Shown: piece by piece, positions 1 to 64,000 of the stretch
Position numbering within the stretch: position 1 is the stretch's first letter
How the letters are laid out: each line of letters begins with the position of its first letter
IMG/VR virus record: IMGVR_UViG_3300031718_000109
Span: 1-64,000 of that record
Origin: a virus
Strand: one strand, 5' to 3'
DNA: 64,000 bases
Made by a program: the position numbers and the translations under genes
The notes under the pieces: generated by a model
What the model saw: only the letters and a program-made list of their open reading frames with translations
Databases searched by the model: none
What the model was told of the DNA's origin: nothing

Positions 1-28
1 GGTGGGATAACCACCCCGCCCCCATTGT

Positions 29-68
29 TGTGCTACGCTACTCATAGTGTCCTCAAGGCAGCGGACAC
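29..68 (+). promoter_or_regulatory. promoter with 5'-terminal leader hairpin (copy 1)
   Basis: An extended -10 element TGC-TACGCT lies at 31-39, followed by ACTCATA and then a G at 47 that fits the transcription start. A hairpin begins at that base: 6-bp stem GTGTCC/GGACAC (47-52, 63-68) with a 10-base loop. A ribosome site GAGGAAGGA follows, seven bases ahead of the ATG at 88. It should drive the exopolysaccharide cassette. The same arrangement recurs at least ten more times in this window; here the loop is longer than the usual five bases and no clear -35 box is visible. Confidence 0.7.
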
Positions 69-87
69 ACCAACCGAGGAAGGACCC

Positions 88-1311
88 ATGAAAACCAGAC
101 CCTACGCCCCGTACGCACCCCACGACCCCGCAGACACCGAAGAACTCCCGCGCTGCGAGACCACCGAGGAATTCCCCCGCATCATCTTCCCCACCGAACC
201 CACCGACATCACCATCACCCTCCCCCGCTTCACCAACACCACCACCCCGCACATCGGACGCGTCATCGTCCTAGTCCCAGCCCGCAACGAAGGGGACTGC
301 ATCGCCGCCACCGTCAACGCCGTCTACGCCCAGCAGCACGCACCCGACCGCGTCATCGTCGTCATCAACAACGCCACCGACGACGGGGAAACCGAACGCG
401 AAGCCAAAGCCGCCGGAGCGGAAGTCATCGACGCCGGAACCTGCAAGCACCACAAGGCCCAAGCCCTCAACCACGCCCTGGCCCAGATCCTGCCCGGCCT
501 GACCGACGACGACTACGTCCTAATCCAGGACGCCGACACCCAACTCAACGACACGTTCATCGGCGACGCCCTAGCAGCCTGCGGACGCCGCGTAGGCGGC
601 GTCTGCGCCCGCTACGACACCCACACCCCCCAAGGGCTGCTCCAATGGCTCCAGGCCAACGAGTTCACCCGCTCCCGGCGCAAGACCACCCGCGACAAGA
701 GCCAGGCCCGCATCCTCGTGGGCATCGCCGCGCTCTTTAGCGTCCGGGTCATCCGCGACGTCATCCAAGCACGCAGCGACGGCACCCTGCCCGGCTCCCC
801 CACCTTCTACAACGAAGGCTCCTCCTGTGAGGACTACCGGCTCACGCTGGACCTCAAGGCCCTGGGCTACAAGCTGGTGTGCCCGGCCGCGTGCCGCCCG
901 CGCACCCACGCCATGCCCACCTTCAAGAAGCTGTGGGGCCAGCGGGTGCGCTGGACCAGGGGCGCCCTGGACGACCTGCGGGAGCTGGGTTACAACAAGG
1001 TCACCCGCCGGTACTTCTGGGCGCAGTGGGCGCGGCTGTTCGCGCTGCTGTCCCCGCTGATCTACATCTCCTACCTGATCTCCCTGGAGGTGCAGTACCA
1101 CACGATCGTGTGGCAGCTGTTCTGGCTGTGGGTCAACGCCCTGACCATCACTGAGCGGCTGATCACCGTGCGCAAGGGCGGCTGGAAGGCGATGCTGCTG
1201 GCCGCGCTGATCCTGCCGGAGCTGGCGTACGACTGGTACCTGGCCGCCGCGTACTTCACCGGAATCTACAAGCACCTGCGGTCCAAGCCCGCAGAGTGGA
1301 AGGAAACCTGA
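88..1311 (+). CDS. family 2 glycosyltransferase, membrane polysaccharide synthase-like
   Basis: This 407-residue protein is predicted to polymerise or transfer sugar from a nucleotide-sugar at the cell membrane. An N-terminal low-complexity region of about 55 residues precedes a GT2 domain with VPARNE near residue 65, a DAD (DxD-type) metal site at about 148-150 and a C-terminal acceptor region with GQRVRW (the QxxRW motif of processive synthases) near 293. Two to three hydrophobic segments follow (about 320-390), as in IcaA/PgaC-type enzymes. The ATG at 88 is chosen because GAGGAAGGA sits just upstream; an in-frame upstream start at 25 lies inside the promoter. It is followed by a small membrane protein, a deacetylase and a GH16 hydrolase, which suggests an exopolysaccharide role. 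Substrate is unknown. Confidence 0.85.
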   Translation: MKTRPYAPYAPHDPADTEELPRCETTEEFPRIIFPTEPTDITITLPRFTNTTTPHIGRVIVLVPARNEGDCIAATVNAVYAQQHAPDRVIVVINNATDDGETEREAKAAGAEVIDAGTCKHHKAQALNHALAQILPGLTDDDYVLIQDADTQLNDTFIGDALAACGRRVGGVCARYDTHTPQGLLQWLQANEFTRSRRKTTRDKSQARILVGIAALFSVRVIRDVIQARSDGTLPGSPTFYNEGSSCEDYRLTLDLKALGYKLVCPAACRPRTHAMPTFKKLWGQRVRWTRGALDDLRELGYNKVTRRYFWAQWARLFALLSPLIYISYLISLEVQYHTIVWQLFWLWVNALTITERLITVRKGGWKAMLLAALILPELAYDWYLAAAYFTGIYKHLRSKPAEWKET

Positions 1312-1312
1312 C

Positions 1313-1459
1313 ATGCCGCAGATCCTCACCAACCTCGGTACCGTCCCCGGCCAGCTGGGCGCCGCCGTCCTGGCCATCACCATCGTCTACTCGGTACCCA
1401 ACCTCAAGATCACCCTGCACGAACTGTTCACCCTGCGACGCAACAGGAAGGAATCATGA
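1313..1459 (+). CDS. small membrane protein of the polysaccharide cassette
   Basis: The 48-residue product has one hydrophobic segment (about residues 12-28, containing GAAVLAITIVYSV) and a basic C-terminus, so it is a likely single-pass membrane protein. It starts one base after the glycosyltransferase stop and its TGA overlaps the next ATG (ATGA), so the three genes should be translated together. IcaA-type synthases have a small membrane partner (IcaD); by position this could be an equivalent, but there is no sequence motif to prove it. Confidence 0.65.
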   Translation: MPQILTNLGTVPGQLGAAVLAITIVYSVPNLKITLHELFTLRRNRKES

Positions 1460-2508
1460 ACCGCCGCATCATCCCCGCCGCCCTCGCAGCCTTGGCGCTG
1501 GCCGCCGCTTTAACGGGCTGCTCCTCACTGCACACCCCCGCCCAGGCCGCACCGCTGCCGCCGGGCACCACCGAGACCGCGCCCGCCCCGCGCCCGGTGC
1601 CGGTCTCCGTCCACCCCGTCGCTGACATCCCGGTCCTCGCCTGGCACCAGGTCATCGGCGGCGTCGCCACCACAGCGGCGGAAGACCAGATCTGGGACTA
1701 CAACAAGGACTGCGCCCCCACCGCCCCGGTCTGCAACGCGCCGGGCAACCCGGAGACCGTCTCCCTGACGCAGCTGGGCAGTCAGCTGACGTGGCTGGCC
1801 AGCCAGGGCTACTCCTCGGTCACCGCCGCGCAGTACCAGGCGTGGGCCGCGCACCAGCCGGTGGCGCTGCCGCAGCGCCCGATCCTGCTGACGACTGATG
1901 ACAGCACGATCAACGAGGCTGCCGGGGTCACCCGGCTGCTCCAGCAGCACGGCTTTAGCATGGTGATGTTCGTCGTCACGCAGTTCGCGGACGGAGCGTC
2001 CGCGAACCAGGAGCCGTACGCCGGGTGGAACTTCACCTGGTCACAGTTGGGGCAGCTTCCCGCCGCGCAGTGGTCGTTCGCGTTCCACGCCGGGGCGGCA
2101 GGTCACAACGTTGCCTACCCCAACAACCCCGGCTCCACCTACTACTACCCGACGCAGCTGCCCACGGAGTCCGCCGCGCAGTATGAGCAGCGGGTGAGCA
2201 CGGAGATCATCCAGGGCCGCGCTGAGCTCAGCAAGCAGCTGGGGGCCCGCGTAAACACCGCCATGTGGGCGGTACCGTGGAATGACCTGGCACAGCCGGA
2301 CCACCCCACCTCAGGGGCCACCCCGGCGGCGTGGCTGCCCGGATGGGCGGCCACCCAGTTCCCGATCATTTTCCTGCAAGACCCGCCGCGCAACGGCGTA
2401 CTGCACGAGCGCTACCGGCTCGAAGTCGAAGGGACCTGGAGCCTGGCCACGTTCCAGAACAACTTCCTGGGCAACGTGCGAAACGGGTTCTTCAACCTGG
2501 CGGCTTAG
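1456..2508 (+). CDS. lipoprotein polysaccharide deacetylase-like protein
   Basis: The 350-residue protein begins with a lipoprotein signal peptide: basic MNRR, a hydrophobic core, and the lipobox LTGC with Cys22, followed by a Pro-rich linker. It would be exported and anchored outside the membrane. The remainder looks like a carbohydrate esterase 4 / PgaB-IcaB type domain: PVLAWHQV near residue 59, ILLTTDDS near 144 (the metal-binding aspartate motif) and an FHAGAAGH stretch near 210 that may supply the histidines, though spacing differs from the classic HxxxH. In the known systems this family removes acetyl groups from poly-N-acetylglucosamine; that activity here is inferred from family and neighbours. 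Confidence 0.72.
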   Translation: MNRRIIPAALAALALAAALTGCSSLHTPAQAAPLPPGTTETAPAPRPVPVSVHPVADIPVLAWHQVIGGVATTAAEDQIWDYNKDCAPTAPVCNAPGNPETVSLTQLGSQLTWLASQGYSSVTAAQYQAWAAHQPVALPQRPILLTTDDSTINEAAGVTRLLQQHGFSMVMFVVTQFADGASANQEPYAGWNFTWSQLGQLPAAQWSFAFHAGAAGHNVAYPNNPGSTYYYPTQLPTESAAQYEQRVSTEIIQGRAELSKQLGARVNTAMWAVPWNDLAQPDHPTSGATPAAWLPGWAATQFPIIFLQDPPRNGVLHERYRLEVEGTWSLATFQNNFLGNVRNGFFNLAA

Positions 2509-3461
2509 TGCCAGCGCACCGATACCAGCGCCGTAGCATACTGAAACTCGCCCTACTCGCCTTAGCCGGTACCCCGGCCCTAGGCAGTGATACCGAGAGG
2601 AACGCCCCTATGCCCAGGCACGGCCACCACCACCGTCACCACCCCACCCCGCCGCCGACTCCCACTCCGACGCCTGTCCCGACGCCCACGCCGCCGTCCC
2701 CGCCTACCCCGGTGCCCGCGCCGTCTCCGGTCACCACGCTGGTGCCGCCGACTCCGGCTCCGGCTGCCGGGTTCACGTTCGCGGAGGAGTTCACCGGCGC
2801 CGCCGGTACCTACCCCTCGGCTAAGAACTGGGCGCCGCAGACCGGGCAGGGGATCTGGGGTACCGGGGAGGTGGAGATGATGACCAGCGACCCGGCGAAC
2901 GCGTATGTGAACGGTGCGGGACAGCTGGTGATCGCCTGCACCAGCGACGGGCAGGGCGGGTTCAACTCCGCGCGGCTCCAGTCCACGCACTCCCAGATGT
3001 ACGGCACGTGGGAGATTTGCGCGAAGATCAACCCGGTTGCGGGCGGCTGGCCCGCTATCTGGTTCATGGGCAACAACGGTCAGTGGCCGCACAACGGCGA
3101 GGCCGACCTGGTGGAGAACTACGGGCCCACCAGCAACGGCGGGCAGTCCCAGTCCACGGTGCATTCCTCCGGCACCAACGGCAACCCGTCCAAGGATGTG
3201 AACTTCCCGGGCGATGACAAGTGGCACATCTACAAGATGGTGTGGACCCAGGGAAAGATCGAGTTCTTCGTGGACGGTAAGGCGACGCTCACGGTGACCT
3301 CTGCGGAGTTCCCGGCTGGGCAGTGGCCGTTCGACAACAACGGCGGGATGTACTGCATCCTGAACGTGGCTGCGGGCGGTGAGGGCACGAACTATGTCAA
3401 CCCGCTGGCGGATGCGCTGCCGGTGTTGATGGAAGTGGACTACGTGCACGCCTGGGCGTAG
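2508..3461 (+). CDS. secreted GH16-family glycoside hydrolase
   Basis: Starting at the GTG that overlaps the previous stop (TAGTG) gives 317 residues with a signal peptide: basic YQRRS, hydrophobic LKLALLALAG, cleavage near PALG. A start at the ATG at 2610 would lose this signal, so the GTG is preferred. After the signal come a His cluster and a long Pro/Thr linker (about 35-85). The rest is a GH16 beta-sandwich with the catalytic signature GEADLVE (ExDxxE) near residue 200. GH16 enzymes cut beta-1,3/1,4-glucans or galactans. It closes the cassette and is followed by a strong terminator. It could trim the product of this cassette or open host wall glycans. Confidence 0.82.
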   Translation: MPAHRYQRRSILKLALLALAGTPALGSDTERNAPMPRHGHHHRHHPTPPPTPTPTPVPTPTPPSPPTPVPAPSPVTTLVPPTPAPAAGFTFAEEFTGAAGTYPSAKNWAPQTGQGIWGTGEVEMMTSDPANAYVNGAGQLVIACTSDGQGGFNSARLQSTHSQMYGTWEICAKINPVAGGWPAIWFMGNNGQWPHNGEADLVENYGPTSNGGQSQSTVHSSGTNGNPSKDVNFPGDDKWHIYKMVWTQGKIEFFVDGKATLTVTSAEFPAGQWPFDNNGGMYCILNVAAGGEGTNYVNPLADALPVLMEVDYVHAWA

Positions 3462-3467
3462 CAGGCC

Positions 3468-3500
3468 GGGGGCCCGCCAATCCCGGGCGGGCCCCCCTTT
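3468..3500 (+). terminator. rho-independent terminator
   Basis: An 11-bp perfect stem (GGGGGCCCGCC paired with GGCGGGCCCCC) is followed by CTTT directly after the GH16 stop codon. It ends the polysaccharide operon. Confidence 0.85.
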
Positions 3501-3525
3501 CCCACCCCGCGCACTGTGCTACATG
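3499..3525 (+). promoter_or_regulatory. possible weak copy of the phage promoter
   Basis: TTTCCC and, 16 bases on, TGTGC-TACATGACT resemble the extended -10 motif, but the -10 ends in G instead of T and no leader hairpin follows; the ribosome site GGAAGGAG comes almost at once. It would serve the gene at 3546. Confidence 0.35.
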
Positions 3526-3545
3526 ACTTATGGGAAGGAGAAGAC

Positions 3546-3824
3546 GTGCAAGAACTGATCAAAGCCGCAGCGAAGGTGCTGGAGGCCGCCGGGTTCCACC
3601 CCGCCGAGTACGACAGGCATGGCAGGAAGGTCACCCGCCTGGGGTTTGTGATCGAGGAGACCGAGGAGCCCGGGACGCTGTACATCGCCAGAGACCAGTA
3701 CGCGTCGCTTCCGGCCCGCGCGGAGGTGCGCCAGCAGATGGCAAAGGCGTATGCGCGGGAGCTGGATGCGGCGGGGTGGCGTACGCAGGTGCGGTCCCAG
3801 TTTCTGTTGGCGAGGCGTCCTTGA
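3546..3824 (+). CDS. small protein of unknown function
   Basis: The 92-residue product starts at a GTG preceded by GGGAAGGAG. It is mixed alpha/beta, with an amphipathic N-terminal helix, a central VTRLGFVIEE strand region and a basic C-terminus. No signal peptide, membrane segment or known motif is seen. It stands alone between a terminator and a new promoter. Confidence 0.6.
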   Translation: MQELIKAAAKVLEAAGFHPAEYDRHGRKVTRLGFVIEETEEPGTLYIARDQYASLPARAEVRQQMAKAYARELDAAGWRTQVRSQFLLARRP

Positions 3825-3833
3825 CGTGGGGAG

Positions 3834-3887
3834 TTGTGGTCCACCGCCCGGCTATGCTACGCTACTCTTGTAGCGCGAAGGACGCGC
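3834..3887 (+). promoter_or_regulatory. promoter with 5'-terminal leader hairpin (copy 3)
   Basis: A TTGTGG hexamer (3834) lies 18 bases before TGC-TACGCT (3855-3863). ACTCTTGTA follows, then a perfect hairpin, stem GCGCG/CGCGC with five-base loop AAGGA (3873-3887). The ribosome site is CAGGAGG ahead of the ATG at 3911. Confidence 0.8.
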
Positions 3888-3910
3888 CACCGGACCAGGA
3901 GGCAACCACC

Positions 3911-4330
3911 ATGAACATCAACTGCGGACACTGCCACAACACCCACCCCTCCGTCGCCGACGTTCGCACCTGCTCCACCTCCCGCAAGGCCCCGCACCCC
4001 AGCAGTACCCGCCGCCCGGCCCGCCGTCAGCCCACGCTGACCTACCCGAACAACCCGTTCTTCCAGGCCCACCTGGACGCGGAGCTGGCCTACTCGGTCG
4101 GCGGCGACTCAACACTGACCCGACGCCAGGCGACGGCACGAGTGATCAACGAGTTCCTGAACAGCGGCCACCCGGACAAGGCGATGGAGTGCGGCAACTG
4201 CCGCACCGACGGCGCCTGGTGGCGCCCGACGGTCGGCGCGGTGATGTGCATCAACTGCCGCTCCGTGCGCGTCGGACGGTACGACAAGGAGACCGGCAAC
4301 GTCACCATCAGCTGGACCAAGGGCAGCTAA
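3911..4330 (+). CDS. zinc-finger-like small protein
   Basis: This 139-residue protein has an N-terminal Cys/His cluster (INCGHCHNTHPSVADVRTC) that closely matches the N-terminus of the protein at 42988, including CxxC, the THxSV step and a later Cys. A second CxxC pair (ECGNC and MCINC, about residues 92-117) suggests another zinc ribbon. Between them is a basic, Pro-rich linker and a helical segment. The role is unknown; DNA or RNA binding is plausible. It has its own promoter and leader hairpin, shared in type with its partial paralogue. Confidence 0.68.
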   Translation: MNINCGHCHNTHPSVADVRTCSTSRKAPHPSSTRRPARRQPTLTYPNNPFFQAHLDAELAYSVGGDSTLTRRQATARVINEFLNSGHPDKAMECGNCRTDGAWWRPTVGAVMCINCRSVRVGRYDKETGNVTISWTKGS

Positions 4331-4347
4331 GCCAGGACTCACGGTAG

Positions 4348-4367
4348 GGGCCCCCGCAAGGGGGCCC
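4348..4367 (+). terminator. hairpin terminator with GNRA loop
   Basis: GGGCCCCC and GGGGGCCC pair perfectly (8 bp) around a GCAA tetraloop, 17 bases after the stop of the zinc-finger gene. There is no U tract, which is common for terminators of high-GC actinobacteria. Confidence 0.55.
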
Positions 4368-4393
4368 GCCGGGTTCGACCCCCGGCAGTCTAC
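4368..4393 (+). other. isolated tRNA T-arm-like sequence
   Basis: CCGGG-TTCGACC-CCCGG forms a canonical 5-bp T-stem with a seven-base T-loop, followed by a 3'-acceptor-like CAGTCTA. Upstream there is room for neither a D-arm nor an anticodon arm: only 59 bases lie between the nearest possible acceptor strand (AGGACTC, 4334) and the end. It may be a tRNA remnant or an old recombination scar. Confidence 0.4.
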
Positions 4394-4437
4394 GAAGCCC
4401 GCACCCAGCGGGCCCCAGGAAAGGGGAGAACACCATC

Positions 4438-4803
4438 ATGCACCTGCCGCTGCACGTGATCCTGCTGGAGTTCTTCTCCGCCTACGCCACCTACGTAGCC
4501 ACCCACCTAGCCGCCCGGCCTGCCGTGCGGCGGGCTGAGGCATGGTGGGACGAACGCCACGAAAGGAGAACCCATGCCCGAACCGCAACAGATCCGCGAC
4601 GCCATCAACGCCGGGGCCCGCAGCACCCGGGACCTAGCACAGGCCTGCAATGTCTCCCCCTCAGCGATCAACAAGACCCTGAACCAGATGCCCGACGGGG
4701 ACCAGATGCGCGCACGCCTGACCGCGCCCATCAACAGGAGCACCAGGCCGCTCATCGAGTACGGAGGGGAAATCAAAACCCCCGCCGCGTGGGCGCGCGA
4801 TGA
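4438..4803 (+). CDS. possible small membrane protein, large overlap with next gene
   Basis: The ATG at 4438 has a good ribosome site (GGAAAGGGGAG). The first 45 residues look real, with a hydrophobic start (HVILLEFFSAYATYVATHLA) and an Arg/Glu-rich stretch. The frame stays open for 230 bases into the next gene, where its composition becomes that of an out-of-frame translation. The gene may have lost its own stop codon, or translation may simply run on. Confidence 0.35.
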   Translation: MHLPLHVILLEFFSAYATYVATHLAARPAVRRAEAWWDERHERRTHARTATDPRRHQRRGPQHPGPSTGLQCLPLSDQQDPEPDARRGPDARTPDRAHQQEHQAAHRVRRGNQNPRRVGAR

Positions 4804-5575
4804 ACGGGTGACCGTGTCCGGCACACTCATCAGCCAGCGCCTGAACTACGGCTGGCCGGTTGAAGACGCCCTGTTCCGCCCCGTCCAGTACGGGCGCGGC
4901 CAGGTCAGCACGCCGCTCACCGCCCTGGACATCGCAGCGATCCGCGTGTACGCCGAGCACTACACGCAGGACCCGCCGCCGCACGGCCTTGCGCAGCTCA
5001 CTGCGGACCTGCTGCGCGGCGGCGCGTCCGTCTCAGCCATCGCCCGCGTCGCTGACCACCAGCAGTCCTACACTGTGCAGCTGTGGGCTTCCCACGCCGG
5101 GTACATTGCCCCGTACCTCCTGGACCAGCACCAGAAGATCCGCGACGCCATCAAGGCGGGCGCCGCCACCATGAAAGACGTCGCCGACGCCTTCGGCACA
5201 GGCAGGGAACGTATCCGGCAGCTGATGCTGTCTATGCCTGACCGCGACGAACTCGTCAAGGTGCTGCACACGAACGTGTCCGGGGTCCCGTCCCAGCGCA
5301 GGCGCGGCGCACGCACCCTGACGGACAAGGAACTCGCAAAGCTCCTGCACCTCCAGGAAGCTGCCAATGAGCCGCGTGAAGGCGCGTCAAAGGACGTCAA
5401 CCGCGCCGTGGAGCAGCGCGACACCTACGCGCGGGCGCTGCGTGACGCGGGGGTAGCCGCACAGAACATCGCGGACGCCTGCGAGGTGACGCTGGCCACG
5501 GTGCACCGGTGGACCAGCCCGTCCAAGCAGTACCGGCGGGCCCTGCGCAACAAGCGCGGCTCCAAGAGGCGCTAA
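4574..5575 (+). CDS. multi-HTH DNA-binding protein
   Basis: The 333-residue protein holds at least three helix-turn-helix-like repeats. One (about residues 7-36, QIRDAINAGA) recurs near 188 (KIRDAIKAGA), showing an internal duplication, and another lies near 290-315 (VAAQNIADACEVTLATVHRW). Residues about 70-105 (WARDERVTVSG ... GWPVEDALF) resemble the small DNA-binding repeat often found beside phage homing endonucleases. The ribosome site GAAAGGAG decides the start. It is likely a regulator or a nuclease-less homing-type DNA-binding protein. A strong bidirectional terminator follows. Confidence 0.65.
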   Translation: MPEPQQIRDAINAGARSTRDLAQACNVSPSAINKTLNQMPDGDQMRARLTAPINRSTRPLIEYGGEIKTPAAWARDERVTVSGTLISQRLNYGWPVEDALFRPVQYGRGQVSTPLTALDIAAIRVYAEHYTQDPPPHGLAQLTADLLRGGASVSAIARVADHQQSYTVQLWASHAGYIAPYLLDQHQKIRDAIKAGAATMKDVADAFGTGRERIRQLMLSMPDRDELVKVLHTNVSGVPSQRRRGARTLTDKELAKLLHLQEAANEPREGASKDVNRAVEQRDTYARALRDAGVAAQNIADACEVTLATVHRWTSPSKQYRRALRNKRGSKRR

Positions 5576-5597
5576 GGAACCCGGGAAACACAAAAGG

Positions 5598-5627
5598 AGC
5601 CCCATGAGCCCTGAGGCTCATGGGGCT
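5598..5627. terminator. bidirectional terminator
   Basis: A 13-bp perfect stem (AGCCCCATGAGCC with GGCTCATGGGGCT) and a CTGA loop are flanked by TTTCC on the right and CAAAAGG on the left, so it can end transcription from both sides. It separates the left (+) block from the end of the long (-) structural block. Confidence 0.85.
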
Positions 5628-5649
5628 TTCCCCTACTCCCGGGTAGATC

Positions 5650-6636
5650 CTAGCCTGCGATACCCAGGGCGGCGTCCGTGTGCGCGCCGACGATGCCGTC
5701 TGCTAGTAGGCCGTGGCTCTGCTGGAACGCCACCACCGCCCCGGCGGTGAGTACTCCGGCTTCCCCGTCTACTTGCAGATGCGCGCCGTGCGCGTTCAAG
5801 GCGTTCTGCACGGTCTTGGTGCGGGCGGTCAGCGCACCCCAGGTCAGGGGGCCGACTTGACCATCAATGTGGAGGCCGCTGTCAAGCTGGAACGCGCGCA
5901 CCGCCGCGAGGGTGTCGCCGCCGAAGTTTCCGTCCACACCCTTGGGGTCCTGTCCGGCCAGCATGAGGGACCGCTGTAGCACCACCACCCACGGCCCTGT
6001 GGCGCCCTGTACCACGCTGGGGCGGCCCGGAGCGGGCGTGGGGCCCGGCCCGGCGCCGGAGGGCGCCCACTGCCCGTACAGGGCCGTCATGGCCTCATCC
6101 AGGTCCACGCTGACACCGCCGAGCTCCTGATCGTTGAGCGACTGCCGGAGCACCGCCCGCGCATCCCACACCCCGCCGGACCACGCGTAGGTCTGCCAAC
6201 CCCAACCAAACCCGGCGTCCAACGCGGTGCGCACCGACTCCAAGCCGCCGTACACCCCGACACGAGCCTTGGAGCCCTCCGCGTCAGCCACACCGTGCAA
6301 GTAGTCCAACACGGTGCTGGTCTGGCCGGGGGTCTGCGGGAAATCCACCGCATAGTAGATAGGCAACCCCGCCGGGAACCCCAGGCCGTTAGCCTGCGCC
6401 CGCGCCGCCGCACCATCACTCATGCCCTGGTTGTAACCGCCCAGCGCCTCAGTGCCAGAGGTTTCCCACACCAGCACGATAGAGATCCCGGCGGCGTGCA
6501 ACGCGTCCCGCTCAGACGGTGAGAGGTTCTTGGACGGGTCAGTAGACAGGTACCGCACCGCGAACGAGATCCCCGCCGCCTTCATCGCAGCGATCGGCGC
6601 CGTACCCCACGCGTAGTCACACCCGGCAATGGTCAT
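5650..6636 (-). CDS. endolysin: DUF1906 glycoside-hydrolase-like domain plus two PG-binding repeats
   Basis: The 328-residue protein has an N-terminal TIM-barrel-like domain of the DUF1906/Rv2525c type (GCDYAWG at the start, AVRYLS, YYAVDF near 100) spanning about residues 1-195. A Pro/Gly linker (196-210) and two peptidoglycan-binding type 1 repeats follow, with DGNFGGDTLAAVRAFQ near 250 and a second repeat to the end. It should cut the host wall at lysis. It overlaps the next gene by four bases and sits with several membrane proteins, as expected for a lysis cassette. Confidence 0.85.
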   Translation of the reverse strand: MTIAGCDYAWGTAPIAAMKAAGISFAVRYLSTDPSKNLSPSERDALHAAGISIVLVWETSGTEALGGYNQGMSDGAAARAQANGLGFPAGLPIYYAVDFPQTPGQTSTVLDYLHGVADAEGSKARVGVYGGLESVRTALDAGFGWGWQTYAWSGGVWDARAVLRQSLNDQELGGVSVDLDEAMTALYGQWAPSGAGPGPTPAPGRPSVVQGATGPWVVVLQRSLMLAGQDPKGVDGNFGGDTLAAVRAFQLDSGLHIDGQVGPLTWGALTARTKTVQNALNAHGAHLQVDGEAGVLTAGAVVAFQQSHGLLADGIVGAHTDAALGIAG

Positions 6637-6983
6637 TGGCTCACGTCTTCCTCATTGATAAACAGCGGAGAATTAGCATGCCTCGGTGTGGAGTCGTTCT
6701 GTACTGACCAGATCACCCACAGCCGCCACAGGGTAACCAGCCCAACCGTCGTGAGGGCGAACCCGGTGTACCAGGGGAAAAACCCTTCTCGCGGGTTGAA
6801 CCCGAACATGTAACGCAACGCCGAGGGCAGCAGCGTCACCGTGAGCGCCGCATCCAGCGCAACGATCGCCCGGCCGACCGTGTACCGCCACCACGGAGAG
6901 ATGACCGTGTACCCAACGATGAACACGACCGACGACCAGAACTCAAACAGCAGCGCCCACTCATCGAACTTTGCCACGCCCAT
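6633..6983 (-). CDS. holin-like membrane protein
   Basis: The 116-residue product has three or four hydrophobic segments (about 12-32, 40-58, 70-92) and a charged C-terminus, fitting a holin. Its stop overlaps the endolysin start (ATGA), the usual holin-endolysin coupling. Which of the neighbouring membrane proteins makes the pore cannot be told from sequence. Confidence 0.65.
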   Translation of the reverse strand: MGVAKFDEWALLFEFWSSVVFIVGYTVISPWWRYTVGRAIVALDAALTVTLLPSALRYMFGFNPREGFFPWYTGFALTTVGLVTLWRLWVIWSVQNDSTPRHANSPLFINEEDVSQ

Positions 6984-7191
6984 TGGTATGCCCCTCTCCG
7001 TAGGAAGCCTTGATCAAGGCTTCCACGCGTTCCGACATGTGGTTAGCGGCGCGCACGCGGCGCAGCCATGCGCCGAGGGCTTCCGCCTCCGGTGAACGCT
7101 CCAGGGTCTCCTCAAGGGCTCGCCGGGACTCCTCCAATGCTCGGAGGGCTTCCGGGCATGCCTGCTTGCGTCGGCGCCACCACATTGGCAT
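6961..7191 (-). CDS. small basic coiled-coil protein in lysis cassette
   Basis: The 76-residue protein begins MPMWWRRRKQ and continues as a charged heptad-rich helix (about 10-60). GGAGCAGG lies upstream of the chosen ATG. It overlaps both neighbours (23 and 80 bases). It may be a regulator or partner of the lysis proteins; no family is recognised. Confidence 0.5.
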   Translation of the reverse strand: MPMWWRRRKQACPEALRALEESRRALEETLERSPEAEALGAWLRRVRAANHMSERVEALIKASYGEGHTNGRGKVR

Positions 7192-7456
7192 TATCACCTG
7201 CTCCAGGGGGGACGACAGGTAGGGACCGCAGAACCACGGCTGAGGCTCTGGCTGCTTCCAACAGTTGCCCGGTGTGCTCAGCTTCAACGCGCCGCGTCTG
7301 TTCCGAAAGCGTGTAGGCCTCACGCCACAGGTCCCGGTCCCTCTCCATATCCTTCAAGTTCCTTCGGGGCACCAGCCTTCCCGTGAGAATAAGGATCACC
7401 GTCAGAGCCAGCAGGCTCGGGCCTCCGTACGTACCCAGCAGAACCGTGATCGTCAT
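7112..7456 (-). CDS. single-span membrane protein with coiled coil, lysis cassette
   Basis: The 114-residue protein has one N-terminal membrane segment (about residues 12-27, LLALTVILILTGRLV), then a charged coiled coil (30-75) with RDRDLWREAY, and a Pro/Gly-rich tail. This layout is common next to actinophage holins. It overlaps the genes on both sides, which supports co-translation. The exact role is not known. Confidence 0.6.
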   Translation of the reverse strand: MTITVLLGTYGGPSLLALTVILILTGRLVPRRNLKDMERDRDLWREAYTLSEQTRRVEAEHTGQLLEAARASAVVLRSLPVVPPGAGDNANVVAPTQAGMPGSPPSIGGVPASP

Positions 7457-7883
7457 CGCTCTCCCCGGAGCCTGAACCCGCTACGGCCTCACCCGTCAGC
7501 AGTGCCCTGATCTGGTCCAGTTCATGCAGCAGCAACTCCACATCATCGTAAGTCTGCTCCGCCCGTGCGTCAGAGGCGCGACCCTGGATGTTCTGGCCCA
7601 CCATCAAGGCAGGGAGCAGGATCAGCTGAATCCAGTTCGAAGACACCCAGTTCACGATCACCGTCGGTGAGCCAGAAGAAAACGCGGACTTCGCCGACGC
7701 CGATGCGAGCAGGTTGAACAGGTAGAAGCAGTACATCGTACCGACCGCGCGTGTCACGATCTGCGCGAACCGAGCGTTGAACCGGCCGATCCGGCTGTCG
7801 GTCGGATGCTGGTCGGCCAGCTTGATGGGCCCTTGTTCTTTCCTCGCCGCAATGTGCGGGTGCGGTACGTGGCCTGACGCCAT
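7320..7883 (-). CDS. DUF1003-like membrane protein
   Basis: The ATG at 7883, nine bases after CAGGAG, gives 187 residues. The central part (about 50-125) holds two membrane segments and then GQNIQGRASDARAEQTYDD, matching the signature of DUF1003 proteins (QN...R...D after the second span). The C-terminal 60 residues are polar and likely disordered, and overlap the next gene by 137 bases. The family is common in actinophage lysis regions; its activity is unknown. Confidence 0.65.
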   Translation of the reverse strand: MASGHVPHPHIAARKEQGPIKLADQHPTDSRIGRFNARFAQIVTRAVGTMYCFYLFNLLASASAKSAFSSGSPTVIVNWVSSNWIQLILLPALMVGQNIQGRASDARAEQTYDDVELLLHELDQIRALLTGEAVAGSGSGESDDDHGSAGYVRRPEPAGSDGDPYSHGKAGAPKELEGYGEGPGPVA

Positions 7884-7931
7884 GGGCGTGACGCTCCTGA
7901 CGGTAATCTGCGTGGCAGTAAACTGCGAGTT

Positions 7932-8417
7932 ATGGGCATGACGAGAACGGACCCGGCCGAACGCTTCTGGAGACACGTCGACAAGGCGGGCCCCGATGAG
8001 TGCTGGCCGTGGTCAAGCAGGGTTGAGCCGAACGGCTACGCGAGATACAGGCCTGATCCTGAAACGCCCAGGGTCGGTGCCCATGTGTTCTCGTTCCTGC
8101 TTGCCGGGGGCGTACTACCTCCCGGCTGGACGGTAGATCACCAGTGCCACGACCCGGAGGTCTGTACGCGGGGGATGAAGTGCCCTCACCGTAGATGCGT
8201 AAACCCTGCGCACCTTGCCGCCATGACCATGGCGGACAACGCGATGCGCGGCGGCAGCCCGGCGGCGGTAAACAGACGGAAAACCCACTGCCCGCAGAAT
8301 CACCCGTTGAGCGGGGAGAACCTGGTCATCAATACCCAGGGTGCACGGGTCTGTATAACATGCCGCCGTGAAGCCGACAGGCGGCACGCCGCAAGGAGGC
8401 GCCCGCTAACCCCTTAG
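7932..8417 (+). CDS. HNH endonuclease, inserted against the operon direction
   Basis: The 161-residue protein is a phage HNH nuclease: ECWPWSS near residue 23, a WTVDHQCHDPEVCT core near 66 with paired Cys residues (CTRGMKCPHRRCVNPAH, zinc-binding HNH) and a C-terminal zinc-like CITC. It lies on the + strand in a block otherwise read from the - strand, between lysis genes, as expected for a mobile homing nuclease. The ribosome site is weak, so either ATG at 7932 or the one at 7938 may start it. Confidence 0.8.
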   Translation: MGMTRTDPAERFWRHVDKAGPDECWPWSSRVEPNGYARYRPDPETPRVGAHVFSFLLAGGVLPPGWTVDHQCHDPEVCTRGMKCPHRRCVNPAHLAAMTMADNAMRGGSPAAVNRRKTHCPQNHPLSGENLVINTQGARVCITCRREADRRHAARRRPLTP

Positions 8418-8435
8418 CGGAGGGTGGTCGGCACC

Positions 8436-8591
8436 TTAAGGCCCCTCAGGATCCGTGTGCGCCTGCACTGTCTCGGTGACATGCGTTTTCAGCTGCCGCG
8501 TCTGGATACGCAGCTGCACCCACGTAGTGATCGCGCAGCACGCCACCGTAGCCGCCCCGGTGATCATCGCGGCGAGGACCGTGGGGCTCAC
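8436..8591 (-). CDS. small single-span membrane protein
   Basis: The GTG at 8591 overlaps the upstream stop (GTGA) and gives 51 residues with one membrane segment (about 4-24, TVLAAMITGAATVACCAITT) and a short charged tail. It could be an accessory holin or a spanin-like partner by position, but no motif decides this. Confidence 0.55.
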   Translation of the reverse strand: MSPTVLAAMITGAATVACCAITTWVQLRIQTRQLKTHVTETVQAHTDPEGP

Positions 8592-9037
8592 GGCGAAGGT
8601 AGATCCGCTGCCGGGATGAACTCTACGGTGGCCCGGGTCCCCGCGCGGTGGTACCGCAGCCCCTCCCATAGCGCCGCCGGGATCACGTGGACCCCGAAAT
8701 GTGAAGTATGGTGGTTGGCGCACAATACCTCCAGGTTTCCCGGTGACTCAACCCACTGCTGGAACGCCTCGTCATCCTCAAAGTGCAACCCCAACGCCTT
8801 CTCAATGCGCGCCGGGTCTACCGCGTTGATCTCCGAGAACTCCACATGCGAGTGGTGTAGCGCAAGCTCACCGCCGCACAGATCATCCGAGATAGCGCAC
8901 ACCCACAAGCCCTGCCGTTTGATCCGTGCTTTCGCCCGCTCAAACAGGTGGTAGTGCGGGTCATCCTCACGCGGCGCGTGCTCAGCGACATGCTGAAGGA
9001 TGTGGATCGTGGAGCGCTGCTCGTGTGCGTCAGGCAT
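8588..9037 (-). CDS. HNH endonuclease-like protein
   Basis: The 149-residue protein carries a HNH-type core: ELALHHSHVEFSE near residue 63 and NLEVLCANHH near 110. It has no extra zinc ribbon. Its ATG overlaps the previous gene by eight bases. Proteins of this type occur next to tail genes in actinophages, as free homing nucleases or packaging helpers. Confidence 0.68.
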   Translation of the reverse strand: MPDAHEQRSTIHILQHVAEHAPREDDPHYHLFERAKARIKRQGLWVCAISDDLCGGELALHHSHVEFSEINAVDPARIEKALGLHFEDDEAFQQWVESPGNLEVLCANHHTSHFGVHVIPAALWEGLRYHRAGTRATVEFIPAADLPSP

Positions 9038-9269
9038 CAGTAACCCCCAACCCAAGCCGCCGTCCCAGCTCCCGCACGATCGGATCCGGGTGCGCCGCTA
9101 CCGTGTCGCTCAGCTGCTTGTCCGCAGCCGCCTGCTGCTGCGCCTTGGCAACGTACGCGGCTTCCGCCTCCCGCTGCGCGGCCCACTCCTCATCCGTCAG
9201 CGGGGTACTGGTAACGGCCCCAGACGCACAGTCCACCTCAACGTGGACCGGCCTCACATTATCAAGCAT
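9030..9269 (-). CDS. small protein after tail-fibre genes
   Basis: The 79-residue product starts one base after the stop of the preceding virion gene. Its first 25 residues (HVEVDCASGAVTSTPLT) form a beta-like module and the rest is an Ala/Gln/Glu-rich helix (DEEWAAQREAEAAYVAKAQQQ). Similar small proteins follow tail-fibre genes in many phages; function unknown. Confidence 0.55.
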   Translation of the reverse strand: MLDNVRPVHVEVDCASGAVTSTPLTDEEWAAQREAEAAYVAKAQQQAAADKQLSDTVAAHPDPIVRELGRRLGLGVTDA

Positions 9270-9270
9270 A

Positions 9271-9834
9271 TTAAACCCATCCGTAAAGACTGAACTCGCC
9301 GGTGGCAAAGTTCCCCGTCGCAGGAAACAGTTTGATAGACGAGATAGCCCCCGAAACGGCCAACAACCCCCCGTACACCCCGACAAACGCAGCCGTCGCC
9401 GAACTAGGCCCGTACCCAATACCCACAGCATTCGCGAAGTTGGTGGCATCCGACGCATACGGCAGCACAATCTGCCCGCATGACGTATAGAACGCCGTAG
9501 CCGACGCCGCCGTCATCGTTCCCACCTGAATCTGCGCCACCCCGCCGCCGGTGTTGAAACCGCTCACCGCCGCATTAGTCGACGCCTCCATACGCTGGTA
9601 GGTGTACGCCGACGCGCCCGTGTTGCCGTTGAGCTGCATCATGAACTGGACCGTGGCGACCGCCGAATCACCACGGCCGTTCCACATCACCGACAAGTGG
9701 TTGAAGTTCGCTGAAATCGAACTGAATGTGACACTCGCGGTAGTGGTGGTCACCTTCTGAGTTGAGATCGGCATCGCGGTAGCCTGGAGATACGCCACCT
9801 GCGCCAACAGCAGCGCTTCATACGTAGACGCCAT
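9271..9834 (-). CDS. virion-associated tail protein
   Basis: The 187-residue protein is rich in Ala, Thr, Gly and beta-prone residues with few charges. It begins with a short helix (ASTYEALLLAQVAYLQ) and continues as repeated beta strands. Composition and place, at the end of the tail-fibre cluster, suggest a fibre tip or small distal tail subunit. No catalytic motif is seen. Confidence 0.55.
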   Translation of the reverse strand: MASTYEALLLAQVAYLQATAMPISTQKVTTTTASVTFSSISANFNHLSVMWNGRGDSAVATVQFMMQLNGNTGASAYTYQRMEASTNAAVSGFNTGGGVAQIQVGTMTAASATAFYTSCGQIVLPYASDATNFANAVGIGYGPSSATAAFVGVYGGLLAVSGAISSIKLFPATGNFATGEFSLYGWV

Positions 9835-9843
9835 GCACCTCTC

Positions 9844-12147
9844 CTAAGCCAGTTCCACCAGGCCGGTAGCCGGGTTAGTTCCCCCCGGATAGGTGCCCGG
9901 GTACGTCACCTCAACCACACTGGACTGCTGCGGGGTAATCAAATCAGTGGAGTACACCAGGTCAACGTAAAAGATGTTCGACGCCGCCGGAGTCCCCGAT
10001 AGCGTCGGCGCTATCGAGTACTGGTATGCCGTCGCCGGGGCGGTAAACGTGTTCGTCAGCTGCGTCCACGTAGTCGCCGGTACGGAAACGTCATTCGAGG
10101 AGGTGGAGATGTACGAGCCGCCGAGCGTATACCAGTTGATCGACACAGACGCATTGCCGGACACCGCGTTAGTGAACCACATCCACGCCGACACAATGAT
10201 CGACTGCCCCGGCATGCATACGATGTTCTCCGAACCGATGTACACGTTCGCAGCGCTACCCGACGGCGTGACCTGCGCTGAGGTGCCGCCTTCATAGAAC
10301 TGCGTAGACGACTGCACCACGGTGCCGCCGGACGCGAACCACGGCGAGATCCCAGACTGAAACCCGGAGTTAGCGTTGCGTTGAACGTTCGTGCGCGTCG
10401 CCTCCGCCAACCCCAGCAGCCGCTGATCCGGGGTGGTGGCGTACACGAACGTGGAGACCCGTGCGCCGCCGTCCTCCCATGTGTGCACCGGGGGAGTAGT
10501 GGACACGGTCTGGTCGTAAATCGAGATGCCGATGCCGTTGCCGACCGGCTGGGTAGTCCACGTGTACGTACCCGGCGGAGACGTCAACGCAGTGGGGCCG
10601 CCCGTGGTGTAAGCATTCGCCCCCATGATCGTCGACAGGTAGTTCGCCTGGTTGCCGCCGATCTGCTGCATCAAGATGTGGTAGGTGGCGCCGTTGGACA
10701 ACCCGGTCGCCGGGAGCGGAATCGACGGGTACGGCGCGAGATTGAAGTACGCGAACCCGTACTCATTGCCGCTAGGCGCCAGCGCGTAAATCGCGATCTG
10801 CCCGGTACCGAAGTCATAGAACCCTGGCAGCGACCCGCTACCACCGGCTGTGTCCTGCCCCCACGTCCACGACGGCCCGGACGTCCCGAACACCAGGGAA
10901 CTGGAACCCGAGATGACCAGCGCGCCCTGCGCGTTGGCGAATGCGTTGGCGTTCAAGTCATACGCGGCGGCGAACAGCGGTGGCGCAGGCGACCACGCCC
11001 CCAGTGAACCGTTGGAATTAATTGGCGCGTAGTAGCACGCGGACTGCGCGGTCAGAGACCCGTCAGCGCCTCCCGCGATCAGCAGGTACCCGTTGAACGC
11101 CACCGTGTACACCAGCTGCAACGCCTTAGGCAGCGGCGAGGTAGCGGTCCACGCGGTAATCTGGCCGTTGCTGACCTGCGCATAGTTGACGGTGCTGGTG
11201 ATGCCGCCGCCGGTGACTTTCCCGCCCACCGAGTACACGTAACCGTTGTACGCCGCCATCGTATGCGACTGCACAGCTGCGGGCAGCGCCGTCTGTGCGC
11301 TCCACGCCGATAGCGCCCCGGTAGAAGTGTTGACGGTGGAGGTGAACACGTTAGCGACCGGCGCGCCACCGAACGAGGTGCCGCCTCCGGTGTTGACGAC
11401 CACCGCCGCGCCGGAAGACGGATCCACGCACACGCACATCGCTGAGGAACCGTCATTCGGATTCGGGAACGCCGGTTGCGGTACTGAAGGCGCGAGCGTG
11501 CCGGTGGAGTTGTAACCCATGGTGTACACGCCGGTCAGCGCGGCGCCGCCGGTTACGCCGCCGACGATGATGATCTGCCCGTTGTACCAGGTGGCCGCAG
11601 GCTCCGCTGACACTCCCACGAACGTGATGGCGGGGAAGTTGTACGGCAGGATGACCTGGCTGGCGATGGTCCACATGTTGAACTGAGACGCCGCGACCGG
11701 TGAGTTGGTCAACCCCACCGTCGGATACTGCGACGCCGGGGTGGTTCCCGCGCTGACCGCCGCCAGCTGGCTCAGCCACGTCGCCGGGATACGCGTCTGC
11801 GTGATCATCGTGCCGGGATGCCCGGAGCTGTCCGCGCACAGCGACACCAGCAGGTCCGCGCCGTTACCCACCACCAGCACCGGCAGCTGTACCCGGCCGA
11901 TCACCGTGCCGGACATCGTGAACGGCTGATCCACGTCCACCGTACCGAGCGCTGTGTTCCACGGGTTGGAGAACGGCGCGGGGGAGTAGATGAACTCCGG
12001 CAGCAGGATCCGGTTGCCCTGGTAGATCGGCTGGTTGGAGTGGGTGCCGAGGAGCTGGTTGACCTGAGCGGACCCGGCAACCGCCGCAGCAGTCCCGATC
12101 AGCCCGGCCTGCCCGGCGCTGAACAGGGGGGTGGCGAACGCGGGCAT
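9844..12147 (-). CDS. receptor-binding tail protein with Kelch-like propeller and CBM-like domain
   Basis: The 767-residue protein has an N-terminal module (about 28-50, QVNQLLGTH) shared with two other tail proteins here. Next come Kelch-like beta-propeller repeats (about 180-420), for example AAYNGYVYSVGG and VAFNGYLLIAGG. A middle module near 535-580 (IYDQ...HTWEDGGARVSTF) is also shared with the two related proteins. The C-terminal part (600-740) looks like a carbohydrate-binding domain (GFQSGISPWFASGG, GGTSAQV). It is likely a fibre that recognises host surface glycans. Confidence 0.72.
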   Translation of the reverse strand: MPAFATPLFSAGQAGLIGTAAAVAGSAQVNQLLGTHSNQPIYQGNRILLPEFIYSPAPFSNPWNTALGTVDVDQPFTMSGTVIGRVQLPVLVVGNGADLLVSLCADSSGHPGTMITQTRIPATWLSQLAAVSAGTTPASQYPTVGLTNSPVAASQFNMWTIASQVILPYNFPAITFVGVSAEPAATWYNGQIIIVGGVTGGAALTGVYTMGYNSTGTLAPSVPQPAFPNPNDGSSAMCVCVDPSSGAAVVVNTGGGTSFGGAPVANVFTSTVNTSTGALSAWSAQTALPAAVQSHTMAAYNGYVYSVGGKVTGGGITSTVNYAQVSNGQITAWTATSPLPKALQLVYTVAFNGYLLIAGGADGSLTAQSACYYAPINSNGSLGAWSPAPPLFAAAYDLNANAFANAQGALVISGSSSLVFGTSGPSWTWGQDTAGGSGSLPGFYDFGTGQIAIYALAPSGNEYGFAYFNLAPYPSIPLPATGLSNGATYHILMQQIGGNQANYLSTIMGANAYTTGGPTALTSPPGTYTWTTQPVGNGIGISIYDQTVSTTPPVHTWEDGGARVSTFVYATTPDQRLLGLAEATRTNVQRNANSGFQSGISPWFASGGTVVQSSTQFYEGGTSAQVTPSGSAANVYIGSENIVCMPGQSIIVSAWMWFTNAVSGNASVSINWYTLGGSYISTSSNDVSVPATTWTQLTNTFTAPATAYQYSIAPTLSGTPAASNIFYVDLVYSTDLITPQQSSVVEVTYPGTYPGGTNPATGLVELA

Positions 12148-12155
12148 CAGGCCTC

Positions 12156-12884
12156 CTAGGCGATCTTCGTGACCATGGTGCCGGAGTACGTGTACTGCCG
12201 GTACGAGTACGCGTACTGGTTAGTCCCTTGAGCCACCGCGTACTCCTCAATCGAACTAGGCGTGTTGTTCGAGTTCGAAGTAAACAACGTGATCCGCGCG
12301 TTCCCGTCTTCCCACGTGTGTACCAGCGGCAACACCGTCGACTGATCATATGCGGCATACAAAATGCCGTACGTCTGCGCCGTCCACGACGTGCCATTCG
12401 TTGACGTTGAAACCCCGGTCACCTGATTCGACTTATAGAACGAATAGAAATCCGAGACATCCCCCGCTGGGAGCGTCACAATCCAATACGTTGTCGACGT
12501 GGACAACCCCGTCACCGGGACCGGAATCGACTGCGCCAACACACTCGCAGTCGCCCACGACGACGGAATCACCGTCGACACCAGCACCGTACTCGAAGGC
12601 GCCCCCGCGTTGTTCGTCCGGATCTGCACCGTCAACGGCGTAGGCACCGCCGTCGTCGTCATCGTCAACGTAATCCGGCCCATCGCCGTCGTCGAACCCG
12701 TAGTGAACGACTGAGCAACATACAGGCCATTTGAATTCACCGAACCTGAACCCGTCGTGCCCTGCGAAGAGAACGACGCCCCGGTGTACACATACGTGGC
12801 CGCGTGAGTTCCCAAGAACTGGTTCACCTGGTTCGCGAGCTGCGGGGTTCCGGAAGTTGCGCCGATCCACGCCGGGGTGGCCAT
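12156..12884 (-). CDS. tail protein, paralogue of 14620-15372
   Basis: The 242-residue protein starts with a module (QVNQFLGTH) that matches the protein at 14620 (QINQFLGSH) and the Kelch protein. The second half also matches: TWTAQTYGILY...YDQ...WEDGNARIT. Beta-rich, no enzyme motif. ATGA overlap with the upstream spike gene shows coupling. It is probably an attachment or receptor-binding piece of the tail tip. Confidence 0.65.
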   Translation of the reverse strand: MATPAWIGATSGTPQLANQVNQFLGTHAATYVYTGASFSSQGTTGSGSVNSNGLYVAQSFTTGSTTAMGRITLTMTTTAVPTPLTVQIRTNNAGAPSSTVLVSTVIPSSWATASVLAQSIPVPVTGLSTSTTYWIVTLPAGDVSDFYSFYKSNQVTGVSTSTNGTSWTAQTYGILYAAYDQSTVLPLVHTWEDGNARITLFTSNSNNTPSSIEEYAVAQGTNQYAYSYRQYTYSGTMVTKIA

Positions 12885-14620
12885 CAGCAGCCGATCGCCT
12901 TCTGCGCAAACGCCGTAGTGGTGCCGGTCCACTTGACCCACCAGCCAGCGGGCAGGCGGAAGGAGTAGAGAGTCCCGGCCGTAAACGACGCGGACGCAAC
13001 CAACGTGTTCACCGTCGTGTTCGCTGGCCCGATAGCGATGGTCGTGGCCGTACCGGACGTCGTGCAGTTCAGATACACCATGTAGTCGCGGGTGGTGTCC
13101 GACAGCTGCGCCGCCGTACCGGTGGTGAACGCCGGGGTCAGCACGGGCGCGGAACCCGAGCTGTTGGTGCCGCCGTTCATGCTGGCGATGCCGGTGACAC
13201 CGATGGTGGAGTTGAAGCCGTGGGTGCCGTTGGTGGTCATGTTGGCGCTCAAAAACAGCGCGCCCGCGCCGGTACGGGACATGCTCGCGTCGATAGCGCC
13301 GGTACCGGAACCCCACTGCAAGGTGCCGTCCGGCAGCACCACCCACCGGTTGAACGTGTCCCCGGTGACCCGGGTGCCGATCGTGCGGCTGGTGGCGCTC
13401 GCCTCCACCAACGCGAGGTCCGCGTTGGTGTTGCCGGTGACCGCAGTGGCGTTGCTGATCCCGACAGTGCCGTTCGCGGTGCCGGAGGTGAGGTTCAGTT
13501 CGGTGGCGTTGGTTTGCGGGGTGCCGCCGAACTGGGTGCCGTTGTCGCTCTGGCAGTCCACCACCCGGAACTCGCCGGTGGAGGTGCCGAACGAGATGTG
13601 CGCGCCGGTTGGGTTGGCGCCGCCGGTGTATGAGCCGCGCACCGACTCCGCCACCACATACGAGTTCGCCAGCGGCGCGTTCAACGTCACACCGTTGGCG
13701 ATACACGCGCTTGCGGACGCGTTGAACACCAGGATGTTCCTGAGGGAACCGAATTGAGGGCCGAAAGTGAACACGTCCTGCGCGGTGGAGTACCCCGTGT
13801 AGAACCCGCCGACATACGCGTGGCAGTTGATCACGTGCACGTCGCGCGCGGTAGTGTCGCAGAAGAACGTAGCCAAGCCGTTCAGGTTCGCTGTTTCCAG
13901 CTTCGACGACACGAAATACAGCGAATACGGCTGCCCGGAGTTCGTTCCCACACCGCGTTCAATCCGCACCGCGCCCGTCTTATACTGCTCCCACCGGCAG
14001 CCGAAGAAATAGATATTGTTTGTCGTCCCGGCGCTGTACCCGAACCCGCTGGACGCAGCCGTGTTACGCAGCCACAAAGCCGGGGCGGTCGTGTTCGCCG
14101 TCGTCGAACCGACCGTGTCCCACAGGACATTCTCAAACCTGCTGTCCCAGAACTCCGCGCAGTCATGCCCCACGTCATTACTGTTCACGTAGTGGACGTT
14201 CTTGAACAGCAGCGTGTCAGCGTAGTACGTCTGCACCAGCGTACCGGTCAGGTTGTTGCCGTTGAGATCCAGGTTCTCAATCGTGCAGTACCGGCAGTGC
14301 GTCACCCCCGTCGTGTCGCTCGAAGGCCCAGACATGGTGATGATGGGGCCGTTGGCTAGACGCTTGAGAGTGGCGCCCTGCTCACTGCTGCCCGTCAGCC
14401 GCACACCCTGGTACCCGGTGGTGCCATTGTTCAGGACCAGCGCCGCTGACGTTGAGCTGACGGGGGTGACCGCGTAGGTGGCGGACGGGAAGAACAAGGT
14501 GCCGCCGCCCTGGGCCTGTACGGCGTTGATCGCGGCCTGGATCGCGGCAGTGTCGTCGGTCGAGCCGTTGCCGACAGCGCCGTAGTCCTGCGGCGTGATA
14601 AACCCGGCAAGGAAAGGCAT
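12884..14620 (-). CDS. tail spike with pectate-lyase-like beta-helix
   Basis: The ATG at 14620 overlaps the upstream stop by one base and yields 578 residues. The N-terminus has DYGAVGNGSTDDTAAIQAAI (about residues 11-30), the classic start of phage beta-helix depolymerase domains. Repeated beta-helix rungs follow to about 390, then a low-complexity trimer-type C-terminus. It likely binds or cleaves host cell-envelope glycan. Confidence 0.8.
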   Translation of the reverse strand: MPFLAGFITPQDYGAVGNGSTDDTAAIQAAINAVQAQGGGTLFFPSATYAVTPVSSTSAALVLNNGTTGYQGVRLTGSSEQGATLKRLANGPIITMSGPSSDTTGVTHCRYCTIENLDLNGNNLTGTLVQTYYADTLLFKNVHYVNSNDVGHDCAEFWDSRFENVLWDTVGSTTANTTAPALWLRNTAASSGFGYSAGTTNNIYFFGCRWEQYKTGAVRIERGVGTNSGQPYSLYFVSSKLETANLNGLATFFCDTTARDVHVINCHAYVGGFYTGYSTAQDVFTFGPQFGSLRNILVFNASASACIANGVTLNAPLANSYVVAESVRGSYTGGANPTGAHISFGTSTGEFRVVDCQSDNGTQFGGTPQTNATELNLTSGTANGTVGISNATAVTGNTNADLALVEASATSRTIGTRVTGDTFNRWVVLPDGTLQWGSGTGAIDASMSRTGAGALFLSANMTTNGTHGFNSTIGVTGIASMNGGTNSSGSAPVLTPAFTTGTAAQLSDTTRDYMVYLNCTTSGTATTIAIGPANTTVNTLVASASFTAGTLYSFRLPAGWWVKWTGTTTAFAQKAIGC

Positions 14621-15372
14621 CAAGACACTCCCGTCGGAAAAGAACCGCTGTAAGCGATAGTGCGTGACGAAAAGAAACTCCCGCCACCTTGGGCAACTAC
14701 CGACTCGGTGATCCCGGTCAGCTGGCCCGCGCTGTTGTACGTGAACGACGTTACCCGCGCGCCTCCGTCATCAGTCAACGTCAACGGCGGCCCTGTCGTC
14801 CCGGACTGGTCATACATCTGATACATGAACCCGTACGGCTGCGCCGTCCAGGTAGCCCCATCCGGCGAGGTAGACGCGCCTGAGGTCTGGTTGGAACGCT
14901 GCCACACGTAGTAGTTGGTGCCCGTACCCGCCGGGGAAACCACCAGCTGATACGGAGTACCCGAAGTCAACCCCGTCACAGTCAACGGCACCACCATCCA
15001 AAACGGCGCCGAATACACGTACTGCTCCGTCAACGACACCGACCCCAACGCCGCCCCCGTAGGCAACCCGCCGGAATTCGCATACAACCCCACCACAAGC
15101 GGCGGGATCGTCGCGGTAACCGGGGAGCCGCCCACCGTGGAGATCTGCAACCGCACCTGCCCGATCGTGGTCTGCGACGAACCGGTGGTGACCGTCTGCG
15201 CCAGGTACTGCGACGCCGTTGAGATGTACAGGCCGGAGCCGGTGGACTGCGAGTCCTGCAACGTGTTCCCGGAATACAACCAGCTTGAGGAATGCGACCC
15301 TAGGAACTGGTTGATCTGGCCGGGCCGTGTCGGCTGCTGCGCTGTCGCCGCCAGCCAAGTCGCCGTAGCCAT
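14620..15372 (-). CDS. tail protein, paralogue of 12156-12884
   Basis: The 250-residue protein shares the N-terminal QINQFLGSH module and the C-terminal TWTAQPYGFMYQMYDQ...DDGGARVTSF region with the protein at 12156. The middle (about 55-150) is beta-rich and differs. The pair flank the beta-helix spike, so the cluster looks built by duplication of a common attachment scaffold. Confidence 0.65.
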   Translation of the reverse strand: MATATWLAATAQQPTRPGQINQFLGSHSSSWLYSGNTLQDSQSTGSGLYISTASQYLAQTVTTGSSQTTIGQVRLQISTVGGSPVTATIPPLVVGLYANSGGLPTGAALGSVSLTEQYVYSAPFWMVVPLTVTGLTSGTPYQLVVSPAGTGTNYYVWQRSNQTSGASTSPDGATWTAQPYGFMYQMYDQSGTTGPPLTLTDDGGARVTSFTYNSAGQLTGITESVVAQGGGSFFSSRTIAYSGSFPTGVS

Positions 15373-15380
15373 CTGACTCC

Positions 15381-16016
15381 CTACGGTCCGAGCAGCAAAG
15401 ACATCTGGAGCAGGAGGGTATCTGAGGTTGGCACCGACACCGTAGGGGAGAACGCCCAATGGTTCAGCATCGCCCCGGAATTCGCGGCAGAGGTGGCGTT
15501 GGCGAAAAGCCCCGCCTCCGTCACCGTCCAGGTAGTAGCCGGGGACGGGAAGTAAAACAGCCACGTCGCATACGCGGAGATTGACGGAGTCGCCGGAGAA
15601 GACGCACCCGCCCCCACCGTCACCCGCCCCAACTCCGTAAACAGCTGCACATCCGCCTTAGCGGGAGTCCCGGCGCCGGAACCGACCGCGCCATACAGCG
15701 GGGTGAGGTAGTTAGGGGACGTCAACCCGAGTTCCGCAGCCAGGTCCTGCACGCCGGACCACACCATGGACGCCGCCAGCGTCGTGTACCCCACAGTCGT
15801 CACCACGTTGCTGCCCGCCCGCTCCTCCCGCACCGGCTCCTCCCGGCCCGTTACGGCCCGCAGGGCCGCCGTAGAGCTCCCCTCCGGCCGGGGATGCATG
15901 GCGGCGTAGGCGCGCAGCTGCGCGGGCGTGAGCGTGCCCCGCACCACCGTCAGCCGCAGCCGCCCCGCCAACGGCACAACCTCATCCACATCAGCCACCG
16001 CTCCGTGTTCCCTCAC
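15381..16016 (-). CDS. distal tail or baseplate-type protein
   Basis: Starting at the GTG that overlaps the upstream stop (GTGA) gives 211 residues. The N-terminal third is charged and helical (GTLTPAQLRAYAAMHP) and the rest is beta-rich with aromatic residues. It lies between the tail-tip protein and the fibres. No named family is recognised. Confidence 0.55.
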   Translation of the reverse strand: MREHGAVADVDEVVPLAGRLRLTVVRGTLTPAQLRAYAAMHPRPEGSSTAALRAVTGREEPVREERAGSNVVTTVGYTTLAASMVWSGVQDLAAELGLTSPNYLTPLYGAVGSGAGTPAKADVQLFTELGRVTVGAGASSPATPSISAYATWLFYFPSPATTWTVTEAGLFANATSAANSGAMLNHWAFSPTVSVPTSDTLLLQMSLLLGP

Positions 16017-16228
16017 TGCCACACCGACCCCCCCCACACTTCCTGATCCCAACCCGGAGTGCCCACCAGCACCTGAGTGGAAGCGGAATCGGACCACGCC
16101 GTTTGATCATCCGCCTCCGCCACCACCCCCAGGCCGGAAGTGGAGGTGTCTACGGTTGCCGAGTTCTGCCCGTTGATCGACCCGAGGACGTCCACCAGGG
16201 TGTACGGGCGCAGCACGCCGCTAGCCAT
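16013..16228 (-). CDS. small tail-region protein
   Basis: The 71-residue product begins at an ATG preceded by AAGGAGA. It has a short beta-prone start (MASGVLRPYTLVDVLGSI) and a polar Trp-containing tail. It is translationally coupled to the next gene. Function unknown. Confidence 0.5.
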   Translation of the reverse strand: MASGVLRPYTLVDVLGSINGQNSATVDTSTSGLGVVAEADDQTAWSDSASTQVLVGTPGWDQEVWGGSVWQ

Positions 16229-16238
16229 CGTGGTCTCC

Positions 16239-17627
16239 TTAGATCCGTACTGCCGTCGGGTTCATAGAACGGTACCCGCCGGTAGAGAACGTGACGGTGT
16301 TCGAAATAAGGATGAACGTGTCGTTCACCCCCCAATGATGATTCTGAAAGTCATACACCAACTGATTGTTAATCACGCACGTCTGCCCGGAGCGCACCCA
16401 CCCCAGGAAATCTTCACCCGTGTTGAACACCATCCGCTCCACCGCGAACGCATACTCCGTACGCGCCTGCATCGCCCGCGCCAACGCCATAGGCACCGTC
16501 GTCAACGACGAGTCCGAGATGAACCGGCCGAACACCCCGCCGTTAGGCCCCGGATACGTGGAGATAGACGCCTGATCAGTCGCCTGCGCCACCACCGGCA
16601 CCAGGTACGTGTACCAGATAGTGATGATGGTGCCCGCTGACGGCGTGGTGGCCGCAACCAGGAAGTATTGGCCGATCGAGTTCTGCTCCACCACCCACGG
16701 CCCGGACGCGGTCGTGCCTTTCGTCGCAGTCACCACAGTCGTGGTCACCCCGTTGATCCGCAGCGTGCCGACACTCGACACGGTGTACCGCAACGGCCAC
16801 GCCGACTGCGAACCGTCTGCCCGCCACGTATCCGTCGGCGGCTTCGTCCGTGGGTCGCCCCCCTGGATCGTCTGATTGGCGCCCTGCACCAGGATCTTGT
16901 TCTCGACACTCGTGCCGTCCCACTCGTACTGGAACTGAGTGTCGAGTTTGATGTGCCCTTCCGTGGTGGACAACCCCACCGTGGGGTTGGTGGTGAACGT
17001 CACCCCGGACGACTGGGCGCTGGTGGCGTCAAAGAAATGCAGCTCCAGGTTCTGATCCACGTACCAGCCGTACGGAGTGGAAGACCCTGCCAGTGTTGCC
17101 AGCTGCCGGAACGCGGTGGACAGCGGGTTGTAGTTCAACACATACGCGGAGATCACCGGGCCCGGCGCGACGAACCCGCCGTTAGCCACCGACACGGCGG
17201 TGATCCCGCAGTTAGCCTGCCGCACCAGGGAAATGATGATCTGGTCGGCGGTAAACCCGTAGAAGATCCCATGAACGATCGAGTTGTCCGCGTAAAACGT
17301 GTAGTCCGTGCAGTTCAGGTCCCACTCATTCAAGTTCGGGCCGTCCACGCACAACACCGGGTCAGTGACCACCCCCGCGAACAGGTTCACGTTCGCGGTG
17401 TGATCGAACACGCTGATCTGGCTCATCACCGGGATCGTCACAGCCGGGGTGGTGGCGTACTCCTCCACCAAGGGGACAATAGCGGTGTCCCCTTGGCGGC
17501 CGAAGTTCTGCGTGATGGTCATCTGCTGGTTGGCTTGCCCCCACGCCAGGTAGCTCGTGTACGAGGTCGGCGAACCGCCCGGCGGGGTGATGGAGACGGT
17601 GATGTTCGGTGAATTGGGGATGGTCAT
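16239..17627 (-). CDS. minor tail protein (tail tip)
   Basis: The 462-residue beta-rich protein directly follows the tape measure gene (ATGA overlap), the usual place of distal tail or hub proteins. It shows FGRQGDTAIVPLVEEY near residue 43 and a hub-like middle domain (AFRQLATLAGS...YVDQNLELHFF, about 170-200), typical of actinophage minor tail proteins that continue the tube and carry fibres. No lytic motif was seen. Confidence 0.7.
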   Translation of the reverse strand: MTIPNSPNITVSITPPGGSPTSYTSYLAWGQANQQMTITQNFGRQGDTAIVPLVEEYATTPAVTIPVMSQISVFDHTANVNLFAGVVTDPVLCVDGPNLNEWDLNCTDYTFYADNSIVHGIFYGFTADQIIISLVRQANCGITAVSVANGGFVAPGPVISAYVLNYNPLSTAFRQLATLAGSSTPYGWYVDQNLELHFFDATSAQSSGVTFTTNPTVGLSTTEGHIKLDTQFQYEWDGTSVENKILVQGANQTIQGGDPRTKPPTDTWRADGSQSAWPLRYTVSSVGTLRINGVTTTVVTATKGTTASGPWVVEQNSIGQYFLVAATTPSAGTIITIWYTYLVPVVAQATDQASISTYPGPNGGVFGRFISDSSLTTVPMALARAMQARTEYAFAVERMVFNTGEDFLGWVRSGQTCVINNQLVYDFQNHHWGVNDTFILISNTVTFSTGGYRSMNPTAVRI

Positions 17628-20600
17628 TGAAGGTTGATCCTCACGCCTCCGGCGGGCAGCACCCGCGTAGCGATGGCCCTTCCGATCTTGTTGACCAGCA
17701 TGTCCATGTCATTGTTGGACATGACCTGGGAGCCACGCAGGTCGATGTACAGCTGACCGCCGCCGCCTGCGCCCCCGGCCCCAGCCGGGTTGGCGGTCAG
17801 GCCGGAGACGTTCAACGAGGAGTGCAGGCCGGTGACCGCGACGTTACCGGCGCGGCGTACAGCCTCATCAATCGCCCCGGTGTTCTCCGTGATACCCACA
17901 GCGATACCCAGCGGAATGTACTTACCGACCTCATCCGCCATCACCCGCGACGGCGAGAGCACATTCCACACGGACTTGAACGCGCCGGTCACATCGTTGG
18001 CTAGGCCCTTGACCTTGTCGAGCAGGCCTCCGGCGGCGTTGGAGATGCCGTTCCACAGCCCGCTGATGACTTCCTTGCCGACGTTGATCAGCCAGCTCCC
18101 GGCGTCCGCCAGCAGCCCCAGGATCGTGCCCGGCAGGTTCTTGAACCAGGTCACCACCGTGTTAATACCATTACCTACTGCCGTTGCTACACCGGCAAGC
18201 CAGTTCGCGAACATACCCGGCAGTTTGGCGAACCACATCACGGTGTTAAGGACGGCGTTGACGCCGTCCATGAACCACTTTTTGATGTCCGACCAGTACT
18301 TGGTCACCAGCGCGATCACGAGGCCAAGGGGGCCGCCGATGATCGAAATGATCAGGCGCCAGTGTCCGGTGATCCAGTCAAGGATCTCCGGAATGATCTT
18401 GGTGAAGAAATCCTTGATCGCATTCCAAACGGCAATCGCCGTATCCTTGATAATATCCCACTGGATAATCCAGTAATCCCGGAACCAGGAGAACTTCTCC
18501 CACAAGAAAACGAACACCGCAACCAGGGCGACAATGCCGATGATAATCAAACCAATCGGGCCCGTCGCGAAATCAATAGCCACACCCAGCGCCCACGTAG
18601 CCGCCGTAGCCGCCCACGTCGCCACCGTACCCGCGACCATCGCGATCTTCTGCGCCGTCCACACAATCACCGCACGCCCGGCCGCAATCACCGTCCCCAG
18701 CAAAGAAGTGTTCGCCGCATCCGTCGCAACCGCCGCGCCCTCCTCTGACACCGCCGCACCGTCAGCCGACGCAGCCAACGTGTCCGTACTGACCGCCGCC
18801 GCATCCGCGCTGGTCGCCGCCGTCGCCGCCTCGTCAGAGAAGAACCCGAACATCTTGCCGACGGCGTGCACTGTCGTGTTGACCGCGTCGAAGGCGCTCT
18901 TCACGCCCTTAGCGACCTTCGTGATCATGTTGATCGCCGTCACCAGCAACAAGAACCCGGCAATAGACCCCATCACGATCGCAGTCAGCTTCTGATGCGA
19001 GTTGATCCACTCCGCGATCGGCTTCGCAACATCCACCACCACGCCCACAATTTTCTGCACCATAGGCAGCAGCGCCGTACCGAGCGCGATACCGGCCACC
19101 TGCGCCGAGGATTTCAGAACATCCAGCTTCTGGTTGAACGTCCCCTGAATCACCGACCAGTTGGCGACCTGCGTACCGCCCTTCTTGGCCGCGTCCGCCA
19201 CCGTCCCCACGTTCTGGTTGAACGCCACGGTGTGCGACCCGGTCAGCATCAACGCCGTGTTCAGACCGACGGTGCCGCCCATCAGCTTGCTCATCGCCGC
19301 GTTATACGTCTGCGCCGCCGGACCGCCCTTGGCCAACGCGTCATTGAACTGGTGCGTCTTGCCCGCCGTGGTGGCGAACTGGCTCATCATCGTGTGCAGG
19401 TTCCCCGGGACGTTCTTCATGTCCGCAGTCCACTGCGACGCGGTGACGGACCCGTTGAGGTACCCCTCGGCCATCTTCGCCAGGTTCGGCGGCATCGCCT
19501 TGATCTCGATGTTCGCGTCCGCCGCAGCCTGCTGAGATGCGTTGAACGTGGAGATCAGCACGTCGCCGCCCTTGACGTGCTGAAGAACCGCGTTGGTCAG
19601 CTCCGCGAACGTACCGGTCAGGCCCTGCTTCCCCAGGTCTTTCGAGATCTGGTTCGACTGGATACCCATCGCCTGCATTTCCTTGATCTGCACGTTGTTC
19701 GGATTCGACAGCGCACCGATCGTGTGGTTCAAGTCCTGCGTCGCCTGATTCGCGGTCATACCCTGCGCCGTCATCGTCGCGATGGCGCCACCCAGCTGTG
19801 CGAACGGGATATGCGCCGCAGCTGCGGACGCGGTGACCGAGCTCATTGCCGATGCCAGGTCCTCCATGCGGAGGTCACCCGAACCAACCGTTGCAATCAA
19901 CTGATTCATATACGCGGTGGACTGGTTCGCGCCCGCACCGTACGCATTCATTGAACCCACCAACGCCCGCGACACAGTATCCAGGTTCGCGTTACCAACC
20001 TTCGCACCCTCCGCCGCCGTCTGCAACATCGTCAAACCCGCAGCACCGTGGTACCCCGCCGACTCAATGTGATACATACCATTCACAAGGTCACTCGTCG
20101 AAGTGCCCGTAGCAGTAGCGATATTCAAAATACCCTGCTGCACCTTCGTGAGATTAGCCTGCGTCTCACCCGCATCCGTCACCAAGTGCGCCGTAGACGA
20201 CTGGAAATCCCCAGCCATCTTCACCGCAACCCCAGCAACCAACCCCAACGCGATACTCGCCTTACCAGCCCCCGCCGCGAACGACCCCCACTTGCCCCCG
20301 GAGTCCTCCGCGTCCTGCCCAGCGTCCTTCGCCGCCTTACCGCTCTTTTTGGCGCCGTCCGCCGCAGCCGCATCCGCCGCAGCCTGCGCCGCCATCGTGT
20401 CGCTCTGAACCTTCTGCGCATCCCCCAACGCCTTAGTAGCCTTAGCGGCGTCCTCCTGAGCCTTCACCAGCGTCTCAGCTGCCGTCGCCAGCCGCGACTG
20501 CGCGATCGCATCATCGTCCGCCGCCGCAGCCGCCTTAGTCTGCGCATCCAGCAGCGAACGCTCCGCGTTCGCCTGCGCATCCGTTGCCGCCACCAGGCGC

Positions 20601-20833
20601 GACTGCGCACCCTCCACCCGCGCAGTCGCCAGAGACACCGCGTCAGCGCCCGACGCGGTCTTCAGCAGCCCCTCATCAATCTTCTTACCCGCAGTGTCGG
20701 TAATCCCGGCGGCGCGTTCCATCGTCGTGGTGAACTTGTTAACCGACCCGTCAATCTTCGCGTAGATCTGGCTGGCCTTGTCAACCGCCTCCACGATCGC
20801 CAGGACCGTGAACGCCTCACCGAGCAGCCCCAT
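17624..20833 (-). CDS. tape measure protein
   Basis: This 1069-residue protein is the longest tail gene product. The ATG at 20833 follows GGGAGGG. An N-terminal coiled coil (to about 180) is followed by a TP901/PhageMin-type domain (GDFQSSTAHLVTDAGET near 205 and repeats to 430). Two to four long hydrophobic stretches (VMGSIAGFLLLVTAINMI near 620; GLIIIGIVALVAVFVFLWEKF near 765) could insert in the host membrane at DNA delivery. The C-terminal third has amphipathic helices. It sets tail length. Confidence 0.9.
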   Translation of the reverse strand: MGLLGEAFTVLAIVEAVDKASQIYAKIDGSVNKFTTTMERAAGITDTAGKKIDEGLLKTASGADAVSLATARVEGAQSRLVAATDAQANAERSLLDAQTKAAAAADDDAIAQSRLATAAETLVKAQEDAAKATKALGDAQKVQSDTMAAQAAADAAAADGAKKSGKAAKDAGQDAEDSGGKWGSFAAGAGKASIALGLVAGVAVKMAGDFQSSTAHLVTDAGETQANLTKVQQGILNIATATGTSTSDLVNGMYHIESAGYHGAAGLTMLQTAAEGAKVGNANLDTVSRALVGSMNAYGAGANQSTAYMNQLIATVGSGDLRMEDLASAMSSVTASAAAAHIPFAQLGGAIATMTAQGMTANQATQDLNHTIGALSNPNNVQIKEMQAMGIQSNQISKDLGKQGLTGTFAELTNAVLQHVKGGDVLISTFNASQQAAADANIEIKAMPPNLAKMAEGYLNGSVTASQWTADMKNVPGNLHTMMSQFATTAGKTHQFNDALAKGGPAAQTYNAAMSKLMGGTVGLNTALMLTGSHTVAFNQNVGTVADAAKKGGTQVANWSVIQGTFNQKLDVLKSSAQVAGIALGTALLPMVQKIVGVVVDVAKPIAEWINSHQKLTAIVMGSIAGFLLLVTAINMITKVAKGVKSAFDAVNTTVHAVGKMFGFFSDEAATAATSADAAAVSTDTLAASADGAAVSEEGAAVATDAANTSLLGTVIAAGRAVIVWTAQKIAMVAGTVATWAATAATWALGVAIDFATGPIGLIIIGIVALVAVFVFLWEKFSWFRDYWIIQWDIIKDTAIAVWNAIKDFFTKIIPEILDWITGHWRLIISIIGGPLGLVIALVTKYWSDIKKWFMDGVNAVLNTVMWFAKLPGMFANWLAGVATAVGNGINTVVTWFKNLPGTILGLLADAGSWLINVGKEVISGLWNGISNAAGGLLDKVKGLANDVTGAFKSVWNVLSPSRVMADEVGKYIPLGIAVGITENTGAIDEAVRRAGNVAVTGLHSSLNVSGLTANPAGAGGAGGGGQLYIDLRGSQVMSNNDMDMLVNKIGRAIATRVLPAGGVRINLQ

Positions 20834-21417
20834 AGCGCGGCCCTCCCTTACTCCCGGATTGGGTGGCCCGCGCATGTTCCTCGCGGCAGATCAGGTCAAT
20901 GAACGTGATGTAGTCGATGACCTCCTGGACCGGACGGGCCAGGAGGTCATCAAGGGTAATCCCCAACCGCTCATGCAGCTGGCTTTCAAGCCGGAATTTC
21001 TGCAAGCTTTCCGGCCCGGGGCTTCCCGACCTTATCGCTGACATCGACTCCATCAGGAAATCGACGCTGTGCCGCCTTGTCCCGCTTGCCCGGCGCCGCG
21101 TCAACCTGCTGCCACACCAGGTCAAACACGTCGTCCGGGAGCTTGCCCACGTGCTCAAAGTCAACCGGCCAGATAGTGCCGTCCTCGTTATCCAGGTTCC
21201 ATTCCTTGATGTGCGCCAGCACCAGCTGCCGCCGGTACCGGGTGACATCCGGGTTGACGTTCGCCTGCGTGCCGTTGATCTTCATCTCCGACAGCGCCTT
21301 CTCCGCTGCTTCCCGCTCGTGGTAGGTGATGTGCTCACGCACATCAATGTAGTAGTCCAGGCCGGTGGGGCCGACGTTCAGGCGGTAGATGCCCTCATAG
21401 GAAGACAGGAAGGCCAT
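20817..21417 (-). CDS. tail assembly chaperone, frameshifted long form (inferred)
   Basis: The frame of the short chaperone (from 21417) can pass into a second frame that stays open to 20817 and encodes a plausible conserved-looking tail (QKFRLESQLHERLGITLDDLLARP). Moving between them needs +1 (or -2). At 21018-21021 the message reads AAG-CCC-C, where a proline tRNA on CCC can slip one base onto CCC, giving VGKP-GPESLQKF. This matches the G/GT chaperone pair seen before tape measure genes in most siphoviruses, though a -1 shift is more usual. The end overlaps the tape measure start. Confidence 0.6.
20986..21417 (-). CDS. tail assembly chaperone, short form
   Basis: The 143-residue product (MAFLSSYEGIYRLNV...) lies between the major tail protein and the tape measure protein, where the G chaperone is always found. 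It has a beta-rich start, a helical middle (HEREAAEKALSEMK) and a charged C-terminal stretch after which frameshifting may occur. The ATG has GAAAGAGG upstream. Confidence 0.75.
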   Translation of the reverse strand: MAFLSSYEGIYRLNVGPTGLDYYIDVREHITYHEREAAEKALSEMKINGTQANVNPDVTRYRRQLVLAHIKEWNLDNEDGTIWPVDFEHVGKLPDDVFDLVWQQVDAAPGKRDKAAQRRFPDGVDVSDKVGKPRAGKLAEIPA

Positions 21418-21447
21418 GGGTTCCTCTTTCAGTGGTTAATGGTTGGC

Positions 21448-22884
21448 TTAGTACGCGACGTAGGTGTTGTTCACTACGACGGCGTTAATCGTGTACAAAG
21501 TGCTACCTGCCAGAGGGCGCGAAGCCTCGTACGTCAAGGTAGACATCACCACATCTTCCATCTTCAGATCGTTCGCGAACTTCGCCAGAACAACCTGCGG
21601 CATGTTGAAGTAGATAGTGCCGCCGTTAGACGGGTGCACCAGGGAGAACTGCAACGCCCCCAGAGTGCCGTTCACCATCTTGTTGAAGTCACCGTAGGTG
21701 GAGTCATCCAGCGAATCCCACACCAGGTCCAGGGTGCCGTTCACCATCAGCGTGCACGGAGTGATATACGAAGGCCCGTGCTGGTTGGAGAAGGTGTACG
21801 TCTCCTTCAACCCGTTATCAATCGCAAGGTTCACCACGCTGACCTCAGTACGCAGCGTATTGAACATCGTCAGGTTAGCCTCAGCGAACACATACGGCTC
21901 TTCGTTCACCAACGTCACCCCGGTAGGGGTGTCCATCACCGCCACGCTACGGCCGGACAGGTCCGTGGTGGTCTCCACCGGCGTGTTACCCGCCGACGCC
22001 TTGACGTTGAACTTCCCAATGCGGCACCCGGCGAACTGCAACGACTGGAAACCGCCGATGTTCTTTTCCACCGTCAACGACGGCAGCGTGTTCTGCTCAA
22101 TGATCGTGTGCGTGTACGGCGCAACCACCAGGGTGACCTGAGACGCATTAGCGTGCCCGTACACCAACGCCACATCCAGCGTCAGCGTGGTGGACACAAC
22201 GTTGGTGACCTTACGGATTTCTGAGGTGCGCGAGCCGGATACAGAGTTCACGTCAATCTGGATGAACGTACCCACAGTGATACCGGTAGCGGAGGTCACC
22301 GTAACCGACGTAGCGTTCGCCGCCGACAAAGCCGACAGCGTCGTCGTGGTACCCGTGGTGACCGCCACCGTGGACGCATGCGCGTAGGTGAGCGGATCCG
22401 CCACCGTGACCACCGCACCGGCAACGTTAGTGATCAACCGGAACTCCTGGAGCCCGGCCACATCCACAACGATCTGCTGACCGATCACAAACCCGGTGCC
22501 GGACGTCAACGTAATCGACGTCGCACCCGCCACCGACGAAAGGCTCAACGTCGTAGACGTCGGAGTAGCAGCCGGAGCTGCGACCCCCCACCCGACGGCG
22601 GCGTCTTTGCCGATGGAGCAGACCAGCAGCTCCATGGCCTCAGACGGGAACAGCGGGCCCGTAAGCGCCCCGGTGTACTTAGCCTCACCGTACAGGTTAT
22701 AAACCTGCTTATCACGCAGGTTCTGCATGACGGGCGGCGAGAACCAGCCCGGGTCCTCCTCCATGGAGTTAGCCGTCATCGGCTGGAACGAGGTGGCGGC
22801 CACCGGCGTGCCGAACACGGACTCAACCGCTAGCCCGGTTGCCGAGAGGGCACCGCTCTTTTCTGCAAAGGTAGGAAACGGCAC
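21448..22884 (-). CDS. major tail tube protein with two inserted repeat domains
   Basis: The 478-residue protein has the position and features of a siphovirus tail tube subunit: LAVESVFGTPVAATSFQPM at the start and a long beta-rich C-terminal part (AEANLTMFNTLRTEVSVVN, KMVNGTLGALQFSLVH). Residues about 107-178 and 179-256 are a tandem duplication of one beta domain (SITLTSGTGFVIGQQIVVD versus SVTVTSATGITVGTFIQID) inserted in the tube fold. Such domains usually project outward on the tail. Confidence 0.82.
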   Translation of the reverse strand: MPFPTFAEKSGALSATGLAVESVFGTPVAATSFQPMTANSMEEDPGWFSPPVMQNLRDKQVYNLYGEAKYTGALTGPLFPSEAMELLVCSIGKDAAVGWGVAAPAATPTSTTLSLSSVAGATSITLTSGTGFVIGQQIVVDVAGLQEFRLITNVAGAVVTVADPLTYAHASTVAVTTGTTTTLSALSAANATSVTVTSATGITVGTFIQIDVNSVSGSRTSEIRKVTNVVSTTLTLDVALVYGHANASQVTLVVAPYTHTIIEQNTLPSLTVEKNIGGFQSLQFAGCRIGKFNVKASAGNTPVETTTDLSGRSVAVMDTPTGVTLVNEEPYVFAEANLTMFNTLRTEVSVVNLAIDNGLKETYTFSNQHGPSYITPCTLMVNGTLDLVWDSLDDSTYGDFNKMVNGTLGALQFSLVHPSNGGTIYFNMPQVVLAKFANDLKMEDVVMSTLTYEASRPLAGSTLYTINAVVVNNTYVAY

Positions 22885-22892
22885 AGGGCTCC

Positions 22893-23135
22893 TTAAACGG
22901 TCGCGGTGTCACCTGCGGGCGCCGCCTCAGGCTCAACAGCCTTAGGCGGCACGGCAGGCTCAGACGGGGTCTTGCGGGCCTTAGGCTTCACGGGCGGCAC
23001 CTGCACCACGTCAGCGCGCCGCAACAGCGGCTCCGTCTGATCGTCCGGCACCTCAAACTCATCACCGGGTTCCACCGCGCCCACCATCGGATGGTTAAAC
23101 GCCACCGGGCTCACCCCGATGTATCGCAGTCTCAT
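22893..23135 (-). CDS. small head-tail joining region protein
   Basis: The 80-residue product has an N-terminal beta module (RLRYIGVSPVAFNHPMVG, EPGDEFEVPDD) and a Lys/Pro/Ala-rich disordered C-terminus. This resembles the short proteins between tail completion and tail tube genes of actinophages. It overlaps the upstream gene (ATGA). Confidence 0.55.
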   Translation of the reverse strand: MRLRYIGVSPVAFNHPMVGAVEPGDEFEVPDDQTEPLLRRADVVQVPPVKPKARKTPSEPAVPPKAVEPEAAPAGDTATV

Positions 23136-23629
23136 TGCCCCAACGCCTCCTGCATAATCTCCGTGAATGTTTCCTGCACCCAGTCCATGAGCTCTTCCAT
23201 AGCCCGCCGGTGAAACGGGTTAGCCGTGGTACCCGGATGGTTCACATGCGCCTGCGTGCCGCGTGGACCGACGAACCGTTCCACCCCGCCCTGCGCGAAA
23301 TGCAGATACCTTGCGGCTACCGGCCAGATCTCATGGGCTTTGGTACCGCCGATCACGTATCCGGCGTACGGGGTGTACGCAGTGAACGTCGCCGTCGTAG
23401 AACCCCCGGTACCGCCGCGCTCATACCGGATAGAAGACCGCAGACGCCCAGGCCGGGACTGAGTGGCAATAGTGCCGCTAGCCACCTCCTGCGGCTGGCC
23501 TACCGGCGCCGCCGCTTTCATTGCATCCCGGATCACCGGGCCGATAGTGTCCGCCCACTTAGCGGACGCAACCTTCCACTGGAACTGCAACCTCGGGTTA
23601 TCCCCGGAAACCCTCATAGTGGTGCTCAC
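23132..23629 (-). CDS. HK97 gp10-like tail completion protein
   Basis: The 165-residue protein shows the gp10-family outline: an early helix (AKWADTIGPVIRDAMKAAAP), a middle RPGRLRSSIRYE then a beta stretch with PYAGYVIGGTKAHEIWP near residue 88, and a late NPFHRRAMEEL helix. It joins the tail tube to the head. Confidence 0.72.
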   Translation of the reverse strand: MSTTMRVSGDNPRLQFQWKVASAKWADTIGPVIRDAMKAAAPVGQPQEVASGTIATQSRPGRLRSSIRYERGGTGGSTTATFTAYTPYAGYVIGGTKAHEIWPVAARYLHFAQGGVERFVGPRGTQAHVNHPGTTANPFHRRAMEELMDWVQETFTEIMQEALGQ

Positions 23630-24150
23630 GCCTGCACCGCCTCGTAAATGTCCAGCGCCAACCGGGCTGAGTAGTACAACATCCGCAGCGTCGCCGGGGT
23701 ATGCAAAGCGGAGTACTCCAACTCAAAGTCCTCACCGATACCCAGGATCTGCGTGAGCCCCGCAGCCGGAGCCGTGAACGTGTTCCCCAACCCGTCAATA
23801 AAGATCGGCATCTGCGTCGTGAAATACGCGGACAGCACCGCGTCAATGATCTGCGGGAAATCCGTGTCATTCCCCGGCGCATCCGGGTTGGACAGGTACA
23901 CCAGGTACACATCCACCGTCCACGCCAGATGCTTGAACCCGCTGGTGCCGTCCACAATCGTGTGCCCCGCCCTGATACGCGGAGCGGTCTGGCGTTTCCC
24001 GCGCAGCCGGGCCCCCCACACATACGCGCGCGGCCCGTCCAGATCCTCCAGCGTCGGCGGCGTCACATACGCCGTCAACGCCGGAATACCGTCAGTGACC
24101 ACCAGGCCGTCAATGATGTTCTTCACATACAGCTGCACACCAGTAAGCAC
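23626..24150 (-). CDS. tail terminator-like protein
   Basis: The GTG at 24150 follows TAGGGGG and gives 174 residues. It is mixed alpha/beta with TVDVYLVYL near residue 85 and DFPQIIDAVLSAYF near 105, matching the usual place and layout of tail terminator proteins (gpU-like) after the tail completion protein. Assignment rests on gene order. Confidence 0.55.
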   Translation of the reverse strand: MLTGVQLYVKNIIDGLVVTDGIPALTAYVTPPTLEDLDGPRAYVWGARLRGKRQTAPRIRAGHTIVDGTSGFKHLAWTVDVYLVYLSNPDAPGNDTDFPQIIDAVLSAYFTTQMPIFIDGLGNTFTAPAAGLTQILGIGEDFELEYSALHTPATLRMLYYSARLALDIYEAVQA

Positions 24151-24157
24151 AGACCCC

Positions 24158-25108
24158 CTAGATGACGCGGCGGTACGGATTGAGGATCTGCTTGTACTCC
24201 GCCTCCAACGCCGCCACCCCGTGACCACCCACCGTGTTAGACCCCGGAAGGTTCTGAATGGTCACCGCCTGGATACCGGACTCAAGCGCCTGCACCGTGC
24301 ACGCCAGTGCCGCCGCCCAGATCACATCCGCAGGCAACGCGGAAACCACCACCTGCGCCGGAGAAGAACCCGCATGCGCGAACGTCGTGCCGGTAGCCAA
24401 CGTCAGCGTCCCCGGCCCCGCAGGCGCCGTGCCGCCGCCGTTGGGCAGCGTCTCCATAGTGACCGCGCTGACCGAGGTGACCTTCACCGTCTCCGTGGAC
24501 GTCCCGTCATACATCATCGCCGTAGCCCCAGCAAACCCGGTCACATCATCCACGAACAGTGAAGTAGAGCCCACGGTGCACGACTCCGTGAGTCCTGCGT
24601 GCGGCCAGCCGTTGAGGTAGGTGCAAGACAGCAGGAACCCGTTGCGGCCGTTCATCCACGACGCGGTACCCGCACCCAGGTAGACGGTCTGCCCACCGGA
24701 GCCGCCGGAGGACGCTGCGGTGTAGGAGCCGTAGGTGCCCAGCACCGGGGAGTCAATCCGCCACGCCCCCGCCGTCACCGGGGACCACTGCGGCGGCAGC
24801 GTGTTGAACGCGAACTGCGCGGCCAGGATCTGGGTGACCGGCCAGCGCTCCAGAATCCACCGGACTTGGCCGGTGGAGTTGTCGATCGTAATGTAGTAGT
24901 TAGGGCCCTGAGAAGTCTCGGTATCGATCGTCGCGCGGAAGATCTGGTTGACGTACCCGTTGACCATCGCGGTCGCCCGGTGACAGATGTTCGTCTGCTC
25001 CGCGAGCTGCTGTTCCATCGTCGCTTTGGGCATCGGAATGATATTCCATGAGATACCCGTAGGAGCACTAGTCAGCATGCTCGGAGTGATGTAGGGGGTA
25101 CCCAACAC
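24158..25108 (-). CDS. head-tail connector with inserted beta domain
   Basis: The 316-residue protein begins with a GTG after AGGTGAGGTG. Residues 1-60 are helical (ATMEQQLAEQTNICHRATAMVNGYVNQIFRA), a typical connector start, and the end is helical too (ALACTVQALESGIQAV). Between them, about 172-256, sits a beta domain (STSLFVDDVTGFAG...ATGTTFAHAG) of the same kind as the two repeats in the tail tube protein. Confidence 0.62.
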   Translation of the reverse strand: MLGTPYITPSMLTSAPTGISWNIIPMPKATMEQQLAEQTNICHRATAMVNGYVNQIFRATIDTETSQGPNYYITIDNSTGQVRWILERWPVTQILAAQFAFNTLPPQWSPVTAGAWRIDSPVLGTYGSYTAASSGGSGGQTVYLGAGTASWMNGRNGFLLSCTYLNGWPHAGLTESCTVGSTSLFVDDVTGFAGATAMMYDGTSTETVKVTSVSAVTMETLPNGGGTAPAGPGTLTLATGTTFAHAGSSPAQVVVSALPADVIWAAALACTVQALESGIQAVTIQNLPGSNTVGGHGVAALEAEYKQILNPYRRVI

Positions 25109-25114
25109 GTCACC

Positions 25115-25273
25115 TCACCTGATCAGGCGGCGCTGACAGCCCGCGCACATCCATCGGTCATCGGCCCACCCGCCATGCTTCAAACAGAACAAGGCGCCGC
25201 AATCCCGGCACACCTCAGCAGGCATATGCCGCCCGTGACCGGAACACCACCGGCAGGAATTGCGGCGCCTCAT
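25115..25273 (-). CDS. small zinc-ribbon protein
   Basis: The ATG at 25273, just after the previous stop, gives 52 residues with four Cys-containing pairs: CRWC, CRDC, CLKH and CAGC. This is a compact zinc-binding fold of the B-box or zinc-ribbon type. It lies among head-tail genes; function unknown. Confidence 0.6.
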   Translation of the reverse strand: MRRRNSCRWCSGHGRHMPAEVCRDCGALFCLKHGGWADDRWMCAGCQRRLIR

Positions 25274-25277
25274 ACCC

Positions 25278-25868
25278 TTAGCTCTCCGCAGCTTCCCGCA
25301 GCACCGCGATCTGGTCTTCCTTAGACCGGGTGACCCGCAGACCCCGCTGCACGGCAAGCTCCTTAAGCTGACCGAACGTCAACTCCTCCAACGGCGTACC
25401 GTCCTGCGGCTCCGGCGCGGCATCCTCGGGCTCCTCTGCGGGCTCCGCGTCCTGCGGCTCCACCACACCTTCCAGCGCGCCCTGCGGCACCGCCAGGGCC
25501 GCCTGAGGGGCCGCCAAAGCCTGGTTCTGCTGCATATTCGCCAGCAACGCCATCAGAATCTCCGGGAGATTCCCCAGCTTCGCCAACTCCGTCAACGCCG
25601 CCGCCGTAGAAGCCGCCTGGTCATGCGCCCCACGCTTCTCCACGTCCTCCCGGATCACCACCTCATCCGGGGTCTCCGGCACCGCCTGCGGCGTACCCGC
25701 CCACAACGGGTCACTACGCAGGAAATCCTCACAGCCACCCGGGCAGTTCAACGCCCAGTGCTTAACCGGTGCGCCCTGCACCACGGGTCGGGTGTGCAGC
25801 TTCCCGCACCCTCCGTGCTCCAGGGAAATAGCCGTCGCGCACACATCGTTGCGCGCCCAAACCGTCAT
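25278..25868 (-). CDS. head-region protein with acidic linker
   Basis: The 196-residue product has an N-terminal Cys/His-rich part (CGKLHTRP, CPGGCEDFL; about 10-55), a helical part and a long Pro/Glu/Ala acidic linker (120-160). It ends with a small SAP/Rho-N-like helix pair (LTFGQLKELAVQRGLRV...EDQIAVLREA). Such a domain can bind nucleic acid or other head proteins. Exact role unknown. Confidence 0.5.
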   Translation of the reverse strand: MTVWARNDVCATAISLEHGGCGKLHTRPVVQGAPVKHWALNCPGGCEDFLRSDPLWAGTPQAVPETPDEVVIREDVEKRGAHDQAASTAAALTELAKLGNLPEILMALLANMQQNQALAAPQAALAVPQGALEGVVEPQDAEPAEEPEDAAPEPQDGTPLEELTFGQLKELAVQRGLRVTRSKEDQIAVLREAAES

Positions 25869-25896
25869 AGCTCACTCCTTCAATCAATAGGGGATG

Positions 25897-26172
25897 TCAC
25901 ACCTTGAAGGTCTCTTCGCCACACCGGTGGCAGACCTTCGTCCACGTGTTCCAAAGCCACTTGCAGCTAGGGCACTTACGGCCCTTCTGCGTCCCGAACG
26001 CCTGCGTACCAGAAGCGTCAATCAGGCCGGTCTCACCGAACTGACCCGACTCAATAGCACCCGCATGCCGATCACTCACCGTCACATACCCGCCCGGCTT
26101 AGACGCCGTATACCGGGTACCGTCCTTACAATCCAAACCCTTACAGCCAGGCGGCAACTGCACCTTAACCAT
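25897..26172 (-). CDS. small zinc-ribbon head protein
   Basis: The 91-residue protein has a beta-rich N-terminus (KVQLPPGCKGLDCKDGTRY) and a C-terminal zinc ribbon CPSC...CHRC. It lies two genes from the decoration-type genes and may be a connector or structural cap protein. Unassigned. Confidence 0.5.
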   Translation of the reverse strand: MVKVQLPPGCKGLDCKDGTRYTASKPGGYVTVSDRHAGAIESGQFGETGLIDASGTQAFGTQKGRKCPSCKWLWNTWTKVCHRCGEETFKV

Positions 26173-26184
26173 CGCGACCTCCTA

Positions 26185-26544
26185 CTACTTCGGCAGCACC
26201 CACACCGAAACCGTGTGAGCAATCGTGTCCGGATTGGTGGCGAAGACCTGGACGTACTTGCTCGGGTAGTTGTTGGTGGTACTTGCGCCGACGGAAAGGG
26301 GGCCCGTGTATTCGACCCCGACGCCGAGAATCGGCAGATTATAGTGCTCGCCATCCAGGCTGCTGAACAAACTCACCCCGATCCCGCTGGGGTAGTTGAT
26401 AGCCTCACCAACACTGACCTGCATGGCGTAGTGTGCGGCCGGTTCAGGCAACTGAAACGTAGCAATCGCCACGTTAGTGTCCGTTCCAGCTGGAACGGAC
26501 ACGATGTCCGCAACCTTCGTTACATCATTAAGGGGGATTTCCAT
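26185..26544 (-). CDS. beta-rich virion protein (possible decoration protein)
   Basis: The ATG at 26544 follows TAGGAG and gives 119 residues, beta-rich throughout (TNVAIATFQLPEPAAHYAMQV, TVSVWVLP). It is one of four similar-sized Thr/Gly/Ala-rich genes between the connector genes and the capsid, which suggests capsid surface or head-fibre proteins. Confidence 0.5.
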   Translation of the reverse strand: MEIPLNDVTKVADIVSVPAGTDTNVAIATFQLPEPAAHYAMQVSVGEAINYPSGIGVSLFSSLDGEHYNLPILGVGVEYTGPLSVGASTTNNYPSKYVQVFATNPDTIAHTVSVWVLPK

Positions 26545-26549
26545 GGCTC

Positions 26550-26864
26550 CTACTGTGCGCTTGAAACAAGCCAGCTGACAGCGCCGCTGATGGTGCCGCC
26601 GGTGGCCACAATAACGCTCAACGTCGTACCCTTTGACCCGGGAAACGTTGGGATCGTTACCGGCGGCGCGCCGGTCGGGATAGCGAAACCGTTGATCTGA
26701 CCCGTTTGACTCGCAGTCACTCCGGCCGCCACGTAGATCGTGGCGCCGCACGTGTTACTGATGACCACCGCACCGACACCCGGCGGCACCGTACACAGCT
26801 GGGCGGCCACAGTCGTACTCAGCGCCGGAAGGCTGCTGCCGGTAAGGGAACCGCCGTCGATCAT
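26550..26864 (-). CDS. small beta-rich virion protein
   Basis: The 104-residue protein lacks strong charges and consists of beta strands (VPPGVGAVVISNTCGATIYVAAG). It overlaps the upstream stop (TAATG). It probably forms a small capsid-surface or fibre-knob subunit together with its neighbours; no family match. Confidence 0.5.
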   Translation of the reverse strand: MIDGGSLTGSSLPALSTTVAAQLCTVPPGVGAVVISNTCGATIYVAAGVTASQTGQINGFAIPTGAPPVTIPTFPGSKGTTLSVIVATGGTISGAVSWLVSSAQ

Positions 26865-27634
26865 TAGTTGACTCCGACCCAGTACGCAAACGCGTTGGTC
26901 GCGCTGTTGCTCGCCACAGTCAGTGACGTCGGGATAGTCGTGGTGTTACCAGTGGTGTTCACGGCGAACGGGAACTTAGCTGCCGTGTTACCGAACGTGG
27001 TGAGCGAGCCCATGAACTGCGGGCCCGTCGTGGCTGCGCCCTGCCCGGTGAAACAGCTAAGGACCGGCAGCGTGGTGCCCGCGTTGAACGAGAACGCAGC
27101 CCAGTAGTTACCGCCGCCCGCAGGCACCGTGTACGCCGCCGTAAGCGGCGCCTGAATCGGGCCGGTGTTGGTACCGATGGCCGTGGTCAGGTCCGCCGTG
27201 ATACCCACGCGCGCACCCGCGAAGGTGTACAGGCCGCCGAAGTTCTGCCCCGAGGTCGCACCGGAAGCTGCGGTAGCGATACGGAACCACAGGTTCGTGA
27301 CAACGGTGCCGCCCTGAAGCACCAGCTTCGCCAGGTACAGAGTGCCACCGGTAGTAACACCGCCGCCGGTCTGCTGCCCCTGGACGTATGGGAAGTCCCA
27401 CGCCAGCAGACCTGCGGAGCTAGGCGTCATCGCCTCGTTGAAGTCGTTCGCGGGCGCGGCCCCCATAGAAATGGCGCCGTTAGCCGCGAACGAACCGTTG
27501 ACCGTGACCGTCGAGCCCGGGTCTGCCGTGAACGTGGAGCCCGCCCGCATCTCAACGGTCGCGTCCTCCCACACATTCGACAATTCGAGCCGAGTGCCGA
27601 ACGGGGCCGTGAAGCCCGCATCAGCATCAGGCAT
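26864..27634 (-). CDS. head-fibre-like virion protein
   Basis: Starting at the ATG at 27634 (GGGAGAG upstream) gives 256 residues. The N-terminus is repetitive (EDATVEMRAGSTFTADPGS, then VNGSFAANGAISM), a short fibre-like repeat. The rest is a beta-rich Gly/Thr/Ala domain. This layout fits a capsid or head fibre protein. Assignment is by composition and place. Confidence 0.5.
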   Translation of the reverse strand: MPDADAGFTAPFGTRLELSNVWEDATVEMRAGSTFTADPGSTVTVNGSFAANGAISMGAAPANDFNEAMTPSSAGLLAWDFPYVQGQQTGGGVTTGGTLYLAKLVLQGGTVVTNLWFRIATAASGATSGQNFGGLYTFAGARVGITADLTTAIGTNTGPIQAPLTAAYTVPAGGGNYWAAFSFNAGTTLPVLSCFTGQGAATTGPQFMGSLTTFGNTAAKFPFAVNTTGNTTTIPTSLTVASNSATNAFAYWVGVN

Positions 27635-27696
27635 ATGATCTCTCCCTTGCGAGAAGGGGGCCCAGCGCAAACCAGGCCCCACGACACTCGGAATGC

Positions 27697-28029
27697 TTAG
27701 ACGTTCACCGACACCGACGCCGGACCAGCCAACGAAGACGTCAGCGTGGAGCTCGATGCCGCGATGGCGTAGATGTCAAAGTTCGTGGACGACTGAAGCG
27801 CACCGAACCCGTTGATCGTCACCTGCGCGCCCGCAGGCACCCGCAGACCGGTGGAAGCAGTCACAGTGGACTGGCCGATGAACATGGTGTTAGGGCCCGT
27901 GTTCACCACGGTCACATCACCGATCGTGACGCCGGTGGGGATGCCGGAGGCATCCGAGTCGAAGATGAGGGTGGCGGTGCTCAGCACGGATGCCTTCTGC
28001 GTCGCTACCCCGGTGGCGAAAATGCCCAT
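27697..28029 (-). CDS. small beta-rich protein next to capsid (possible decoration protein)
   Basis: The 110-residue product (MGIFATGVATQKASVLSTAT...) has AAAGGAA upstream and follows the capsid gene across a strong hairpin. It resembles the 26550 product in tone (TVVNTGPNTMFIGQ, LRVPAGAQVTI). A short secreted-looking Ala/Thr-rich beta sandwich next to the capsid gene suggests a decoration protein. Confidence 0.55.
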   Translation of the reverse strand: MGIFATGVATQKASVLSTATLIFDSDASGIPTGVTIGDVTVVNTGPNTMFIGQSTVTASTGLRVPAGAQVTINGFGALQSSTNFDIYAIAASSSTLTSSLAGPASVSVNV

Positions 28030-28050
28030 GCGTGTTCCTTTCCAGGCATG

Positions 28051-28088
28051 ACAGCGCCCCCGGCACCTCAAAGTGCCGGGGGCGCTGT
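28051..28088 (-). terminator. strong hairpin after capsid gene
   Basis: A 16-bp perfect stem (ACAGCGCCCCCGGCAC with its complement) encloses a six-base loop right after the capsid stop. There is no U tract. It may partly terminate or protect the 3' end of the capsid message and so set capsid excess over downstream genes. Confidence 0.7.
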
Positions 28089-28091
28089 GGA

Positions 28092-29903
28092 CTAGCTGAA
28101 GGGGGTGGTGTCCGAGACCTGGAGGCCCTGGAGGATGCCCGAGTACTGCGGGGCGTGCGCACACAAAGCCCCGTACATGAAGATCGAGTACCGGAACGTG
28201 GCGTCGATCACAGGCCATGCGATCGACACGTAGTCCTGCACCATCGTCATCTCCCACGCGTTGGACACGTTGGTCCAGGTCTGCGGGAGCTGGTACGTCA
28301 TGAGCATCGCGGTGCCCTGCGTCAACCAGGGGTGCACCACCATCTTCAAGACGGACCGGGTGATGGGGTTCTGGAACTCCGAGACGGCCGCGCCGACGCG
28401 GACTCCGGCGACGTCCGCCTGATCAATGAACAGCCGGTACGCGGTGGCGGAGCCCTGGCTGATGACGTCGTTGGACAGGCGCATGATGTCGCCGCCCTCA
28501 CCGACGATCTCCGCCGGGTCCGCACGGAACGCACCCGGGTTGTTGGACCCGGAGTTGTCCCACAGCTGCTGGAGCGCCGTGTAGATGGCGTTGTAGCTCA
28601 GGTGGGTGCCAACCGACTGGTTGATGTACCCGCCCTGCCAGCCCGCCGGGTAGACGCCGTTGGCAGACTTACCCGTCAACGTCGGAATGATCCCCTCCAT
28701 GCGGGTGTCCGAGCCGGTGCCGGTGTCAGACGCCGGGGGAGTCACCGTAGCGGGCAGCGAGGCGAACCCCTGGAGGGTGTACTTCACGCCGCCGACGTTG
28801 GAGGCCAGCAGGTAGTAGCTGGTGCCGTCGTACCCGTAGATGTTGTACGACTGCGCACCGGCCACCGCCGGGATGGTCACGTCCACAACCTGACCGGCGG
28901 CCACCGTGAACGTGGTGGACGCGGTGGAGACGGCGGTGGAGCCGTAGTAGTTGGTGGCGGCGACCTTCACGGCCTGAAGGGTGGTGTTGAGCGCAGTCTC
29001 GTTGGAGCCTGCGGTGCGCACCGTGGCGGTAGGCGTGCCGGGGGTGGCCAGGTTAGTGGCCGTGGCCGACAGCATCTGGTATTCCTCGCCGAGCATCATC
29101 TCCTGTAGCAAGATGAGATTAGCAAGGGCTGAAATATCCTCGAACCCTTGCCCGGCGAACTGCGCAAGCCAAGACAGGGACTCAGTCAAACCGAAGAAAC
29201 GGTAAGGAATATTGAGCTGCACCTGGGTCTGCGAGCCCGCACCGGGAATGTTCAACGGCCACGTAGTGGACGCCAACGTACCGGTGGACTGCACCAGCTC
29301 CGGGATAGAGATGTCAATGACACCCTGGCCGCCGGTCTGCGAACCGGAGATACCGGTGAACGTCCGCTCAATGCGGCTGGTGCCCTGACCCGCAGGACGC
29401 GGCAGCTTGTTGCGGAACACCGTGTACACCGGGTAGATCAACCGGCTTGGCGCCAGCAGATCAAACGGCACCAGGCCGTAGGAGGTGCCGATGCCGAGGT
29501 TACCGGCGGTAAAGCTACGGGTCAGGTCAGGATTGCCGATCGCGCCGACAATCTGCTGCAACTGCTCGTTCATCGACGGCGCGGACAGCGCGGTCTTCAA
29601 GTTGCCGAACTGGTTGAGGAAGTCACCGTTGAGGGACTTCACGACCGAGTTGCGGTCGGTGTACCCACGGTTGGTCTCAGTGCGCAGCTCAATGGCTGCC
29701 TGCTGGGCCTTGGTGGTGACGATCAGGGGGTCAGACAGCGGCGCGTTGCCGGTGCCGACGTAACCGGCGCCCTTGACGAGCTCAGGCATCTTGGCCTTGA
29801 GCATGTCTCCGGTGCGGTTGTAGCGGTGTGCCTCAGCGGCAGCCGCCCGGGTCGCATTCCCCGCCTGCGGGGGTGCGTCCTCCATGGTCAGGATCTCAGC
29901 CAC
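28092..29903 (-). CDS. major capsid protein with inserted Ig/FN3-like domain
   Basis: The 603-residue protein has the size, place and outline of an HK97-fold capsid protein: an N-terminal delta-like helical region (1-110), PSRLIYPVYTVFRNKLPR near 152 (a typical N-arm/E-loop motif of actinophage capsids), and a C-terminal part with NDVISQGSATAYRLFIDQADV and MVVHPWLT. About residues 288-395 (VKVAATNYYGSTAVST...SYNIYGYDG...) look like an inserted fibronectin type 3 domain, probably displayed on the shell. The gene follows the protease-scaffold gene. Confidence 0.85.
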   Translation of the reverse strand: MAEILTMEDAPPQAGNATRAAAAEAHRYNRTGDMLKAKMPELVKGAGYVGTGNAPLSDPLIVTTKAQQAAIELRTETNRGYTDRNSVVKSLNGDFLNQFGNLKTALSAPSMNEQLQQIVGAIGNPDLTRSFTAGNLGIGTSYGLVPFDLLAPSRLIYPVYTVFRNKLPRPAGQGTSRIERTFTGISGSQTGGQGVIDISIPELVQSTGTLASTTWPLNIPGAGSQTQVQLNIPYRFFGLTESLSWLAQFAGQGFEDISALANLILLQEMMLGEEYQMLSATATNLATPGTPTATVRTAGSNETALNTTLQAVKVAATNYYGSTAVSTASTTFTVAAGQVVDVTIPAVAGAQSYNIYGYDGTSYYLLASNVGGVKYTLQGFASLPATVTPPASDTGTGSDTRMEGIIPTLTGKSANGVYPAGWQGGYINQSVGTHLSYNAIYTALQQLWDNSGSNNPGAFRADPAEIVGEGGDIMRLSNDVISQGSATAYRLFIDQADVAGVRVGAAVSEFQNPITRSVLKMVVHPWLTQGTAMLMTYQLPQTWTNVSNAWEMTMVQDYVSIAWPVIDATFRYSIFMYGALCAHAPQYSGILQGLQVSDTTPFS

Positions 29904-29941
29904 GGAGTACTCCTTTCAATGGCACTTACGGACAAACGGGT

Positions 29942-32785
29942 TTAGATGCCGTTCATCTCGTACAACTTGGCCCAAGCGCGCTCACGCGTCGCCGGGTCGG
30001 GATCGTTGCGTGCATCACCCATAAGGGCCTGCATGAGTGCCGCTTGCGTCCGCTCCGCAGACTCAGCGACGGTCCAACCCGCCGGGCTGGTGCTCTTAAA
30101 CACGCCTTGCGGCCGAGACAACGTGACACCCTTGAACGCCTGCACGGACGGATCCGGCAGATCACACAACGCGTCCACGGTCTTAGCCAGCTTCTTGTTG
30201 CGCTTGCGCTCAGCCTTAAGCTCAGCTTCCATGTCAGCGAGCTTTGCGAGGAGACCTCCGGTGACCTCTGCTACCGCCGACTTGATGATCTCCACGTCCA
30301 GCGTCGCCGCCTTCTGCACCGCCTCCGGAGCGGCGGGCGTGGGCCCGCCGTCGGTAGCCTCAACCGGGCTCTCCGTGGCGTCCTGCGCGGCTGCTGGCGC
30401 TTGCGTGGGGGTCTTGATGGGCTTGGCTGCCTTCCCCGCCGGGGCTGGCACCGGGCGGGCGCCCTGCGGCGCCTCACCACCCAACCCGGGTCCCGCGCCC
30501 ATCGGGCACAGATCCGGGAACGTGTTCGCAATGTGATCGTGCAGCACCTGCATAGCCTGCCGGGCATTATCACGCTGCGTGTTGGTGTAGAAAGTGCGCT
30601 GCGGCGCCCCGGTAGGCACCGGCGCCGGAAGAATCGCCGTCGTCTTGTTGCTCGGCGACTGCGCCGCACGCCCGGCCGTCTGGTAGCCCTGGTTAAACTG
30701 CGCCGCACTGATGGAGTCAGACGGCACCGCGTGCGTGTTAGGGCCGTCATACGACACCCCGGGCTTGGAGTGCCCTGCCGTGAGCACCGGACGGTGGAAC
30801 GCACCCGGCTTAAGCTCCGTGGGGTTGGGGAACGTACCAGGGCCCGGGTTGGCGTCCTGGAACGACTTGTGCGCCTCCAACGCCAAATCCAGGTACGTGT
30901 TCAAGTCCATAGCCTTGATCACACCCGCGTGCCGGAGCATGTCCGCGCTGGCGCGGGCGTCCTCAAACCCGCCGCCGTACACCGCGTTCTCCGCCTTCTG
31001 AGACCAGTACGTCAGATCCAGAGCCGGGAACGTAGTAGTGGGGTGGCACTTGGAGGCGTCCTCCGGGTGAAACCCGGGGCACAGCAGATCATGCAACGCG
31101 CCCAGCTGATACGGGGCGCCCGTGGACTTGATCCGCTGCGCGGTCTTCATCTCCAAGTACGGCCCATCCGGGGTCGTCGGGATGCGCATATCGTGCTCCA
31201 GCGCCTCAATCGCAGGCCCATCCGGCTCACGGTGCGCAGGCACCGGGCTGATGCCGCCCTCACTGACCGCACCGGCGGTAGGAGTGGGCTTAGACGCCTT
31301 AGTGGCCTTAGGCAGCTTCGCGTTGCAGTTCTCGCACCGCTTCAGCTTGGAGTCCGCGTGGTAGTTCTTCCCGCAGCCGGAGCACGTCTTACCGCCGGTC
31401 TTCTCCACCTCAGGTTCTGCTACCTCCGCAGCCTCCGGGGCGTCAGCCTTCTTAGCGGACCCGGGCTTGACCTTAGCCTCGCTGCCGTCGTCGTCCTCCT
31501 CGGACCCAGGCTTATCGGTGTCCTTGCCGTCACCGTCAGAGTCCTTGCCGTCAATAGGCGGCGCAGCCCCCGGGAAAGGCTTCTTGCCCTTACCCTTCTC
31601 GATGTCGATCTGGAACTCGGTACCGCCCTGAGCTAGGACTGCTTCAGTCAGCGCCTTAGCAACCGCCGGATCAATCCCGGAGATGTCCACCCCAAACAGC
31701 TCAGTGAGCTTAGCGCCCGCAGTCACAGGAGCGTGCGCCTTGTCCGACTTCATGGGAGCCGCGTCGCCCTCCTGCGCCGCCCCCTCGTTCTCATCCTCAC
31801 CGGCGTCCGGCTTCGCCTGGTCGTTCTGATCGTCAGGAGTGTCGTTCTTTACGACATCGACCACATTTTCACCCTTTCCCATGTCTTCCTTCCAGGCGTC
31901 CGGCAACTGCGCCACGAAGGCGTCACCCTTACGGTGAGCGATCGAGATGATCCGGTCCTTGATCTTCCCGGTGTCCTGGCCCTTAGCCCGCCCCAAACTC
32001 AGTGCCGCGTCATGCACATCCTTAGGCGTGACAATCGGGAACGAGCGGTCAGCGCCAGCGAAATCCGCAGCCGGGATCTTGTCGCGGTCCACCCCGCCGC
32101 CGACATCCGGATCCATCTGCCGCTTCACGACATCCGCTTCAAGGCCCTGCTTGAACGCCACCAGCTTCGCCAAATCAGCCGGAGAGAACGACACCGACAC
32201 ATCATTCGGCAACTCCACCGTAGTGAACGCCGGGGCCTGGTCACTGATACCGCACAGCTTCCCAGTGAACTGCGCCCCGTCACCGGCAGCGGACTTAGCC
32301 AGCTCCAGGTAAGAGGACTTGTTAGACGGCCGGTCCACGATGGACAGCTCCACCAGCTGGCCGCCCATGATGATGCCGTTACGGGCCTTACCCGTAGGGT
32401 CCCGCTTGATGACCGGGGCGGCGATACCTACGCTGTAGGCGCGCAGCACCCCCTTCTCCACCAGCCGCGCGGCCACCGGGTCCACGATCACGGACTTCAC
32501 CCAGTGCTTGCCGTCACCGTCACGGTCAATGTCCACCTGGAGGCCCTTGCCGACGGGCCGCTGAGGATCATGGGACATACGGACGTTGCCGCCGGTGTCC
32601 AGCCATTCAGCCAACGCCTTCGCGGACCAATCCGCATCAACGATCTGCGAATCACTATCTACCGTGCCGTCCGTAGCCACACCCTTAACAACCAAGTCCC
32701 CGTCCTCGTCCCGCTCCATCTTCTCGATGGGGAAACTGAACCGGACCATGTCATCGGATGGCGAGGCGGCATATGTCGTAGCCAC
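29942..32785 (-). CDS. prohead protease fused to scaffold, with zinc ribbon
   Basis: The 947-residue protein starts with a GTG after AGGGAG. Its first 165 residues are an S78/U35-type prohead protease: NVRMSHD (His72), LRAYSVGI (Ser118) and LVELSIVDRP (Glu147/Asp151). The remainder is scaffold-like: acidic, Pro/Ala/Gly-rich with a CxxC...CxxC zinc ribbon at Cys468/471/484/487, a segment with NMRIPTTPDGPYLEMKTAQ-type order, and a C-terminal coiled coil (about 855-895) ahead of a capsid-binding end. It would cleave itself and the capsid N-terminus after assembly. Confidence 0.8.
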   Translation of the reverse strand: MATTYAASPSDDMVRFSFPIEKMERDEDGDLVVKGVATDGTVDSDSQIVDADWSAKALAEWLDTGGNVRMSHDPQRPVGKGLQVDIDRDGDGKHWVKSVIVDPVAARLVEKGVLRAYSVGIAAPVIKRDPTGKARNGIIMGGQLVELSIVDRPSNKSSYLELAKSAAGDGAQFTGKLCGISDQAPAFTTVELPNDVSVSFSPADLAKLVAFKQGLEADVVKRQMDPDVGGGVDRDKIPAADFAGADRSFPIVTPKDVHDAALSLGRAKGQDTGKIKDRIISIAHRKGDAFVAQLPDAWKEDMGKGENVVDVVKNDTPDDQNDQAKPDAGEDENEGAAQEGDAAPMKSDKAHAPVTAGAKLTELFGVDISGIDPAVAKALTEAVLAQGGTEFQIDIEKGKGKKPFPGAAPPIDGKDSDGDGKDTDKPGSEEDDDGSEAKVKPGSAKKADAPEAAEVAEPEVEKTGGKTCSGCGKNYHADSKLKRCENCNAKLPKATKASKPTPTAGAVSEGGISPVPAHREPDGPAIEALEHDMRIPTTPDGPYLEMKTAQRIKSTGAPYQLGALHDLLCPGFHPEDASKCHPTTTFPALDLTYWSQKAENAVYGGGFEDARASADMLRHAGVIKAMDLNTYLDLALEAHKSFQDANPGPGTFPNPTELKPGAFHRPVLTAGHSKPGVSYDGPNTHAVPSDSISAAQFNQGYQTAGRAAQSPSNKTTAILPAPVPTGAPQRTFYTNTQRDNARQAMQVLHDHIANTFPDLCPMGAGPGLGGEAPQGARPVPAPAGKAAKPIKTPTQAPAAAQDATESPVEATDGGPTPAAPEAVQKAATLDVEIIKSAVAEVTGGLLAKLADMEAELKAERKRNKKLAKTVDALCDLPDPSVQAFKGVTLSRPQGVFKSTSPAGWTVAESAERTQAALMQALMGDARNDPDPATRERAWAKLYEMNGI

Positions 32786-32820
32786 ATAGCTCCCTAATTC
32801 AGCAATGCGGGCGCCGCCCG

Positions 32821-33033
32821 CTACAGGTCATAGTCGTCAACCGGCTCAAACTCCGTGTACACCAAAGTCCGTGCCACCCAGCCCTCATCAGTGGGCAGCA
32901 CATAGCCGCCGCCGGTGAGCACCGCGCCGTGCCGCAGCTTCACCGTGAGCCCCGCGCTTTCACACGCAGTTAACGCGGCGGCCACCCGCTCCAGCAGGTG
33001 GGCGGTGACCGCCGCGTTAGGCCGCTTAGGCAT
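32821..33033 (-). CDS. small protein between portal fusion and protease
   Basis: The 70-residue product starts at an ATG overlapping the end of the portal-fusion gene by eight bases. It is a small alpha/beta protein (LLERVAAALTACESAGLTVKL then a Trp-containing strand). Function unknown. Confidence 0.55.
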   Translation of the reverse strand: MPKRPNAAVTAHLLERVAAALTACESAGLTVKLRHGAVLTGGGYVLPTDEGWVARTLVYTEFEPVDDYDL

Positions 33034-36000
33034 CCCGGATGGTGCGCAGCAGGGCGTTCATGCTGCCGTGCAACTCATCACGCACCGCCGGGTTGTCCCG
33101 CAGATCCCCGGGGTTCCACCACGCCAGAGCTTCAACCTGGTCTCCGTCCGGGTCATCAGGGTTCGTCACCTGGTCGCGCCCGTCATGAATAGGGACATCC
33201 GTCTCATGCGCCACCGTCAGCGTGAACACCTGATAAACGCCGTTGGTGGAGGTGAACCCCAGCTTGAGTTCACCGTCCGGCAGGTGGCAGCCGGTTTCCT
33301 CCTGCCACTCACGGCTTGCGGCGTCAGCAGGGTGCTCACCCTCATCCAGGCGCCCGCCCGGCAGCTCCCAGGAGCCGCCAGCCGGGTCATCCTCCGTAAG
33401 AGCGCGCTGCAACATCAGCACGCGGCCGGTGTCCTTGGCGACGACTGCGAGTCCGGCGGCTGCCGGGCCTACTGACTTGTTGGCCGGGTCTGCGCCTTGG
33501 TGCACCTGGTAGGAGTGGGTTTCATCCCATGGGCCGCCGTTGGAGTCCACGAAGCCGACGTAGGCCATGTACGGCACCCCGGCCTGCTTGGCGGCCAGGT
33601 ACCGGTGATGACCGTCGATGATCTTCACTTCGGTTTCGCCGGGCTCCTGCACACAGATCCCCGGCTTGACCGGCTTGCCCCTCTTGAGGAGGTCAGCGAA
33701 GTGGGCGACACGGTCCGGCTGGTGTGACGCGGCCCACGTCTTGACGCCGCCCACATCCACCCGGTCCACAGCAACCTGGACGGGGCCGATCCAGCGGGTG
33801 TCATCCACCCACTTCAGAGCCTTAGCCGGGAAGTTATCCAGCATCAGGTTCTTCACATGCACCGCGTCCACCGGGTTAGGGTCACCCGGATCAGACGCAC
33901 CCTTGACCGCGCCGGGCGGTGAGGAACTACCCGGCTGCCCGGTACCCAGGCGCGCCATAGACGGCGCACCACCAGCCGGTCCGCCGCCCTGAGCCGCCGG
34001 AACACCCCGGCCTGGCGGCATCTCGGCATCATCCTCATCCGGCGGCGCGGTACGCACCCGGCGCCTAGGCTGCGCGCCGTCCCAACGCGGCGGCTCACCC
34101 CCCGCAGTAGACCCCGGCACACCACCCGGAACTTCAACACCGTCCACGTCATGCGCCGGAAGCACCCGGCCGCCGCCACCGGCAGCAACCTGATACTGCG
34201 TCACCTGACCGGACCCGGGCGGATCCACCCACACCTCCTGCCCGTTCAGTTCAACCCGCCGCGTAGCCTTAGCCACCAGGATCGCCTGCTCAACAGTCAG
34301 ACCCTTGGTCACGTCCTCATCAATAGACATAACCATCGCGGAATCAATATGACGTGGCCTCCAAGACGCAATGTCCCGGCCCTTGCGGTAATGCCGGGCC
34401 AGCGCAGCCAGCTCAGAATCCACCGCCCGGGACTTAGCCCACGCCGGGACCAGCTGAGCCACCACGTCTGCGGACACGTCCACCGGCTCCACGCTGACAC
34501 CGGGGTACCCGCCGCCCGCACGGATCTCCTGGTTAGCCAGATCAGCCACATCCTGACGGATCTGGTCCCGGGTCATAGCCCGCATACCCGCATCCGTAGG
34601 AATGTCCCCCAGGTAGTCAGCGCGCGCCGCCGCCGCGTCCTGCCGCATAGCAGTGATGTCATCCAGCTGCTGCCGGTAGTAGCCGGTAGCGTCCGGCAGC
34701 TGCGTGTTACTGCCCCACAAAGACGGGGAACCCGGCTCCACATACTCCAGAGAGCAGTGACAGTTGGGGCCGCCCGCGCACTGGCCGCCGAAGCCTCCGT
34801 CACCCGGGTAGCCGGGCAGGGAGTGGAACGTGTACACCTTGCCGTCCCGGTCAATACACGGCTTGCAGTGCTCCGCGTTCCCCAGATGCCAGATGATGCC
34901 GTACTCCGGGTTGGAGGCCTGCACGGTCTGCCCGAACGCCTGGTTGTAGGCGCCCGCAACCGTGTTCTCATACGCCGTCAACCTAGAGTTGAGCCAGTCC
35001 GTGCCCACCATGTTCAGTGCCGTGTACAGCAGCACGGACAGGAACGCCTGCTGGTTGTTAGCCCTGGTCTGCGCCGCACCGGACACATCGATCGGGTTGA
35101 CATCCGGATAGTCATTCGCCGCATCATGTGACGCCGCGTGCATAGCCTTTGCGTACCCGTCCGCCAGCACCCCGGTAGCCGCCGTCATAGCCGCCATATG
35201 CGTGATGTTCCCGGCCTGGTACTGCTCCACCGTGGAGCGCAGCGTGGAACGCACATGCGCCGCCGCCGCCAGCACCCGGGTGCTGCGCCGGGCCTGGTGC
35301 GCCGCCTGGAACTTACTGATCTGCGGCGCCGCCACCTTCCCGGAAGACGCCGGAGCGGAAGACGCAGACGGCTTACCCGCCGCGTTGGCTGCTGCTTCAG
35401 ATGCTGCGTGCCCCGGAGACTGCCCGGCGTTACCGGACGGCTTCCCGGCAGGCTTAGCGCCCGGCTTGGCGGGCGCGGGCTTAGCACCGGGCTTAGCCGG
35501 GGCTGCGCCTGGCGGGGTGGCGGTAGCGGGGGTGTTGGCGTCCGGCTGCTGCCCCGGGGCTGCCACGCCGGTAGTGAGCATCTGGCCCAGGGGAATGAAC
35601 CCCTGCATCGTCGCCCACCCCGGGTCAGAAGTTTCCGGCAGGCCCCACGGCTGCTTCCCCAGCGCCTCGCGGCCTTCATCAATGGAGGCGAGGCCTGCGC
35701 CGATTTGGGAGACCAGGAGGGTGGTGAGGGTTTCCTCGTCCTCATCCTCCTCCAGGCCTTCAAACGTGAACTGCATGTCTTCCTGGCCGCACACGTCCTG
35801 GAGGATCATGTTGAAGATAGAGGCCAGGAACTCCAGGGTAGGCTTCGTCGCTTTCCGCTCGTGAATACCCTGCGTGGCTTTTGCCATCTGGTTGGACGCG
35901 CCGGGGGAGACGGTGGAGGAGACCTTAGGCATGATGCCCAGCTCCATGGGCTGCACACTGAACGCCATGCAAACCTGGTTCATGACGATTTCATCGAACT

Positions 36001-37225
36001 GGTCTGCCAGCTCAGCTGGCTTCTGTGGCATGACCTTTGAGTCCGGAGGCAACACAATGATCTTGTGCTTCTGTGCTACATCCCCAGCCACCGCGTTCAA
36101 CGCGGACTGCAACTCCCGGATCTGATTAGGCGTCATCTGGTTAGCCGCACCCGGAGACACAAACATCCCCGGAATAGTGCCCTCACGGAAGAAATCCAGC
36201 TGATAACCCTGCTTCTGCAAACCCGCCATCACCGGCACCAAAGCCTGCTCAATCATCGTGAACCCATACGGAGTCCACCGGCGCGGCGTAAACGGCCTAT
36301 AAATCAGCTGATCCCCACGGAACTCCTTACGCTGCGCATCAGACAGACCCGCCTCCAGCAGATCCCGCTCCGTCCACATCGTCGTCAAATCCGTACGCGG
36401 CACCCCATACAGGTACTGCTGGTACGCCGGAGCCGGAGGACGCGGACGCTCACCATGCAACCCCACCAGCGGCCGGATAGTAGGACCGTTGATCAAAGAC
36501 AAGGAGTCCAGGTCTGAGCCGAACAGGCCTTTGCCCTTACCGTTGCCCTTGGGGCTGCCGTTGGCGCTGCCCCACTTAGGGCGCATCAGGATGGACAGGG
36601 CGTCAAACACGAACACTTCCTCCAGCAGCACGCTGATGAAGGAACCCCAGTCGTCGTAGTCCGGGTCCGGGTGCTTGAAGAACTCCACCGCCTCCGCGCG
36701 GCGCTCGCCGAAGTCTTCCATGGCGGCGGTGTCTCCGCGCATCTTCTTGGAGGCGTCTTTGGTGGGGGTGATGTCCCAGGCCAGGCCACGGATTTCTGCT
36801 TTGCGCAGCTCAATGCAGGCGCGGGCTACGGAGTAGAGGTCTGCGAGGGTTTGGATGGTGCTGAATGACGCTAGCTTCAGGCCTTCTGAGCCGGGGGTGC
36901 CGACTGGCAGGTTCCAGCCGATGTCGTACTGGTACAGGCGGGGTTCTGCGCGGGTGGCGTCCGGGGACGGGGGCTGGTCTACCGGGACCGGCAGGATGGG
37001 GCTGAAGGGGCCGAAGGCGCCTGCGGTAAACGTGTTGGTGGGGCGGGGCAGGAAGCCGCCGTAGGCGTTGGCGTAGCCGGTCATGGAGCCGCCGGACTCC
37101 AGTTGCGCCTGGAGGGGGCTGATCATGCCGGAGTAGGCGCCCTGGGGTGCGGGGGTGGGGCGTGCGCCTCCGGGGTTCTGCTTGGAGAGGGGGGTCAGGG
37201 CTCGTGCGACGTTGCGGGCGGACAA
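33026..37225 (-). CDS. portal-MuF fusion with ParB-like and Nudix C-terminal domains
   Basis: This 1399-residue polyprotein-like gene starts at a TTG after GAGGGGG. Residues about 90-545 are the portal. A Pro/Ala/Lys linker (555-630) leads to a MuF-type head morphogenesis domain (about 635-830) with a Cys/His cluster (HCKPC at 786-790, CAGGPNCHC at 816-824). After a helical region and a disordered Pro/Gly part (1000-1115) comes a ParB-like domain with IIDGHHRYLAAKQAG near 1202. The end (1250-1399) is a Nudix hydrolase with a complete Nudix box: Gly1291, Glu1297, Arg1305, Glu1306, Glu1309, Glu1310, Gly1312. MuF-type proteins enter the host with DNA, so the two end domains may be injected effectors. 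Confidence 0.85.
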   Translation of the reverse strand: MSARNVARALTPLSKQNPGGARPTPAPQGAYSGMISPLQAQLESGGSMTGYANAYGGFLPRPTNTFTAGAFGPFSPILPVPVDQPPSPDATRAEPRLYQYDIGWNLPVGTPGSEGLKLASFSTIQTLADLYSVARACIELRKAEIRGLAWDITPTKDASKKMRGDTAAMEDFGERRAEAVEFFKHPDPDYDDWGSFISVLLEEVFVFDALSILMRPKWGSANGSPKGNGKGKGLFGSDLDSLSLINGPTIRPLVGLHGERPRPPAPAYQQYLYGVPRTDLTTMWTERDLLEAGLSDAQRKEFRGDQLIYRPFTPRRWTPYGFTMIEQALVPVMAGLQKQGYQLDFFREGTIPGMFVSPGAANQMTPNQIRELQSALNAVAGDVAQKHKIIVLPPDSKVMPQKPAELADQFDEIVMNQVCMAFSVQPMELGIMPKVSSTVSPGASNQMAKATQGIHERKATKPTLEFLASIFNMILQDVCGQEDMQFTFEGLEEDEDEETLTTLLVSQIGAGLASIDEGREALGKQPWGLPETSDPGWATMQGFIPLGQMLTTGVAAPGQQPDANTPATATPPGAAPAKPGAKPAPAKPGAKPAGKPSGNAGQSPGHAASEAAANAAGKPSASSAPASSGKVAAPQISKFQAAHQARRSTRVLAAAAHVRSTLRSTVEQYQAGNITHMAAMTAATGVLADGYAKAMHAASHDAANDYPDVNPIDVSGAAQTRANNQQAFLSVLLYTALNMVGTDWLNSRLTAYENTVAGAYNQAFGQTVQASNPEYGIIWHLGNAEHCKPCIDRDGKVYTFHSLPGYPGDGGFGGQCAGGPNCHCSLEYVEPGSPSLWGSNTQLPDATGYYRQQLDDITAMRQDAAAARADYLGDIPTDAGMRAMTRDQIRQDVADLANQEIRAGGGYPGVSVEPVDVSADVVAQLVPAWAKSRAVDSELAALARHYRKGRDIASWRPRHIDSAMVMSIDEDVTKGLTVEQAILVAKATRRVELNGQEVWVDPPGSGQVTQYQVAAGGGGRVLPAHDVDGVEVPGGVPGSTAGGEPPRWDGAQPRRRVRTAPPDEDDAEMPPGRGVPAAQGGGPAGGAPSMARLGTGQPGSSSPPGAVKGASDPGDPNPVDAVHVKNLMLDNFPAKALKWVDDTRWIGPVQVAVDRVDVGGVKTWAASHQPDRVAHFADLLKRGKPVKPGICVQEPGETEVKIIDGHHRYLAAKQAGVPYMAYVGFVDSNGGPWDETHSYQVHQGADPANKSVGPAAAGLAVVAKDTGRVLMLQRALTEDDPAGGSWELPGGRLDEGEHPADAASREWQEETGCHLPDGELKLGFTSTNGVYQVFTLTVAHETDVPIHDGRDQVTNPDDPDGDQVEALAWWNPGDLRDNPAVRDELHGSMNALLRTIRDA

Positions 37226-37244
37226 GGGTGTCCCCCTCCCTATG

Positions 37245-37280
37245 TTGTGCTACATTGCTCATGGCGGCTAGGCCAGCCGC
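37245..37280 (+). promoter_or_regulatory. promoter with 5'-terminal leader hairpin (copy 4)
   Basis: TGC-TACATT (37248-37256) and GCTCATG are followed by a hairpin with stem GCGGCT/AGCCGC and loop AGGCC (37264-37280). The ribosome site AAAGGA comes next, before the ATG at 37296. It points away from the portal gene and starts the rightward accessory block. Confidence 0.75.
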
Positions 37281-37295
37281 ACAGAAAGGACACTC

Positions 37296-37619
37296 ATGCA
37301 GAAAAACATCATCAACACCGCGACCAACCCCGACGGCAGCGGCTTCGAGCACCACCAGGTCGCCCGCATCGCCGACCACAACGGCGCCCTCACCTTCCGC
37401 GTCGACATCGAATACAACGAGCGCTGCCCCGAGTACTCCATCGCCCGCGTGTCCGTCCTAAACGGGCGCACCGAGTGGACTGGGCTCACCGAACTGTCCC
37501 TCGCCAGCTGGTACCCGGCAGTGAAGGCGGCCGACGGCGACACCGAGCTGCTCGACGCCTTGGGGCAGCTGGACGAGCAGTTGTTCAACCTTGCCGCCGC
37601 GATCCTGGGCATCAGCTGA
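37296..37619 (+). CDS. small protein of unknown function
   Basis: The 107-residue product (MQKNIINTATNPDGSGF...) is mixed alpha/beta, with a beta-rich centre (ALTFRVDIEYN, YSIARVSVL) and a C-terminal helix (ELLDALGQLDEQLFNLAAAI). It is the first gene of a three-gene unit with one-base TGATG overlaps. Confidence 0.6.
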   Translation: MQKNIINTATNPDGSGFEHHQVARIADHNGALTFRVDIEYNERCPEYSIARVSVLNGRTEWTGLTELSLASWYPAVKAADGDTELLDALGQLDEQLFNLAAAILGIS

Positions 37620-37717
37620 TGCGCCGGGTGTTCACCGCCCGGTACTGGCTGGTGCGGCTCAAGGAAGCCCTGGGTGCCACCACGGTGGAGCGGGAGTACG
37701 AAGGTGGGCACCGCTGA
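37619..37717 (+). CDS. 32-residue peptide gene
   Basis: An ATG overlaps the upstream stop (TGATG) and the stop overlaps the next ATG in the same way. The peptide is basic and helical (RRVFTARYWLVRLKEALG). Its snug fit between two genes is the main evidence that it is translated. Confidence 0.45.
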   Translation: MRRVFTARYWLVRLKEALGATTVEREYEGGHR

Positions 37718-37968
37718 TGGGCAGGCTTGGGCGCGTACGCCGTTGGCTGAGCACTCCCATCTACACCCGCCCCATTTCCCGGGTGTACCCCGAGGCTGAG
37801 GTGGAGGTGAAAGCTGACGGCGCCAAGGTGCGGGTCATGCTCAGCACCCCGGACGGCAGCGCTCACGCTTACTTCTGTCTCACGCCGGAGACGGCTTGGC
37901 TGCTCGGCAACCAGATCGTGGACGTCGCCCGGGAGATCGGGCGTGCCCAGGAGTCTGCGGCGGAGTAG
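37717..37968 (+). CDS. small protein of unknown function
   Basis: The 83-residue product has a basic start (MGRLGRVRRWLS), a beta-rich centre (EVEVKADGAKVRVMLST) and a C-terminal helix (AWLLGNQIVDVAREIGRAQE). It is the last gene of its unit. No motif is recognised. Confidence 0.55.
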   Translation: MGRLGRVRRWLSTPIYTRPISRVYPEAEVEVKADGAKVRVMLSTPDGSAHAYFCLTPETAWLLGNQIVDVAREIGRAQESAAE

Positions 37969-38005
37969 GTGGTGGGGCCCTGCGGTGTTGGTTGCCGTGG
38001 GGGTT

Positions 38006-38057
38006 TGCCCCACCTGGTTGGCTATGCTACGTTACTCATAGAGCCGGGCACACCGGC
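38006..38057 (+). promoter_or_regulatory. promoter with 5'-terminal leader hairpin (copy 5)
   Basis: TTGCCC lies exactly 17 bases before TACGTT; with the TGC extension this is close to a full vegetative promoter. ACTCATAGA is followed by the hairpin GCCGG-GCACA-CCGGC (38043-38057) and the ribosome site GACGGAGG before the ATG at 38080. Confidence 0.85.
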
Positions 38058-38079
38058 CCACAGGACGGAGGCAACCATC

Positions 38080-38313
38080 ATGGCCAAACGCGGACAGTTC
38101 TACCCCTACCGCATCAAGTTCGCCTACCCCAACGGCGTCAAAGGCACCCTCGTCATCAGCAACATGCCCCTCGTAGGCATCGAAGCCCGCGCCCTCCTCG
38201 GACGCGGCGCCGACATCGACATCTACGCCGTAGACCAGATCACACGCAAGCACGAACTCCTGTACCACCTCACCCCCGCCGACCTTCCGGCCGAATCAGG
38301 AGACGAATCATGA
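38080..38313 (+). CDS. small protein of unknown function
   Basis: The 77-residue product (MAKRGQFYPYRIKFAYP...) is beta-rich (GTLVISNMPLVGIEAR, IDIYAVDQITRKHELLYHL) with an acidic end. It heads an operon whose second gene is a vWA-like protein and overlaps it by four bases, so it may be its partner. Confidence 0.58.
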   Translation: MAKRGQFYPYRIKFAYPNGVKGTLVISNMPLVGIEARALLGRGADIDIYAVDQITRKHELLYHLTPADLPAESGDES

Positions 38314-38990
38314 ACGACATCAACCCCGACCTCGGCTTCATCATCGACCAGTCCGCATCCATGACCGACCCGGCCCGCGCCGAGCACGACGAGACCTTAG
38401 CCACCCTCGTCAACGACATCATCGGCCGCCTCAAAGGAGAGAACGTACAGACCGACGACGCCGACGGCGTGCGCGTGGTCCAGTTCGATACCCCGCCCAT
38501 CCCAGTCACCCTGACCAACGACGCAGGCCTGTCCGCCGAAGCCATCGAGGAACTGATGAACATCATCAACCGCATCCCCGAGCCCGGCGTCACCGTCCAC
38601 GCCCACATCGTCCTCACCATCAACGATCCCATCGACTTCACCGAAAGCGATGCTGAGCTGTACGACTTCCCGGTACAGCGTCAGCGCTTCGGCATCCTCC
38701 CCTTCATCGCTGACGGCGAACACAACCTTGGTCGCACCTTGGAGCGGCTGGGTAAGCTCCGGGAACGCGGCGTCATCGTCAACCCCTCCCTCTACATCGG
38801 CGCCTCCCCGGACGAGCCGACCGTGTTGAACGACGACGGCAGCGACCTGCCCGGCCCCGCTGACACCTGCGGTGTCTGCAAGCTCCCCGGGGGCACCCTG
38901 GCCGCGTTCTACGACCCGGACGCCCCCCGCACCCCTGCGATCCGTGCCCACGCGTTCTGCGCCGACAGCATCGGATACGAAGCCTCATGA
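38310..38990 (+). CDS. vWA-like protein
   Basis: The 226-residue protein starts with DLGFIIDQSASMTD, a MIDAS-type DxSxS metal site (Asp13, Ser15, Ser17) at the place found in von Willebrand factor A domains. A beta strand (GVRVVQFD) and later hydrophobic strands (VHAHIVLTIND, GILPFI) fit that fold. Near the end are CGVCKLPGG and a Cys (AFCADSI), a possible zinc site. Phage vWA proteins often act with AAA or RNA-binding partners; the partner here is unknown. Confidence 0.6.
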   Translation: MNDINPDLGFIIDQSASMTDPARAEHDETLATLVNDIIGRLKGENVQTDDADGVRVVQFDTPPIPVTLTNDAGLSAEAIEELMNIINRIPEPGVTVHAHIVLTINDPIDFTESDAELYDFPVQRQRFGILPFIADGEHNLGRTLERLGKLRERGVIVNPSLYIGASPDEPTVLNDDGSDLPGPADTCGVCKLPGGTLAAFYDPDAPRTPAIRAHAFCADSIGYEAS

Positions 38991-39244
38991 TGAAGGAAGC
39001 GCACGTCAAGAACATCGCTGAGCGGGCGGCACGGGTCACCGACCTGATCGAAAACCCGGACCGCCTCGCCCGGCTCCTCAAGCGCATAGACCCAGACCTG
39101 CGCGGCACCGACGTCAAACGCAGCACCGAAGACCTCGTACGCCTGGTCCAGGAAGACCTGCCCGAGCTGATCACCGCGCTGCGCGAGGAGAAGCAGCAGG
39201 TGCGCAACCTGCAAGCCGCACTGCGCCGGGAGCGTGACGTATGA
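38987..39244 (+). CDS. coiled-coil protein
   Basis: The 85-residue product is almost wholly helical and charged, with heptads in its second half (LVRLVQEDLPELITALREEKQQVRNLQAALRRE). It overlaps both neighbours by four bases. No known family. Confidence 0.55.
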   Translation: MMKEAHVKNIAERAARVTDLIENPDRLARLLKRIDPDLRGTDVKRSTEDLVRLVQEDLPELITALREEKQQVRNLQAALRRERDV

Positions 39245-39381
39245 CCACGCCGCCCCGCAGACCCAACGGTCACGGCTACCGGGAACGCCGGTACCTAGAC
39301 TCCACCTACCGGCAAACCCGCACCTACCGCTCAGCCGTCCGGCGCCGCTACCGGCGTATCGCCCGCCTCGGGGAGGACTGA
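39241..39381 (+). CDS. small Arg/Tyr-rich protein
   Basis: The 46-residue product overlaps the genes on both sides (ATGA, TGATG) and contains 16 Arg and 6 Tyr (for example RRRYRRIARLGED). Its charge suggests nucleic-acid binding. Fit in the overlapping operon supports expression. Confidence 0.5.
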   Translation: MTTPPRRPNGHGYRERRYLDSTYRQTRTYRSAVRRRYRRIARLGED

Positions 39382-39530
39382 TGAAAGGCAACTACCAGAT
39401 CACCCAAACCGACGACGGGTACACCGCGACCTGCGACCAATACCCCGAGTTCACCTGCACGGCCCCCGGCCCGGTAGCCGCGCTTGCCGGGCTGATCCGG
39501 ATCATCAACGAATCCAAGAAAGGAACCTGA
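39381..39530 (+). CDS. HicB-like small protein
   Basis: The 49-residue product (GNYQITQTDDGYTATCDQYPEF then TAPGPVAALAGLIRIINE) has the beta-beta-beta-helix order of the partial RNase H fold of HicB antitoxin-like proteins, including a charged pre-helix strand. No HicA toxin gene is seen beside it, so an antitoxin role is not supported. Confidence 0.5.
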   Translation: MKGNYQITQTDDGYTATCDQYPEFTCTAPGPVAALAGLIRIINESKKGT

Positions 39531-39532
39531 TC

Positions 39533-39664
39533 ATGGGCTACAACGGCTCAACCATCCACACCCCCAAGCCGAAGGACCCGCGCCGCGCCTGCGCCAAAGA
39601 CCTCATGTTCATGGTGGCCGCGTTCGCCACCATGCTCGCGGCGGTGATCACATGGCTGACCTGA
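39533..39664 (+). CDS. small membrane protein
   Basis: The 43-residue product has a polar N-terminus and one C-terminal membrane segment (LMFMVAAFATMLAAVITWL). AAAGGAACCTGATC precedes its ATG. It overlaps the next gene by 13 bases. Role unknown. Confidence 0.5.
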   Translation: MGYNGSTIHTPKPKDPRRACAKDLMFMVAAFATMLAAVITWLT

Positions 39665-40224
39665 CCGAGGCGCGGCTCACTGAGATCAGTGTCGTCCTCG
39701 GCGTCCTGACGACCGAACCGGTCAAGAACTACGAGCAGCTGCACACCGCGCAGGCTATGTGGCGCGCCTTCGGGGTTTCCTACGGCGCGGAGTTGCTTGC
39801 CGAAGTTGACCGGCTCAACCGGCAGGCGGCTGACCGGCTTACCACAGAAGGCCAGCTTGCGGAGGTCAAGCGGCTCCGGGAGCAGCTGTCCCAGCAGGCA
39901 GCCGATCAGCTGACCGAGATGGACCAGTGGATGGAAACCGAGGCCGCGCTGCGCGCTGAGATTGCCACGCTGACCAGCGAACGCAACCGGTTCCGCACCG
40001 CCTGGAAACTCGCCCGCACCCGGGCCCGGTCCGCCAGGTGCGGCGCCGACATGTACGCGGCACGTTCCCAGGAGCTTCAGGAGGCCCTGCGGGAAACCCT
40101 CATCAACATTCTGGTATCCCAGTTCAAGCGCGCAGAACTGGCGGCCAGCAACGCCCGGCTCTGCGACACGCTCAACTTCGCCAACAGGTACATCGGCGAA
40201 CTCTCCAAGAGGAGGAGAAGATGA
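39652..40224 (+). CDS. long coiled-coil protein
   Basis: The 190-residue product is mostly alpha-helical with heptads from about residue 45 to 175 (LAEVDRLNRQAADRL, EVKRLREQLSQQAADQ, EAALRAEIATLTSERNR) and a basic end (KRRRR). It overlaps the next gene by four bases. No enzymatic motif is present; it may be a scaffold or regulator. Confidence 0.58.
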   Translation: MADLTEARLTEISVVLGVLTTEPVKNYEQLHTAQAMWRAFGVSYGAELLAEVDRLNRQAADRLTTEGQLAEVKRLREQLSQQAADQLTEMDQWMETEAALRAEIATLTSERNRFRTAWKLARTRARSARCGADMYAARSQELQEALRETLINILVSQFKRAELAASNARLCDTLNFANRYIGELSKRRRR

Positions 40225-40361
40225 TCCAGACCATCGTCAGCTCAATCGTCGCCCTCGGCATCGGGTTCTGCGCAGGCGCCGTGTACTGCGCTCACATGGA
40301 ACTGCGCCGTGACCTCGCCCACGCCGAGAAATGGGACCGCGAACACCAGGAGCAGCCGTGA
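40221..40361 (+). CDS. small single-span membrane protein
   Basis: AAGAGGAGGAGAAG before the ATG is a strong ribosome site. The 46-residue product has an N-terminal membrane segment (TIVSSIVALGIGFCAGAVYC) and a short charged helix. It overlaps the PQ-loop gene by four bases, so the two could act together in the membrane. Confidence 0.55.
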   Translation: MIQTIVSSIVALGIGFCAGAVYCAHMELRRDLAHAEKWDREHQEQP

Positions 40362-40672
40362 CATTCCTCCTTGCCGCAGGCTTCTGGATCGGCACCCTCG
40401 CCTGCCTCCCCCCAACCTGGCGTGTAGTCCGGCGCCGTAGCGCAGTCGACTACTCGTGGATCGGGCTCGCCATGTCGCTGACCGCGATGACGTGCGTGAT
40501 CACCGCGCTCATCGGAACCGGCCAGTGGCTGTCCGTCGCCGCGCAAGTCGTGTGCTACCTCGCGGCCCTGGCCATCGCCATCGTGAAATGGCGCACAGAG
40601 CTACGCGGCGTCCGTCTGGCGCAGGCCGCGTGCCCGTGCGGCTACAAACACCCCGTGGAGAGTGTCCAGTGA
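40358..40672 (+). CDS. PQ-loop/SemiSWEET-like membrane protein
   Basis: The 104-residue protein starts with a GTG overlapping the upstream stop. It has three membrane segments (about 3-16, 34-56, 58-78). The first is followed by LPPTWRVVRRRSAVDYSW, which matches the PQ-loop pattern (P-x-x-x-x-x-R-x-x-S) of SemiSWEET and MtN3-type sugar transporters. The C-terminus has CPCGYKH. A three-helix half-transporter in a phage is unusual; sugar transport is inferred only. Confidence 0.55.
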   Translation: MTFLLAAGFWIGTLACLPPTWRVVRRRSAVDYSWIGLAMSLTAMTCVITALIGTGQWLSVAAQVVCYLAALAIAIVKWRTELRGVRLAQAACPCGYKHPVESVQ

Positions 40673-40779
40673 GCCTGTGGCTGCGGGTCGTACCCGAGTT
40701 CTGCACCGTCGTCGGCCCCTACATCATCGCCTACGGCATCAGCCTGACCCGCCAACCCGGCGGAGACGCTGATGACTAA
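40669..40779 (+). CDS. 36-residue membrane peptide
   Basis: A GTG overlaps the upstream stop and the end overlaps the next ATG. The peptide has one hydrophobic stretch (FCTVVGPYIIAYGISL). Tight coupling to the PQ-loop gene is the main evidence for translation. Confidence 0.42.
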   Translation: MSLWLRVVPEFCTVVGPYIIAYGISLTRQPGGDADD

Positions 40780-41014
40780 GCAGCCCAGCCGTCGTACACG
40801 CCGCCGCCGTTACGCGGTCCTTGGTGTCCTTGCCGGGCACCAGCCGATGCCGGTAGCCGACATCTGCGGACTCATCGGGTGCTGGGGCAGCGTCCGGCGC
40901 GACCTCGAAGTATTCGAAGCGCAGGGCTTCGTGGTCTCCTACCGCACCGACACGCGGTACGGGCCACGCCGATACTACCGGCTCGCAGACCAACCCGAAG
41001 GAGGAGACCAATGA
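40772..41014 (+). CDS. winged-helix DNA-binding protein
   Basis: The 80-residue product has a basic N-terminus and a winged-helix pattern: AVLGVLAGHQPMPVADICG, then WGSVRRDLEVFEAQGFV as recognition helix, then RTDTRYGPRRYYRL as wing. It is probably a small transcription regulator. It overlaps both neighbours. Confidence 0.6.
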   Translation: MTKQPSRRTRRRRYAVLGVLAGHQPMPVADICGLIGCWGSVRRDLEVFEAQGFVVSYRTDTRYGPRRYYRLADQPEGGDQ

Positions 41015-41385
41015 CCCCGCCTCTGCCCCTGGATCCCTTTAAGCGCGAGCAGATCCGCCGGGCCATCAACCAGGCAGCCGTCAGCCGCGAAGACCTCGTC
41101 AACAACACCTCAGTAGACGCCTGGATCCTCGCCTGCTGGGACCTGCTGGACGAGGTAGACCGGCTGTGCCCTGCCGATGTTGAGCCGAAGCCGGACCTGG
41201 AGGAGCGGGACTGGGAAATCATCCGGCTCATGGCAAACGGCTTGTTCCGCTACCAAATCGCTCTCAAGGTCGGCCTGAAGGGTGATGCGTTTTCCCGGCG
41301 CTGCGGCGTCATCTACGCCCGTACCGGCACTAGGACGCCCCCTCAGCTGGCGGCTAAGGCGGTGCGTAACCGGTGGATCCCGTAA
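41011..41385 (+). CDS. LuxR-type HTH protein
   Basis: The 124-residue product ends in a GerE/LuxR-like helix-turn-helix (about residues 67-120: RDWEIIRLMANGLFRYQIALKVG...AKAVR). The N-terminal half is helical and may mediate dimer formation. AAGGAGGAG precedes the ATG. A role in phage gene regulation is likely. Confidence 0.6.
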   Translation: MTPPLPLDPFKREQIRRAINQAAVSREDLVNNTSVDAWILACWDLLDEVDRLCPADVEPKPDLEERDWEIIRLMANGLFRYQIALKVGLKGDAFSRRCGVIYARTGTRTPPQLAAKAVRNRWIP

Positions 41386-41409
41386 CCGACAAGTTCTAAG
41401 GAGACTGAC

Positions 41410-41631
41410 ATGGCCTCAGGGCCGCAGCACTACCGTGAAGCGCAGGAAATCGCGCAGAACGTTTCAGATGAGATCTATGACGGGGACGAGCCGGACCGGT
41501 GGATGGAGCGGCTTGCGCTAGCGCAGATCCACGCCACCCTCGCCCTGGCCGCTGCCGCCGCTGTGCACCCCAACGGTGAGTTCCTGGGCGCATGGCTCAC
41601 GGTATTCAAGGAGGAGGGCACCGGTGTCTGA
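41410..41631 (+). CDS. small helical protein
   Basis: The 73-residue product has AAGGAGA upstream and three predicted helices (HYREAQEIAQNVSDEI, ERLALAQIHATLALAAAAAV). This type is common among small actinophage proteins. Function unknown. Confidence 0.58.
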   Translation: MASGPQHYREAQEIAQNVSDEIYDGDEPDRWMERLALAQIHATLALAAAAAVHPNGEFLGAWLTVFKEEGTGV

Positions 41632-41923
41632 CCGCAAGCTCACCGTGGAGGAGTGGGCGGCTACCGTGGCGTTCGTTCTCGCTGAGCACCCTGAGTGGAT
41701 GGCCGCGACCGTCAATGCGGTGCAGAAGGGCGTCTTGGTGGCACAGGAGCGGCAGCTGGACCGGATCAGTGATCTCAGTTTGGGGTTGCATGAGGCGTTG
41801 CGTACGGAGCGGCGCGCTAAGACCCGCAGGCGGGATGTGATCGTTAAGGGGATCAAGGCGAGCAACATTCACCCTACCGTGTGGTCTAAGGAAGCTATTG
41901 AGAAGGAGGGCGGGGATGTCTAG
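41624..41923 (+). CDS. small helical protein
   Basis: The 99-residue product starts with a GTG (GGAGGAGGGCACC upstream) and is helical with a basic middle (RTERRAKTRRRD). It overlaps both neighbours by eight bases. Function unknown. Confidence 0.55.
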   Translation: MSDRKLTVEEWAATVAFVLAEHPEWMAATVNAVQKGVLVAQERQLDRISDLSLGLHEALRTERRAKTRRRDVIVKGIKASNIHPTVWSKEAIEKEGGDV

Positions 41924-42155
41924 GGTGCGGGTGTGTTGGCGGGGGAAGGTGCGTGCGGTGGGGCAGTCGCCGTTCCATGCCGCTCCGGTGATTGCGTTGA
42001 CGGTGGAGGTGATCCTGCACACGGTGAATCCGGTGGATCAGTTGGGGCGTCTGGTGCAGGTGGAGTTGACTCCGGCGCGTGCGCGGGCGTTGGGTGACCG
42101 GTTGCATGCGTTGGCGGCGCGGGCTGAGGTGGGGCAGTCGAAGGAATTGGGGTAG
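41916..42155 (+). CDS. small beta-rich protein
   Basis: The 79-residue product has a beta-rich first half (IALTVEVILHTVNP, RLVQVELTPA) and a C-terminal helix (ARALGDRLHALAARAEV). AAGGAGGGCGGGG precedes the ATG. Such domains are common accessory proteins in actinophages. Confidence 0.55.
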   Translation: MSRVRVCWRGKVRAVGQSPFHAAPVIALTVEVILHTVNPVDQLGRLVQVELTPARARALGDRLHALAARAEVGQSKELG

Positions 42156-42160
42156 GGGGG

Positions 42161-42212
42161 TTACTTCTCCTAGGATCCTATGCTACATTGCTCTTAAGCC
42201 CGAAGCCCGGGC
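42161..42212 (+). promoter_or_regulatory. promoter with 5'-terminal leader hairpin (copy 6)
   Basis: TTACTT is 17 bases before TACATT, with the TGC extension at 42181. GCTCTTAA is followed by the hairpin GCCCG-AAGCC-CGGGC (42198-42212), then AAAGGAG and a GTG start at 42232. Confidence 0.85.
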
Positions 42213-42231
42213 CCACCGAAAGGAGCAAACC

Positions 42232-42447
42232 GTGACCACGACCGTAGCCGCCCAGCAGCTCCCCAAGCTCAGCACCACCGATCTGATCGCCCAGTACGAC
42301 CTCGCGATGAGCGCCCGCACCCGGGTCATCTCCGCTGACGGCAACGACATCAGCCGCACCCAGAAGCGCATCAACCGCATCGTGGACATCCTCTCCGCCC
42401 GCGCTGACGCAGACGACGCCGAGGCACTCGCCTGGTACGCGAACTGA
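42232..42447 (+). CDS. small helical protein
   Basis: The 71-residue product starts with a GTG eight bases after AAAGGAG. It is helical and polar (TTDLIAQYDLAMSARTRVI, KRINRIVDILSARADADD). The layout resembles small DNA-binding or regulatory proteins, but no motif is certain. Confidence 0.58.
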   Translation: MTTTVAAQQLPKLSTTDLIAQYDLAMSARTRVISADGNDISRTQKRINRIVDILSARADADDAEALAWYAN

Positions 42448-42465
42448 TCGGAGAGGATGAGGATC

Positions 42466-42669
42466 ATGAACTACTCCATTTTCGACACGTACGCCGTGCA
42501 CTACCGCTGGGATGGCGTCAGCGAGCCTCAGCAATTCATGGGCGGCATCCGCGAGCTCGACACAGCGGTGACCATCGCGGAGTCGCTGTACCAGCACTTC
42601 GGCTCCGATCTGAAGGATACGTGGGTTCAGCAGGGCGACGCCCATATTGCCGTCACCAACCAGCGGTAA
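42466..42669 (+). CDS. small protein of unknown function
   Basis: The 67-residue product (NYSIFDTYAVHYRWDG...) is alpha/beta, with VTIAESLYQHF as helix and WVQQGDAHIAVTNQR as strand. An ATG nine bases upstream (42457) is also possible; the later one has GAGG at better distance. Confidence 0.55.
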   Translation: MNYSIFDTYAVHYRWDGVSEPQQFMGGIRELDTAVTIAESLYQHFGSDLKDTWVQQGDAHIAVTNQR

Positions 42670-42681
42670 GGGGAATCAATC

Positions 42682-42894
42682 ATGGGTGCACTGCGGATCA
42701 AGAACGTCGTGAAGCTGAACAGCGCCGGTCGGGAAGAGCTGGAAGACGCTGAGCTGTGGACGTACTTCCACGAGAACAGCGGAAGGCTGCATCTGTCCCT
42801 CACTACGCGCAACGGCGCCGGGCGCGCCACCTCTGTGGAGTTGTCCCCGGAGCAGGTGGCCAAACTGAAGGAGTACCTGGACGATCGCCGCTAG
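42682..42894 (+). CDS. small beta-rich protein
   Basis: The 70-residue product has two beta strands (LRIKNVVKLNS, GRLHLSLTTRN) and a C-terminal helix (SPEQVAKLKEYLDDR). AAGGGGAAT precedes the ATG. It is the last gene before a new promoter. Function unknown. Confidence 0.55.
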   Translation: MGALRIKNVVKLNSAGREELEDAELWTYFHENSGRLHLSLTTRNGAGRATSVELSPEQVAKLKEYLDDRR

Positions 42895-42918
42895 GTTCGA
42901 TTGCATAGCTCCGGGGGG

Positions 42919-42969
42919 TTACCATCTTCCCGGAGCTATGCTACATTGCTCTTAGAGCGAAAGACGCTC
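42919..42969 (+). promoter_or_regulatory. promoter with 5'-terminal leader hairpin (copy 7)
   Basis: TTACCA is 17 bases before TACATT, with the TGC extension. GCTCTTA is followed immediately by the hairpin GAGCG-AAAGA-CGCTC (42955-42969), so the predicted start base is the first base of the stem. GGAAGGAG follows, before the ATG at 42988. Confidence 0.87.
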
Positions 42970-42987
42970 ACCCGGAAGGAGCAAACC

Positions 42988-43185
42988 ATGGCCAGCATCA
43001 AGTGCGGCTGCTGCGGCGAGACCCACACCAGCGTCCAGGAAGTCAAGGACTGCTACACCGACGTTCGCATCCAGCTGGAAGAGGCCCGCTCCGAGGCGGC
43101 AGCCGAGCGCGCCAACGACCACGCCATGACGTTCGGTTCCGCCTACGCGCAGATGGCCAGCTACCAGGACTACATCAACAACTGA
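42988..43185 (+). CDS. small zinc-finger-like protein
   Basis: The 65-residue product begins IKCGCCGETHTSVQEVKDC, a Cys/His cluster nearly identical in pattern to the start of the 3911 protein. The rest is helical (IQLEEARSEAAAERAND). It lacks the second zinc ribbon of its longer relative. Both have the same promoter and leader hairpin type. Confidence 0.66.
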   Translation: MASIKCGCCGETHTSVQEVKDCYTDVRIQLEEARSEAAAERANDHAMTFGSAYAQMASYQDYINN

Positions 43186-43197
43186 CACAGCACGGAG

Positions 43198-43229
43198 ACA
43201 GGGCCCCGGGGGGCAACCCGGGGCCCTGT
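43198..43229. terminator. bidirectional hairpin terminator
   Basis: A 13-bp stem (ACAGGGCCCCGGG with its complement) and a GGGCAA loop lie between the last rightward gene and the end of the leftward block. It probably stops transcription from both sides. Confidence 0.75.
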
Positions 43230-43230
43230 C

Positions 43231-43419
43231 CTATGCCCCGGGCTTCAGTAGGCCCGTGCAGGCGTCCTCATGCCGTTTGCGGCTGTTGACCGCTGGCGCC
43301 CAGCGTTCCGGGGTGTTCACCGTCCACGCCTTGGCGCAGCACTTGTGGCATACCAGCACCCACGGGTACCGCACCGGCCGCAGCTGCGTCTCATCGTAGG
43401 TGTCCGTCATCACGCTCAT
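43231..43419 (-). CDS. small zinc-finger protein
   Basis: The ATG at 43419 overlaps the upstream stop (ATGA), giving 62 residues with CHKCC near the middle and HEDAC near the end, a likely CCHC-type zinc site. Many actinophages have such proteins; function unknown. Confidence 0.55.
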   Translation of the reverse strand: MSVMTDTYDETQLRPVRYPWVLVCHKCCAKAWTVNTPERWAPAVNSRKRHEDACTGLLKPGA

Positions 43420-43859
43420 GCCAGCTCCGGCCCGTCCTTGAAGATCACGTATTCGGTGGACCACTGACCCTCAGGCCAGTACTCCACCCGTTTCAGCTGC
43501 CCGCCATCGTGATACTCCACGCTACGGACCCTGGGGCAGGCGCGGGTGTGGATGCCGTGGCAGTTAGGACACACCTCGTCCTTCTCAAAGTACTCCAGCA
43601 CCACAGCCCGCTGCTCCGGCCCCAGCCGTGCATCCTCCGGCGGCGCCATAGCCTCCAAGGCCTGATGATATGCGAGCGCGTCCGCACCAGCCGGGAGGGT
43701 ACCGCGCTCATACGCCTCAATCCGGGCCGCAGACACCCCCAACAGCTCCCCAAGCCGCGCCCGGGTAATACCGGCCGCCTCCCGCACGCTACGCCGCTCA
43801 GGGCCGCTTACAGCCGTCAACGCGTGATAAGCCGCCGCCCACGCCGCCAACTCCTTCAC
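43416..43859 (-). CDS. XRE-family HTH protein with C-terminal zinc site
   Basis: The GTG at 43859 overlaps the upstream stop. The 147-residue product has an XRE/HTH_3 motif at about residues 25-57 (VREAAGITRARLGELLGVS...YERG). After a linker, CPNCHGIHTRAC forms a probable zinc site and the end is beta-rich. This is a DNA-binding regulator, perhaps of the zinc-binding MqsA-like plan, but no toxin partner is seen. Confidence 0.68.
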   Translation of the reverse strand: MKELAAWAAAYHALTAVSGPERRSVREAAGITRARLGELLGVSAARIEAYERGTLPAGADALAYHQALEAMAPPEDARLGPEQRAVVLEYFEKDEVCPNCHGIHTRACPRVRSVEYHDGGQLKRVEYWPEGQWSTEYVIFKDGPELA

Positions 43860-44185
43860 GCCGGGATCCACACACCCTCCCTCACAAACCCATGCGTCCC
43901 GCAACACGGCCACAGCAGGGACGGGGTCATATCCAACGGCTCCCGGGAGACCAGCTGATGATCCCGCGTGGACTGCGCCATCCACCGGCCGTCCCGGTCC
44001 GTAGCCTTCATCACCGGACACCAATGCCAAAACCACGGGTTAGGGTCCTCCGGATGCGCCGTGAACCCCGCGCCAGGCCAACCGTAAGCGATGTCCGCGT
44101 TCAGCTCTACCGGGGCGATCTCCCACCAGTCACACCACTGCGACGGCGGAGTGTCATGATCCTCAACGGTCACGCTGACCTCCAC
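43856..44185 (-). CDS. protein of unknown function
   Basis: The 109-residue product starts at a GTG and is rich in Trp, His and Cys (WCDWWEI, WFWHWCPV, LWPCCGTHG). It may bind a metal. It overlaps the HTH gene by four bases, suggesting a shared message. Confidence 0.5.
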   Translation of the reverse strand: MEVSVTVEDHDTPPSQWCDWWEIAPVELNADIAYGWPGAGFTAHPEDPNPWFWHWCPVMKATDRDGRWMAQSTRDHQLVSREPLDMTPSLLWPCCGTHGFVREGVWIPA

Positions 44186-44228
44186 CGCCCGCCCTCAATC
44201 CATCCGGGATCTCTTCCACCACGGCCTC

Positions 44229-46322
44229 CTAGTCCAGCACCCAGGCGTTCGTAGAAGGCGTGACCGTGCAGTCCACTTCAATCCACCCGCCCGGCGGCAC
44301 CCGGAACGTCGACAGCGGCAACGCCGCAGCAGACTGCGAGTACACCGTAGTCATAGAAGGCGCGGACACCCCACCCATGTACGTGCCGATCTTCACCGCC
44401 GTCACCGTGCCGCCCGCGAGCGTCACGTTAGCCCACCGCCAATGCGGATTCGCCACCGCCGTCGTACCGGCAGGGATCACCGTCGCCGTCACCGGCCCGG
44501 GGCGCTGCTGCCCGTCAATCACCTCAAGCCCGGTGGTCGGGATAGAGATGCTGGCCGCCGTGTACAGGCCGGTCAGCTTGATCCGGCCCAGAGAGAACTG
44601 CACACCACCGTTCCCGTCATCCCGGCACGTAGGCGCCGGAGACTCCGTGTCCATCTGCACAATGTCCACGAACGGCCCGATACCCGAAGCGCCCTGGCCG
44701 AACACGTACCAGTTGTACACGCAGCCTTCCACGGAGACCTGATCCCCGTAGATCGCGTGCCCGGCGCCGACCGAGTTGAAGTAGTAGCCCACCAGGCCCA
44801 GTGCAGACCAGGAGTACAGCAGCCGCACGTTGCGCATCACCGTGTGCTCCGTGGCCAGGAAAGCCCACGTGTACCCACCCCAGACACTGAGGTTCTGCAC
44901 GTCACACAGATCATTGTTGCCGTTAGCGGGCATCAAAATACCCTTAGACGCACCACCGGAGAACCCAGCCGGGGAGTTGAAGTCATTAGCCGCGTACGTC
45001 CCGGTCACCGTCACCGTCACATCCCGCACCACAGCCTGCGACAGGCCGCTAAAGTCCGCGCCGCAGTAGTTCCACCCCGACGCCGACAGGGGGGTAGCGA
45101 TCGTCACACCCCGCAAGGAGAAACACATGTTCGAAAACACCAGGTTGCTGTCACCGTAGTGGTTCGGCTGCGTCGGCCCGCCAATCACACACGGATTCCC
45201 AGCCGCCGAAATCGAGGAGGCCTGCGCCGACTGGGAGGCGAACACCCCACCCGACACCAGAGTCATCCCGGCGTTCTGGAACGTCAGCTGCTGCCAATGC
45301 GCACCAACCCCGGCCCCAGCCGGGTCCAGGCACTCCAACCCGGCGTACACCTTGTTCACCGTGGTAGCCGGGATAGGTAGCGTCAGCTGCGCGTTGCCCA
45401 ACGTAGACCCGCCGGTGACAAGCGGACCGAAGACGCCGTACATCCCCGGCGGCCCCACTGCCACACCCCGGCCGGATGAGCCTGCTTCCGCATACGCCAC
45501 CGCAGCATTCAGCGCCGACTGGATCGCTGCGGTGTCATCCGTAGCCCAAAACACCAGCGTTGAGCTCACCGTGGTGGACGCGGCTGCCGCCAGCGTCACA
45601 TGCCCGGAGTCCGTGAACCCGGTGATCGTCGTCACCAGAGCGCTGACGCCGGACGGCCCGGCGTTCCTAACGATCACGTGCTTGCCTACGTCCGCCAGCT
45701 TGAACGGCGTAGAGGTCGTGCACGCCAACACCGTGGGGTTCGTCACGGAACTCATCGCGCCGTCATGCACCACCTGGCCGTCACCCTTAGCACCGTAATT
45801 CCCCACCGGGAACTGGTACGCCGGAGTGGAGGACACGGTCTGCCAGGTGCCGTCACCAGCCAGAAACCTGCTCTCACCGCCGGGCGGCGCCTGGATGGCG
45901 GTGCCTTGGATCTTGGTCACCAACGGCACCGTGGAAGTGCCGCCGATGTCACCGCCGAGCTGAACGAATGAGGCGCTGGTAGGCGCAGGCGTCACCGGGG
46001 ACAGCTGCGCCAGATCAACCGTAGCGCCGTAGGAGGACGGGATGTTGACGATGTACGTCACCGGACTGGTGTCGTTAATGTGCTCCGTGATCTGCCACGC
46101 CCACCCGGTAGGCAGCAGCCCGGCGTTGTCCGTAGTCACCAAACCCGGCAGGCTGATAGCCCCCACTTGCAGCTGCACCGTGATAGGCGTCTGCGGGATG
46201 ATCGTATGCCCGGTGGCGTTCACGATCCGGGCGGTGGGTGTGAACGCCACCCAGCCGGTAGCCAGACCGGTACCAGCACCAGGAGGGTAGGAGCCGGTCA
46301 CGGTAATCGTCGTCAGGCTCAC
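44229..46322 (-). CDS. beta-helix tail spike apart from the main tail cluster
   Basis: The GTG at 46322, placed six bases after GGAGGAGG, gives 697 residues. The N-terminal part (1-170) is beta-rich and ends with QLGGDIGGTSTVPLVTKIQG, a repeat typical of fibre shafts. Next comes FPVGNYGAKGDGQVVHDG and DDTAAIQSALNAA (about 175-270), the start of a pectate-lyase-like beta-helix that runs to about 590. The end is a small beta domain. It is about 7 kb beyond the portal gene, which suggests a later addition to the phage's set of receptor-binding proteins. Confidence 0.78.
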   Translation of the reverse strand: MSLTTITVTGSYPPGAGTGLATGWVAFTPTARIVNATGHTIIPQTPITVQLQVGAISLPGLVTTDNAGLLPTGWAWQITEHINDTSPVTYIVNIPSSYGATVDLAQLSPVTPAPTSASFVQLGGDIGGTSTVPLVTKIQGTAIQAPPGGESRFLAGDGTWQTVSSTPAYQFPVGNYGAKGDGQVVHDGAMSSVTNPTVLACTTSTPFKLADVGKHVIVRNAGPSGVSALVTTITGFTDSGHVTLAAAASTTVSSTLVFWATDDTAAIQSALNAAVAYAEAGSSGRGVAVGPPGMYGVFGPLVTGGSTLGNAQLTLPIPATTVNKVYAGLECLDPAGAGVGAHWQQLTFQNAGMTLVSGGVFASQSAQASSISAAGNPCVIGGPTQPNHYGDSNLVFSNMCFSLRGVTIATPLSASGWNYCGADFSGLSQAVVRDVTVTVTGTYAANDFNSPAGFSGGASKGILMPANGNNDLCDVQNLSVWGGYTWAFLATEHTVMRNVRLLYSWSALGLVGYYFNSVGAGHAIYGDQVSVEGCVYNWYVFGQGASGIGPFVDIVQMDTESPAPTCRDDGNGGVQFSLGRIKLTGLYTAASISIPTTGLEVIDGQQRPGPVTATVIPAGTTAVANPHWRWANVTLAGGTVTAVKIGTYMGGVSAPSMTTVYSQSAAALPLSTFRVPPGGWIEVDCTVTPSTNAWVLD

Positions 46323-46337
46323 GCCGCCTCCTCCATA

Positions 46338-46377
46338 CAAAAAGGTGGGTGTGCCCGTCCCCGGTAACACACCCACC
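46338..46377 (-). terminator. rho-independent terminator upstream of tail spike
   Basis: On the - strand a 10-bp stem (GGTGGGTGTG with CACACCCACC) is followed by TTTTTGTAT. It ends the small-gene operon and lies only about 20 bases ahead of the tail-spike start, so the spike needs read-through or its own start site. Confidence 0.82.
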
Positions 46378-46386
46378 AAGATCAGA

Positions 46387-46572
46387 CTAGCGGCGCTTCC
46401 CGTACACGGGATAGATCAACCGTGCCGGGCAACACAGATTAAACGGCTGAGGCACCTCACACCCACGCTCAACGAGCGGGTTGTGCTGCAACCAGTCCGC
46501 CAACTCACCCACCGTGGTCTCCTGCATACGGGAACCATCCGGCAGCAGTTCCCCAGCCTCAGGCTCGAACAT
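46387..46572 (-). CDS. small protein sharing a capsid N-arm motif
   Basis: The 61-residue product (MFEPEAGELLPDG...) has a helix (TTVGELADWLQHN) and ends CCPARLIYPVYGKRR. The PARLIYPVY part closely matches PSRLIYPVY of the major capsid protein in this window. The start overlaps the upstream stop (TGATG); a GTG three bases earlier is also possible. Confidence 0.55.
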   Translation of the reverse strand: MFEPEAGELLPDGSRMQETTVGELADWLQHNPLVERGCEVPQPFNLCCPARLIYPVYGKRR

Positions 46573-46766
46573 CACCGGCTGCCCTCCACAAGAGCCCGCA
46601 GATCAGACTCCAGCAACTCATGATAAAACCCGTCCGCACCCGGCCTACCCAGCAGGCCCGCCGGTTGCAACGGCGTGCGCGGCCCCTTAAACGCATTACA
46701 GACCGCCAGCGCATCCAAGAACCGGGCCACCCGGTCCACCGGACCCTCACCCTGATACACGTCCAC
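46572..46766 (-). CDS. small helical protein
   Basis: The GTG at 46766 (GAGG upstream) gives 64 residues, mainly helical (GPVDRVARFLDALAVCNAF, FYHELLESDLRALVEG). It overlaps genes on both sides. Function unknown. Confidence 0.45.
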   Translation of the reverse strand: MDVYQGEGPVDRVARFLDALAVCNAFKGPRTPLQPAGLLGRPGADGFYHELLESDLRALVEGSR

Positions 46767-47097
46767 CAGACACCTCAATCCCCATCGCCTTAGCGACCGC
46801 CCGCACCGTAGGGCACGGGTAAGCGCTGTGCTCATGCGAACCAGGCCAGCACGCCGAGCAGTACACCGGCATATGCCGGAACGGCCGGTGCAGCTCCAAG
46901 ACCGCCAGCAGCGCCTTATCCACATCAACACCCAGCCGGGCTAGCGCGTTGCCGTTGACCGTACCGTCCGGCAGGACCAGCGGCTCCGGGCCTTCATGCC
47001 CGCAGTCCACGCAGTACCACGGCTCATCCTCACTGTGCGGCCCCAAACAGTGGTGGTCCACGCTGTCATCCGACTGGGGATTCCGGCACGAGTGCAC
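46747..47097 (-). CDS. zinc-finger protein
   Basis: The GTG at 47097 follows GAGGCGGTGGAG and gives 116 residues. YCVDCGHEGPEP near residue 28 and YCSACWPGSHEHSAYPC near 79 are two Cys pairs, probably one or two zinc sites. DKALLAVLELHRP forms a helix between them. It belongs to the operon of small proteins that includes a capsid-motif protein. Confidence 0.52.
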   Translation of the reverse strand: MHSCRNPQSDDSVDHHCLGPHSEDEPWYCVDCGHEGPEPLVLPDGTVNGNALARLGVDVDKALLAVLELHRPFRHMPVYCSACWPGSHEHSAYPCPTVRAVAKAMGIEVSGGRVSG

Positions 47098-47284
47098 GCT
47101 CCACCGCCTCCTCACACACCTTGTGGCACGGCACCTGCTTCACCGGGTGCTTGAGCACAGCCATCTTCCCGCAGTGCTTACACACCCCGGCGTAGCCCCG
47201 GCCAGCCACCACAGCGTGAGACCAGTCCAGGCTGCCCCACGCAGTACGCCCAGGTTCCGTCTGCACGCTCTTACGCGGGGCCAC
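47066..47284 (-). CDS. small zinc-ribbon protein
   Basis: The GTG at 47284 follows AGAGGAG and gives 72 residues with VCKHCGK and VPCHKVC, a CxxC...CxxxC zinc site, and a basic N-terminus. The same reading frame runs on upstream through a tRNA-like element, so the later start is preferred. Confidence 0.52.
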   Translation of the reverse strand: MAPRKSVQTEPGRTAWGSLDWSHAVVAGRGYAGVCKHCGKMAVLKHPVKQVPCHKVCEEAVERALVPESPVG

Positions 47285-47300
47285 CGTTACTCCTCTTGTG

Positions 47301-47345
47301 AGCGGCGCCGGATTCGAACCGACCGGCCCGGCGCTGGCAGGCGCC
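47301..47345 (-). other. degenerate tRNA-like element
   Basis: On the - strand GTCGG-TTCGAAT-CCGGC (47307-47323) is a sound T-arm. Upstream is a 5-bp arm GGCGC/GCGCC with a six-base loop CTGCCA (47330-47345), one base short of a glycine GCC anticodon loop. The acceptor strand GCCGCTC has no partner at the right distance and the D-arm is not recognisable. It is likely a decayed tRNA. Confidence 0.4.
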
Positions 47346-47405
47346 TTCACCGTTGCTGCCACAGCTAGCCATACCGCAGCTAGCACACCACCGCCGCCAG
47401 CTATC

Positions 47406-47738
47406 CTACTCGTCCCGGCCGTACGCCGCGTCACGAGCACGCCGCAGCAACCGGATCAGCTTGTTCAACTCATCCCGGTCCAGCCCAGCGGTGTAGTACT
47501 CACCCAACGGCTCCGGCGGCCACGCCTGCGCAGCCGCGTACTCCTCCAGGCTCACCGGCGGGTAGCAGGCAATCGACAGCGACACGCTGCCCGTGAGATC
47601 CAGCTCAGTTGAGGTAAGCGTCGACCAGTGAAGGGTCAGACGCGGGCTGGTCGTCATCACCTTCCCGGTGACTTCCCCAACCTCGTTCCACGCATTGCTC
47701 TCTACAGAACGAGAATGTGCAATCACTTCTTTCGGCAT
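47406..47738 (-). CDS. protein of unknown function next to tRNA array
   Basis: The ATG at 47738 follows GGAGGA and gives 110 residues: beta-rich start (VTGKVMTTSPRLTLHWSTL, GSVSLSIACYP) and a C-terminal helix (DRDELNKLIRLLRRARDAAY). It is the first protein gene downstream of the tRNA array on this strand. Confidence 0.58.
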   Translation of the reverse strand: MPKEVIAHSRSVESNAWNEVGEVTGKVMTTSPRLTLHWSTLTSTELDLTGSVSLSIACYPPVSLEEYAAAQAWPPEPLGEYYTAGLDRDELNKLIRLLRRARDAAYGRDE

Positions 47739-47807
47739 CGCGCCGTCCTCCATCGCGGAGTAGAAGGCCGCATCGCGCAGCCCGACTACCCCGGGATGCT
47801 ACCAGGG

Positions 47808-47878
47808 AAGCGGAGACGGGGTTCGAACCCGTGTGCACAGCTTTGCAGGCTGCTGCCTCACCACTCGGCCACTCCGCC
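47808..47878 (-). tRNA. tRNA-Cys (GCA)
   Basis: Acceptor GGCGGAG/CTCCGCT, anticodon arm GCAGC-CTGCAAA-GCTGT and T-loop TTCGAAC are all present. CCA is not encoded in full. Confidence 0.92.
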
Positions 47879-47881
47879 GCG

Positions 47882-47963
47882 TACGCCCGGTGGGAGTCGA
47901 ACCCACACGCCACTAGGGCAACGGCTTTTGAAGCCGTCGCGTCTGCCATTCCGCCACAAGCGC
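47882..47963 (-). tRNA. tRNA-Leu (CAA)
   Basis: Class II tRNA: acceptor GCGCTTG/CGGGCGT with wobble pairs, anticodon arm ACGGC-TTCAAAA-GCCGT, a long variable arm and T-loop TTCGACT. Only four bases separate it from the cysteine tRNA. Confidence 0.92.
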
Positions 47964-47964
47964 G

Positions 47965-48036
47965 TGGACGTTGCAGGGATCGAACCTGCGACCTGCGCCG
48001 TGTGAAAGCGCTGCTCTCCCGCTGAGCTAAACGTCC
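47965..48036 (-). tRNA. tRNA-Val (CAC)
   Basis: Acceptor GGACGTT/AACGTCC, anticodon arm GCGCT-TTCACAC-GGCGC and T-loop TTCGATC. It abuts the leucine tRNA with one base between. Confidence 0.92.
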
Positions 48037-48169
48037 AAGAGCGTGGGGAAGGACTCGAACCTTCCCCACCCAGGGCTTAGCCGAACCTACCCAAGTAGCG
48101 ACCCTGGGGGCACTCGGCAGGCTATGACACACCTGGATGACCGGTCGATCCTTGCAGACCGGCACACGC
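48037..48169 (-). ncRNA. candidate Ro-associated Y-like RNA with a tRNA-like T-arm
   Basis: Between the proline and valine tRNAs lies about 130 bases that do not fold as a tRNA. On the - strand the ends pair 6 of 7 (GCGTGTG with CCCACGC). Inside are a hairpin CCGGTC/GACCGG, a stem CCAGGG/CCCTGG enclosing a D-arm-like GCTAC-TTGG-GTAG piece, and an unusually long 10-bp T-arm GTGGGGAAGG-TTCGAGT-CCTTCCCCAC (48044-48070). Bacterial Y RNAs of the YrlA type carry a tRNA-mimicking module with such arms, and this phage encodes a Ro-like protein. The assignment is a hypothesis; a degenerate tRNA is the alternative. Confidence 0.35.
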
Positions 48170-48170
48170 G

Positions 48171-48242
48171 TCGGGACGACAGGATTCGAACCTGCGTGGT
48201 CCTGCTCCCAAAGCAGGTGGGCAACCTCTACCCCACATCCCG
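48171..48242 (-). tRNA. tRNA-Pro (TGG)
   Basis: Acceptor CGGGATG/CGTCCCG, D-arm GGGT-AGAGGTT-GCCC, anticodon arm CCTGC-TTTGGGA-GCAGG and T-loop TTCGAAT. Confidence 0.92.
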
Positions 48243-48364
48243 AAACTGCTGGGCCCGCTACTACGGGTACAGGGATCTTGCCCGGGTACTTGCCCACCGC
48301 GCAGGCGTGTTCACCGAGTTGGCCTCCCTGCCCGCCGGGTAAGGGTTCCGGCGGCCACCAGCCG

Positions 48365-48437
48365 TGGAGACTACAGGCTTCGAACCTGCGACCTTCTGGG
48401 TGCAAACCAGATGCTCTACCAACTGAGCTAAGTCCCC
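48365..48437 (-). tRNA. tRNA-Ala (TGC)
   Basis: Acceptor GGGGACT/AGTCTCC, anticodon arm TCTGG-TTTGCAC-CCAGA and T-loop TTCGAAG. The 120 bases between it and the proline tRNA hold no tRNA; I see only weak hairpins there. Confidence 0.92.
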
Positions 48438-48539
48438 TACACACCGGTCACGGCGGACACCGGCAAGACCCCCGGGGAAAATCGACGTTCCCCGGGAACA
48501 GGCCCCTGCGGTTTCGAGGACCGCAGCAACCCACCACCG

Positions 48540-48613
48540 TCGGGATAGCAGGACTCGAACCTGCGACCTCCTGGCCCCCAGCCAGGCGCGCTACCAGACT
48601 GCGCCATATCCCG
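48540..48613 (-). tRNA. tRNA-Pro (GGG)
   Basis: Acceptor CGGGATA/TATCCCG, anticodon arm CCTGG-CTGGGGG-CCAGG and T-loop TTCGAGT. The spacer to the alanine tRNA contains hairpins CCCGGGGAA/TTTCCCCGGG and TGCGGT/ACCGCA. Confidence 0.92.
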
Positions 48614-48703
48614 GTGCTGGCTGCTTTGAGGGGGGTACCAATTCCTCTCCGCTTTCTCCTGTACGCGCGTACCCGCCAGGGATTGGCCCACCAGCGGACC
48701 GCG

Positions 48704-48777
48704 TGGCCAGGGACGGGATCGAACCGCCGACCTACCGCTTTTCAGGCGGTCGCTCGTACCAACTGAGCTACCTGGCC
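48704..48777 (-). tRNA. tRNA-Phe (GAA)
   Basis: Acceptor GGCCAGG/CCTGGCC, anticodon arm ACCGC-CTGAAAA-GCGGT and T-loop TTCGATC. The spacer to the proline tRNA (48614-48703) is closed by GCTGG/CCAGC and CCAAT/ATTGG pairs. Confidence 0.92.
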
Positions 48778-48781
48778 AAGC

Positions 48782-48856
48782 GTCACCGTCTCTGTTTCAT
48801 GACGAACATTCCTGCGCCGCGCACCCGGATCTCCCGGGCAACCATACGACGGTGAC
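48782..48856 (-). ncRNA. structured inter-tRNA element A
   Basis: A 75-base element on the - strand is closed by a perfect 9-bp stem (GTCACCGTC/GACGGTGAC). It holds a hairpin CCCGG-GAGAT-CCGGG and, near its 3' end, TTCG...CATGAAACAG. Elements B, C and D share this plan. Confidence 0.5.
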
Positions 48857-48859
48857 ACG

Positions 48860-48933
48860 CTCCCCCACCTGGACTCGAACCAGGGACACCTCGGTTAACG
48901 GCCGAGTGCTCGTGCCAACTGAGCTACAGGGGA
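48860..48933 (-). tRNA. tRNA-Asn (GTT)
   Basis: Acceptor TCCCCTG/TGGGGGA, anticodon arm CTCGG-CCGTTAA-CCGAG and T-loop TTCGAGT. Confidence 0.92.
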
Positions 48934-49007
48934 TCAAGCGGGCCGTTTTTGGTTAGGGTCATGCCCAGGACCCGTACCAGCAGCATCCAGGAGGCTGCCG
49001 CTGGCCG

Positions 49008-49081
49008 TGCGCGCCGGAGGAATTGAACCTCCGACCTGCTGCGTATCAGGCAGCTGCTCTCACCAACTGAGCTAGACGCGC
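49008..49081 (-). tRNA. tRNA-Ile (GAT)
   Basis: Acceptor GCGCGTC/GGCGCGC, anticodon arm GCTGC-CTGATAC-GCAGC and T-loop TTCAATT. Confidence 0.92.
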
Positions 49082-49196
49082 TGGAGCCGTAGACAGGCCA
49101 ACCTGCATTTGTCGTCCCAGGCAGCTTGTTTCCACCTGAGAGGCAACCCGCCGTCGCGGACCTTCGCGGTTTTCAGCCGCACTCTCGACCTACAGC
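49082..49196 (-). ncRNA. tRNA-like structured element ending in CCA
   Basis: A 7-bp closing stem GCTGTAG/CTACGGC is followed by T and then CCA, directly against the isoleucine tRNA. Inside is an anticodon-like arm GCGG-CTGAAAA-CCGC (phenylalanine-type loop) and a T-arm-like CAGG-TTGG-CCTG with a loop of only four bases. There is no D-arm and the middle is too long (115 bases in all). It may be a decayed tRNA or another kind of tRNA-like RNA. Confidence 0.4.
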
Positions 49197-49197
49197 G

Positions 49198-49279
49198 TGG
49201 CAGGAGCAGGATTCGAACCTGCGTGGCTTTCGCTCTCGGTTTACAGCCGAGCCCTTTCGACCAACTCGGGCACCCTGCC
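49198..49279 (-). tRNA. tRNA-Tyr (GTA)
   Basis: Class II tRNA: acceptor GGCAGGG/TCCTGCC, anticodon arm CTCGG-CTGTAAA-CCGAG, a variable arm and T-loop TTCGAAT. Confidence 0.92.
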
Positions 49280-49283
49280 ATGC

Positions 49284-49363
49284 GGTAGCTCACCGCTGTT
49301 TCATGCACGATCGAATGGGGCGCGGTCCGGAGATCTCCTCCGGCACCATGGCGTTGAGCTACC
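49284..49363 (-). ncRNA. structured inter-tRNA element B
   Basis: An 80-base element closed by a perfect 9-bp stem (GGTAGCTCA/TGAGCTACC). It has the hairpin CCGGAG-GAGAT-CTCCGG (49327-49343) and a 3' part TTCGATCGTGCATGAAACAG that matches element A. Confidence 0.55.
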
Positions 49364-49366
49364 AAT

Positions 49367-49449
49367 GAAGTGACACAGTGATCGAGCAAGGACCACAGTC
49401 GACGCAGCCCCGACCGGAGATCTCCTCCGGCTCCACTCCGTACCACTTC
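49367..49449 (-). ncRNA. structured inter-tRNA element C
   Basis: An 83-base element closed by GAAGTG/CACTTC, with the same hairpin CCGGAG-GAGAT-CTCCGG (49414-49430). Its 3' part, TCGATCACTGTG, matches element D. Confidence 0.5.
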
Positions 49450-49450
49450 G

Positions 49451-49524
49451 CGGTCCTGACGGGACTTGAACCCGCGACCTCCACCTTGACAGGGTGGCGA
49501 GCACTCCAACTGCTCTACAAGACC
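49451..49524 (-). tRNA. tRNA-Asp (GTC)
   Basis: Acceptor GGTCTTG/CAGGACC, anticodon arm CCACC-CTGTCAA-GGTGG and T-loop TTCAAGT. The spacer 49525-49643 has three CCTTCG repeats but no tRNA. Confidence 0.92.
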
Positions 49525-49643
49525 ATGCGTAACCGTTGACACCCCGGAACGTCGTAGAGCTCAGCAGTGCACTACCAAGCCACCTTCGGACCAGAGTCAC
49601 AGCCTTCGCAGACGCACGGGAACCACACGCCTTCGGCTGATCG

Positions 49644-49716
49644 AGCCGTTGACGGGAGTCGAACCCGCTACCTCCACGTTGGAAGCGTGGCGCCCTGCCA
49701 GTAGGGCCTCAACGGC
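49644..49716 (-). tRNA. tRNA-Gly (TCC)
   Basis: Acceptor GCCGTTG/CAACGGC, anticodon arm CCACG-CTTCCAA-CGTGG and T-loop TTCGACT. Confidence 0.92.
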
Positions 49717-49718
49717 GT

Positions 49719-49796
49719 GAACCAGCACAGTGATCAACTCGGCTCCGTTACAAGCCTGTCCGGAGACGTCCCCCGGCTCTACGCCCGTACTGTTTC
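49719..49796 (-). ncRNA. structured inter-tRNA element D
   Basis: A 78-base element closed by GAAACAGTAC/GTGCTGGTTC (9 of 10 paired). The hairpin is CCGGGG-GACGT-CTCCGG (49760-49776), and TTGATCACTGTG near the 3' end matches element C. Confidence 0.5.
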
Positions 49797-49877
49797 GCTA
49801 GCACTAGGGGGACCGAACCCCTAAGCCCGTCGGCTGTCCGCCAGGACGTACCACCCACCGTTCCGCTACGTCCGCGC
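49797..49877 (-). other. aberrant class II tRNA-like locus
   Basis: On the - strand AGGGG-TTCGGTC-CCCCT is a good T-arm and AGCC-GACG-GGCT a good variable arm, but the anticodon arm (GTCC-TGGC-GGAC) has a four-base loop and no anticodon can be read. The acceptor strand AGTGCTA has no partner. Instead, a 7-bp inverted repeat GGACGTA/TACGTCC spans 16 bases at the 5' side. It is either a decayed tRNA or an RNA needing unusual processing. Confidence 0.4.
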
Positions 49878-49943
49878 ACCCTATGCGCAAGAGGTTGGGC
49901 GCGCCCAATAAAAACCTCGTAGCTGGGAAGTGACTCCCACTCG

Positions 49944-50016
49944 TGGCGGAGGTAGGACTCGAACCTACGGCCTCTGGGTTATGAGCCCAGCACGCTACCA
50001 ACTGCGCTACTCCGCT
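49944..50016 (-). tRNA. tRNA-Met (CAT), initiator-like
   Basis: The anticodon arm is CTGGG-CTCATAA-CCCAG, with the three G-C pairs next to the loop that mark initiator tRNAs. The first acceptor pair is a mismatch (A1 with C72) in AGCGGAG/CTCCGCC, also an initiator trait. T-loop TTCGAGT. An isoleucine CAT tRNA cannot be fully excluded. Confidence 0.85.
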
Positions 50017-50096
50017 ACGCCGGTGTCCTGCCGCCTGCCTGGGGCAAGGGCACCGGTCCCGGCCTGGAGGGGATCTCCGTTCCCTCCCTGCCGTTG

Positions 50097-50131
50097 CCTC
50101 TATATTACGCTACTCACGGGGGTGGGGGCAA
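50097..50131. promoter_or_regulatory. overlapping divergent promoter signals upstream of the tRNA array
   Basis: On the - strand TTGCCC (50126-50131) and TAATAT (50102-50107) are 18 bases apart and would drive the tRNA array. On the + strand the same bases read TATATTACGCTACTCACG, very close to the phage promoter consensus but without the TGC extension. A + transcript would run antisense to the genes from 50136 on. Confidence 0.5.
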
Positions 50132-50135
50132 ACCC

Positions 50136-50372
50136 CTAACGCGCCCGCTCCACCATCCGCACCGAAGTCACGTACTCCGTCTTCACCGCCAACACCGTCC
50201 GGTGCCGCCAATCCTTGAAGTACACAAACCTAGCGTCATCCCCCTGCGCGTCATTCCCGGCCTTCCAATACAAGGCCTCCACCTTCTCCGCGCGCGGCGT
50301 GGCATGCAGCCCCCCCGGCTCCGTGTACGCGATCTCAAAGGTGTGCATGTCCGTGGCGAGCGCCTCAACCAT
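50136..50372 (-). CDS. small protein of unknown function
   Basis: The 78-residue product has TGAGGA upstream of its ATG. It is beta-rich (DMHTFEIAYTEPGG, TVLAVKTEYVTSVRMVE) with a helix (EKVEALYWKAG). Last gene of the operon that contains the terminases. Confidence 0.55.
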   Translation of the reverse strand: MVEALATDMHTFEIAYTEPGGLHATPRAEKVEALYWKAGNDAQGDDARFVYFKDWRHRTVLAVKTEYVTSVRMVERAR

Positions 50373-50402
50373 GATCAGTCCTCAGTGGTAGATAGTGATG
50401 AT

Positions 50403-50672
50403 CTATGCTTCCGGCCACACCGGCTGCTCCCCCGACCAGTCCGGCGGCAGACTGTCCCAGCCGTGCGCATCCTTGATTGCCGCCACGAGCATCCCGTACA
50501 AGGCGTGCGCAGGAGCCATATGCAGGCCGCTCTGGGCTAGCTGTACGTACCGGGCGCGCTCGGCCTCGTAAAACGCCCTGTGCGCCTCCATAGACGCCTC
50601 CGCAGCGTCCTGTGGCTCAAGGCCCAGAGCTTGCAGCCGCCGGGTACCGCGCACCCGCTCCACCTGACTCAC
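50403..50672 (-). CDS. small helical protein
   Basis: The 89-residue product starts with a GTG overlapping the upstream stop (GTGA). It is helical with repeated Glu/Ala/Arg (DAAEASMEAHRAFYEAERAR) and has a Trp-rich end. Function unknown. Confidence 0.55.
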   Translation of the reverse strand: MSQVERVRGTRRLQALGLEPQDAAEASMEAHRAFYEAERARYVQLAQSGLHMAPAHALYGMLVAAIKDAHGWDSLPPDWSGEQPVWPEA

Positions 50673-51031
50673 GACGGCTCCTCCGGACGCAGCCGACCCA
50701 GAGCGCCCTCAACCGCCCAGTAGCCGAACGCATGCACCAAGTCAGCCAACTGCTGATGCAGATCCGGCAGCGGCATCGTGCCGTCAATCACCCTGTACGG
50801 ATCAACCACCGCAGGGTTGATCCGGTACTTGCTCATCGCGGCGCCGCTATCCCACGCCTTCACGCAGTAGTCCGACAACGCGGAAGCCAGCTCACCCAGA
50901 TCCCCACACATCGGGTACGGCGGATCCAGGCGAACCCGGTAGCGGGTGACCGGGTTGTCCATCTCCACGACGTGGGTGGCGTCATCGCTGAGCTTGTACA
51001 TGGTTGCCGGTACGTAGTCTTCAAGGTTCAT
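50669..51031 (-). CDS. protein of unknown function
   Basis: The 120-residue product (ATG after CAGGGAG) is mixed alpha/beta with DDATHVVEMDNPVTRYRV at the start and a C-terminal helix (DLHQQLADLVHAFGYWAVEGAL). No motif is recognised. Confidence 0.55.
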   Translation of the reverse strand: MNLEDYVPATMYKLSDDATHVVEMDNPVTRYRVRLDPPYPMCGDLGELASALSDYCVKAWDSGAAMSKYRINPAVVDPYRVIDGTMPLPDLHQQLADLVHAFGYWAVEGALGRLRPEEPS

Positions 51032-51098
51032 GTTGGCTCCCTGGTCGGCTTACCCGCCGGTGACGGAGTGTGCCTTTGCGCTGGTCAGCGGGATGCGC

Positions 51099-51368
51099 CT
51101 AATCGTCGATACCGAGTCGCAGAATGTGGTTGATCTCAGTGCGAGTCAGCCGGAACCACTCACCGTGAATACGCCGCGACGCCAGGTCCCGGTGCAGCGA
51201 GTGCTCCAGCTCTCGCGTACCAGGAATGGAGCCCACAACGTGCAGCGGGTCAGCACTCCCAATCTGAAGAGACTTACGCCGCACGCTGGGAGACTCCGAG
51301 TAGCCCACCTTGTACTTGTTCGTGTTGCCGGACCGGATGATATAGATCCGGCCTTCGCCTGATGCCAT
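51099..51368 (-). CDS. GIY-YIG nuclease of the T5orf172 type
   Basis: The chosen ATG gives 89 residues; an upstream GTG at 51404 would add 12. The core reads IYIIRSGNTNKYKVGYS, then RRKSLQIGSADPL and ELEHSLHRDLASRRIHGEWFRL. These are the GIY-YIG-like strand, the LQ region and the E...H...G-EWF end of the T5orf172/Mug113 family. It lies beside the intein-bearing terminase and may be a homing nuclease. Confidence 0.72.
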   Translation of the reverse strand: MASGEGRIYIIRSGNTNKYKVGYSESPSVRRKSLQIGSADPLHVVGSIPGTRELEHSLHRDLASRRIHGEWFRLTRTEINHILRLGIDD

Positions 51369-51451
51369 GATGGCGGTACACACCTTCCAGAGAGGTCGTG
51401 TCACGCCCCGGGACGGTGTCAGCCGTCGCCGGGGTCCTTACTGTTCTTGCC

Positions 51452-53929
51452 CTACTGGTCTGGGGTGGCCCCGCACTTAGGGCACGCCTTGTGATACTCC
51501 GGCAGGAACGCATGCCCGCACCCAGGGCACGTATACGCCCCGTACGCCGCCAGCCAGGAACCCTCCGTCAGGCCGCGCAGCTCCGTCACCGCCCACACCA
51601 GCGCGTCCATCCGGTCCGGGGAAACGCCGATGCCGGGGACGAAGCTGCACAGCTGGTCCTCCAGCTCCGGCAAAGTACCCACGTGATGCATCCGGCCCAT
51701 CTCATACAGGGAAGACACCGGCTCAGCGCGGATCACCTTGCCCCTAGAGGCGTGCACCGTTTTGTACGGGATCTGCGGATCCAACGTCCGCAACGTGTTA
51801 CCAATGTAGTCGCCGCCGTTATTCACCTCAGCGACAATGCAGTCCGCCTTATGGTTCCGGTACACCCAGATAGCCCGGCGCATCACCTCATTAGGCGTAC
51901 CCCGGAAGCTGTAGTCACCCAGCACATACCCGTGATCCCCACAGTGGCCCACCACGACGATGCCGGACTCATCAGACTCATCACCAGAGGTGACCGCAGG
52001 GTCAATAGCCACCACAACCCTGGTGAGCTCCGGAACCTGCCCCTGACCCACCCGGCACTGGTCAATCACACCCCGGCTCCACAGCGCCCCCTCAATGTCC
52101 TCCAGCAGCTCACCCTCAAGCTCCTGACGGCCCAGACGGGAACCCTCATACCGGTGCTTGAGCTCAGCCAGCGCCGTAGCACTCAGGTTCAGTGCGTTCT
52201 CCCACGTGGAGCCACGCGTGACATGCACAGAGCCGTCCCGGCGGCCCACCAGGTCCCGGATCAGCTTCGTAGGCCTAGGCGTCGTAGTCACCACAATGCG
52301 GGGTTTCTCCCCCTTACGCAGCGCAGGGACAAGACCCTCATGCCACGTAGCCTCATACCGCCAGGAGCCGAGCTCGTCGCAGTTGTGTACTAGTGTCCCA
52401 TTTGCAACGAATTCGTGGGCGCCCTCAACCTGAAGGTCAAAGACATCAGCCAGCCCAGCGGGCTCGACCCTCACGACGTCCGTACCGGGTACGGCACAGA
52501 TCCCCGCAGAATCGCTGACGGCCGTCCTTAGGCTCAAACGGGGTTCCGCAGTACTCACACCCAGGGATGCCGAGCCGAGCACGGTTACGGGCCCGTTTGG
52601 CGGCGTCTCCGGCCCGCTGGCGGCACTGGCCGCCGCAGTAGACGGTACGGCGGTCCGGGGGGATGAATCCGGTGCCGCACCACTCACACTCCCGCTCAGG
52701 CAGCGGGGCGTCTCCGCGTTCCCGGTGATCTGCCCGGAACGCGGCAGCCTTGCACTGCGGGGAGCAGTACATGGCGCGCTGTCCCTTGGACATGAACACG
52801 GTGGCGCACACAGTGCAGGTGCGTTCCCGCTCAGGCCGGTCAGCCCAGGAGTCCCGGGCCTTAGCGCTGCGCTGTTCCTGGTACGCAGGGGCGGCGACGC
52901 CACGGGGGTGTTCAAGGTTGTGGAGCCGGATGTGGTCAGCGCGGGTGAGCAGCTGCAAGTTGCCCGGATCATTGTTGGTGACGTCGTGATCGACGTGGTG
53001 GACAACATGGCCGTCGGGCAGGGGCTGCCCGTGTACGCGTTCCCAGACTGCAACGTGCAGCAGGCAGCCGGTGCGGTCTGCGTAGTGGCCGGTGCCCCGG
53101 CCGCGCTGGTACCAGCGCACACCTTCCCACTCGATCCAACGCGGTGGCCCGAAGACGAAGTCCATGCGCTTAGTGTATCTCCATAGCGCAGCGCCCGTGC
53201 TTCCACCCACCCGTGTTGTTCCGTCCAGATGCGATGGTTCCCCGTCACCCGCACACTCGTCCCCGCAGAAGTCACCACCCGCAACACCTCAACATCACGT
53301 TGAGTCATCTGCGTGGCAGTCACCCGGCGCCAGCCCCTACGCGTCCACACCCAGTCACCGGGACGCACATCCTCAATAGGCACGTCCCCCGCGTCCGTGA
53401 GCACTAGCTCCCCGCGCGCCACGCACCAGGCTCCCCAAAGGTTCGCCCCGCGCGCACGTTCCGGCTGGTCAGCGGAGTAACCGTAGATCTTAGAGCCGTT
53501 GGCGAGAATGATCTCCAGCTCGTTACGCCGGTAATTGCCCAGCTCACCCTCACCGATAGCAGCGAGGATCCCCGTGGAACCCTCGATACACACCTTGCGG
53601 GTATCCCGGAACGTAGGCGCAAACACAGCCCACTCCGAGCCCGGCAAACGCAACGCCTGACGCACCAACCACGTACTGCCGACCAGGGACTTACCGAACC
53701 CGCGCCCAGACATCAGCAGCCAGATCACAAACCCGTCATCCACACCCGCACAGCCACACGCGAAACCCTGCGCATCCGGCAGATGATGCCCCGGATGATC
53801 CGGCGGCAACTGCTTAGGGCGGAACGTGTCCGGGAACTTAGCCGCCCTAAGCGCCCCAAGCTGCCGTTGCAGACTTACATACTCATCCCGCTGCGCCTGC
53901 AACGTAGCCAGCTGCTCCCGCAGCATCAT
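51452..53929 (-). CDS. terL: terminase large subunit interrupted by an intein
   Basis: From the ATG at 53929 the protein has 825 residues (a TTG at 53989 would add 20). The N-extein has the ATPase Walker A (LMSGRGFGKS) and a second motif near APTFRDTRK. The intein (348 residues) begins at the Cys of GAW-CVARGELVLT and ends at LVHN. The C-extein starts at C-DELGSW, so the insertion is just before the Walker B acidic pair. The C-extein (309 residues) carries the nuclease domain (VVVAIDPAVTSGDESDESGI) and a C-terminal zinc ribbon (CPGCG...CPKCG). After splicing it packages DNA with the portal. Confidence 0.88.
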   Translation of the reverse strand: MMLREQLATLQAQRDEYVSLQRQLGALRAAKFPDTFRPKQLPPDHPGHHLPDAQGFACGCAGVDDGFVIWLLMSGRGFGKSLVGSTWLVRQALRLPGSEWAVFAPTFRDTRKVCIEGSTGILAAIGEGELGNYRRNELEIILANGSKIYGYSADQPERARGANLWGAWCVARGELVLTDAGDVPIEDVRPGDWVWTRRGWRRVTATQMTQRDVEVLRVVTSAGTSVRVTGNHRIWTEQHGWVEARALRYGDTLSAWTSSSGHRVGSSGKVCAGTSAAGAPATTQTAPAACCTLQSGNAYTGSPCPTAMLSTTSITTSPTMIRATCSCSPALTTSGSTTLNTPVASPPLRTRNSAALRPGTPGLTGLSGNAPALCAPPCSCPRDSAPCTAPRSARLPRSGQITGNAETPRCLSGSVSGAAPDSSPRTAVPSTAAASAASGPETPPNGPVTVLGSASLGVSTAEPRLSLRTAVSDSAGICAVPGTDVVRVEPAGLADVFDLQVEGAHEFVANGTLVHNCDELGSWRYEATWHEGLVPALRKGEKPRIVVTTTPRPTKLIRDLVGRRDGSVHVTRGSTWENALNLSATALAELKHRYEGSRLGRQELEGELLEDIEGALWSRGVIDQCRVGQGQVPELTRVVVAIDPAVTSGDESDESGIVVVGHCGDHGYVLGDYSFRGTPNEVMRRAIWVYRNHKADCIVAEVNNGGDYIGNTLRTLDPQIPYKTVHASRGKVIRAEPVSSLYEMGRMHHVGTLPELEDQLCSFVPGIGVSPDRMDALVWAVTELRGLTEGSWLAAYGAYTCPGCGHAFLPEYHKACPKCGATPDQ
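52382..53425 (-). other. intein in terminase, with endonuclease gene nested in another frame
   Basis: The intein frame has block A (CVARGELVLTDAGDVPIEDV), block B (GTSVRVTGNHRIWT) and blocks F/G (VFDLQVEGAHEFVANGTLVHN then Cys). About 230 residues in its middle are low-complexity (Ser/Thr/Pro/Ala-rich) and are the out-of-frame reading of an HNH gene on the same strand. The intein frame nevertheless has no stop. Its first and last parts form the splicing domain; the middle is a long variable insert. Confidence 0.85.
52446..53165 (-). CDS. HNH endonuclease nested inside the intein
   Basis: Starting at the ATG at 53165 gives 239 residues (a GTG at 53210 is possible). The HNH core is VVHHVDHDVTNNDPGNLQLL...HIRLHN (about residues 52-83). 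Three zinc-knuckle repeats follow: CTVC...YCSPQC, CEWC...YCGGQC and CEYC...FCGDLC. It is read in a different frame from the intein that contains it. It would cut intein-free alleles to spread the intein, or be a free homing nuclease that entered a mini-intein. Confidence 0.82.
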   Translation of the reverse strand: MDFVFGPPRWIEWEGVRWYQRGRGTGHYADRTGCLLHVAVWERVHGQPLPDGHVVHHVDHDVTNNDPGNLQLLTRADHIRLHNLEHPRGVAAPAYQEQRSAKARDSWADRPERERTCTVCATVFMSKGQRAMYCSPQCKAAAFRADHRERGDAPLPERECEWCGTGFIPPDRRTVYCGGQCRQRAGDAAKRARNRARLGIPGCEYCGTPFEPKDGRQRFCGDLCRTRYGRREGRARWAG

Positions 53930-54419
53930 GAGCCTGCTCGGCGGCGATAGCGGCGGTGAGTTCTGCGATGGCGGCGTCAAACGCTCCAACCGTCACCACC
54001 TCCGCTTTGATGTCCACCTTCATGGCCGCGTCCAGCCCCAGGAGTTTCGCTTTCCGTTCCTGGATGGCCAGCAGGTCCCGGCGGGCCCGGGAGTTAGGCG
54101 CCGTGTCATACACAGGGGTGCCGTCCGGGTTGATAGCGATCTTCCCGGACTGAGTGACGTGCGGGTGCTTGGTCAGCACGTCCCGCCACGCCAGAGCACG
54201 CAGAGCTTCCAGCTCCTCAATCTCCCCGGCGATAACCTCATCCATCGTCGCCCGCAGTCGTGCGGCTGCCTGCTGGTAGGCGAGGGACGCGTCTTTGCCT
54301 GCGACGGCTTCTGAGATGCCGAGTTCTCTGGCGATGTCTGCGTAGCGGGCGCCTCTGGCTTTCATGGCGACGACGCGGGCGCGTCGGTCTGCGACTTCTG
54401 CTTGTTTGGCTATGTTCAT
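53883..54419 (-). CDS. terminase small subunit-like protein
   Basis: The 178-residue product starts after CAAGGACCCACC. A HTH lies at about residues 24-55 (ARYADIARELGISEAVAGKDASLAYQQA), followed by a helical part and a C-terminal segment ERKAKLLGLDAAMKVDI, an arrangement typical of small terminases that recognise the packaging site. It overlaps the large subunit gene. Confidence 0.72.
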   Translation of the reverse strand: MNIAKQAEVADRRARVVAMKARGARYADIARELGISEAVAGKDASLAYQQAAARLRATMDEVIAGEIEELEALRALAWRDVLTKHPHVTQSGKIAINPDGTPVYDTAPNSRARRDLLAIQERKAKLLGLDAAMKVDIKAEVVTVGAFDAAIAELTAAIAAEQAHDAAGAAGYVAGAAG

Positions 54420-54486
54420 GGTGGGTCCTTGAAGGGGTTTGCTTGATGCCGTTGCCCGCTGGTGGGGGAAGGTGACTTCCTGCTGG

Positions 54487-54657
54487 TCAGCGGGTTTCGT
54501 CTCCGGGTTGTTGGTTGGTTTTCAGCATGTACGCGATCAGGCGTAGAGCCTCGTCCGGGGTGAATCCGGCGGTGACGTACTGCCGGTACATCTCGTGTGT
54601 CGCGATGGCTGCTTGGAGGAGGGGGTTCATGTCGTTGATGGCGTCTGGTTCGTTCAC
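54487..54657 (-). CDS. small protein of unknown function
   Basis: A GTG overlaps the upstream stop (GTGA) and gives 56 residues: DMNPLLQAAIATHEMYRQYVTAG, then FTPDEALRLIAYML, a small two-helix protein. Coupling to the upstream gene supports translation. Such peptides occur next to small terminase genes in actinophages. Confidence 0.55.
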   Translation of the reverse strand: MNEPDAINDMNPLLQAAIATHEMYRQYVTAGFTPDEALRLIAYMLKTNQQPGDETR

Positions 54658-54929
54658 GGTGGGTCCTCAGGTGGCAGCCGTTTGCGGAGTTTGTTCATGA
54701 GCTCGTGGATGTCTTGGTCCGTGGTGATGCGGGCGCCGTGCATGTGGAACAGTGCCTGCGTGTCACGTTCCCGCCGGTGCCTCTGGGTGATCTCACCGAG
54801 GAGGGCGAGGATCATCCCGTCATCCCAATCGTCATACCTCGGGTCATCCAACGCGGCGGCGAGGGCTTTGACCGCTTGCCGTAGGGTTTTGTTCACCAAC
54901 GCCCACTGTCCTCCGATCCGGTAGGTCAC
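54654..54929 (-). CDS. small helical protein
   Basis: The GTG at 54929 overlaps the upstream stop and gives 91 residues, helical and charged (NKTLRQAVKALAAALDD, MILALLGEITQRHRRERDTQ). Function unknown. Confidence 0.55.
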   Translation of the reverse strand: MTYRIGGQWALVNKTLRQAVKALAAALDDPRYDDWDDGMILALLGEITQRHRRERDTQALFHMHGARITTDQDIHELMNKLRKRLPPEDPP

Positions 54930-55510
54930 TGACCGGCCGTCACCGTCATGTAGGCCAGCGCCAGCCACGCGGCGTCCGCCAGAGCGTTGTGGGTGTCTTT
55001 GGGTTTGTTCGGCAACGGTGGGTTACCTGCGCGGCGCCACAGTTGCATGAACTCATTCGTATACATCGGTATCCCCTGCGGCAGATCAACCATGGGGCCG
55101 AACAGTTGAGCCATGGCTACGTGGTCATACGCGCCGAAGTACGCCCACAGCTGCGGGTCCGTGCGGGCGAGGATGAACTTGCGGACCTCATCCCGGATCA
55201 CCGACTTGGGGACCACGAGAGCGAAGTCCGGGTGGGCCGTGTCCCACTCCCAGTACTTGACCGGGGTGTGCGTGCGCCCGGCCCTGTCCATGGTCTGCCG
55301 CGTGTGGTCATACGCGACTTTCACCGGGAGGTGCGGTAGGACGTTCTGGCTCAGCCACGGATGCGCCACAACCCGGTCGATGGTGTGGTCGTCAGCGGTG
55401 ATGTAGTACAACTGGCCGGTGTGCGGCGGCAAGCTGACCATCCCGAACGACACTAACTCGACCGTCACCCCGTCATCGACGAACTCGGTGTCATAGAAGA
55501 CGTCCGTCAT
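54926..55510 (-). CDS. 3'-5' exoribonuclease-like protein (Rv2179c/DUF5051 type)
   Basis: The ATG overlaps the upstream stop by one base; 194 residues. FYDTEFVDDG near the start supplies the first acidic pair of DEDD exonucleases, VELVSFGMV follows as in Rv2179c-type exoribonucleases, and DTHNALADAAWLA near residue 180 gives the last acidic/His motif. It could degrade RNA 3' ends, including tRNA or mRNA, in infected cells. Confidence 0.75.
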   Translation of the reverse strand: MTDVFYDTEFVDDGVTVELVSFGMVSLPPHTGQLYYITADDHTIDRVVAHPWLSQNVLPHLPVKVAYDHTRQTMDRAGRTHTPVKYWEWDTAHPDFALVVPKSVIRDEVRKFILARTDPQLWAYFGAYDHVAMAQLFGPMVDLPQGIPMYTNEFMQLWRRAGNPPLPNKPKDTHNALADAAWLALAYMTVTAGQ

Positions 55511-55878
55511 CACTGCCCCGTGTACAGGCGCGGGCCTGTCCGGTTCATCAGGTCTTGGCGCAGCTGGTTCAGTTCACACTCCAGGCGGGCGATCTTCCCC
55601 AGCAGCTCCGCCGTCATGGTCTTAGCCACATGCGTCAGGGCCACGTCAGCGGGGAACGGGATCACCACGACCTGCCGCCCTAGCCGCGCGGCCAGTACGT
55701 CCTGATACTCCCTCGCGTCGTTCGGGCTGAGGGCTTCACCGGTCGGGCGGATAAACAACACATCATCCGGATCCAGGGTAACTTTCCCGACCACCGACCA
55801 CTCGGCCGGTAGCTGCTCCAGCTTGTCCAAGCGCGCAGCCAGCGTCCGCAGTACCCGTTCGGCTTCTTCGCTCGTCAT
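55510..55878 (-). CDS. small coiled-coil protein
   Basis: The ATG at 55878 overlaps the upstream stop (ATGA) and gives 122 residues. A helix (EEAERVLRTLAARLDKLEQ) is followed by an alpha/beta middle (GRQVVVIPFPADVAL) and a C-terminal coiled coil (TAELLGKIARLECELNQLRQDL). Function unknown. Confidence 0.55.
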   Translation of the reverse strand: MTSEEAERVLRTLAARLDKLEQLPAEWSVVGKVTLDPDDVLFIRPTGEALSPNDAREYQDVLAARLGRQVVVIPFPADVALTHVAKTMTAELLGKIARLECELNQLRQDLMNRTGPRLYTGQ

Positions 55879-56120
55879 TCGTCTTCCCCCGGGAACGGAT
55901 CGCCCCACTGATCTACAAGATACGTTTGGCCGTGATGGCCGTGGATCGCGAGCACATCCGACAAAGTGCCGTACACGGCGGTTGACGACGTCTTCGTACG
56001 CCACCGCAACGCGCACGAGCCGTCCGAAAACCAGATCCCTTCCGCGACCACGCCTGTACCCGACACGCCGGTGGCGTCCTGTTCGCGGTACAGGTAGAAA
56101 ATCCTGGGTTTACCGGTCAT
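55875..56120 (-). CDS. small beta-rich protein
   Basis: The 81-residue product (RIFYLYREQDATGVSGTGVVAEG...) is an SH3-like beta barrel by pattern, with GIWFSDGSCALRWRT and TAVYGTLSDVLAIHGH. Similar proteins are frequent in actinophages. It overlaps the upstream gene by 11 bases. Confidence 0.55.
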   Translation of the reverse strand: MTGKPRIFYLYREQDATGVSGTGVVAEGIWFSDGSCALRWRTKTSSTAVYGTLSDVLAIHGHHGQTYLVDQWGDPFPGEDE

Positions 56121-56502
56121 GCACATTACACAACGCGGAACCCGGTGCGGCTTGGCGGGGGCAGCGTCCGTCACCGAACGGTTGCAGACACAAACCCTGG
56201 TTGCGGTGCGCTTTCGCCCGGCGGCGTCCGGGGCCGGAAGTGGGGATCAACCGGTCCGCGTTCTGCTGCATCAGCCGCAGCTTGCGGCGCTGATTGCTCA
56301 GTCGGGCTTCGGCTTTGAACAGTTCCGCGAGCTTGCGGTCACGACGACGGCGCCCGTCAGGGTAGCGTTTCGGCAGCCAGTCGGCAGGTTCGGTGCTGAT
56401 CTTCCCGTCCTCAACGGCGGTAACCGTGCGGATCTCGCTGCCGACCTGGATCTGGTCGCCGACGCGGTAACGCCCGTCGCTGTAAATCGTCTCCCCCGTC
56501 AC
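56110..56502 (-). CDS. protein with basic middle and Cys/His end
   Basis: The 130-residue product starts with a GTG overlapping the upstream stop. A beta module (YRVGDQIQVGSEIRTVTAV) leads to a very basic region (KRYPDGRRRRDRK, RRKLRLMQ) and a Cys/His end (CLQPFGDGRCPRQAA...CNVHDR) of possible zinc type. Nucleic-acid binding is plausible. Confidence 0.5.
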   Translation of the reverse strand: MTGETIYSDGRYRVGDQIQVGSEIRTVTAVEDGKISTEPADWLPKRYPDGRRRRDRKLAELFKAEARLSNQRRKLRLMQQNADRLIPTSGPGRRRAKAHRNQGLCLQPFGDGRCPRQAAPGSALCNVHDR

Positions 56503-56930
56503 CTCCCGGCCTCCTCAAGCCACAACCCAGCCTGCGCCAGCGCATTCAACACCATCTCACGGGCATGCGACTTGCCGAGCTTGAGCGCGGCGGCTTTCGC
56601 GTCCGTGATCAGCTCCCGCGCCGACGGCTTAGGACGCGGCAAAGCGTCGGTCGCGATCGACAGGCTCATGCCGGTGAGCGTCTGCGCGTAGAGCGGCATC
56701 TGGACGGCGTTACCCGGGGCGCACGGCAGGCCAGCGGCCGGGGTAACGCCGTTGCCGCCGAGGTAGAGGGTCTGGGCGCCGATGTTACGGATCGTAAGCA
56801 GCGGATAGTCAACAGGCACGGTGTAGTTCACAGGCCACGTCACAGTGATAGGTCCTTGATATGCGGTGTATGTGTGGGGGTCAGTAAGAGTGATGCGCAG
56901 AGGTCCCGGGGGGATAGGCGTCCACGTCAC
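56499..56930 (-). CDS. protein of unknown function, possibly virion-associated
   Basis: The 143-residue product starts with GTG. The N-terminal two thirds are beta-rich (LRITLTDPHTYTAYQGPITV, YPLLTIRNIGAQTLYLGGNG), resembling the small virion proteins near the capsid. The C-terminus is a helix (ARELITDAKAAALKLGKSH). Confidence 0.5.
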   Translation of the reverse strand: MTWTPIPPGPLRITLTDPHTYTAYQGPITVTWPVNYTVPVDYPLLTIRNIGAQTLYLGGNGVTPAAGLPCAPGNAVQMPLYAQTLTGMSLSIATDALPRPKPSARELITDAKAAALKLGKSHAREMVLNALAQAGLWLEEAGR

Positions 56931-56961
56931 GGGCGCACCCCCGGGCAGATGACGCGGCGGG

Positions 56962-57201
56962 TCACTTCAGGTCTTTGAGGGCCTGCGCGGCGGCTTCCTC
57001 AACGGCCGGAGCGGCCGTCTGTGCGGCTTTCCCGGCGTCCGTGGCCACAGCTGCCGCCTCGTGCTCCACGTCCGCTACAGCCGTCTCTGCGGCGGTTTCT
57101 GCGGCCTTCTCTACCGGTGGGGCGTCCTTCTCAAAGATGGCCTCCACCTTGTCCGCGAACTCATGCAGGGCTTCAGCGAGCCGGTGTAGCGCGTTCACCA
57201 T
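56962..57201 (-). CDS. Ala-rich amphipathic-helix protein
   Basis: The 79-residue product has AAGGGA upstream. It is one long Ala/Glu/Val helix (LHRLAEALHEFADKVEAIFEK, then repeated ETAAETA and EAAA). Such phasin-like helices can bind membranes or other helices. Function unknown. Confidence 0.52.
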   Translation of the reverse strand: MVNALHRLAEALHEFADKVEAIFEKDAPPVEKAAETAAETAVADVEHEAAAVATDAGKAAQTAAPAVEEAAAQALKDLK

Positions 57202-57457
57202 GGCGGTCCCTTACTCGTTTCTCCGCCTGAGCTTGCGCCGCAACACGGAGCGCGGTGAGATCGTACAAACGCCGCCTCGCATGCCCAGGGTCCCGCTGAG
57301 AAGGTACCCGGTAGAGGGAAACCCAGTACCTGATAGTGCCCTCAGCAACCTTGAACATCGTCGCAGCAGCTTTAGCGTCAGCGAACAAGGGGGACCGCCC
57401 CCGTTCAAGCCGTTGCGCGGAGGGACGGCGCCTAGTGCGCGCCAATACCGAAAGCAT
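57173..57457 (-). CDS. MerR-like winged-helix DNA-binding protein
   Basis: The 94-residue product has a basic N-terminus and a MerR/excisionase-like HTH at about residues 25-65 (FADAKAAATMFKVAEGTIRYWVSLYRVPSQRD), then RRRLYDLTALRVAAQAQ. It is the first gene of the terminase operon. A consensus-like TTGACA (57476-57481) lies 17 bases from GATGCT (57453-57458), but that -10 overlaps the start codon, so start or promoter may need revision. Confidence 0.6.
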   Translation of the reverse strand: MLSVLARTRRRPSAQRLERGRSPLFADAKAAATMFKVAEGTIRYWVSLYRVPSQRDPGHARRRLYDLTALRVAAQAQAEKRVRDRHGERATPAR

Positions 57458-57492
57458 CGTTGGTGATCTTCATCGTGTCAAGTGCGGGCATG

Positions 57493-57526
57493 CGAAAGCC
57501 CCCGAACCCTTCCCGGGCCGGGGGCT
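57493..57526 (-). terminator. rho-independent-like terminator
   Basis: AAGCCCCCG pairs with CGGGGGCTT across a 14-base loop just after the gene at 57540, and TTTCGC follows on the - strand. Confidence 0.7.
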
Positions 57527-57539
57527 TGCCGGTGGCTCC

Positions 57540-57767
57540 TTAGGCCGTGACCGCCACCACCATCAGCGGGCTCAGGCCATCGTGGCCCTTCAGCGCCAGC
57601 GCCTCGGAGGTGTGGAAGGTAACGTAGTGCAGCTTGTTCCAGGAGTTGAAGTAGACGCCTGCGTGGGTGAAGACCTTGACAGACTTGCGGGTCTCGGTGA
57701 AGGTCTCGTCCTCGATCGTCACGGTAACGCTGTAGGTGGCCTTCGCGGTGGTCTTGGTGGCGGTCAT
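57540..57767 (-). CDS. small beta-rich protein
   Basis: The 75-residue product has GCGAAGGAG upstream of its ATG. It is beta-rich (ATYSVTVTIEDETFTETRKSV, HYVTFHTSEALAL). It forms a single-gene unit between a leader-hairpin promoter and a terminator, which implies separate, probably strong expression. Confidence 0.6.
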   Translation of the reverse strand: MTATKTTAKATYSVTVTIEDETFTETRKSVKVFTHAGVYFNSWNKLHYVTFHTSEALALKGHDGLSPLMVVAVTA

Positions 57768-57785
57768 TTTCAGCTCCTTCGCGGC

Positions 57786-57818
57786 GCCCGTACTTCGGGC
57801 TACATGAGTAGCATAGCA
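57786..57818 (-). promoter_or_regulatory. promoter with 5'-terminal leader hairpin (copy 9)
   Basis: On the - strand TGC-TATGCT (57810-57818) and ACTCATGTA are followed by the hairpin GCCCG-AAGTA-CGGGC (57786-57800), then AAGGAG and the ATG at 57767. Confidence 0.82.
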
Positions 57819-57826
57819 TAGGTGTA

Positions 57827-57853
57827 TCACCCCCGGGAAGACCCCGGGGGTGA
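57827..57853 (-). terminator. hairpin terminator
   Basis: An 11-bp stem (TCACCCCCGGG with CCCGGGGGTGA) and a five-base loop lie between the gene at 57872 and the next promoter. No U tract. Confidence 0.65.
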
Positions 57854-57871
57854 CCAATTCCACCTTTTTCT

Positions 57872-58396
57872 CTACACCAGGGAGCGGAAGTACTTGAACA
57901 CCCCCGCCCAGTCCGCACTCTCGATCGTTGAAGTCTTCAGCTCCGACCGGTCCCGCAGCCACTCCCCCGCGCCCTTGCGGAACGCCTCCACGCTTTCTAG
58001 CGACAGGTGCTCCCACACCTCACCGTTGCGCCACGACGTCGGACGCTGGTCGGTGGAGTAGAACTTGTGCAGGTTGCGGATCACGCTACGGGTGGAGGCC
58101 GCGTTCGGCTTGGGCGCCTGCGCGGCGATCATCTCGCGGCCCAAGGCCGTGACCTCAATCAGCTCGCAGCCGCCCGCGTCACGCACGTCCCAGTTCTGCT
58201 TGACGATGCCGCAGTCCCGCAGGTCCAGGATCATCGCCCGGCTCATGACGTGGGAACCGTTGATGTACAGACCGGCCGCCTTGGCGGGTCGGCCGGGTGC
58301 GGAGCGCCAGCCGTTGGAGAAGTGGCCGCCGTGGGCGGCGAGGAGAGTGAGGATCTGGGTCTGCTTCCAGGTGAGCTTGGTGATCTGCTTGTTCAT
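57872..58396 (-). CDS. winged-helix-like protein
   Basis: The 174-residue product starts after CAGGAGACC. The N-terminal half looks like a winged helix (TWKQTQILTLLAAHGG, MSRAMILDLRDCGIV as recognition helix, GCELIEVTALGREMI as wing), as in PadR/MarR-type readers. The C-terminal half has aromatic and charged residues (HKFYSTDQRPTSWR). It is a single-gene unit with its own leader-hairpin promoter; a regulator is likely. Confidence 0.6.
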   Translation of the reverse strand: MNKQITKLTWKQTQILTLLAAHGGHFSNGWRSAPGRPAKAAGLYINGSHVMSRAMILDLRDCGIVKQNWDVRDAGGCELIEVTALGREMIAAQAPKPNAASTRSVIRNLHKFYSTDQRPTSWRNGEVWEHLSLESVEAFRKGAGEWLRDRSELKTSTIESADWAGVFKYFRSLV

Positions 58397-58414
58397 TTCG
58401 GTCTCCTGTCCGGC

Positions 58415-58446
58415 GCCTGTCTCTCAGGCCTAGGAGCAATGTAGCA
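58415..58446 (-). promoter_or_regulatory. promoter with 5'-terminal leader hairpin (copy 10)
   Basis: On the - strand TGC-TACATT (58438-58446) and GCTCCTAG are followed by the hairpin GCCTG-AGAGA-CAGGC (58415-58429), then ACAGGAG before the ATG at 58396. Confidence 0.82.
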
Positions 58447-58513
58447 TAGCCACGTGGAGGGACGCTACCACCCCCGACAAGCGAAAACGCCCCTCCATGG
58501 GCACACACTTGAA

Positions 58514-58897
58514 TCAATCAACCAGAGAACTCGTGTACTCCCGGATATTCGCGCACACAATGTCCGCCGTCACCAACGTCGCCCCCGCCTCCGCGTGATC
58601 CGCCGCCATCAACAACACCGCCACCGCCACCGTCAACCCCACCCCCGGCTTCGGCGCCCAAGGCTCCAACCTGCGCGCCCCCGCCCGCAACAGAGCCGGA
58701 ACCGTCTCCACGCTCACCTCCACCAAGTCAATCCCATACGCCACCCCCTCCATCGCCTCGCGCAGATCCGTCAACTCCTTCGGCGCCCACCCATCAACCG
58801 TCAACCGCACCAACAAGTACGCATGCAGCCTCTTCGCGCTCTCCTCCAACGCGTCACGGATCAACGTGATCTGCGCAAAGGTCTCTTCCAGGTTCAT
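58514..58897 (-). CDS. small helical protein
   Basis: The ATG at 58897 (AAGGGA upstream) gives 127 residues, nearly all helical: NLEETFAQITLIRDALEES, a DLVEVSVETVPALLRAG segment and a hydrophobic helix (GLTVAVAVLLMAADHAEAG). It may associate with membranes. Function unknown. Confidence 0.55.
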   Translation of the reverse strand: MNLEETFAQITLIRDALEESAKRLHAYLLVRLTVDGWAPKELTDLREAMEGVAYGIDLVEVSVETVPALLRAGARRLEPWAPKPGVGLTVAVAVLLMAADHAEAGATLVTADIVCANIREYTSSLVD

Positions 58898-58977
58898 TAC
58901 GCTCCCTTCCGCGCCCGGTCCCTCCGAACTAGGGCCACGACGTCCCCTAGGGTCGCCGCAGCCCTGGCCCGCAGGGC

Positions 58978-59505
58978 TCACAGGCTCCAGCTGAGCACGT
59001 CCGCACGCCCGGTCCCGTACCCGAACTCGATCTTGGTGACCTTCACAGACACATCCAGGTTGAAATACACATCCACCGTCACCGACGCGCCGACCCGGTT
59101 GAGGTCCACGGCGGTGTCATCCTCCACCACGTACGGCAGCGGCCGAGTGTCGCTGACGAAGTACTCCACGACCGGCGTGAACTGGAACCCGGTGCTGCCG
59201 ACCGCGTACACGCTGTTGACCGGGTCAGTCTGGAAGTCGGTGGAAGTCAGGCCGGTGTGGCCGTTGGAGAACGTCAGCGTCGCCTCGTAGTACTTCGTCC
59301 CCGGCTTCGGAGCGACGCGGGCAAGCGTGGAAACCTCCGCGACACTGCTGAGGTTCACCAGGACCTGCGAGTACCCGGGAACCGCGCGGTTCAGGCCGAC
59401 GTCGCCGGTGTGCGCCGGGGCGTTCGCGGGGCCGCACGCGGACAGCGCGCCCGCCAGGGTCAGGCCCAGGGCTGCGGCGGTGAGGGTCTTGACGGTCTTG
59501 TTCAT
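58978..59505 (-). CDS. lipoprotein of unknown function
   Basis: The ATG at 59505 has GAAGGAG upstream. The 175-residue product has a lipoprotein signal (MNKTVKTLTAAALGLTLAGA) with lipobox LSAC. The mature part is beta-rich, in the style of DUF4352-like extracellular domains (KYYEATLTFSNGHTG, VDVYFNLDVSVKVTKIEFGY). It would be anchored outside the host membrane, perhaps for superinfection exclusion; this is inference from location only. Confidence 0.68.
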   Translation of the reverse strand: MNKTVKTLTAAALGLTLAGALSACGPANAPAHTGDVGLNRAVPGYSQVLVNLSSVAEVSTLARVAPKPGTKYYEATLTFSNGHTGLTSTDFQTDPVNSVYAVGSTGFQFTPVVEYFVSDTRPLPYVVEDDTAVDLNRVGASVTVDVYFNLDVSVKVTKIEFGYGTGRADVLSWSL

Positions 59506-59523
59506 GATCTGCTCCTTCGTGTT

Positions 59524-59540
59524 GTCCGGTCTTTCCGGAC
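59524..59540 (-). promoter_or_regulatory. leader hairpin without a recognisable promoter
   Basis: GTCCGG-AAAGA-CCGGAC (6-bp stem, five-base loop) lies 19 bases ahead of the lipoprotein start, like the hairpins behind the phage promoters and with the same AAAGA loop as copy 7. No TGC-TACGCT motif precedes it, so it may be a processed 5' end or a remnant. Confidence 0.55.
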
Positions 59541-59587
59541 TAGCCGGGCCCCACCCCGCAGGGTGGTTCCCAGCTGGCCCGAACAGG

Positions 59588-59734
59588 TCAGAACGCGTCC
59601 AGCAGTGCCCGCAGCTTGGCGACACCCTCGGCCAGTTCATCGCCGTAAGAGTCGTTGTCGATCTTCAGCCCGTCTGCGATGCAGTCGAAGCGCTCCAGGA
59701 TCTCCAGGGCCTCGCGCCGTGCGATCTCGTTCAT
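59588..59734 (-). CDS. small acidic helical protein
   Basis: The 48-residue product (NEIARREALEILERFDCIADG...) is helical and acidic. CAAGGAGG precedes the ATG. It has its own strong promoter and leader hairpin, so it is probably expressed at a high level; an anti-host role is possible but unproven. Confidence 0.58.
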   Translation of the reverse strand: MNEIARREALEILERFDCIADGLKIDNDSYGDELAEGVAKLRALLDAF

Positions 59735-59752
59735 GGTGTCCTCCTTGTCGGT

Positions 59753-59805
59753 GCCCGCCGTTCGGGCTATGTGAGTAACGTAGCATAGCCGATTGGGGAT
59801 GGCAA
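59753..59805 (-). promoter_or_regulatory. promoter with 5'-terminal leader hairpin (copy 11)
   Basis: On the - strand TTGCCA (59800-59805) lies exactly 17 bases before TACGTT (59777-59782), with the TGC extension. ACTCACATA is followed by the hairpin GCCCG-AACGG-CGGGC (59753-59767), then AAGGAGG. Confidence 0.87.
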
Positions 59806-59816
59806 ACCCCCAGGCC

Positions 59817-60143
59817 TCAGCCCATCCCCAGCAGCCGCAGCAACTCCCCACCCTCGGCCTGCTCCAACGCGCCAATCCGCTCCGACCGCAGATGATCCAG
59901 CACCAGCTCCACCAAGTCATCCCACGGCACCTGCACTGCGATCTCCTCAGGGCCCGTCTGCGACAGGCCGCCATGCTCATCCCGAACGTAGGAAGGCGCA
60001 GCCTCCCCGTCGGTCACCGGCATCCTGTCCCCCAGGCCCCGACGGTCAGCCTCCGAGCCTAGGACGCGCGCCGCGAACACCACGTGCCCCCGAGCCCCGC
60101 CGCCGTGGTAGAGGTTGCCGAGCTTCGTCCGCGTACTGCGCAT
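59817..60143 (-). CDS. small protein of unknown function
   Basis: From the ATG at 60143 (or a TTG overlapping the upstream stop) the product has 108 residues. A beta part (GARGHVVFAARVLG) is followed by a charged middle and a C-terminal helix (DLVELVLDHLRSERIGALEQAEGGELLRLL). Second gene of a two-gene unit. Confidence 0.52.
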   Translation of the reverse strand: MRSTRTKLGNLYHGGGARGHVVFAARVLGSEADRRGLGDRMPVTDGEAAPSYVRDEHGGLSQTGPEEIAVQVPWDDLVELVLDHLRSERIGALEQAEGGELLRLLGMG

Positions 60144-60145
60144 GA

Positions 60146-60295
60146 TCAACGCCCCCTGCGCAGCAGCAGGTTGGTGAAGGACGCGATCAGGACAGTGCCG
60201 ACCGCGACCGCGAACAGCTGCAACGGGCGTTCCGCGAGATCCACGAGCCAGCCGCAGAACGTGTTGAACGCCTCGGTGAGATCGTTGACGGGCAT
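60146..60295 (-). CDS. small single-span membrane protein
   Basis: The 49-residue product has GAAGGAG upstream of its ATG, an amphipathic start (DLTEAFNTFCGWLVDLAERP), a membrane segment (LQLFAVAVGTVLIASFTNLLL) and a basic end. It follows a leader-hairpin promoter. Confidence 0.6.
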   Translation of the reverse strand: MPVNDLTEAFNTFCGWLVDLAERPLQLFAVAVGTVLIASFTNLLLRRGR

Positions 60296-60314
60296 GATGT
60301 TCTCCTTCCGGGTG

Positions 60315-60349
60315 GGGCCGGGAGGTCCAGCCCTATGAGTAGCGTAGCA
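60315..60349 (-). promoter_or_regulatory. promoter with 5'-terminal leader hairpin (copy 12)
   Basis: On the - strand TGC-TACGCT (60341-60349) and ACTCATA are followed by a 7-bp hairpin GGGCTGG/CCGGCCC (one G-U pair) with loop ACCTC (60315-60333), then GGAAGGAG. Confidence 0.8.
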
Positions 60350-60405
60350 CACTCCCTGGGGTTCGCAACACCACACATACACCTCCATCGAGTACCATCA
60401 CGAAC

Positions 60406-60591
60406 GTGACCACCAACCGCCTCGCCGCCCTACGCTGCGCGATCGAGATCTGGTCCACCCAGGCCAACGACAGCACATGGCCACCCCCACCAGCAGAAAT
60501 CCTGCGACTAGCCACCGAGCTAGAACAATGGCTCGACCGCCCGCAGGACCGACTCACCCTCACCGCCAGCAACCTGCGCCCCATCACATAG
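60406..60591 (+). CDS. small helical protein
   Basis: The 61-residue product starts with a GTG lacking a clear ribosome site. It is helical (NRLAALRCAIEIWSTQAN, AEILRLATELEQWLDRP). It is one of two + genes between two - units. Function unknown. Confidence 0.45.
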   Translation: MTTNRLAALRCAIEIWSTQANDSTWPPPPAEILRLATELEQWLDRPQDRLTLTASNLRPIT

Positions 60592-60606
60592 ACGAAAGGC
60601 ACCGCC

Positions 60607-60936
60607 ATGGCCAACCCCCAGGTCCCCGTCAGCTACGAATTCACCCTCACCGTCAACCCCGTCGACATCGAAGGCAACCCCGTAGCCGACACCATCACCT
60701 GGACCAACTCCGACACCACCGGCGCCACCACCGTCACCCCCGGCGCCACCAGCCTCGAAGCCACCATCGCAGTCCCCGTCCTAGCCACCCCCGTCAGCCC
60801 GCTGCCGGTAGGCGTCATCATCACCGCGACCGACGCGAACGGCATCACCGGCACCTACGCCTTCGACGTCGTCGCCGACGTCGCCTCCTCCTTCACGCTC
60901 GCAGCCACCACCCCCGTGAAGATCCCCGCAGCGTAG
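60607..60936 (+). CDS. Ig-like beta protein, possibly virion-associated
   Basis: The 109-residue product (GAAAGG upstream of its ATG) is almost all beta (YEFTLTVNPVDIEGNPVADT, ATSLEATIAVPVLATP, GVIITATDANGITGTYAFDV), in the style of BIG or invasin-like Ig domains used as surface decoration. It has almost no Lys/Arg. A terminator follows. Confidence 0.6.
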   Translation: MANPQVPVSYEFTLTVNPVDIEGNPVADTITWTNSDTTGATTVTPGATSLEATIAVPVLATPVSPLPVGVIITATDANGITGTYAFDVVADVASSFTLAATTPVKIPAA

Positions 60937-60961
60937 ACTGGCACACGCCACTACGAACAAA

Positions 60962-60995
60962 GCAGGGCCCCCACCGTCCGGTGGGGGCCCCTGCT
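60962..60995. terminator. bidirectional hairpin terminator
   Basis: GGGCCCCCACCG pairs with CGGTGGGGGCCCC between the + gene ending at 60936 and the - gene ending at 61001. The stem is 12 bp or longer and GC-only. Confidence 0.75.
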
Positions 60996-61000
60996 GCGTC

Positions 61001-61783
61001 CTACCGGCCCTGCCCGTTCTCCCGCGCCCACTTGCGCAGGTCCGCATCCACCTTCTTGGCGGCCTTGGCCTGCGCCTGCGCGTAAATCTCCCGGCTACGG
61101 CCGTCCACGTCCGCCGCACCCTCCAGCCGCGCGATGGACCGCGCCAGCCGGATGGACTCCACCGCCCACTTGTCATGGTCCGGGTGCAGCTTGCCGTCCC
61201 GGCTGTACCAGTCCATGTCCCAGCAGCGGGACGCCAGCGCGTTACGGGCGCCGCGCTCCGTCTTCGGGGTATCCATGCCGACCTTCAGCGGCTCACCGTC
61301 GTCACCCCTGGGGGTCAGCGCGTCCTTCTCCGCCTTCGCCGCATCCTTCGCGGCACGCGCTTCCTGCTTCTGCGCCTCGCTCTTGCGCTCAGCCTCCCGG
61401 TAGGCCGGGTCCACCGGCGCCTGCGGGAAGCACACCGTGCACATCAGCGTCGTGTACTTGGCGATCATCTCGGTGACCGTGTTGCCGGACTCATCCGGCA
61501 GGAACGAACGCAACGTGTCGTGGCGCAGAGTCGAGCAGCCCTCGAAGTGCACGTGTCCGTCCGGGACCACGATGTACCGGGTCCAGCCGTACGCGGTGTG
61601 CAGGCCTTCCAGGGCGGTCAAGGCCTCATCCAGCGCGTAGCCCTTGGCGGTGGCGCGGTCCAGCTTGGCGCCGGTCTGCTCGGTCTTAACCATCGCGGTG
61701 CGCAGGCGGCGAACGCGGCCCAGTTCCATGGACAGTTCGACCAGCATGTTGTCGATCGCCTTGGGGTCTACCGTCTTGTTCAT
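61001..61783 (-). CDS. protein with coiled-coil linker and C-terminal zinc-like region
   Basis: The ATG at 61783 has GGAAGGAG upstream. The 260-residue product has a helical start (IDNMLVELSMELGRVRRLRTAMV), a middle with TRYIVVPDGHVHFEGCSTL and MCTVCFPQAPVDPAYREA (a Cys/His site), then a long charged coil (EAQKQEARAAKDAAKAEKDA). Single-gene unit with its own leader-hairpin promoter. Function unknown. Confidence 0.6.
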   Translation of the reverse strand: MNKTVDPKAIDNMLVELSMELGRVRRLRTAMVKTEQTGAKLDRATAKGYALDEALTALEGLHTAYGWTRYIVVPDGHVHFEGCSTLRHDTLRSFLPDESGNTVTEMIAKYTTLMCTVCFPQAPVDPAYREAERKSEAQKQEARAAKDAAKAEKDALTPRGDDGEPLKVGMDTPKTERGARNALASRCWDMDWYSRDGKLHPDHDKWAVESIRLARSIARLEGAADVDGRSREIYAQAQAKAAKKVDADLRKWARENGQGR

Positions 61784-61801
61784 CGTGTACTCCTTCCGGG
61801 T

Positions 61802-61834
61802 GCCCGTCGTTCGGGCTACATGAGTACTGTAGCA
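61802..61834 (-). promoter_or_regulatory. promoter with 5'-terminal leader hairpin (copy 13)
   Basis: On the - strand TGC-TACAGT (61826-61834) and ACTCATGTA are followed by the hairpin GCCCG-AACGA-CGGGC (61802-61816), then GGAAGGAG and the ATG at 61783. Confidence 0.82.
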
Positions 61835-61889
61835 TAGGCACGTGAGGAAGGGAAAGCCCTCGAACCTGACGGATCCGAGGGCCCACCCG

Positions 61890-62540
61890 CTAGAACGGCC
61901 AGGTACCGTTCCGAGCGTCATCCAACAGCGGGATGATCTTGAAGCTGGCGTCCGAGAGCCCACCGAACACATGCCGGTTGTCCTTACCCGACGGTGCCGA
62001 ACCCATCCGATAACCAGCCAAGTTCCATGTCAACACCGGAACATCCTTCGGCACCGCCGCGTACACGTCATGCGCCCCGTGGTACGCCGCCTGCTCATCC
62101 GTCAACACAATCACCCGGTCATGCGCCCGGTAATGCGACGCCACCGCCTGAGCCGTATACGTCCCACCCAACGCGGTGAACTTCTCCACCAGCCGCAGCA
62201 CCGAGTCCCCCTTACGGAACCCGACCTCCCGCGAGGAGGAGCCGAACTCCACCAGCGTCGCATTCGCCGCCCGCAACGCCAACGCGCTGCCGAACAGCGC
62301 CGCAGAATCCGCGCGGTTCAGCTGCGTCTTCTCCGACAGCCCACTGAACATAGACCCGGACCGGTCCACCAGGATCAACGTCCGGCCCGCAAGCTCCGGA
62401 ACGTTCGCCAGCGACCTGTTCAGCGCCTGCTCCAACGGCCACGCCCACCGCAACCCAGCGTTCTTATACGCCGCCAGGAACCGGAACGGGAACTGCCGGG
62501 ACGCCTTGATCTCCTCCGGATCCACCAGCTTACGGATCAC
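61890..62540 (-). CDS. Ro60-like protein, C-terminal vWA part (second gene of a split pair)
   Basis: Starting at the GTG that overlaps the TROVE-part stop (GTGA) gives 216 residues. The start (VIRKLVDPEEIKASRQFPFR) is the last helical repeat region of Ro proteins. The vWA domain has the MIDAS DRSGSM near residue 60, GGTYT near 130 and LTDEQ near 150, so its metal site is complete. In Ro proteins this domain closes the RNA-binding ring. The join lacks the roughly 12-15 residues normally between MALL and this region. Confidence 0.78.
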   Translation of the reverse strand: MIRKLVDPEEIKASRQFPFRFLAAYKNAGLRWAWPLEQALNRSLANVPELAGRTLILVDRSGSMFSGLSEKTQLNRADSAALFGSALALRAANATLVEFGSSSREVGFRKGDSVLRLVEKFTALGGTYTAQAVASHYRAHDRVIVLTDEQAAYHGAHDVYAAVPKDVPVLTWNLAGYRMGSAPSGKDNRHVFGGLSDASFKIIPLLDDARNGTWPF

Positions 62541-63436
62541 CGCGTCAGCAGCGCCATGTACCCCATGGAAGGGATCATCTTCTCCCACGCCTGGGCGTCC
62601 ATCTTGCCCTGCTTCCACCCAGCGGTAGCCTCCCACGTCATCCCGGCCGCGCGCAGCTTCTCCGCACCGTCCTCAGACGCCATCAGAGCGTCCTTGCCCG
62701 CCTGGTCCAGGCTGGTGAGCTCCTTGCGCGCGGTAACCGTCTTCAACCGCGCGGACGCCGGGTCCTCCAGATCCTCACGCCCGTGACGCCGGTCAATAGC
62801 GTGCTCAAACAGATCCCCCTGCCACGGCTTGTCCGCATCCGGCGCCGGGTGCACCAGCTCAATCACGTCGCCGATGCGCACGGCGTCACCCTGCGAGTCA
62901 TACTTCAGCAGGCTCCGCTCGTTCAGCAACCGGCGTACCGCGTCACCCACACCACGCTTCACCGGCTTCGGCAGCGCCTTGCCGTACTTACTGATCCAGT
63001 ACGCCACCAGCTCCGCAGGCTCATCCGCCCGCTGGCACGCCACATCACACACCTTGCGAGACGGCCCGGTGTCCATCCCCGGGGTCTCCGGGACCTTCGC
63101 ATCCAGGCGTGCCTTGACGAACTCCGCAGCAGCCACCAGGGAAGCCGAACGCATGTTCGCCTCCGCCCGCAGCCACGGAATCATCCGCATCACCCAGTCC
63201 GGGTCCTCCAGCGCGACCTGACGCACCAGCGCCTCAAACCGGCCGTCCCGATCCGACGCCGACTCATGGAAGGTGCTCTCGCCCACCATGTTGGTCACCG
63301 CAAGCAGAAACAGCTCACTCTTAGCGTCCCGGGCGAAACCCGGTGCCCCCAGCGCGGTACGGCCCGTGGCGGTGGTCTCCGTCTTCACCGGAGACGTCAC
63401 CTGCGGCGTGACGGTACTGCGGTTGAACTTACTCAT
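62537..63436 (-). CDS. Ro60-like protein, N-terminal TROVE (HEAT-repeat) part
   Basis: The ATG at 63436 follows GAGGGGAG and gives 299 residues. This is the TROVE ring-forming domain: ELFLLAVTNMVGESTFHES near 47, WVMRMIPWLRAEANMRSASL near 88, RADEPAELVAYWISKYGKALP near 145, LKYDSQGDAVRIGDVIELVHP near 185 and WEKMIPSMGYMALL at the end. Ro proteins bind misfolded RNA ends and Y RNAs. The frame stops after MALLTR, where related proteins continue into the vWA domain. It lies directly downstream of permuted tRNA genes. Confidence 0.8.
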   Translation of the reverse strand: MSKFNRSTVTPQVTSPVKTETTATGRTALGAPGFARDAKSELFLLAVTNMVGESTFHESASDRDGRFEALVRQVALEDPDWVMRMIPWLRAEANMRSASLVAAAEFVKARLDAKVPETPGMDTGPSRKVCDVACQRADEPAELVAYWISKYGKALPKPVKRGVGDAVRRLLNERSLLKYDSQGDAVRIGDVIELVHPAPDADKPWQGDLFEHAIDRRHGREDLEDPASARLKTVTARKELTSLDQAGKDALMASEDGAEKLRAAGMTWEATAGWKQGKMDAQAWEKMIPSMGYMALLTR

Positions 63437-63484
63437 CCTCTTTCTCCCCTCGTGAGGGAAGGGCACGGCGCAGGGATGGTGCCC

Positions 63485-63620
63485 GAGATCAAACCGGTGA
63501 TCGCTTTAGCGCTCTGCCGCTGAGCTACGTGGGACGAGGCCCCACGATGGGATTCGAACCCATGACCTCTTCATTAGCAGTGAAGTAAGCGAATCACAAC
63601 GCGCACCGGGCACCACCCCG
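63485..63620 (-). tRNA. permuted tRNA gene 4 (GCT anticodon arm in the leading 3' half)
   Basis: Read on the - strand, the 3' part comes first: anticodon arm CTTCA-CTGCTAA-TGAAG (63569-63585), variable AGGTC, T-arm ATGGG-TTCGAAT-CCCAT and acceptor strand CGTGGGG. After five bases comes the 5' part: acceptor TCCCACG (pairs 7 of 7), TA and D-arm GCTC-AGCGGCA-GAGC, ending at 63510. The leader GTGATTCGCTTA and tail TAAAGCGATCAC pair across the cut. The tail box TTTGATCTC is at 63485-63493. The break is between D-arm and anticodon arm. Confidence 0.75.
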
Positions 63621-63634
63621 ACGCTAACCCTCCC

Positions 63635-63736
63635 GAGATCAAAACGGCTCCGGGGTTGTCTGCCCCACAAGGGAGCTGACCAGGAATCGAACCTGGGTAA
63701 CCGAAGTACCCCGGAAAAACCACGCACCGGGAGGTG
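63635..63736 (-). tRNA. permuted tRNA gene 3, degenerate or 5' half truncated
   Basis: On the - strand a T-arm CCAGG-TTCGATT-CCTGG and acceptor strand TCAGCTCC (63671-63695 region) are preceded by the leader box (63718-63734). Downstream, after a hairpin-containing 19-base linker, only the acceptor partner GGAGCCG (63645-63651, 6 of 7 paired) remains, directly followed by the tail box TTTTGATCTC. There is no D-arm. It is a broken or unusual copy. Confidence 0.45.
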
Positions 63737-63757
63737 CTTAAAGCTTGGGGGGCGCCT

Positions 63758-63883
63758 GAGATCAAAGTGGACTCGGGGTAGTGAACTCTAACGCCCTACC
63801 AGCTGGGCTATACGTCCCGGAGGACATAACAGGATTTGAACCTGCGACCTTTAGAAGGACCCGATTCCGGCACACCAGGCACC
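63758..63883 (-). tRNA. permuted tRNA gene 2 (split in the anticodon loop)
   Basis: On the - strand the 3' half comes first: TCTAA (anticodon stem), AGGTC, T-arm GCAGG-TTCAAAT-CCTGT and acceptor TATGTCC (63822-63855). A four-base linker TCCG leads to the 5' half: acceptor GGACGTA (7 of 7 paired), TA, D-arm GCCC-AGCTGGTA-GGGC, G and TTAGA (63787-63817). TTAGA pairs perfectly with TCTAA. The anticodon bases lie in the outer flanks, so identity depends on the splice points. Tail box TTTGATCTC is at 63758-63766, leader box at 63868-63883. Confidence 0.78.
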
Positions 63884-63906
63884 GCTGTCAAACTGAAGTC
63901 CCGCCA

Positions 63907-64000
63907 GAGATCAAATTGGAGAGCGTAACCGTATGTCCTAGGCCGCTGGACGACACCAACCTTACGGCTGGCGGCGGGATTCGAACCCGCGTTCCACCTG
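63907..64000 (-). tRNA. permuted tRNA gene 1, partial at window end
   Basis: On the - strand the visible 3' part ends with T-arm GCGGG-TTCGAAT-CCCGC and acceptor CGCCAGCC, then a GTAA tetraloop and the 5' part: GGTTGGTG (8 of 8 paired with two G-U), TC and D-arm GTCC-AGCGGCCTA-GGAC. The tail continues to TTTGATCTC at 63907-63915. The rest of the 3' half lies beyond base 64000, so the anticodon is not visible. Confidence 0.65.

What the first reader, a model, noticed from the sequence alone, without database searches (positions are those of the whole stretch)
63485..64000. Cluster of circularly permuted tRNA genes with conserved leader and tail boxes
On the - strand four consecutive units place the tRNA 3' half before the 5' half. 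In units 1, 2 and 4 the adjacent halves have fully paired acceptor strands (CGCCAGCC/GGTTGGTG, TATGTCC/GGACGTA, CGTGGGG/TCCCACG) joined by only 4-5 bases (GTAA, TCCG, CCTCG). Unit 2 also pairs TTAGA with TCTAA for the anticodon stem. Reading the halves in normal order with their other neighbours leaves the acceptors unpaired. Each 5' half is followed within about 35 bases by TTTGATCTC (63485, 63635, 63758, 63907), and the visible 3' halves are preceded by a shared GGTGCC(C/T)GGTG(C/T)GC-like box; in unit 4 an 11-bp leader-tail helix bridges the cut. Permuted tRNA genes are known in some red and green algae and archaea and need circularisation and re-cutting. I know of no established phage example.
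Basis: partly seen in the sequence, partly recalled or inferred. Interest (0 to 1): 0.95.

Follow-up and report, generated by a model that had tools for sequence, protein, structure and literature searches.

The report
Tandem tRNA-mimic Y RNAs beside Ro60
The supposed permuted tRNA genes are a row of six Y RNAs, small RNAs that partner the Ro60 protein and imitate a rearranged tRNA; this is a known kind of RNA, but these and many relatives in actinobacteria and their phages also keep an anticodon arm that the standard model lacks.

Summary
On the - strand the units do place the tRNA 3' part before the 5' part, with paired acceptor strands joined by 3-5 bases, and TTTGATCTC lies at exactly the four stated places. 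They are not permuted tRNA genes. They are Y RNAs (YrlA-like) of a Ro60/Rsr ribonucleoprotein. The Ro60 (TROVE) gene starts about 40 bases downstream, two heads hit Rfam YrlA below threshold, and a covariance model built only from relatives finds six units in the contig (two lie beyond the window). The same arrays sit beside Ro60 in actinobacterial phages and Streptomyces-type chromosomes. Y RNAs are already known to be circular permutations of tRNA.

One part may be new. About half of the tRNA-headed units (two of this phage's) keep an anticodon arm, so the rotated RNA is a complete cloverleaf opened between D and anticodon arms. The Rfam YrlA consensus has no such arm. The triplet differs in most pairs of 90-95% identical relatives, "Ser" anticodons come with short variable loops, and the acceptor is a closed 7-9 bp hairpin: mimicry, not decoding. 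The contig's Ro60 frame is broken by a deletion (real or assembly error).

The parts
63478..63614 (-).
   Evidence: R1 92.3 bits, E 7e-23; MFE fold shows the anticodon arm, T arm and acceptor hairpin; Rfam YrlA 33.2 bits, sub-threshold
63628..63735 (-).
   Evidence: R1 38.3 bits, E 2e-8; fold
63751..63883 (-).
   Evidence: R1 86.5 bits, E 2e-21; Rfam YrlA 34.4 bits, sub-threshold
63900..64000 (-).
   Evidence: R1 48.9 bits truncated in the window, 95.5 bits whole
63907..63915 (-). TTTGATCTC box, the 3' strand of the conserved internal loop in the basal stem; the same in the other units at 63758-63766, 63635-63643 and 63485-63493. Units 2 (contig 64050-64190, anticodon loop CTACGGA) and 1 (contig 64218-64296, headless) lie beyond the window
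   Evidence: pattern count 4 against 0.13 expected; units outside the window
61890..63436 (-). Ro60/Rsr (TROVE + VWA) gene in two frames: N-terminal part 63436-62537, C-terminal part inside 62636-61890; reading frame broken near 62540-62560
   Evidence: PHROG 850 on both parts; PDB TROVE-domain chains on both parts; about 49 bases of L006 missing in the DNA alignment

Best explanation
The feature is a tandem array of six Y RNA genes of the YrlA type, directly upstream of and on the same strand as the phage's Ro60 (Rsr) gene. In each RNA the 5' and 3' ends pair into a long basal stem with a conserved internal loop (GGTGCGC opposite TTTGATCTC), where Ro60 most likely binds (inferred). In the tRNA-headed units the other end folds into a tRNA imitation: T arm, an acceptor stem closed as a hairpin, then D arm, in some units with an anticodon arm in front. 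The permuted order is the mature form, so no circularisation is needed. The likely job (inferred, about 50%) is that of other bacterial Y RNAs: the stem holds the Ro60 ring, and the head docks a partner that recognises tRNA-like RNA, such as PNPase or tRNA-modifying enzymes. Identity as Y RNAs is well supported by homology and covariation; expression, Ro60 binding and the partner are not shown.
For: Ro60 gene next door; Rfam YrlA sub-threshold hits with the same arm order; a model made only from relatives finds all six units; 20 of 32 pairs covary and every measure beats 500 of 500 shuffles and all slid controls; units found in 73 of 79 viral and 77 of 80 bacterial Ro60 loci; headless and tRNA-headed units share the same stem; bacterial Y RNA is a known circular permutation of tRNA (PMC11472068; PMC8394870).
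Against: Rfam YrlA gathering score is not reached (34 against 69 bits), nor in relatives. No expression or binding data. The Ro60 frame in this contig is broken, so the RNP may not form in this very genome.
Confidence: 0.93

Rival explanations
1. True circularly permuted tRNA genes, as in red and green algae: the transcript is circularised at the leader-tail helix and cut in the linker to yield functional, aminoacylated tRNAs.
For: Rotated units with an anticodon arm are called as tRNAs (107 of 107); D and T arms carry a weak signal of the same isotype as the anticodon (21 against 5.7 in shuffles).
Against: 57 of 81 relative pairs with 90-95% identity have triplets for different amino acids, and all 15 Ser-type triplets have 4-5 base variable loops. 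Positions 34 and 35 vary while 32, 33, 36, 37 and 38 are mostly fixed. Acceptor hairpins are mostly 7-9 bp, closed by 3-4 bases. About half the heads and all headless units have no anticodon arm. No RtcB in the contig. Ro60 is the constant neighbour.
Confidence: 0.03
2. The RNAs are Y RNAs, but their main role in the phage is to act as decoys: the tRNA heads, several with an anticodon loop, titrate host tRNA-cutting defence nucleases or other tRNA-binding enzymes.
For: Intact anticodon arms with canonical 7-base loops in about half the heads; several different heads in one array; a competitor role for YrlA against an anticodon nuclease was suggested by others (PMC7790460).
Against: Arrays and anticodon arms are similarly common in bacterial chromosomes (50 of 129 heads), so the role is not phage-specific; the triplet drifts; no nuclease is known here.
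Confidence: 0.2
3. Decayed remains of the phage's tRNA cluster, with chance pairing.
For: The phage has 13 ordinary tRNAs at 47806-50016; unit 5 is degenerate.
Against: Covariation far above shuffles; conservation across phages and bacteria; a six-unit array beside Ro60 also in the closest relative, L006.
Confidence: 0.01

Closest known systems
YrlA bacterial Y RNA (Rfam RF02553; Salmonella YrlA, PDB 6CU1)
   Same: Order T arm, acceptor hairpin, D arm; ends paired in a basal stem; encoded beside Ro60/Rsr; circular permutation of tRNA
   Different: Scores half the Rfam gathering threshold; about half the heads of this group add an anticodon arm in front of the T arm; arrays of up to six units
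Y RNAs beside Ro60 in actinobacteria and their phages (this group; recalled as part of Chen et al. 2014, RNA 20:1715, not readable here)
   Same: Same stem, same internal-loop boxes, same place next to Ro60
   Different: Six units in this contig, more than the usual one to three; Ro60 frame broken in this contig
Circularly permuted tRNA genes of algae and archaea
   Same: 3' part encoded before the 5' part; the rotated sequence folds as a cloverleaf
   Different: Triplet not conserved; closed 7-9 bp acceptor hairpin with a 3-5 base linker; stem shared with headless RNAs; Ro60 neighbour

Membership tests
Bacterial Y RNA, YrlA type | Gene beside a Ro60/Rsr gene | tested here: met
   Ro60 starts at 63436, about 40 bases after unit 6; same neighbourhood in relatives
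Bacterial Y RNA, YrlA type | 5' and 3' ends pair in a basal stem | tested here: met
   helices 1 and 2, 95-96% of cells paired, 10 pairs with two-sided changes
Bacterial Y RNA, YrlA type | Head with T arm, acceptor hairpin and D arm in that order | tested here: met
Bacterial Y RNA, YrlA type | Reaches the Rfam RF02553 gathering score | tested here: not met
   34.4 and 33.2 bits against 69; no hit in 18 actinobacterial Ro60 loci. So YrlA-like, not a formal RF02553 member
Bacterial Y RNA, YrlA type | Binds Ro60 | not testable with these tools
   needs pull-down
Circularly permuted tRNA gene | Rotated sequence is a cloverleaf with an anticodon arm | tested here: met
   units 2 and 6 of the array; not for units 1, 3, 4 and 5
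Circularly permuted tRNA gene | Anticodon conserved with the isotype | tested here: not met
Circularly permuted tRNA gene | Bulge-helix-bulge at the junction | tested here: inconclusive
   the consensus fold shows a long stem with an asymmetric internal loop and no evident bulge-helix-bulge, but no dedicated search was run
Circularly permuted tRNA gene | Circular intermediate and mature spliced tRNA | not testable with these tools
   no RNA data; no RtcB in the contig, but the host could supply one

The most novel reading that the evidence does not exclude
Y RNAs of actinobacteria and their phages display an entire permuted tRNA, anticodon arm included, with a loop held as CUNNUAA-like but a free triplet, to capture an enzyme that reads the anticodon loop (a defence nuclease, or a modification enzyme such as the t6A machinery), making Ro60 RNPs a trap for tRNA enzymes.
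Probability: 0.15. Interest if true: 0.7.

Novelty: new variant of a known kind. Interest (0 to 1): 0.42.

Why it matters
It settles that this striking array is a known kind of tRNA mimic and not a new class of permuted tRNA gene. It shows that Rfam misses, and tRNA finders misname, these RNAs in actinobacteria and phages (52 ARAGORN tRNA calls overlap such units in the loci studied). The retained anticodon arm with a drifting triplet gives a concrete, testable clue to what bacterial Y RNA heads bind, which is an open question.

Tried and rejected
DNA-level search for near phages gave nothing. Rfam at gathering threshold shows only the 13 ordinary tRNAs in the window and no YrlA in relatives. 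Single-unit MFE folding gives modest z-scores (-1.8 to -3.2), so the structure rests on covariation. The idea that each head is a specific tRNA kept for decoding was rejected because the triplet drifts. RtcB was looked for in the contig and not found. The core Y RNA papers (Chen 2014, Wang 2018, Sim and Wolin 2018, Sim 2020) are not held, so whether an anticodon arm has been described there could not be checked.

Full report
What is in the sequence. The window is bases 1-64000 of a 64,770-base viral contig with phage genes for a terminase, tape measure, endolysin and a portal/MuF-type protein. On the - strand, from 64296 down to 63478, six units lie head to tail. Unit 1 (64218-64296) has no tRNA-like head, unit 5 (63628-63735) a degenerate one, and units 2, 3, 4 and 6 full heads.

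What it is. The gene that starts at 63436, about 40 bases after unit 6, is a Ro60/Rsr protein: PHROG 850 on both parts, solved TROVE-domain chains on both parts, and Pfam VWA and TROVE just below their cut-offs on the 3' part. Rfam's YrlA model aligns to two of the heads in the order T arm, acceptor hairpin, D arm, at E about 1e-5 when a 601-base stretch is searched, but at half the gathering score. Bacterial Y RNA is known to imitate tRNA with a circular permutation (PMC11472068) and to consist of a Ro60-binding stem plus a tRNA-like domain (PMC8394870). The permuted order is therefore the expected form of the mature RNA.

Independent test. Fifteen units from other contigs, none from this one, were aligned. 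The consensus has 32 pairs, 20 of them with compensatory changes, and every measure exceeds all 500 shuffles and all slid versions. The model R1 built from them finds all six units here with 99.1, 95.5, 92.3, 86.5, 38.3 and 35.3 bits; the best place outside the array, in the ordinary tRNA cluster, reaches 20.4. R1 finds units in 73 of 79 viral loci and 77 of 80 bacterial loci around Ro60, usually one to three per locus (the alignments were capped at 150 matches each, so these are lower bounds, and the loci are not all independent). Sequenced phages of Streptomyces, Gordonia and Arthrobacter have them too. The closest relative, L006, also has six units; units 1, 2 and 6 resemble their counterparts here most (69, 78 and 75% identity).

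The anticodon arm. In the Rfam YrlA consensus there is no hairpin in front of the T arm. Here, units 2 and 6 and many relatives carry one. R1 contains no pairs in that stretch, so it did not select for it. In the R1 matches, 57 of 110 distinct viral heads and 50 of 129 bacterial heads have a 7-base loop with U33 and a purine at 37 on at least three loop-closing pairs, 4-5 bases from the T arm, against about 2 in shuffles with a maximum of 9 (a first set gave 18 of 31 against 0.65). Scanning the spacing gives a sharp peak at 4 and 5 bases, the variable-loop length of ordinary tRNA (37 and 69 heads; other spacings 9 or fewer). Rotated at the linker, all 107 such heads are called as tRNAs by ARAGORN and none of the shuffled ones (the set was chosen for having the arm, so this shows form and is no independent test). 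D and T arms alone carry a weak signal of the same isotype as the anticodon (21 matches against 5.7; the relatedness of the units inflates this).

Why not permuted tRNA genes. Close relatives change the triplet: 57 of 81 pairs with 90-95% identity have triplets for different amino acids (pairs share sequences, so they are not independent). Positions 32, 33, 36, 37 and 38 are mostly fixed (CUNNUAA), while 34 and 35 vary. All 15 Ser-type triplets have short variable loops. The acceptor stem is most often 8 bp and closed by 3-4 bases such as UCG or UUCG. Headless units share the basal stem. No RtcB was found in the contig, although a host enzyme cannot be excluded.

How it most likely works. Shown: homology, structure and position. 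Inferred: the basal stem with its conserved internal loop binds Ro60, and the head offers a tRNA-like surface to a partner, by analogy with the tethering of PNPase by Y RNA reported for Deinococcus (PMC7790460 and PMC8394870). The dominance of U36-A37-A38 would fit a t6A-type loop (own knowledge, untested). A decoy role against anticodon nucleases is possible, but the arrays are also common in bacterial chromosomes.

Caveats. The Ro60 frame in this contig is split: about 49 bases present in L006, including the codons of an invariant RNLRN motif, are missing near 62540-62560. This may be a real loss or an assembly error. No RNA data were available. That Y RNAs next to Ro60 were reported in more than 250 bacterial and phage species (Chen et al. 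2014) is recalled, not read here, and whether an anticodon arm was described there could not be checked. The novelty call rests on that uncertainty.

Noticed in passing
window 62537-62636: The Ro60 gene is broken: about 49 bases present in the closest relative L006, including the codons of an invariant RNLRN motif, are missing and the frame shifts. Real loss or assembly error is undecided.
   Followed up: partly
L023 3204-3275 (Gordonia phage VanLee) and other loci: Y RNA units are annotated or called as tRNAs: VanLee's 'tRNA-Arg(tct)' overlaps a Y RNA unit at L023 3202-3341, and 52 ARAGORN calls overlap Y RNA units in the loci studied.
   Followed up: partly
R1 matches in viral and bacterial loci (A3, A4): The anticodon-like loops are dominated by CUNNUAA, that is, triplets ending in U36 followed by A37-A38, the loop type of tRNAs that read ANN codons.
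   Followed up: partly
spacers between units, e.g. contig 64210 (- strand), L007 2791, L009 2726, L020 2898: A short motif like ACAACTTCA or TTGACAACTGCATA recurs between units in several phages; it may be a promoter or processing signal.
   Followed up: no
window 61774-61859, 59725-59810, 57774-57822, 42936-42990: Short dispersed repeats, 77-84% identical, within the contig.
   Followed up: no
window 33026-37225: A 1399-aa protein resembling portal/MuF fusion proteins of Arthrobacter phages at about 30% identity.
   Followed up: no
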